The position numbers and the translations under genes were made by a program. A stretch of DNA of 20,263 nt from assembly GCA_031261625.1 (NCBI GenBank), contig JAISJG010000018.1, positions 1 through 20,263 of the forward strand, in the 5' to 3' direction. The notes under the pieces were generated by a model. That model worked only from the letters and a program-made list of their open reading frames with translations. It was not told the origin of the DNA and did not search any database. The stretch comes from Candidatus Methanoplasma sp. GTDB lineage: Archaea; Thermoplasmatota; Thermoplasmata; Methanomassiliicoccales; Methanomethylophilaceae. Each line of letters starts with the position of its first letter. Positions within the stretch are counted from its first letter, which is position 1. Positions 1-20,263 of this stretch are shown piece by piece.

Positions 1-13
1 TGGGTGTGAAATA

Positions 14-29
14 ATATAAAGATATAAAT
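14..29 (+). promoter_or_regulatory. TATA boxes of the leu operon
   Basis: Two overlapping-register TATA-like octamers, ATATAAAG (14-21) and ATATAAAT (22-29), lie in an A/T-rich stretch upstream of leuA. With the ~30-nt spacing seen elsewhere in this window, transcription would begin near 44-52, giving a leader of about 95 nt before leuA. No transcript data; the assignment rests on sequence only. Confidence 0.5.
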
Positions 30-69
30 AGAGAGTTTTCATTGAAGATTCACCGTCAGAGGTCACAAG

Positions 70-111
70 ATGATACTCAAGCCCGACACTGAACTTATAC
101 TTCTTAAGTGA
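70..111 (+). CDS. Possible Leu/Ile-rich leader peptide of the leu operon
   Basis: A 13-codon ORF lies inside the predicted leu leader. It reads MILKPDTELILLK and ends in TGA. Four of 13 residues are Leu and two are Ile, and the stretch Leu-Ile-Leu-Leu falls just before the stop. A Shine-Dalgarno-like GAGGT (59-63) sits 6 nt before its ATG. It ends 33 nt before the leuA start. This resembles the leader peptides that control amino-acid operons in bacteria by ribosome stalling. Such control is poorly documented in archaea, and an ORF this short can arise by chance, so this is a hypothesis. Confidence 0.35.
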   Translation: MILKPDTELILLK

Positions 112-118
112 GTCAGTG
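87..118 (+). promoter_or_regulatory. Leader hairpin over the leader-peptide Leu codons
   Basis: CACTGA (87-92) pairs with TCAGTG (113-118), and ACTTA (93-97) pairs with TAAGT (105-109). This makes an 11-bp stem with a 3-nt bulge and a 7-nt loop. It covers the Leu-Ile-Leu-Leu codons and stop of the leader ORF. A competing pairing is visible: ACCGTC (52-57) with GACGGT (127-132), which lies right before the GGTGG that may be the leuA ribosome-binding site. Function is inferred. Confidence 0.35.
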
Positions 119-144
119 AAAGCTATGACGGTTTGGTGGTTTTT

Positions 145-1740
145 ATGAAAACTCAACAAACCAGTGAAAGCGCTAAGAAATTGGAAGAAATGCTCGCAAT
201 TAGTCCATACAATCAGCTTGCGCTCTCCGGTGTGGGCCCCATCAAAGATATAAAGATCTTCGATACCACTCTGAGGGACGGTGAGCAGGCACCCGGCATA
301 GCACTGAGCCAGGACGACAAGATACGCATAGCCCTGGCCCTTGACGACCTCGGTGTGGATTTCATAGAGGCGGGATTCGCCGCGTCCGGGCAGGGAGAGA
401 AGGAAATACTGACAAAGCTGGCAAAAACAGGACTGAATGCAAGACTGTGCAGTCTGGCCAGAACCGTCAAGTCCGACATAGATGCTGTTCTGGACACCGG
501 TGTCGATTATGTACATACATTCATCGCAACGTCCGAACTGCACATGAAATACAAACTGAAAATGACCCGCGAAGAGGTCAAGGCCAGGGCAGTGGAAACC
601 GTAGAGTACGCCAAAGCCCACGGTCTGGAAGTGCAGTTCTCCTGCGAGGATGCGACCAGGTCCGATCTGGATTTCATGAAAGAGGTCCTGCTGGCGGTTC
701 AGGGTGCAGGTGCATCTTCCGTCAATATCCCCGATACAGTGGGTGTAATTACTCCGCGTGCGATGGGATATCTGATCGGCGAACTGCATAATACGCTGAA
801 AATACCCATATCCGTGCACTGTCACAACGATATGGGTCTGGCCGTCGCCAATTCCATAGCCGCCGTCGATGCGGGGGCAACGATATGTCACGTGACAATG
901 AACGGGATAGGCGAGAGGACCGGCAACGCCGCTCTGGAAGAGGTCGTTCTGAACCTGTTCGCCAACTACGGCATACAGACGGTGGACCTGAGCAAGATCG
1001 GAAACACTTCGAAGATCGTCGAAAGGGTCACCGGATTCGCTCTGGCCGGGAACAAACCCATAGTGGGAAGGAACGCATTCGCCCACGAATCCGGAATCCA
1101 CGTTCACGGTGTGATGAACAACACATCCACCTATGAGCCGTTCCTGCCGGAACTGGTCGGGGTGGACAGACAGATCGTCATCGGAAAGCATTCCGGAGTA
1201 CATTCGGTGAAAGGAAGGCTGAAAGAGCTGGGGGTCAAATTCCCGGATAACCACATGGACGAGCTGATGGCATCCATCAAGAAGATCGCCGTAAGCGGAA
1301 AGATGATAGACGACGCCGAACTGCTGGCGATCGTCGACGATGTCCTGTGGAAGAAAGAGGAAACCGCACAGAAAGCGGTCTCCCTGGACCAGCTGACGGT
1401 ACTCACCGGAAGGAATACCACATCCACCGCGACGGTATCCGTGACGCTGGCTGACGGAGAAAAGAGAACAACTTCGGAGATCGGCGTCGGTCCCGTGGAT
1501 GCCGCCATAAATGCGATCCGCATGGCCATCAACGATAAAATCACAATGGAAGAGTACAAACTGAGTGCCATCACCGGCAAAAGCGACTCGATCTGTGAGG
1601 TCACCGTAATGGTGAAGAATGTGCAGAACGACGGCAACCTGTCGGTAGGGAAAGCGGTTGGTTTAGATATAGTGGAAACATCAGTGGATGCCACAATGGC
1701 AGCCATAAACAGAGATTTTGCAAGAAGGAGGAGCACATAA
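145..1740 (+). CDS. leuA: 2-isopropylmalate synthase (LeuA; citramalate synthase possible)
   Basis: Catalyses acetyl-CoA condensation with 2-oxoisovalerate, the first committed step of leucine synthesis. The 531-residue product has a TIM-barrel HMGL-like catalytic domain (about 30-300) with FDTTLRDGEQ (metal Asp45), the metal pair His225/His227 in SVHCHND, and NGIGERTGNA. HESGIHVHG lies in the linker. A C-terminal LeuA regulatory domain (about 400-525) has GVGPVDAAINA and GLDIVETS, the feedback-inhibition fold. That domain argues against the shorter homocitrate synthase AksA. Archaeal citramalate synthase (CimA) has the same architecture and cannot be excluded; the leuCDB neighbours favour LeuA but also serve the citramalate route to isoleucine. 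The start chosen is ATG 145, after GGTGG at 135-139; an in-frame TTG at 133 is less likely. The stop overlaps leuC by 1 nt. Confidence 0.88.
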   Translation: MKTQQTSESAKKLEEMLAISPYNQLALSGVGPIKDIKIFDTTLRDGEQAPGIALSQDDKIRIALALDDLGVDFIEAGFAASGQGEKEILTKLAKTGLNARLCSLARTVKSDIDAVLDTGVDYVHTFIATSELHMKYKLKMTREEVKARAVETVEYAKAHGLEVQFSCEDATRSDLDFMKEVLLAVQGAGASSVNIPDTVGVITPRAMGYLIGELHNTLKIPISVHCHNDMGLAVANSIAAVDAGATICHVTMNGIGERTGNAALEEVVLNLFANYGIQTVDLSKIGNTSKIVERVTGFALAGNKPIVGRNAFAHESGIHVHGVMNNTSTYEPFLPELVGVDRQIVIGKHSGVHSVKGRLKELGVKFPDNHMDELMASIKKIAVSGKMIDDAELLAIVDDVLWKKEETAQKAVSLDQLTVLTGRNTTSTATVSVTLADGEKRTTSEIGVGPVDAAINAIRMAINDKITMEEYKLSAITGKSDSICEVTVMVKNVQNDGNLSVGKAVGLDIVETSVDATMAAINRDFARRRST

Positions 1741-2999
1741 TGGGAAAAACCATCGCCGAAAAGATCCTGTCCGAGAAATCGGGAACAGATGCAACGGCGG
1801 GTCAGATAGTCGTCGCCAACATAGATTACGTAATGGTGAACGACGTGACGGGCCCTATCGCATTCAGGGAATATGATAAACTCGATACGAAAACAATGTT
1901 CAAGGACAGAATGGTCCTCATACCGGACCATTACGTTCCCAACAAGGATGTGGCCTCCGCCGAACAGGCGAAAGAGATGAGGATCTTCGCCGGAAAACAC
2001 GGAATAGACAATTATTTCGAGGTCGGGAAGGGCGGGGTCTGCCACCAGCTCATGATCGAGGAGGGGTTCGCCGCTCCCGGACGTCTGATCGTCGGAGCCG
2101 ACTCACACACCTGCACATACGGCGGTATCAATGCTTTTTCAACAGGTATCGGATCCACCGAGGCCGCGGTTGCATTCGCAACAGGACGTCTGTGGTTCAA
2201 GGTCCCCGAGACAATCAAGGTCGAACTGACCGGGAAATTCGGAAAGAACATCGGCGGAAAGGATCTGATCATCAAGATCATCACCGATATCGGTGTTGAC
2301 GGAGCGAATTACAAAGTATTCGAGTTCCACGGCGACGGTGTCGGCAATATGTCCGTTTCCGACAGGCTCGCGGTTTCCAACATGGCTATCGAGGCCGGAG
2401 GAAAAGCCGGTATTTTCCCCTACGACAAACTCACCGAGGCTTACATCAAAGACACGGTAAAAGGAAAATACACTCCTGTGGCAGCCGATCCGGATGCAAA
2501 ATACAGCAGGGTCCTGAAATACGATCTTTCCAAAATAGATTCAATGGTCGCATTCCCGCACCTGCCCAGCAACGGTCACGCTGTGAAAGATACCGACGTG
2601 AAGATAGACCAGGCATACCTCGGATCATGCACCAACGGGCGCATCGAGGACATGCGCATTGCAGCCGCAATAGTCAAAGGAAGGAAAGTGGCCTCCGGCG
2701 TCAGGTTCCTGGTGGTACCGGCTTCCCAGAGAGTTTACCGGCAGATGCTGAACGAAGGTCTGTTGGAGATATTCCTGGATGCCGGTGCGTTCATCTCCGG
2801 ACCTACATGCGGTGCATGTCTCGGCGGATACATGGGTATTCTCGCGGCAGGCGAGAAAGCTGTTTCATCCACAAACAGGAACTTCATCGGCAGGATGGGC
2901 GACAAGGACTCCGAGGTATACCTCGCAGGTCCGGAAGTGGTCGCTGCATCCGCAATAGCCGGGAAGATAATAACACCCGACGGACTGGAGGGATACTGA
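1740..2999 (+). CDS. leuC: 3-isopropylmalate dehydratase large subunit
   Basis: Aconitase-family large subunit, 419 residues, the usual length for the archaeal LeuC/HacA type. With LeuD it isomerises 2-isopropylmalate to 3-isopropylmalate through a [4Fe-4S] cluster. Visible motifs are GADSHTCTYGG, GSCTNGR (Cys297) and GPTCGACLGG (Cys357, Cys360), which supply the three cluster ligands, plus STNRNFIGRMG near the C terminus. The start codon shares one base with the leuA stop (TAATG) and the stop shares one base with leuD (TGATG), so translation is probably coupled. The large subunit alone does not separate isopropylmalate isomerase from homoaconitase; the operon and the LeuD loop favour the former. 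Confidence 0.92.
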   Translation: MGKTIAEKILSEKSGTDATAGQIVVANIDYVMVNDVTGPIAFREYDKLDTKTMFKDRMVLIPDHYVPNKDVASAEQAKEMRIFAGKHGIDNYFEVGKGGVCHQLMIEEGFAAPGRLIVGADSHTCTYGGINAFSTGIGSTEAAVAFATGRLWFKVPETIKVELTGKFGKNIGGKDLIIKIITDIGVDGANYKVFEFHGDGVGNMSVSDRLAVSNMAIEAGGKAGIFPYDKLTEAYIKDTVKGKYTPVAADPDAKYSRVLKYDLSKIDSMVAFPHLPSNGHAVKDTDVKIDQAYLGSCTNGRIEDMRIAAAIVKGRKVASGVRFLVVPASQRVYRQMLNEGLLEIFLDAGAFISGPTCGACLGGYMGILAAGEKAVSSTNRNFIGRMGDKDSEVYLAGPEVVAASAIAGKIITPDGLEGY

Positions 3000-3484
3000 T
3001 GACCGAGATAAAGGGAAAAGCATGGGTCTTCGGAGACAACGTCGATACGGATCAGATAATACCCGCAGAACGTCTGGTTTCCGTCAATCTGACGCATCTG
3101 AATGATTTCATATTCGAGAAAGTAAGGCCTGGCGTGGCACAGGAGATCGGAAAAGGGGATATCCTCGTAGCAGGAAAGAACTTCGGATGCGGCTCTTCCA
3201 GAGAACACGCACCGCTGTCGCTGATCCAGGCGGGATTCTCCTGCGTTATCGCAGAGTCATTCGCACGCATATTCTACCGCAACTCGATGAACATCGGATT
3301 GCTGCTGATCGAATGCAAGGCGGATGTCAAAGAAGGAGATATCCTGGACATCAACACAGATAAAGGAAAGGTCGCGGATACAACCAACGGCAAAGAATTC
3401 ACGTTCCCGGAGTATCCTCCGTTCATTACAGGACTGGTAAGCTCCGGCGGACTGGTCAATCTTGTGAAGGAGGGTAAGTTTTGA
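2999..3484 (+). CDS. leuD: 3-isopropylmalate dehydratase small subunit
   Basis: 161-residue swivel-domain subunit that completes the isomerase active site. Motifs: GDNVDTDQIIP near the N terminus, FGCGSSREHAP, and SFARIFYRNSMNIGL. The substrate-recognition loop that reads YLRT in archaeal homoaconitase and YLVY/YLVM-like in isopropylmalate isomerase reads RLVS here (residues 25-28). The Arg typical of homoaconitase is absent, which favours the leucine/isoleucine role. The reading frame is open upstream inside leuC; ATG 2999 is chosen because it overlaps the leuC stop and starts exactly at the family N terminus. The end overlaps leuB by 4 nt. Confidence 0.93.
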   Translation: MTEIKGKAWVFGDNVDTDQIIPAERLVSVNLTHLNDFIFEKVRPGVAQEIGKGDILVAGKNFGCGSSREHAPLSLIQAGFSCVIAESFARIFYRNSMNIGLLLIECKADVKEGDILDINTDKGKVADTTNGKEFTFPEYPPFITGLVSSGGLVNLVKEGKF

Positions 3485-4599
3485 AACATCTCGCTATAAT
3501 CCCCGGAGACGGGATAGGCAAAGAGGTCATCGCAGTGGGAACCGATGTTCTGGATGCGGTGAGCGAGATATCATCCTTCGATTACGACGGAGAACTGTTC
3601 GACATAGGTTCGGAAAGGTACCTTTCGACGGGAGAGCTCCTGACGGACCAGGATATCTCCGACCTGAGGAAAAAGGATGCGATATACTTCGGTGCCATCG
3701 GCGATCCGAGGATAAAGCCCGGAATACTGGAACAGGGTGTCCTCCTTAAAATGAGGGCGGTATTCGACCAGTACATCAATCTCAGGCCGGTCACGTCCTG
3801 GTTCCCTCTCGTTCCTTTGAAAAGAGAGGTACCGTTCGATATTCATTTCCTAAGAGAGAACACTGAAGACTTCTACATGGGGGCCGGCGGTACGTTCGGA
3901 CCCGGTTCCAAGAATCCCGTGGTCAAAGTAAAGAGGGAGCTGTACGACGTGGAGATCAAACTCGATGCTTCGTCGTCCAACAACGATGAGTTCGCGTTCG
4001 AGATAGGTCTCCTTTCCAGAAAAGGCATAACGAGGTTCGCGGACTACGCGTTCAACTATGCGATCGCAAGGGGAGAGAAGAAAGTAACCCTGGTCGACAA
4101 GGCGAACGTCTGCACCCAGATATACGGACTACAGAGGACGATATTCGAAGAGAAGGCCAAGGAGTACGGGCTCGGACTGGATTTCATGTTCGTGGATGCC
4201 ATGGCGATGGCCATGATCGTACGTCCTGAGACATTCGGCACCGTTGCGGTCCCCAATCTTTTCGGAGATATACTCACTGATCTCGGAGCACAGCTCCAGG
4301 GCGGACTCGGTATGGGCGGGAGCGGCAACATCAATCCAAAGGGAGTGAGCATGTTCGAGCCCATCCACGGTTCCGCACCCGACATAGCGGGTCAGGGCAA
4401 AGCGAATCCCATAGCAGCGGTACTTGCGGCACAGATGCTTCTTGAGAACCAGGGATTCCCGGAAGAAGGGAAGCTGTTGCACGATGCCGTGAGGTATTGT
4501 CTGGATTCCCACAACACGACCGCGGACCTGGGCGGAAAGCTCAAGACCGCAGAGGTCGGGAAAGAGATCTGCAAATACATCCTGAATCAGAAGAGATGA
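3481..4599 (+). CDS. leuB: 3-isopropylmalate dehydrogenase
   Basis: 372-residue member of the isocitrate/isopropylmalate dehydrogenase family, which oxidatively decarboxylates 3-isopropylmalate. Features: IIPGDGIGKEV at the N terminus; substrate-binding arginines in LLKMRAVFDQYINLRP (Arg92, Arg102) and HFLREN (Arg125); LVDKANV; and the metal and nucleotide region NLFGDILTDLGA and HGSAPDIAG. The Asp in APDIAG is the residue associated with NAD rather than NADP use. The gene starts with TTG, 4-nt overlapped with the leuD stop (TTGA), and is preceded by GGAGGG. Some motifs resemble tartrate dehydrogenase-like relatives, but the operon supports LeuB. It could also serve isoleucine synthesis from citramalate. 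Confidence 0.9.
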   Translation: MKHLAIIPGDGIGKEVIAVGTDVLDAVSEISSFDYDGELFDIGSERYLSTGELLTDQDISDLRKKDAIYFGAIGDPRIKPGILEQGVLLKMRAVFDQYINLRPVTSWFPLVPLKREVPFDIHFLRENTEDFYMGAGGTFGPGSKNPVVKVKRELYDVEIKLDASSSNNDEFAFEIGLLSRKGITRFADYAFNYAIARGEKKVTLVDKANVCTQIYGLQRTIFEEKAKEYGLGLDFMFVDAMAMAMIVRPETFGTVAVPNLFGDILTDLGAQLQGGLGMGGSGNINPKGVSMFEPIHGSAPDIAGQGKANPIAAVLAAQMLLENQGFPEEGKLLHDAVRYCLDSHNTTADLGGKLKTAEVGKEICKYILNQKR

Positions 4600-4603
4600 A
4601 AGG

Positions 4604-4867
4604 ATGATAACCCTGGAACTCCGCATGGAATACGACCGTAAAAGGACCGCGGACGCTGTTTACAGCGCCATAGGTCCTGATAACGACGGTTATGTCCGCT
4701 CGGAGCTTCAGGGTAAAACTATTATTTTTTCCGTCGAATCCGAAACGGCCGGGAGCATGAAGAACACCGTCGACGATCTTCTCGCATGCGTCAAGGCCGC
4801 CGAGGAATCCTCAGGCCTCGTCTCCGGACCCGCTGCGGATCTTGACGGCGACTCCCTTTTTGAATGA
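4604..4867 (+). CDS. KEOPS complex Pcc1-like subunit
   Basis: 87-residue protein with the small Pcc1 fold: a strand (LELRMEYD), a helix with a conserved AxxxYxAI-like segment, a central IIFSVES strand, and a C-terminal helix reading SMKNTVDDLLACVKAAEE. Pcc1 is the dimerising subunit of KEOPS, which acts in t6A37 tRNA modification. The gene starts 4 nt after leuB and probably shares its transcript. The last 57 bp overlap the 3' end of the convergent tgtA gene, another tRNA-modification gene. Start ATG 4604 has only a weak AAAGG directly before it; an internal ATG at 4625 would cut off the first strand. The family call is based on motif similarity in a short protein. Confidence 0.75.
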   Translation: MITLELRMEYDRKRTADAVYSAIGPDNDGYVRSELQGKTIIFSVESETAGSMKNTVDDLLACVKAAEESSGLVSGPAADLDGDSLFE

Positions 4868-6739
4868 TCTTATCTCTTCGGCGACAAGCATTGCACGTCC
4901 TGTTGCGATAACTTTGTCATCCTTATCGACGACCATCACTTCTTCCATCGGGCGCAGTGTCTCGTCGCAAGAAAGGACGAACTGACAGAACACATTCCTC
5001 CCTTCGGACACGAACGGAACGGCATCATCCATGACGGTCACACGCATATGCGGTGCAGGAACGGCAGCGACGATACGGTCCGCACCTTCTTTTCTGAGGG
5101 TGTATAAACCATCACCGGCACGCATCGAAAGTACATGTTCTCCGTCGGAGATGACATTCCTGATCTTGGCGGTCTTACGGCTCACTACAAGTTCTATTTT
5201 ACCTCTGAACAGAGCATCGGTCGCCTCGATACCGAACTGATATCTGGATACCGCTTTAGCTCTCAGGAGATCCGCATCGTATTCCTCGTTCCCGTCCTCC
5301 GGCAGATCGTTGAACGATATGGCCTCGTTGAACTTTTCGGCAAGGAATTCCGCTGTCAATTCGGCAGATGCATCAGTAGTATCATAATCGTCGATCTTGG
5401 GGAACAACGACTGTGCCAGAGGATACATTTCATCAAGCTCTGCGGGCACCGGACCGAAGGGTGATACCACGACAGGTGTGTATCCTGCTTTCCTTGCTTT
5501 GTCGAATTCAGATGCGAATGCCCTGCTGTAGGGTTTCGATCCTTCGTCCACGAAGAAAACGGCTTTGTCGGTGGGAGGGACGTACCTGTCCATCAGCCTG
5601 TAATAGTAACGGAGAAAGACCGGACGGCCTCTCGTCTCGGTCCCGGTGTAGAACATCGCACCGTCCCTGCTTATGGGGTCGTACAATTCAAGGAAATCCT
5701 GATAATCCTCGAGTTTTCTCAAAGCATCCAAAAGTGCGGGGTGGGCCCTGCATCTCATCTCGGCGAGTTCCCAAAGGCGGCCTTCGCGGATGTACCTCTT
5801 GACCATGGCCATCTCTCCTTTGATCTGGTAGAGATTGTGTCTTGCGATGGTCTTGGTTCTGTCCTTGTTGTTGAGTTTTCTCAGAGATTCGAGGGTGTGT
5901 CCGCGACATGCGGGACAGTTGCAGTCAAGGGACTGCATTTCCGCAAGGCGGAATGTACCGTCGATGAACATCAACCTGTCATCCCTTGCGAATTTAGCGT
6001 AGGATGCGGAATCGAAAAGATCGCATCCCATCAGTGCGGCGAGGGCGAACAGCATGGGGTGGCCGGCACCGAACAGATGCACAGGGCGGTTGGGGTTGAG
6101 ACCTTTCTTGGATGAAAGGACGACGTCCACAAGTTCGCTGTATCTGTATTGTTCCATCAGAGGTACAACTCCGCCTATCGGGTGTACATCTATGTCCATG
6201 GATGCCATTTTTCTGGCGCAATCCTCTCTGAGATCGGTGTATATCGAACCTTGGGCGACACCGTTGATAAGCATATCTCCTTTTATCTCGCAGGCTTTCT
6301 GCGTCCTCTCCAGAGTAACTTCTATCGATGCGGCGGTCTTCTCTTCCGACCAGTACGGTTCTGTGAAAATATCAAGAACGGTTCCGATATCGGTACCGAT
6401 GCTCTTCTGGAATTCGACCATTTCTTCGTTGGTGACCTCCACTTCGCCATACATATGGCTCTGGAAAGTTCCGGAGTCGGTCATTATGACACCGGGGAAA
6501 TCAAGCATCTCATGGAGCCCCTGGCTCTGTGCCTTTTCTTTGAGTTCCGGGTTGTTTTTTATGATATAGGAATTGGTGATGAGCGCACCGAATCCGAACT
6601 CGTCGTAGAGCTCCCTCGGAGTAACGGTACATATTTTGGGATTGATGACGGGCAGAAGGGCCGGCGTCTCGATCGTGCCGTGCCTGGTCTCGAACTTACC
6701 TATTCTGGCGAGCCCGTCTCTCTTTATTATTTCGAACAT
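4811..6739 (-). CDS. tgtA: Archaeal tRNA-guanine(15) transglycosylase
   Basis: 642 residues, full length for the archaeal enzyme. It replaces guanine-15 in the tRNA D-arm with preQ0, the first tRNA-level step to archaeosine. The TIM-barrel domain (about 1-330) has MTDSGTFQ (Asp88, base recognition), NGVAQGS, HLFGAGHP, and Asp243 in DLFDSASYAKF at the nucleophile position. A zinc site is built from Cys273, Cys275, Cys278 and His301. An archaeal-specific middle domain follows, and a C-terminal PUA RNA-binding domain (about 560-636). A TATA-like element starts exactly 30 nt before the ATG, so the message is probably leaderless. The 3' end overlaps the convergent Pcc1-like gene by 57 bp. Confidence 0.95.
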   Translation of the reverse strand: MFEIIKRDGLARIGKFETRHGTIETPALLPVINPKICTVTPRELYDEFGFGALITNSYIIKNNPELKEKAQSQGLHEMLDFPGVIMTDSGTFQSHMYGEVEVTNEEMVEFQKSIGTDIGTVLDIFTEPYWSEEKTAASIEVTLERTQKACEIKGDMLINGVAQGSIYTDLREDCARKMASMDIDVHPIGGVVPLMEQYRYSELVDVVLSSKKGLNPNRPVHLFGAGHPMLFALAALMGCDLFDSASYAKFARDDRLMFIDGTFRLAEMQSLDCNCPACRGHTLESLRKLNNKDRTKTIARHNLYQIKGEMAMVKRYIREGRLWELAEMRCRAHPALLDALRKLEDYQDFLELYDPISRDGAMFYTGTETRGRPVFLRYYYRLMDRYVPPTDKAVFFVDEGSKPYSRAFASEFDKARKAGYTPVVVSPFGPVPAELDEMYPLAQSLFPKIDDYDTTDASAELTAEFLAEKFNEAISFNDLPEDGNEEYDADLLRAKAVSRYQFGIEATDALFRGKIELVVSRKTAKIRNVISDGEHVLSMRAGDGLYTLRKEGADRIVAAVPAPHMRVTVMDDAVPFVSEGRNVFCQFVLSCDETLRPMEEVMVVDKDDKVIATGRAMLVAEEIRSFKKGVAVKIRSGSGDEA

Positions 6740-6761
6740 CAGAAGGGGATTGGGCGGTTCG

Positions 6762-6769
6762 ATTTAAAA
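6762..6769 (-). promoter_or_regulatory. TATA box of tgtA
   Basis: On the minus strand the sequence reads TTTTAAAT, whose first base lies 30 nt before the A of the tgtA ATG. This predicts transcription beginning at the start codon (leaderless mRNA). No Shine-Dalgarno sequence is visible before the ATG, which agrees. Confidence 0.6.
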
Positions 6770-6874
6770 GATTCTGTCCTTATTGACAGAACAGCACCGA
6801 ATTCCACACTTTCTATAAGGTTCGAAGCATCGGTCTTTTTCTACTTTTACTTGTATACGACAATAAGGGAAGGG

Positions 6875-9790
6875 ATGCCCTTGGGAATGGGAAACGGTTT
6901 CAGACTAGTTTTCACGCTGTTAGTTGCAATTGTCGCAGTCTCGGCCATATATTCTGCCGAAGTCACATCAGCCGACGGTATAAGCGATACGGCATCTCTG
7001 GAAATTTCCGTTCTGGATGGTGGCATAATCGACATCGACGGAAATTTCACACTTACAAATAATATCTCAATTACACAAGATACGGTCCTGAGAGGTTCGG
7101 GCGGTACTTACACTATAACCCGCGATCTGTCACTGGGGTCGTGCATGTTCACTGTTGAAACGGGCATCAGTTTCACGTTAGAGAACATTATTCTGGACGG
7201 CGGCGGACCGACGGCGACCAACGCATTATCGATAATCCTCGTCAAAGCGGGCGGAGAACTCAATCTGAGATCCGGATCCGTACTGACAAATAATCACATA
7301 TCTTCAGAGTTCAGCGGAGCGGCGGTCCATCTCTTCGCTTCCTTTCTTTTGGATCCGGAAGCCAGACCCACAACCCTCAATATCGACGGAGGCTCGATAA
7401 CGAATAACAATTCCGGTGCCAACGGCGGAGGTATAGCATCCAATGGGGATGCGGTTATCAATATTACATCGGGAACTATCTCCGGAAACACAGCATCCGG
7501 ATACGGCGGCGGAATATATGCCGTAAGGTGCGATCTGACCGTCAGCGGAGGTGAATTTTCAGACAATCATGCCGAAAGAGGCGGCGGTATCGCCTCGGTA
7601 GGCGGAGATGTCGATATCAGCGGAGGTATCTTCGACAACAATGCAGCCGATATTTCGGGCGGTGCATTGTTGTATCTGTCGGATCCCCCGAGCGGATCGT
7701 TCAAAGTTTCAGGTAACACCGAGATCAAGAATAATTCCGCTGTGAACGGCGGAGGTATCGCATATGGTTCCAAGAACGGCGGAGAAATGGTCATTCCCGC
7801 GGAAATAACGGGAAATGTGGAGATACACAATAACACAGCGGATCTGGGAGGAGGATTGTTCTTCAGGACCGGAGGTACAGATGGCGGTCTGTCCGAGTTG
7901 AAGATAACAGACAATGTATCGATCCACGATAACACCGCAGTGTCAGGAGGAGGTATCTATTCCATTTCGGAAAGGACATCCGCAGCCGTCGATACATTAC
8001 ACGTTCTGGACATTTCCGGTAAGACATCGATTTCATTCAATGCTGCGAACACCGGTGGCGGGATAACGTCCGATAAGGGTCTGTTGAAGATATACGAAAC
8101 CGTGTCCGTAGATAACAACCATGCACAACAGCAGGGTGGAGGATTATATCTTCTGAGGTCAGAGATACTTGTCAGCGGCGGTTCTGAGATAAAGAATAAC
8201 ACCGCAGATACAACGGGCGGCGGGGTATACGTTTACGGTTCCGTACTCAATATCTCCGAAGAAAGCAAAGTGACAGGCAACGAAGCCCATACTTCAGCAG
8301 GCGGTATCTATATCGGAGCGGCCGTCGATGAAACCGGAAGTCTGATACTGTCTGGCACAGGGGAGATATCATACAATAAATCTGAAGGGACGGCAGGCGG
8401 TGTACTCATAGATGTGCGCGGATCGGCAACGTTCACCGGAAATATCTTCATGACAGAAAACCTGTCCGGCGGCAACGGAAGCGGGATATATCTCAAGAAC
8501 GGTGGAACGATAACTGTTTCGGGCTCTCCCAGAATAGGCAGAGCCATAGACGATAATACGATATTCCTGGATGCCGGAACGTTCATAAACATTACGGGCT
8601 CGAAATTAGGAAGTTCTGCAAGAATATACATCGGTTCCATCTCGGTACCTGCGGGGGATGGAAAACTCTTAGCGAAAAGAATCGGTTCAACGGCTTCCGA
8701 GGACGAAGCCAAGCGTCTCATATATACAGCGGATTTGGAATATTGTGCTGTACCGTCATCATCGGAATATATTCTGATGTATGTGGAAAGGTACGAGATA
8801 ACAACAGACATCCCGTCGGATACGTACGCATTCCCTATGGCCATTAAGGACTACGGTCAGCAGACCGATCTCAAAGTAAGGATATTCAACGTGGGGAACC
8901 ACACGATCACGCACCTCAGGGTGACGGTCGTAGGATTGGATGCGGGAAGTTTCATCATCGGCGATCTGTCGGAGACCACGATCGTTCCCGGAGGCATATC
9001 GATACTATCGATCAGACCGGCCAACGGCCTGGCACCTGGAAAATACACGACCAATATCTCTGTGTCCGGATCCAACGGAACGAACATTTCGTTCAATGTA
9101 TCATTCATGGTCAGTGCATTCGAACATGTGGTGATCACCGACGATGTGGCACAGGACCCGTATATCTATTCCGGAAAGACGGAAGGATATCTGAAAGCGG
9201 ATCCGTTGGATGTCAAGATCAGGAACACCGCCGACAGGAACGTGACCGGCCTTTATGCATACATCGGAGGTAAGGATGCGGAAAGTTTCATACTCGGTCC
9301 ACTTTCGAAATCCAGCATATCCGCCGGGACCGATACATGTTATTTCACCGTGACCCCGAAAGTAGGATTGGAAAGGGGAACGTACGTCGCATCCGTTTCC
9401 GTAAGCGGGGATGACGGTGCATACACCACGTTCTCGGTTAGCTTCACAGTATCCGAAGATCCGGGACCCGGTCTTGGAATATGGCTGTATGTGATAATCG
9501 CTTCAGCGATGATCATCGCCCTCGCTGCCGTGTATATCCTTATACGCATGAGATCGGTCGGAGTGATCAAGATGATCGCGGGCGATAACGTGACAATAAA
9601 GGGTGGAGACCATGCCCGCAGGAACAAGCCGTATAAGTTCACCGTGGACGGTGAAGACAAGATAATCAGCGTATCATACCGTATCGGGGCCAAAGGAGAA
9701 TGGAAGATACCCGGACTCAACAAGAAAGGCCAATACGAGATCCCGTCAAGGGAGATAACAGACCATATCACGATTCGTGCAAGGGATTGA
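6875..9790 (+). CDS. Adhesin-like beta-helix membrane protein
   Basis: About 971 residues, predicted cell-surface protein. An N-terminal signal segment (FRLVFTLLVAIVAVSAIYSA) precedes a right-handed beta-helix region (about 50-560) with about 13 repeats of a pattern like NNTAxxGGGIY. Two tandem Ig-like repeats follow (about 640-745 and 748-860), each ending in a YxxxxSVSG-like segment. One transmembrane helix (about 868-892) is followed by a charged tail of about 79 residues. This fits the adhesin-like proteins common in gut methanogens, presumed to contact host glycans or other microbes. The reading frame is open far upstream, antisense to tgtA; that part is rejected because tgtA is real and the signal peptide fixes the start. 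ATG 6875 follows AAGGGA; ATG 6887 is an alternative, also consistent with the signal peptide. Confidence 0.85.
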   Translation: MPLGMGNGFRLVFTLLVAIVAVSAIYSAEVTSADGISDTASLEISVLDGGIIDIDGNFTLTNNISITQDTVLRGSGGTYTITRDLSLGSCMFTVETGISFTLENIILDGGGPTATNALSIILVKAGGELNLRSGSVLTNNHISSEFSGAAVHLFASFLLDPEARPTTLNIDGGSITNNNSGANGGGIASNGDAVINITSGTISGNTASGYGGGIYAVRCDLTVSGGEFSDNHAERGGGIASVGGDVDISGGIFDNNAADISGGALLYLSDPPSGSFKVSGNTEIKNNSAVNGGGIAYGSKNGGEMVIPAEITGNVEIHNNTADLGGGLFFRTGGTDGGLSELKITDNVSIHDNTAVSGGGIYSISERTSAAVDTLHVLDISGKTSISFNAANTGGGITSDKGLLKIYETVSVDNNHAQQQGGGLYLLRSEILVSGGSEIKNNTADTTGGGVYVYGSVLNISEESKVTGNEAHTSAGGIYIGAAVDETGSLILSGTGEISYNKSEGTAGGVLIDVRGSATFTGNIFMTENLSGGNGSGIYLKNGGTITVSGSPRIGRAIDDNTIFLDAGTFINITGSKLGSSARIYIGSISVPAGDGKLLAKRIGSTASEDEAKRLIYTADLEYCAVPSSSEYILMYVERYEITTDIPSDTYAFPMAIKDYGQQTDLKVRIFNVGNHTITHLRVTVVGLDAGSFIIGDLSETTIVPGGISILSIRPANGLAPGKYTTNISVSGSNGTNISFNVSFMVSAFEHVVITDDVAQDPYIYSGKTEGYLKADPLDVKIRNTADRNVTGLYAYIGGKDAESFILGPLSKSSISAGTDTCYFTVTPKVGLERGTYVASVSVSGDDGAYTTFSVSFTVSEDPGPGLGIWLYVIIASAMIIALAAVYILIRMRSVGVIKMIAGDNVTIKGGDHARRNKPYKFTVDGEDKIISVSYRIGAKGEWKIPGLNKKGQYEIPSREITDHITIRARD

Positions 9791-9822
9791 TGTGTTTCTC
9801 CGTCCGTTTTACGTGCCCATTA

Positions 9823-9830
9823 TTATAATT
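9823..9830 (+). promoter_or_regulatory. TATA box of the DUF362 gene
   Basis: TTATAATT begins 32 nt before the ATG at 9855, predicting a transcript with almost no leader. AGGATGA (9845-9851) near the start could be fortuitous. Confidence 0.5.
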
Positions 9831-9854
9831 TGTAATCGATGACAGGATGATAGC

Positions 9855-10967
9855 ATGGCGCCATCCAAGGTATATTTCACGAACATGCACACGAAGCATG
9901 GCGACGGTCTTCTGGACAAGCTCCTGAGACTGATAGAGGAAGCAGGGATCGACAGTATCGATGTCGAAAAGAAATTCGTTGCTATCAAGACGCATTTCGG
10001 AGAACTCGGTAACCTGGCATTTCTCAGACCGAACTATGCCAAAGTGATAGCCGACAAGATATACGAGAACGGAGGACTCCCATTCCTTACGGACTGCAGC
10101 ACGTTGTATGTGGGTAAAAGAAAGAACGGAGTGGAGCATCTGGATACCGCCAATGTGAACGGATTCAATCCCACTACCGCCGGATGTCAGATCATTATCG
10201 GAGACGGTATCAAGGGAACGGACGACGTGGAGATACCGGTGAAAGGATATCACGTTAAAACAGCGAAGATCGGCCGTACCATCGCCGATGCCGACGTGAT
10301 AATATCGCTCAATCATTTCAAAGGACACGAACTGACAGGATTCGGAGGGGCTTTGAAGAACCTCGGAATGGGCTGCGCGTCCCGCAGAGGTAAGATGGAA
10401 CTGCATACCAGCGGAAAACCCTCGATCGATGAGGACGAGTGCAGAGGCTGTAAGAAATGTCTCGAATCGTGTGCACAAGGCGCGATCACGATAACAGACA
10501 AAAAAGCCGTACTGGATTACGAAAAATGTGTCGGATGCGGAAGATGTATCGGCGCGTGTCCGTTCGATGCCGTATCTGCGAGCATGGACGAGGCTTTGGA
10601 TATCATCAACCACAAGATCGTGGAATACACTATCGCATTGTTGGCAGGCAAACCGAACTTCCATATTTCAGTGATCGCCGATGTCTCTCCGTTTTGCGAC
10701 TGTTACGGCGACAACGATGTCCCGATAATACCGAACGTAGGCATATTGGCGTCTTTCGACCCGGTCGCTTTGGACAAAGCATGCCTGGACTTATCTCAGA
10801 AACAGCCTATGGTCGTTGGAAGCCTGCTTTTCAAAAAATCCGAGGGGAGAAAACCGGATGATATTTTCGGATGCATACACCCCGGAACCAAGTGGAAAAG
10901 CACTTTCGACCATGCTGAGAAGCTGGGATTCGGGTCTTCGGAGTATGAACTCATAGAGGTACGCTGA
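9855..10967 (+). CDS. DUF362 domain iron-sulfur protein
   Basis: 370-residue DUF362-family protein (uncharacterised Fe-S centre protein). The DUF362 fold is split by a ferredoxin insert. Two [4Fe-4S] motifs are visible: Cys196-x2-Cys199-x2-Cys202-x3-Cys206 and Cys225-x2-Cys228-x2-Cys231-x3-Cys235-Pro. Before them lie LNHFKGHELTGFGGALKNLGMG and a GxRRGK-like segment; after them ISVIADVSPFCDCYGDND and a FDPVALDKA segment, both usual for this family. No signal peptide or membrane helix is seen, so it is probably cytoplasmic and handles electrons. Its substrate is unknown and the neighbours do not reveal it. It appears to be a single-gene unit. Confidence 0.85.
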   Translation: MAPSKVYFTNMHTKHGDGLLDKLLRLIEEAGIDSIDVEKKFVAIKTHFGELGNLAFLRPNYAKVIADKIYENGGLPFLTDCSTLYVGKRKNGVEHLDTANVNGFNPTTAGCQIIIGDGIKGTDDVEIPVKGYHVKTAKIGRTIADADVIISLNHFKGHELTGFGGALKNLGMGCASRRGKMELHTSGKPSIDEDECRGCKKCLESCAQGAITITDKKAVLDYEKCVGCGRCIGACPFDAVSASMDEALDIINHKIVEYTIALLAGKPNFHISVIADVSPFCDCYGDNDVPIIPNVGILASFDPVALDKACLDLSQKQPMVVGSLLFKKSEGRKPDDIFGCIHPGTKWKSTFDHAEKLGFGSSEYELIEVR

Positions 10968-10987
10968 TCAGTCTGTCTGCGAATCCC

Positions 10988-10996
10988 TTATTATAT
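10988..10996 (+). promoter_or_regulatory. TATA box of the PEBP-MFS operon
   Basis: TTATTATAT begins about 29 nt before the ATG at 11017, so transcription is predicted at or next to the start codon. No ribosome-binding site is visible. Confidence 0.5.
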
Positions 10997-11016
10997 CGGA
11001 TTGATATCCAATCTCA

Positions 11017-11517
11017 ATGTTCATTGAGAGCACAGCCGTCACAGATGGAATCATAGCCGACAGGTTCGGGGCCAAAGGTATCAGATTCACGCAGGGCGGA
11101 ATGCCTTCTTATTCCATACCGTTCGAAATATACGAGTCTCCGGAAGACACGGTCTCTTTCGCAGTGATATTCGATGATCCGGATGCTGTACCTGCATGCG
11201 GGTTCACATGGGTCCACTGGCTTATCGCGGATCTGAAAAGGACATCGGTGTACGAGAACGAAAGCATAACAACGAAGGATTATGTCCAAGGCGTCAACAG
11301 TTGGTTCAGCTGCGCATCCGATCTCTCCGAAAAAGAGGCCACCGGTTACGGCGGACCGGACCCTCCGGACGGGACGCATACGTACTGGCTGAAAGTACAT
11401 GCATTGGATACCGAACTCGGACTCGAGGACGGATTCAGGCTCAACGATCTTCTGAAGGCCATGAACGGTCACGTTCTGGCACATGCGAAACTGCTGGCGG
11501 CGTACTCTCCAAAGTGA
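11017..11517 (+). CDS. YbhB/YbcL-family (PEBP-like) protein
   Basis: 166-residue phosphatidylethanolamine-binding-protein fold, of the prokaryotic 'Raf kinase inhibitor-like' group. Characteristic motifs: FDDPDAVPACGFTWVHW (52-68), including the ligand-pocket DDPDA and the HW pair, and GYGGPDPPDGTHTYWLKVHAL (from 110). The usual GGPCPPDG has Asp in place of Cys at 115. No signal peptide is seen, so it is probably cytoplasmic. The biochemical function of archaeal and bacterial members is unknown. The gene ends 4 nt before the MFS permease and is probably co-transcribed, suggesting a joint role with the transported compound. Confidence 0.9.
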   Translation: MFIESTAVTDGIIADRFGAKGIRFTQGGMPSYSIPFEIYESPEDTVSFAVIFDDPDAVPACGFTWVHWLIADLKRTSVYENESITTKDYVQGVNSWFSCASDLSEKEATGYGGPDPPDGTHTYWLKVHALDTELGLEDGFRLNDLLKAMNGHVLAHAKLLAAYSPK

Positions 11518-11521
11518 TCCG

Positions 11522-12805
11522 ATGGTCGACCTCACGAGCGCGAAAAAAGAACTCATCAGATACCGTTGGGTAATTTTCGCGGTTCTGACCACGGCCTATT
11601 TCTTTGTATATTTCCAGCGGATGGCCGTGGGTGTCGTCGGTATCGATATCGTCGGCGATGTCGGAGGGTCGGTCGGAATACTGAGCTCGGTCTATTTCTG
11701 GACATACGCCGTGATGCAGATCCCCAGCGGATTGTTGGCTGACCATCTCGGTCCCAGAAAAGCATCGTTCATTTTCCTTTCCGTTGCTGCGGCGGGTTCC
11801 CTGCTCACATTCACCGCGGATTCGTTCTGGATCGTCGTCGTGGGAAAGATAATGATAGCCGCGGGAATGGCGGTCGTCTACATCCCGCTGATGAAGATAA
11901 TCTCGGTATGGTTCGGGAAGAAGGATTTCCCGGAACTTGCGGGGATAGTTATCGCCGTGGGGAATGTCGGGGCCATCGCGGCATCCGCTCCTTTGGAAGC
12001 ACTTGCCGATGCGACGGGATGGAGAGTAGTCTATATGATACTCGGAGCGGTGACGGCGATACTTGCCGTTCTGTGTCTTGTCCTGGTGAGGGACCATCCC
12101 CACAAGAAGGGACTTCCGGCCGTGGAAGAACTGGAAGAGGATGATGATCCGTCCGATATTACGGACGCCAAACTGCCGATGATACAGGGACTGAAGATGG
12201 TCGCTGTCGGCGGAAGGAGGTTCTGGCCGCTCGCCCTCGCTTACTTTCTCATTTACGGATCGATAATGGTATTCCAGGGGACCTGGGCTAAGGTCTATTT
12301 CGATAACGTCTACGATTTTGCACTTAGCGTTGTATGGTTCATCACCGCCGTCGGTGTCGGAAAGATCATCAGCACGGTGATAATCGGAGTTCTCAGTACC
12401 AGAGGCATCATAAGATCCAAACGCAGAGCGATGCTTTTCGGCACTCTGTGTTTCGCAGGGATATGGGCCGCCATATGGTTATTTGCAGGAGAGGTGGACA
12501 GTTACTGGTTCTGGATGGCCGTGAGTTTCATGTTCGGGTTCTTCGGAGGGTTTATGACACTGTCATTCACGCAGGTCAAGGAGTGTTATCCCGTTGCTAT
12601 ATCCGGAACGGCCGTTTCCGCAATGAACGTCTTCCTTTTCCTCGGAGCATCGGTGTGCACGACGATCACCGAAGCGGTAATCGGAACATCCTATACACTG
12701 GACAGCTTCAGCGAACTGTGGATGATTATGTTCATAATGTCCACTATCGCCGTACTTTTGATATTCTTCTCTGCCGAACGTACACATTCTGCACAAGGAA
12801 ATTAA
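11522..12805 (+). CDS. Major facilitator superfamily transporter
   Basis: 427-residue integral membrane permease with the 12-helix MFS layout: two six-helix halves joined by an acidic loop (ELEEDDDPSDITDAKLP). The loop after helix 2 carries the signature GLLADHLGPRK (70-80). The N-terminal segment YFFVYFQRMAVGVVG resembles sugar-phosphate or organic-anion permeases, but the substrate cannot be assigned. The frame is open a little further upstream, inside the PEBP gene; ATG 11522 is preferred because it follows the PEBP stop by 4 nt and has GTGATC as a possible ribosome-binding site 2-8 nt before it. Confidence 0.9.
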   Translation: MVDLTSAKKELIRYRWVIFAVLTTAYFFVYFQRMAVGVVGIDIVGDVGGSVGILSSVYFWTYAVMQIPSGLLADHLGPRKASFIFLSVAAAGSLLTFTADSFWIVVVGKIMIAAGMAVVYIPLMKIISVWFGKKDFPELAGIVIAVGNVGAIAASAPLEALADATGWRVVYMILGAVTAILAVLCLVLVRDHPHKKGLPAVEELEEDDDPSDITDAKLPMIQGLKMVAVGGRRFWPLALAYFLIYGSIMVFQGTWAKVYFDNVYDFALSVVWFITAVGVGKIISTVIIGVLSTRGIIRSKRRAMLFGTLCFAGIWAAIWLFAGEVDSYWFWMAVSFMFGFFGGFMTLSFTQVKECYPVAISGTAVSAMNVFLFLGASVCTTITEAVIGTSYTLDSFSELWMIMFIMSTIAVLLIFFSAERTHSAQGN

Positions 12806-12811
12806 ATATAA
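12804..12811 (+). promoter_or_regulatory. TATA box of the Sel1-repeat gene
   Basis: AAATATAA overlaps the stop codon of the MFS gene. Its first base lies exactly 30 nt before the ATG at 12834, favouring that ATG and a leaderless transcript. Confidence 0.5.
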
Positions 12812-12833
12812 TCGCGTCCGATTAAGGATGTTG

Positions 12834-14642
12834 ATGGCAGTTTTGGAAGAGACCATAGCCAAGGCGAACAACGGTGAGATGGATTCCTGTTTTGCGCTTG
12901 GACAGGCATATGCCTTAGGGGAGGGTGTCGGGGCGGACGAGAGCGAGGCTTTCAGTTGGTATCTGAAGGCTGCAAAGCTCGGGCACACGGCCTCAGAATT
13001 CATTATCGGTCATTGCTATGCTAACGGCATATCTGTCGGTCAAAGCATAGACGAAGCGGTTGACTGGTACTCCAGGGCAGCTCTGAAGGGTTATTCCGAT
13101 GCTGTCAGTGCACTTTCAAAGCTCTTCGAGAGCAACGATGTCCCTACGGATAAGAAATTATTCTCGAGGATAAGCGGTAAAATAGAGGACGGGTCCCCGG
13201 CAGATCTGTATCTGGTGGGAACATTCTACAATCTCGGAATCGGTACGCCGTTCGATGCGGAGAAAGCATTCGAAATGTTCAGCAGATCCGCGGAACTCGG
13301 TAACACGGACGGAATAATCTCCAAAGCACTCTGTCTTATCAGAGGTACAGGTACCGTAAGGGACAGGGACGCGGGAATAGCATTGCTCAATGAAGCCTAC
13401 GAAAAAGGTTCGGCAGCAGCAGGATGCGAACTCGCACAGTTATACGAGCGCGGTATCGGTGTCCAGAAGGACCAGAAACGCGCTTTCGCGATCTATGATG
13501 AGATAGCCGACCGCGGCTCCCCCCTCGGACAATATCATTTGGGCAGGAGCTACATGGACGGCATTGGCACAGAGAAGGACGCCGTGTACGCCAACAGCTG
13601 GTATACCGCATCGTTCTCCAGAGGCTGCAAGGATGCGGAGTTCGGACTTGCCAGATGCCTTTTGGGAGGTGTCGGAGTGAATAAGGACAGAGCCGCAGGT
13701 CTGGATCTTCTGCAATCAGCGGCCGGTAAAGGTCAGACGGATGCGATGGTCATGCTCGCCCAGCTCTACACCAAAGGTGTCCAGGTGCCTAAAGATATCA
13801 CCAAGGCTGCGGAATGGTACAAGAAAGCTGCGGATCTCGGAGATGCATACGCCGAATACACCACAGCTGAGAACTATTCCAACGGTATCGGTGTCAGAAA
13901 GGACCTGAAGAAAGCAGCATATTATTACGAGAGATCGGCCCAGCACGGTTACGTGTTGGGATGTCACATGGTCGGCAGCGCGCTCATTTCCGGTAACGGT
14001 GTTCCCAAAGATGAGAAGAAAGGATTCGAGTGGTGTCAGAAATCGGCCGCTGACGGATACCTCAAGTCACAATACATCATAGCCGAGAGCTATGCCAAAG
14101 GCAGAGGAGTGAAGAGAGACGTCACCAAAGCGTTCGAACTCCACAGCGTTCTGGGAGATAAAGGATACAACAAATCGCAACTATATGTTGCCAATTGCTA
14201 TCTGGAAGGCAACGGCGTGACCCGCAACGACAAGAAAGCGTTCGAGTGGTTCACAAAAGGTGCAGAGGGTGGCAACATCATCTGCCAGTATTATCTGGGG
14301 CAGTGCTACGGCAACGGAACGGGTACCAAGGTAGATGAGCAGAAAGCCCTCGTATGGTATACAAGGGCCGCCGAACAGGGTCACACCCTTTCCAGAACAA
14401 TAGTAGAAGAGTTCACAGGGACAAAGATGGATGTCAAGAACGTCTCCCCCTTCGATTCATATATGTTCTCGGCGAAGAACGGCGATCCGGATGCGATGTA
14501 CATCATCGCAAGGTACTACGAAGACGGTCTGGGCGTGGACAAGAATCCTGCAGAGGCCAAAAAGTGGTACAACAAAGCAGCGTCCGCAGGACATTTCGAG
14601 TCCAAAAAGGCACTTCTGCGTTTCAGATCGGCAAAATCATAA
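12834..14642 (+). CDS. Sel1-like repeat protein
   Basis: About 602 residues made almost entirely of Sel1-like (TPR-related) repeats of about 36 residues: I count 16, of which the third and fifteenth are degenerate. A typical unit is GxGVxKDxxKAxxWYxKAAxxG followed by a helix beginning AxxxLGxxY. Such alpha-solenoids bind proteins or act as scaffolds. No signal peptide or membrane helix is seen, so the protein is probably cytoplasmic. The partner is unknown. An in-frame ATG at 12828 would add two residues; the TATA spacing favours 12834. A clear terminator hairpin follows. Sel1 repeats are much more common in bacteria and eukaryotes than in archaea, so acquisition by transfer is possible but not shown here. 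Confidence 0.88.
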   Translation: MAVLEETIAKANNGEMDSCFALGQAYALGEGVGADESEAFSWYLKAAKLGHTASEFIIGHCYANGISVGQSIDEAVDWYSRAALKGYSDAVSALSKLFESNDVPTDKKLFSRISGKIEDGSPADLYLVGTFYNLGIGTPFDAEKAFEMFSRSAELGNTDGIISKALCLIRGTGTVRDRDAGIALLNEAYEKGSAAAGCELAQLYERGIGVQKDQKRAFAIYDEIADRGSPLGQYHLGRSYMDGIGTEKDAVYANSWYTASFSRGCKDAEFGLARCLLGGVGVNKDRAAGLDLLQSAAGKGQTDAMVMLAQLYTKGVQVPKDITKAAEWYKKAADLGDAYAEYTTAENYSNGIGVRKDLKKAAYYYERSAQHGYVLGCHMVGSALISGNGVPKDEKKGFEWCQKSAADGYLKSQYIIAESYAKGRGVKRDVTKAFELHSVLGDKGYNKSQLYVANCYLEGNGVTRNDKKAFEWFTKGAEGGNIICQYYLGQCYGNGTGTKVDEQKALVWYTRAAEQGHTLSRTIVEEFTGTKMDVKNVSPFDSYMFSAKNGDPDAMYIIARYYEDGLGVDKNPAEAKKWYNKAASAGHFESKKALLRFRSAKS

Positions 14643-14652
14643 ACTTTCATCG

Positions 14653-14686
14653 CCCGGTGTCGGTGAGACACCGGGTCCCTGTTTTT
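14653..14686 (+). terminator. Terminator after the Sel1-repeat gene
   Basis: CCCGGTGTC (14653-14661) and GACACCGGG (14667-14675) form a perfect 9-bp stem with a 5-nt loop, followed within 7 nt by TTTTT (14682-14686). It begins 10 nt after the stop codon. Confidence 0.75.
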
Positions 14687-14711
14687 GTACATCGCGGCCT
14701 GCGATTTGTGT

Positions 14712-14725
14712 TAGACAAATGTCCA
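14712..14725. promoter_or_regulatory. Upstream copy of the TAGACA/TGTCTA operator-like site
   Basis: TAGACA-AA-TGTCCA, which matches the palindrome in the amtB promoter with one mismatch in the right arm. Its centre lies 135 bp upstream of the promoter-proximal site. The 14643-14900 intergenic region otherwise contains the terminator, A/T-rich DNA and the amtB promoter; no gene is seen in it. Confidence 0.45.
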
Positions 14726-14834
14726 TTGTTCGTTGCGAAAATAATGAAAACAATGTTCAAACGTCTTATTATCCTACGTTTTTCGTAATATCTGTATCGG
14801 ATTTCAGAATATCTTAGTTATTTGAATAATAATC

Positions 14835-14842
14835 TTAATATA
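14835..14842 (+). promoter_or_regulatory. TATA box of amtB-glnK
   Basis: TTAATATA precedes a predicted start of transcription near 14865, giving a leader of about 36 nt. The leader contains a small hairpin (TCTCA 14866-14870 with TGAGA 14877-14881) and a strong GGAGG (14889-14893) 7 nt before the amtB ATG. Confidence 0.55.
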
Positions 14843-14846
14843 CATT

Positions 14847-14860
14847 TAGACATTTGTCTA
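14847..14860. promoter_or_regulatory. Perfect palindrome in the amtB promoter, probable operator
   Basis: TAGACA-TT-TGTCTA is a perfect 6-2-6 inverted repeat placed between the TATA box and the predicted transcription start. That is where an archaeal repressor would block polymerase recruitment. It does not match the published NrpR operators (GGAA-N6-TTCC type). Related sites occur at 14712, 18474 and 18600. Confidence 0.6.
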
Positions 14861-14900
14861 GTCAATCTCACTTGGATGAGACAAAATTGGAGGACAATAG

Positions 14901-16244
14901 ATGAAGTTCAGAGTAATGGTCGCGTTGGGAGTTGTAGCAGCTGCCCTTTTGACGATCTTTATGATCCCTGAGGCCTCGGCCGCAGGAATACCCGAAGTGT
15001 ATGATGCTGAGAGCAGCATAAACCTGGGAGACTCGATGTGGATTTTGATATGTACAATACTTGTGTTCATGATGGCACCTGCTCTTGCTCTGTTCTACGG
15101 CGGAATGCTGAGGAAGCAGAGTATGACATCCACCATCGCGCAGTGTACGATGGCATCCGCAGTGGTTTTCCTGTTCTGGGCGCTTATAGGTTATTCATTC
15201 GCATTTGACGGGGACCACGCCGGAATAATCGGCGGATTCGGATACGCTTTTATGAACAATGTACCGTTCGATCAGGCGATCGTAGGAGGAACCATACCGG
15301 ATATGGAGTTCCTCGTGTTCCAGGGAATGTTCGCTTTGGTCACCGCATGTATCGTCGTCGGTGCTGTTGCAGAGAGGGTAAGATTCTCTGCCATAATGGT
15401 GTTCCTCGCACTCTGGTGCGTTTTCATCTATGCACCCATGACACACATGGTATGGGGCGGAGGACTTCTGTCCCCTGACTACTTGACCGAGATCGGACTC
15501 ACATCCCTCGACTACGCAGGAGGAACCGTGGTGCACATATGCTCCGGAGTATCAGGACTGGCGATAGCCATAGTGGTAGGAAAGCGCAGTGCCAGGACCA
15601 TAAAGGAGAGACCCCACAACGTCCCGCTGATGTACCTCGGTGCGATCATGCTGTGGCTCGGATGGCTCGGATTCAACGGAGGATCCGGTCTCGCATTCAA
15701 CACCGGACTCTTCAACGTCATTACTGTGACACTTGTCAGCTCGTTCGTGGCCATGATCGCATGGGCTGTACTGCAGACGGTACTTGCGGGAAGGATAAGC
15801 GTTTCCGGTCTTTGTGCCGGTTTCCTTGCCGGACTCGTAGGTATAACACCTGCCTGCGGTTTCGTTGATGTACCTGCGGCCATTGTGATCGGAATCGTAA
15901 CGGCGATCATCTGTTACTTCGGAATCTCTTTCATGAGAAAGAAGTCCGGAGTGGACGATGCGTTGGATGTGTTCGGACTGCACGGATTAGGCGGTATAAC
16001 CGGTGCTATACTCACCGGAGTACTGGCGGTTCCCGCACTCACGGATACGCCCGGAGCCATCTATGGCGGATGGGACCTCCTCGGAGGACAGTTCGTCGCA
16101 GTCGGATTCACTCTGCTGTATTGTTTCGTCGTGGCATTCGTACTGATGAAGATCATAAGCCTCGTCATGAAGTACCGTCTTACGGACGATGAGGAACAGA
16201 TCGGAGCCGACATTGTGGAACACGGAGAGTCCGCATACAACTGA
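14901..16244 (+). CDS. amtB: Ammonium transporter
   Basis: 447-residue Amt/MEP/Rh family channel, membrane-embedded, conducting ammonium or ammonia (and often methylammonium). An N-terminal segment ending in EASAAGIPE looks like a signal peptide, followed by 11 membrane helices. Family residues: APALALFYGGMLRKQS near helix 1, the phenylalanine-gate segment FQGMFALVTACIVVGAVAERVRF, MVWGGGLL, and the twin-His pair in the pore, His212 (DYAGGTVVHICSG) and His361 (DVFGLHGLGGI). The C-terminal tail carries the short cytoplasmic region that PII proteins contact. GGAGG lies 7 nt before the ATG. glnK follows after 10 nt, the classic amtB-glnK pair. In a methylamine user the channel may also import methylammonium. 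Confidence 0.95.
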   Translation: MKFRVMVALGVVAAALLTIFMIPEASAAGIPEVYDAESSINLGDSMWILICTILVFMMAPALALFYGGMLRKQSMTSTIAQCTMASAVVFLFWALIGYSFAFDGDHAGIIGGFGYAFMNNVPFDQAIVGGTIPDMEFLVFQGMFALVTACIVVGAVAERVRFSAIMVFLALWCVFIYAPMTHMVWGGGLLSPDYLTEIGLTSLDYAGGTVVHICSGVSGLAIAIVVGKRSARTIKERPHNVPLMYLGAIMLWLGWLGFNGGSGLAFNTGLFNVITVTLVSSFVAMIAWAVLQTVLAGRISVSGLCAGFLAGLVGITPACGFVDVPAAIVIGIVTAIICYFGISFMRKKSGVDDALDVFGLHGLGGITGAILTGVLAVPALTDTPGAIYGGWDLLGGQFVAVGFTLLYCFVVAFVLMKIISLVMKYRLTDDEEQIGADIVEHGESAYN

Positions 16245-16254
16245 GGTGAACAAG

Positions 16255-16572
16255 ATGAAGATGATAGTTGCAATAATCCGCCCCGAGAAGGTACAGTGCG
16301 TAAAGGAAGCATTGTCGGCGATCGGGGTCAACGGAGTGACGATCGTCCAGGTCAAGGGAAGAGGATCCCAGGCCGGACTCAAGTTCACCAACAGGATAGG
16401 ATCGTTCGTTGTCGACGAGATCGAGAAGACCATGCTGGAGATCGTCATTGACGACGAAAAGAAGCAGGACGTCATAGATGCGGTCAAGGACGCAGCGTCC
16501 ACCGGCCACATCGGGGACGGAAGGATCTTCGTCCTGCCCGTGGAGGAATCCATCAAGGTTCACGATGATTAA
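16255..16572 (+). CDS. glnK: PII nitrogen regulator (GlnK/GlnB family)
   Basis: 105-residue PII signal protein, a trimer that senses ATP/ADP and 2-oxoglutarate and gates AmtB. Motifs: IVAIIRPEK at the N terminus and GDGRIFVLPVEE (87-98), the nucleotide-binding C-loop region. The T-loop (about 37-56) reads GSQAGLKFTNRIGSFVVD and aligns without gaps to E. coli GlnB. Gln39 and Lys58 are kept, but Tyr46 is Asn and the uridylylation site Tyr51 is Phe, so control by uridylylation at that residue is excluded. GAGGTGA, overlapping the amtB stop, is the ribosome-binding site. ATG 16255 is chosen; ATG 16261 is an alternative. The 10-nt spacing and the terminator downstream define the operon. Confidence 0.93.
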   Translation: MKMIVAIIRPEKVQCVKEALSAIGVNGVTIVQVKGRGSQAGLKFTNRIGSFVVDEIEKTMLEIVIDDEKKQDVIDAVKDAASTGHIGDGRIFVLPVEESIKVHDD

Positions 16573-16610
16573 ACCATGATATCCGAAACCCCTTAACAAA
16601 CCATTTATGA

Positions 16611-16649
16611 CATCCCGGAACGTTTGTTCTGTTCCGGGATGCCGCTTTT
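16611..16649 (+). terminator. Terminator after amtB-glnK
   Basis: CATCCCGGAAC (16611-16621) and GTTCCGGGATG (16631-16641) make a perfect 11-bp stem with a 9-nt loop, followed by a short T run (16646-16649). Confidence 0.7.
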
Positions 16650-16657
16650 CTGTCGTA

Positions 16658-16665
16658 CATAAATA
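16658..16665 (+). promoter_or_regulatory. TATA box of the first surface-repeat gene
   Basis: CATAAATA begins exactly 30 nt before the ATG at 16688, predicting a leaderless transcript. There is no Shine-Dalgarno sequence before this ATG. Confidence 0.55.
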
Positions 16666-16687
16666 ACATCAACGATAATATCTACAC

Positions 16688-17500
16688 ATGAAGAAGACAC
16701 TCATTCTTTTGCTGGTAGTCGTCGTTGTAGCAGTGGTAGCTGTCGCAGCGGTCGTTCTGCTGAGCGGTAACGGGGGAGAGGATGAAAAAGAACCGGAAAC
16801 GCCGGTCATCGAGACCTACACGGTAACATACTGTGCCAACGGCGGTAGCGGGGTCACGGAATCGCAGACGGTCACTGTCGGCAGTTCCGCCGCTCTGAGG
16901 GATAACGCGTTCATATACACCGGACGCTACTTCGAGGGTTGGGCTACGAATCCGGAAGGAACAGGGAAGATATATTCCCCCGGAGAGAGTTATACGCCCA
17001 CATCCGACATCAAATTCTGTGTGAAATGGAGCACGCAGAAAACAGTTGCGATAAGCTATTATTCGAACAACGGAACCGATAAGGTGATCAAGGACTATCG
17101 GATACAATCTTCTATCAGTCTGATAGAATTGAAAGGTTCAACGGCATTCGAATGGAGCGGTCACAAACTGTCATCGTGGAACACTCAGGCTGACGGCAAG
17201 GGAGTGGCACGTTCCCCAGGTGATCTGTACATAGTCAGTTCCGATGTATCGTTCTATGCTCAGTGGGATCAATCCATTCTGAAATACGTCGCTAACGACG
17301 GTACTTCGAAATCTTCAGAATTCTTTGCGACCAACGGAAATATTCTTTCAGCCTCAGCATCGACATTCACATGGGAAGGTCACACTTTCGACTCATGGAA
17401 TACCAAAGCGGACGGTTCAGGTACGGAATATAAAGCCGGCTCGTCTCTGATAAAAATAGAGTCATCGGATGTGACTCTGTACGCTCAGTGGAAGACCTGA
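16688..17500 (+). CDS. Listeria-Bacteroides repeat surface protein A
   Basis: 270 residues. A hydrophobic N-terminal segment (about 4-25, very Val-rich) acts as signal or membrane anchor, followed by an acidic linker (GGEDEKEPETP). The rest is three InlB B-repeat-like (Flg_new) units of about 70 residues: each opens with a strand ending in NGG/NNG/NDG and closes with an aromatic segment such as FCVKWS, FYAQWD or LYAQWK. Single-unit features include GxxFxxWNTxxDGxGxxYxxG. These small beta-grasp-like domains occur on surface proteins of host-associated microbes; function is unknown, with adhesion as the usual guess. It is a paralogue of the next gene, and its last repeat is nearly identical to that gene's last repeat. 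Confidence 0.85.
   Translation: MKKTLILLLVVVVVAVVAVAAVVLLSGNGGEDEKEPETPVIETYTVTYCANGGSGVTESQTVTVGSSAALRDNAFIYTGRYFEGWATNPEGTGKIYSPGESYTPTSDIKFCVKWSTQKTVAISYYSNNGTDKVIKDYRIQSSISLIELKGSTAFEWSGHKLSSWNTQADGKGVARSPGDLYIVSSDVSFYAQWDQSILKYVANDGTSKSSEFFATNGNILSASASTFTWEGHTFDSWNTKADGSGTEYKAGSSLIKIESSDVTLYAQWKT
17357..17443 (+). repeat. Duplicated repeat segment, copy 1
   Basis: This 87-bp segment aligns without gaps to 18063-18149 in the next gene with 76 identical bases by my count, far above the similarity of the flanking parts of the two genes. It encodes the core of the final repeat (TFTWEGHTFDSWNT). Confidence 0.8.
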
Positions 17501-17527
17501 AAGCGGCCTGAATATTATTATCATAAA

Positions 17528-17550
17528 CCTTTTATTCTTTTATATTTTTA
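17528..17550 (+). terminator. T-rich tract after surface protein A
   Basis: Pyrimidine-rich stretch with several T runs and no stem, 28 nt after the stop codon. Archaeal polymerase can terminate at such tracts. The 106-nt intergenic region also holds the promoter of the next gene. Confidence 0.35.
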
Positions 17551-17573
17551 AAGCAATATTCTTGATTTAATAA

Positions 17574-17581
17574 GATATAAA
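17574..17581 (+). promoter_or_regulatory. TATA box of the second surface-repeat gene
   Basis: GATATAAA begins 33 nt before the ATG at 17607; shifted by one base (ATATAAAT) the start would be 2 nt before the ATG. No ribosome-binding site is visible, so the transcript is probably leaderless or nearly so. Confidence 0.5.
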
Positions 17582-17606
17582 TCAGACATCGTCGATATAT
17601 TACAAT

Positions 17607-18209
17607 ATGACTCAGAAGGCATTAGTCCTCGTCCTTGTTGCAGTTGTGGTCGTGGTGATCGTAGCTGCTGCAGGGCTTGTGTTATTGAACGGGGGCAATG
17701 AGAACGAAGAGAAAGAAACAGGTCCGGAGACACCGATCGTATCATCATACATCGTTACATTCCATGCGAACGGCGGCACCGGAGAGGGCTCGCAAAGATT
17801 GGTAAAAGCGGGAGACTCCATACTGTTGCCTTCCAATAATTTCCTCCGTCTCGGATACTATTACGAATCGTGGTGCACCACACCAGATGGAACAGGGGAT
17901 ATCTATTCTCCCGGAGAATACTTTACTCCGACATCGAATCAGACCATCTGTGCGATATGGGTGGATGAACCGACACTGACGATCAATTATCAGTCCAATG
18001 ATGGAAATTTCGGATTCATATCGGACCATCCGACATTGACTAAATTCTCGAATCTTAGATCCGCATCGACGTTCACATGGGAAGGTCACACCTTCGATTC
18101 ATGGAACACCGAAGAGGACGGTTCAGGTACGAAATATGATGCCGGTTCATCACCGGATCCGGCAGAGCTGGGGAAAGCGACAGTGACATTGTACGCTCAG
18201 TGGATCTGA
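17607..18209 (+). CDS. Listeria-Bacteroides repeat surface protein B
   Basis: 200 residues, paralogue of the preceding gene with one repeat fewer. A Val-rich hydrophobic N-terminal anchor (about 5-27) and an acidic linker (NENEEKETGPETP) lead into two InlB B-repeat-like units. The first has FHANGGTGEG and ends ICAIWVDE; the second starts LTINYQSNDGN, contains TFTWEGHTFDSWNTEEDGSG, and ends LYAQWI. It has its own promoter, so the pair is a tandem duplication with separate control rather than an operon. Function is unknown; likely exposed at the cell surface. Confidence 0.85.
   Translation: MTQKALVLVLVAVVVVVIVAAAGLVLLNGGNENEEKETGPETPIVSSYIVTFHANGGTGEGSQRLVKAGDSILLPSNNFLRLGYYYESWCTTPDGTGDIYSPGEYFTPTSNQTICAIWVDEPTLTINYQSNDGNFGFISDHPTLTKFSNLRSASTFTWEGHTFDSWNTEEDGSGTKYDAGSSPDPAELGKATVTLYAQWI
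18063..18149 (+). repeat. Duplicated repeat segment, copy 2
   Basis: Partner of 17357-17443; most differences are at third codon positions. This suggests a recent duplication or gene conversion limited to the last repeat. Confidence 0.8.
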
Positions 18210-18302
18210 CCGCAAAACAACTCTTCAAAACCATTTACCGCATTTTCTATAATCCGAACTGCAGTAGTTTCAGAAGTAAAACGAAAAGGGTTGGGAATCG
18301 GT

Positions 18303-18449
18303 TTAGTTCCAGAGCAGCACGACGGCTACCAGGGCAACGACTATGACGAAGGCTATCGCGGGGAAGGCATTGACTGCTTTGTATCCGGCGGTCTTCTTGT
18401 AGATATCTACCATGAGTCCGAGAAAGCACAGCAAGAATAAAAAGAACAT
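18303..18449 (-). CDS. Small two-helix membrane protein
   Basis: A 48-codon ORF on the minus strand encodes a plausible hairpin membrane protein. It begins MFFLFLLCFLGLMVDIYKKT (first hydrophobic helix about 2-14), has a short polar turn with Tyr-Lys-Lys and Gly-Tyr-Lys, then a second helix (about 29-47, AIAFVIVVALVAVVLLW), and ends Asn-stop TAA. The charge pattern and codon use (GCC, GTC, CTC, TAC) match neighbouring genes. A TATA-like GTTATAAA lies upstream on the same strand, and the gene is divergent from mtmC. No Shine-Dalgarno sequence is seen. I do not recognise the family; the location suggests a link with methylamine or ammonium handling, which is inference. Confidence 0.6.
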   Translation of the reverse strand: MFFLFLLCFLGLMVDIYKKTAGYKAVNAFPAIAFVIVVALVAVVLLWN

Positions 18450-18473
18450 GGTTGAAGGTGTTGAAAACCCGAC

Positions 18474-18487
18474 TGTTCATTTGTCTA
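18474..18487. promoter_or_regulatory. Operator-like half-site between the small gene and mtmC
   Basis: TGTTCA-TT-TGTCTA: the right arm and spacer (CATTTGTCTAG) match the amtB palindrome exactly; the left arm is degenerate. On the minus strand it lies just after the predicted transcription start of the small membrane protein gene. Confidence 0.45.
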
Positions 18488-18512
18488 GAATAATGGATTT
18501 GTGATGTTCATT

Positions 18513-18520
18513 TTTATAAC
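18513..18520 (-). promoter_or_regulatory. TATA box of the small membrane protein gene
   Basis: On the minus strand GTTATAAA, predicting transcription from near 18490 and a leader of about 40 nt. Confidence 0.4.
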
Positions 18521-18543
18521 TTTTCATCGTGATGTGCTAACGA

Positions 18544-18551
18544 TTATATAT
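18544..18551 (+). promoter_or_regulatory. Probable TATA box of mtmC-mtmB
   Basis: TTATATAT in an A/T-rich tract (18544-18562) predicts transcription from about 18574 and a ~98-nt leader. A second candidate, TTTTAAAT at 18634-18641, would start transcription near 18664, after the ribosome-binding site, so it is less likely. Confidence 0.45.
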
Positions 18552-18599
18552 TAAAATAATATTGTCTGTGTACAAATAAGATTAAAGATAACGAAATTG

Positions 18600-18613
18600 T
18601 GTACATTTGTCTA
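18600..18613. promoter_or_regulatory. Operator-like site in the mtmC leader
   Basis: TGTACA-TT-TGTCTA: right arm and spacer identical to the amtB palindrome, left arm 4 of 6 matching. A weaker inverted copy (TGTACAAAT, 18569-18577) spans the predicted transcription start. Confidence 0.45.
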
Positions 18614-18672
18614 ATCGACGGGTGGTTTTGTTGTTTTAAATCCCAAAGTGTATGAAAAGGAGAAAACGGCAC

Positions 18673-19308
18673 ATGAGCAAAGAACAGATTTTGGTCGATC
18701 TAAAGACCGCGGTCGAGACCTGGAACGTCAAGTTGGCGCAGGAATCAACAAACGCGGCCATAAAGGAAGGAATAGGCATCAAGGAGATCATCGAGAAGGG
18801 ACTCGGTAAGGGAATGGAGAGCATCGGAGTAAGATTCGACAAAGCCGAGATCTATCTCCCGCAGGTGGTCGCAGCATCGAAGACCATGGAAGCGGCCATA
18901 AAGATCCTCGAGCCGCTCATGAGCAAGGCCGACGGATCGCTCCGCGGTACTGTCGTCATGGGGACGGTCGAAGGAGATATCCATGAGATCGGAAAGAACG
19001 TATGTTGTGCAATGCTCCGCGGGGCAGGATATAATGTCATAGATCTCGGACCGGATGCGGATGCGCAAAAATTCCTCGATGCGGCAGAGGACAACGAGGC
19101 CAAGGTGCTCGGAGGATCGGCACTCATGACAACGACACTGGAAGCCCAGAGGGAACTCGTGGCTGCAGTGAAGGAGGTCGAGGGACCGTATAAGTGCGTC
19201 TTCGGAGGAGCACCCTGCAGCAAGGAATGGTGCGAAGAGATAGGTGCGGACGGATACTCCGCCACCGGTGCGGAAATAATCGACCTTGTGAATTCATTGA
19301 TAGAGTGA
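18673..19308 (+). CDS. mtmC: Monomethylamine corrinoid protein
   Basis: 211 residues, cobalamin-binding methyl carrier that accepts the methyl group from MtmB-bound monomethylamine and passes it to the coenzyme M methyltransferase. An N-terminal helical cap (about 1-88, with YLPQVVAASKTMEAA) precedes a Rossmann-type B12 domain with the GDIHEIGKN motif, where His104 is the lower axial cobalt ligand, then GSALMTTT and FGGAP. The start is ATG 18673, with AGGAG 10 nt before it; an ATG at 18652 lies upstream of that site and is rejected. mtmB follows 5 nt later, which fixes the MtmC rather than MtbC/MttC assignment, since these corrinoid proteins are similar. Confidence 0.93.
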   Translation: MSKEQILVDLKTAVETWNVKLAQESTNAAIKEGIGIKEIIEKGLGKGMESIGVRFDKAEIYLPQVVAASKTMEAAIKILEPLMSKADGSLRGTVVMGTVEGDIHEIGKNVCCAMLRGAGYNVIDLGPDADAQKFLDAAEDNEAKVLGGSALMTTTLEAQRELVAAVKEVEGPYKCVFGGAPCSKEWCEEIGADGYSATGAEIIDLVNSLIE

Positions 19309-19313
19309 TTACC

Positions 19314-20263
19314 ATGGCAGCAACAAGAGCACTTACGATAGCAGACGTTTACGACAGGTTCGTAAAGGGAAAGAAGGTCCAGGAAAGCGACTGGGACTAT
19401 ACCATAATACCGACCAAGCTCACCGAGCTTAAAGAGAAGTACAAACTCGATTTCGGGAATAAGATCATTCCTGAGGACAAAGAAACAAAGAACAATCTGT
19501 TCCAGGCCGGGCTCGAGATGCTTGTCGAGACCGGTTATTACAACACCGACCTCGGCCGTGTCATGCATGTGACCGAAGAGGAGGTCTGGGAAGGTATCAA
19601 GAAAACACCCACCAAGATCATACTCGGAGAGGGAAGGGACAAGGCCCATTTCTATCCGAGACGCGGGAACAGCCCGGTAAAGCCGATAATACAGGGAGGA
19701 CCTACAGGTTCACCGATATCCGAGGACATATTCATACAGGTGATGCAGTCGTATGCGCAGGAAGCCGTTGTCGACGATCTTGTGAACGGTGTAATGACCA
19801 CTTATGAAGGACACCCGGCCAAGACCAACACCCCATACGAGATACTTGCGACGATGGCAGAGCTCCGTGCAACGAAAGAAGCACGCATCAGGGCCGGAAG
19901 ACCCGGCCTCGGTGTCTAGGGACCTGAAACGCCATTGTCCGCGGCAGGACGTCTTGCAGCGGATCTCACGAACGGAGGCCACAGGCTCTGTGACGCACAT
20001 GAATGTTCCCAACTAAACGAACTGAAGATCGATATGGTCGGCCTGAACATGCTGTCCGGATGGATAGCCAACGGCGATATCATAATGATCGAGCAGATGC
20101 CCATATTCGGCGGATATACCGGCGGTCTCGAAGAGACGGCCATCAGCGATGTCGCAACGACCCTCGGATCCTTCGCACTGTTCGGCGGTAATTTCCACCT
20201 CGACGGTCCGATCCACATAAGATGGAACGTCACAACAGCGAAAGAAACACTCCAGGTTGCAGG
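19314..20263 (+). CDS. mtmB: Monomethylamine methyltransferase with pyrrolysine (3' end missing)
   Basis: Transfers the methyl group of monomethylamine to the corrinoid of MtmC. The gene reads through an in-frame TAG at codon 202, the position of pyrrolysine in the Methanosarcina enzyme. Translation stays open afterwards and continues with family sequence (GPET, SQLNELKID, DIIMIEQMPIFGGYTGG, HLDGPIHIRW), so it is neither a pseudogene nor two genes. The first part has RVMHVTEEEVWEGI, LGEGRDKAHFYPR and GRPGLGV before the amber codon. 316 codons are present before the window ends; roughly 140 residues of the ~458-residue family length are missing. GTGAT overlapping the mtmC stop may be the ribosome-binding site. 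It requires pylT, pylS and pylBCD elsewhere in the genome. Confidence 0.96.
19917..19919 (+). other. In-frame amber codon decoded as pyrrolysine
   Basis: TAG is codon 202 of mtmB, flanked by RPGLGV before and GPET after, as in known MtmB proteins. The pyrrolysine is the catalytic residue thought to bind and orient methylammonium. Confidence 0.95.
19938..19963 (+). promoter_or_regulatory. PYLIS-like hairpin downstream of the amber codon
   Basis: TCCGC (19938-19942) pairs with GCGGA (19959-19963) and GCA (19944-19946) with TGC (19955-19957), with one G/A mismatch between them and an 8-nt loop. It begins 18 nt after the TAG, in the region where a pyrrolysine insertion structure has been proposed. 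Its importance is uncertain because UAG readthrough works without it in several tests. Confidence 0.4.

Follow-up and report, generated by a model that had tools for sequence, protein, structure and literature searches.

In Sulfolobus acidocaldarius, the Lrp-type regulator Sa-Lrp uses glutamine as its cofactor and binds the control regions of gltB, gdhA and three glnA genes, as well as that of its own gene; in an Sa-Lrp mutant, the expression of gltB was unchanged in three conditions (PMC3584215, in part). The haloarchaeal lrp gene adjoins glnA, and in Halobacterium Lrp activates glnA (PMC8229911, in part). Nitrogen repression in the methanogen Methanosarcina mazei relies on NrpR: NrpRI binds the DNA, NrpRII contacts general factors and RNA polymerase is kept away; nitrogen control of methylamine genes in this organism was the subject of a 2005 J Bacteriol study, as cited in the same paper (PMC3960522, in part). 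The available portion of PMC10799026 treats enzyme regulation and mentions no NrpR, and nitrogen sensing in Methanomassiliicoccales seems to be undescribed in the literature searched.

The window analyzed here is a 20,263-nucleotide stretch of DNA from Candidatus Methanoplasma sp., a member of this order, in which the ammonium transporter gene amtB and the PII gene glnK lie near genes for monomethylamine use. With a probability of about three in four, the palindrome TAGACATTTGTCTA would serve the whole order as an operator for nitrogen assimilation, read by an Lrp/AsnC protein, and its regulon would have been extended, in the lineage of this window, to the amtB-linked mtmBC genes.

Palindromic sites in the window

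The initial annotation had described four copies of a palindromic element in two pairs, spaced 135 bp apart at amtB and 126 bp apart between mtmC and a small gene, and all four were recovered with exactly these positions and spacings (Table 1). Second copies also occur in several relatives, at 123-125 bp. At 10.5 bp per turn, one of three periods tried, the helical phasing of paired sites (R = 0.49, p ~0.03 after repeated spacings had been collapsed, the collapsing being the analyst's choice) is suggestive only.

Table 1. Features of the amtB-mtmB region, in window coordinates
Feature	Position	Strand	Remarks
Second operator copy, upstream, TAGACAAATGTCCA	14712..14725	.	1 mismatch
TATA-like box TTAATATACATT	14835..14846	+	directly upstream of 14847 site; AT-rich box conserved in 32-promoter alignment
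Main predicted operator of amtB-glnK, perfect TAGACATTTGTCTA	14847..14860	.	0 mismatches to TAGACANNTGTCTA
amtB, ammonium transporter	14901..16244	+	PF00909, 358 bits; TIGR00836 above cut-off
glnK, PII signal protein	16255..16572	+	PF00543 for longer ORF 16189-16572
Small gene, 48-residue hydrophobic peptide	18303..18449	-	divergent from mtmC
Weak operator-like site TGTTCATTTGTCTA	18474..18487	.	3 mismatches; ~25 bp upstream of small gene
AT-rich TATA-like stretch, mtmC promoter	18543..18560	+	aligned with Ca. Methanoplasma porotermitis promoter
mtmC operator-like site TGTACATTTGTCTA	18600..18613	.	2 mismatches, right half exact
mtmC, monomethylamine corrinoid protein	18673..19308	+	PF02310 and PF02607 (ORF from 18652); adjoins mtmB
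mtmB, cut by window end	19314..20263	+	PF05369 (MtmB), 499 bits, TAG read as residue

Loose sites (up to 3 mismatches) occur in the window at chance level, with 7 found versus 5.89 expected. A position weight matrix was trained on 38 amtB-upstream sites of relatives (up to 2 mismatches), with the window excluded, and its four highest scores in the window fall on the four copies: 23.9 bits at 14847, 19.5 at 14712, 14.8 at 18600 and 4.0 at 18474. The numbers expected at these scores per 20,263 bases are 0, 0, 0.014 and 2.1, respectively, in random text of AT-rich intergenic composition, and 0, 0, 0 and 0.65 at the composition of the whole window. On these scores and expectations, 14847 and 14712 are real sites beyond doubt and 18600 is significantly above chance, while 18474 alone is not significant. 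The latter, which also has no counterpart in the promoter alignment with the syntenic locus of Candidatus Methanoplasma porotermitis, was rejected as an independently significant site.

Among the genes of the window, two P-II models match glnK, each below its own cut-off, and the TIGR02370 match of mtmC (185 bits) lies under the cut-off of 215. The mtmB gene has an in-frame TAG at 19917-19919. The peptide of the small gene has no match in Pfam, and its homologues adjoin amtB-glnK in Ca. M. porotermitis and at a second locus (L002). Scanning the window against Rfam and for tRNAs gave no match, and neither did a plasmid search. The only nitrogen-assimilation genes with a site in the window are amtB-glnK; the other targets are known from relatives.

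Distribution of the palindrome and its nitrogen targets

The genome-wide motif scan that the initial annotation had proposed was run on 147 Methanomassiliicoccales genomes. Exact TAGACATTTGTCTA sites lie far above background, with 115 in 66 genomes versus a single reversed-control match, and with one mismatch allowed 250 distinct sites in 99 genomes stand against 54 control matches. In two of the genomes, the counts obtained with 2 mismatches allowed are below those of the control (17 versus 28 in G001, 41 versus 149 in G002). Another 302 genomes of the same class hold 1 exact site and 3 control matches. The motif is strongly over-represented and, within the class, all but restricted to Methanomassiliicoccales. 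Chance occurrence of the main sites was rejected on these exact counts and on the matrix scores.

Of 115 amtB matches, 65 have a site with at most one mismatch in the upstream 400 bp and 50 have none there, and a downstream site occurs at 1; the 115 rows, from 92 genomes, were kept after fragmentary and weak rows had been dropped from a list covering 99 genomes. Of 30 amtB loci that were fetched, 27 carry such a site within 350 bp upstream. In the closest relative by AmtB (G067) the amtB site persists only in decayed form. An alignment of 32 amtB promoters (the window and 31 others, chosen for a site score of 14 bits or more) places the site at a fixed position after a TATA-like box, and on this promoter layout the amtB site is in a predicted repressor position.

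The same site precedes several nitrogen-assimilation genes in relatives, namely amtB-glnK and those for type III glutamine synthetase, glutamate dehydrogenase and a glutamate-synthase-like protein, and it also precedes the gene for one Lrp/AsnC regulator. In this part the interpretation of the initial annotation is supported: nitrogen genes across the order share the palindrome as an operator.

A candidate reader of the Lrp/AsnC family

The operator described for NrpR differs from the palindrome. The NrpR family (PF01995) was found in 0 of the 147 relatives, a set that lies outside the window's own genome, in a search whose positive controls, M. jannaschii and M. acetivorans, were detected; NrpR was accordingly rejected as the reader.

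An Lrp orthologue is present in 109 of the 147 genomes (E <= 1e-15; one row counted per genome, five second or partial rows dropped). Its representative in genome G018 has an N-terminal AsnC-type helix-turn-helix (PF13404, 36.0 bits) and a C-terminal Lrp/AsnC ligand-binding domain (PF01037, 47.0 bits), both above cut-off, and matches the solved archaeal structures 8q90 (2.9e-21), PH1519 (3.5e-17) and LrpA (5.8e-15). The best of these, 8q90, is annotated as an AsnC family regulator and is presumably a Haloferax protein. No Lrp-like gene was found within the window, whose own genome is outside the searched set.

Motif and Lrp occur together in 88 genomes, the motif alone in 11, Lrp alone in 21 and neither in 27 (p = 1.4e-8); the corresponding counts are 72/4/8/8 in genomes with amtB (p = 4.8e-5), and the link is weak among those without a kept amtB match (16/7/13/19, p = 0.055). 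In 17 of the 109 genomes a site with at most one mismatch lies 15-47 bp before lrp (search range 400 bp), and in 16 genomes lrp lies 6-14 kb from amtB. Of 50 lrp upstream regions fetched, 13 reach 10 bits. Because none of 20 regions drawn from genomes with no listed site at lrp, outside the 17, reaches a score of 6, self-regulation of lrp is not general, and a universal form of it was rejected.

The joint history of protein and motif was followed on a McrA tree of 60 of the 115 genomes with a McrA match, chosen so that all but one of the 12 genomes with amtB and no lrp are represented (11); the exception, G081, has no McrA match. The tree contains 10 lrp-less lineages, of which six have no site at all and a seventh has one site in 1 of 4 members. 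Lrp and the motif are missing together in a clade of 7 genomes that retains amtB: all of its amtB upstream regions score below 0 bits, and 8 of its 10 lrp-bearing comparators reach 20 bits there. Three lrp-less lineages (G019, G127 and G045) retain the motif, the site at amtB scoring 15.7 bits in the first and 14.5 in the second, perhaps on account of incomplete assemblies. Of 40 lrp-bearing tips, 2 (G059 and G046) have no site; in a further genome (G095) lrp is present and the amtB site absent. An ArsR-type regulator taken as a control is not associated with the motif (p = 0.29), and all 7 genomes of the clade without motif and Lrp have it; it was rejected as the reader on both grounds.

From the co-occurrence, the sites before lrp, its proximity to amtB and the joint loss in an amtB-keeping clade, we infer that the Lrp orthologue binds the palindrome. 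The "new regulator" of the initial annotation stands in so far as a candidate other than NrpR, of the Lrp/AsnC family, fits the site; "new" is too strong, since Lrp-type binding at gltB, gdhA and glnA is already known in Sulfolobus (PMC3584215, in part).

Association with methylamine genes

Candidatus Methanoplasma porotermitis has a syntenic amtB-glnK-small gene-mtmC locus (L001), in which the counterpart of 18600 aligns at 7138 and scores 14.6 bits. Across the order, 4 of the 111 mtmC-like genes kept have sites with at most one mismatch in the 400 bp before them, in 4 of the 82 genomes having such a gene; these 4 genes carry 5 sites, versus 0.05 expected from the overall site density. In three genomes (G101, G040 and G126) an mtmC-like gene directly follows glnK. 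Among 30 mtmC loci fetched (L185-L214), scores over 20 bits are confined to L196 and L214; two others come to 9.6 and 6.8, and the nine closest in sequence (L185-L193) fall below 0. G001 seems to have a second mtmC that carries no site. A link to mtmC does exist, but it is patchy. Conservation of the motif before mtmC orthologues in general, which the initial annotation had anticipated, was not supported, and the site was rejected as a general mtmC promoter feature; the proposed coupling between nitrogen and methylamine use is partly supported, by the site kept in Ca. M. porotermitis, the few mtmC-like genes with sites and the glnK-mtmC order.

Discussion

In the mechanism proposed, the conserved Lrp/AsnC protein would bind the palindrome as a dimer, and higher oligomers may bridge paired copies. 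When nitrogen is plentiful, the region from the TATA box to the transcription start would be occupied and RNA polymerase blocked, and an amino acid such as glutamine would probably give the signal. In the lineage to which the window and Ca. M. porotermitis belong, a weaker copy would have put the amtB-linked mtmBC genes under the same control; methylamine yields ammonia, so it could then be drawn on as a usable source when nitrogen is short. A broader proposal has chances slightly under even: the whole order, having no NrpR, would rely for nitrogen assimilation on one master repressor of the Lrp type, acting through a defined 14-bp palindromic operator, several lineages would independently have tied methylamine methyltransferase genes to it, through promoter sites or placement behind amtB-glnK, and methylamine would also serve as a regulated nitrogen source.

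It is barely credible that the palindrome has no regulatory role and is just a repeat or an AT-rich hairpin arisen by chance: loose matches do stay at background, and G080 carries six copies of TGGACATTTGTCTA spread over several contigs, but the 115 exact matches versus 1, the constant position behind a TATA-like box in 32 site-bearing promoters and the nitrogen genes among the targets already contradict this reading. It is unlikely, though less remote, that operator and regulon are real and the reader is another DNA-binding protein, of which the Lrp gene is merely a target. Such a reader would suit the scarcity of sites before lrp (17 of 109), the retention of the motif in three lrp-less lineages and a co-loss that depends largely on one 7-genome clade; however, the ArsR-type protein, the sole other regulator cluster recognized beside the sites, fails on both counts given above, and in 16 genomes no more than 15 kb separate lrp from amtB.

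The alternative to be taken most seriously, if still the less probable, accepts the regulon and treats the mtmC sites of the window as chance or relics, leaving its methylamine genes outside nitrogen control. The chance-level score of 18474, the degenerate left arm of 18600 and the lack of a site at most of the mtmC orthologues examined agree with it. Against it stand the 14.8 bits of 18600 (0.014 expected per window) with a counterpart of 14.6 in Ca. M. porotermitis, the 4 of 111 mtmC-like genes preceded by sites where 0.05 sites are expected, and the amtB-glnK-corrinoid order of three genomes. The preferred reading is an Lrp-read operator extended to mtmBC. With a defined operator, a list of targets and a named candidate protein, the question of nitrogen sensing becomes directly testable, and the methylamine link, if true, would tie energy metabolism to nitrogen supply.

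Among described systems, Sa-Lrp resembles the candidate in being an archaeal Lrp-type protein with nitrogen genes and its own gene as targets, but its binding site is bipartite, with no strict palindromic consensus noted in the available part of the source (PMC3584215), whereas here one palindrome marks the targets. The haloarchaeal protein is also similar, in that the halophile Lrp model NF041396 is the best NCBIfam match of the Methanomassiliicoccales Lrp, yet at 95.6 bits of the 190 required by its cut-off; the accessible sections of PMC8229911 contain neither such an operator nor an amtB-glnK target. The methylamine case of Methanosarcina mazei concerns another order and another regulator, with direct control not established in the part of PMC3960522 available. 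NrpR of other methanogens, an unrelated protein, has the role proposed here for Lrp; operator, targets and candidate protein suggest that in Methanomassiliicoccales its place is taken by a circuit of the Lrp type, such as those of Sulfolobus and haloarchaea.

The palindrome in the window and across the order

The palindromic 14-bp element TAGACA-N2-TGTCTA is real, and the initial annotation was right in reporting four copies of it in the window, where they flank amtB-glnK and stand upstream of mtmC, itself directly followed by an mtmB with an in-frame amber codon. A loose motif count in the window is not above chance. With a weight matrix trained on 38 sites from the amtB upstream regions of relatives, the window being left out, the elements at 14847, 14712, 18600 and 18474 are, in this order, the top four scores in 20 kb (23.9, 19.5, 14.8 and 4.0 bits). 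All but the 18474 site are significant even against an AT-rich background.

Among 147 genomes of the order searched, the exact 14-mer is present in 66 (115 copies), as against a single match for the reversed pattern used as a control. Allowing up to one mismatch gave 250 distinct sites in 99 genomes versus 54 control matches over the 147 (a hand sum over the table), and with two mismatches the signal is lost (17 versus 28 control matches in genome G001, 41 versus 149 in G002). The 302 genomes of the class that fell outside the 147 in a 400-genome draw contained one exact site and three control matches. Judged by its relatives, the window falls within Methanomassiliicoccales, the order of Candidatus Methanoplasma; its AmtB is 76% identical to that of G067 and, over the best segment, 65% and 63% identical to those of Ca. 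Methanoplasma porotermitis (locus L001) and Ca. M. glyptotermitis (locus L002).

Features and loci with coordinates (window positions unless a locus is named)
Feature	Position	Strand	Remark
Sel1-repeat protein gene	12828-14642		upstream of amtB; syntenic in L001
Element, amtB side	14712		
Element, amtB side	14847		
Two Listeria-Bacteroides repeat proteins	16688-18209		between glnK and small gene
Small gene	18303-18449	minus	48-residue hydrophobic peptide; no Pfam match; homologues beside amtB-glnK in L001 (directly after glnK) and L002
Element, mtmC/small-gene side	18474		
Element, mtmC/small-gene side	18600		
amtB-glnK and methylamine cluster	L002:555-11912		
DUF1846 gene (G042)	L104:1467-2951		exact site 50 bp ahead

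Promoter position and target genes

In 32 aligned amtB promoters, selected for carrying a site, the palindrome lies a few bases 3' of an AT-rich, TATA-like stretch. Given this position and the usual archaeal distance from TATA box to start, the amtB operator would sit between the two, which is the position of a repressor. Second copies are frequently found 123-125 bp upstream in relatives, and the window pairs are spaced 135 (amtB) and 126 bp (mtmC). The spacings of paired sites (14712-14860 and relatives) favour multiples of about 10.5 bp, with weak statistics; such a preference would be consistent with oligomers that span a pair of copies.

A site with at most one mismatch lies within 350 bp upstream in 27 of 30 amtB loci (exceptions G067, G086 and G088). 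Of the 115 amtB matches kept, 65 carry a site within 400 bp upstream and 50 carry none; a downstream site occurs at 1. In the surroundings of 70 exact sites, chosen as lying away from the amtB genes matched before, genes with a start inside 450 bp and a length of 100 codons or more were compared; those that recur encode type III glutamine synthetase (10 cases), the Lrp/AsnC regulator (7), glutamate dehydrogenase (7), a glutamate-synthase-like protein (6), an AlaX-like protein divergent from lrp (4), further AmtB-like proteins (3) and HMGL/LeuA-like synthases (2). The remaining clusters have few members and probably include spurious reading frames. The six copies of TGGACATTTGTCTA in genome G080 (contigs C14, C17, C18, C27, C60 and C67) seem to belong to a repeat element; in two cases the copy is at contig base 64.

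Candidate regulator

The domain of NrpR, the nitrogen repressor of other methanogens (PF01995), was found in none of the 147 genomes in a search in which control methanogens were positive. The Lrp/AsnC protein encoded beside sites is present in 109, and an Lrp-type protein is the most likely reader of the palindrome. Motif and Lrp co-occur (p = 1.4e-8 over the 147 genomes, 4.8e-5 among amtB genomes and 0.055 outside them), these Fisher values being too small owing to the relatedness of the genomes. An ArsR-type protein, also considered as reader, had no link with the motif (p = 0.29).

The McrA tree (60 genomes) is sounder evidence than the Fisher values, with one large clade bearing much of the weight. 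Lrp absence requires ten changes on it: six lrp-less lineages are without any site (G139; G026; a clade of seven; G090; G058 with G060; G062), one (G050, G054, G055 and G057) has a single site, in G050, and three retain sites (G019, G127 and G045). The clade of seven (G073, G077, G078, G082, G083, G086 and G088) has kept amtB, and the amtB upstream regions of its members and of G081 all score below 0; eight of ten lrp-bearing comparators reach 20 bits, the others being G126 (10.6) and G095 (-9.3). The motif also lies 15-47 bp upstream of lrp itself in 17 genomes, but in the 20 lrp upstream regions fetched from other genomes the score never reaches 6. In 16 genomes lrp is within 15 kb of amtB. 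Eight fetched stretches (L298, L299, L300, L302, L303, L305, L307 and L313) have lrp divergent from an AlaX-like gene, 6-11 kb from amtB.

Methylamine genes

The evidence for coupling to methylamine use, as proposed in the initial annotation, is patchy. The gene order amtB-glnK-small gene-mtmC recurs in L001, where only the first 66 bases of mtmC, identified by eye, are on the contig; in the aligned L001 promoter the 18600 site is preserved in its right half (14.6 bits), and the 18474 site has no counterpart. Among the mtmC-like genes of other genomes, those in G033, G034, G041 and G043 have sites 163-349 bp upstream, compared with 0.05 sites expected overall from site density, and G036 has TAGATATATGTCTA at -207 relative to such a gene. 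On the other hand, a site is missing from most of the 30 mtmC loci retrieved, the nine of highest similarity among them. A second mtmC in G001 (contig C93) has a different, site-free promoter.

An mtmC-like gene directly follows amtB-glnK in G101, G040 and G126 (70, 50 and 49% identical to the window mtmC, respectively), with amtB sites that are exact, one-mismatch and of 10.6 bits. In L002, amtB-glnK precedes mtbC, mtbB, a permease, mttB, mttC, mtmC and mtmB (mtbC, mttB and mttC being our reading of the sequences), and the contig carries a single site with at most two mismatches, located at amtB.

Relation to known systems

In the literature searched, no description was met of the operator, of an order-wide regulon or of an NrpR replacement. 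The initial annotation's interpretation holds for the shared nitrogen operator; the new regulator it envisaged would most likely be an Lrp-type protein, of a kind already known. Sa-Lrp of Sulfolobus is glutamine-responsive and binds the gltB, gdhA and glnA control regions (PMC3584215), Lrp has a link to glnA in haloarchaea (PMC8229911), and some genes up under nitrogen limitation in Methanosarcina mazei are methylamine-specific (PMC3960522). Because of these precedents, the kind of circuit is one already known.
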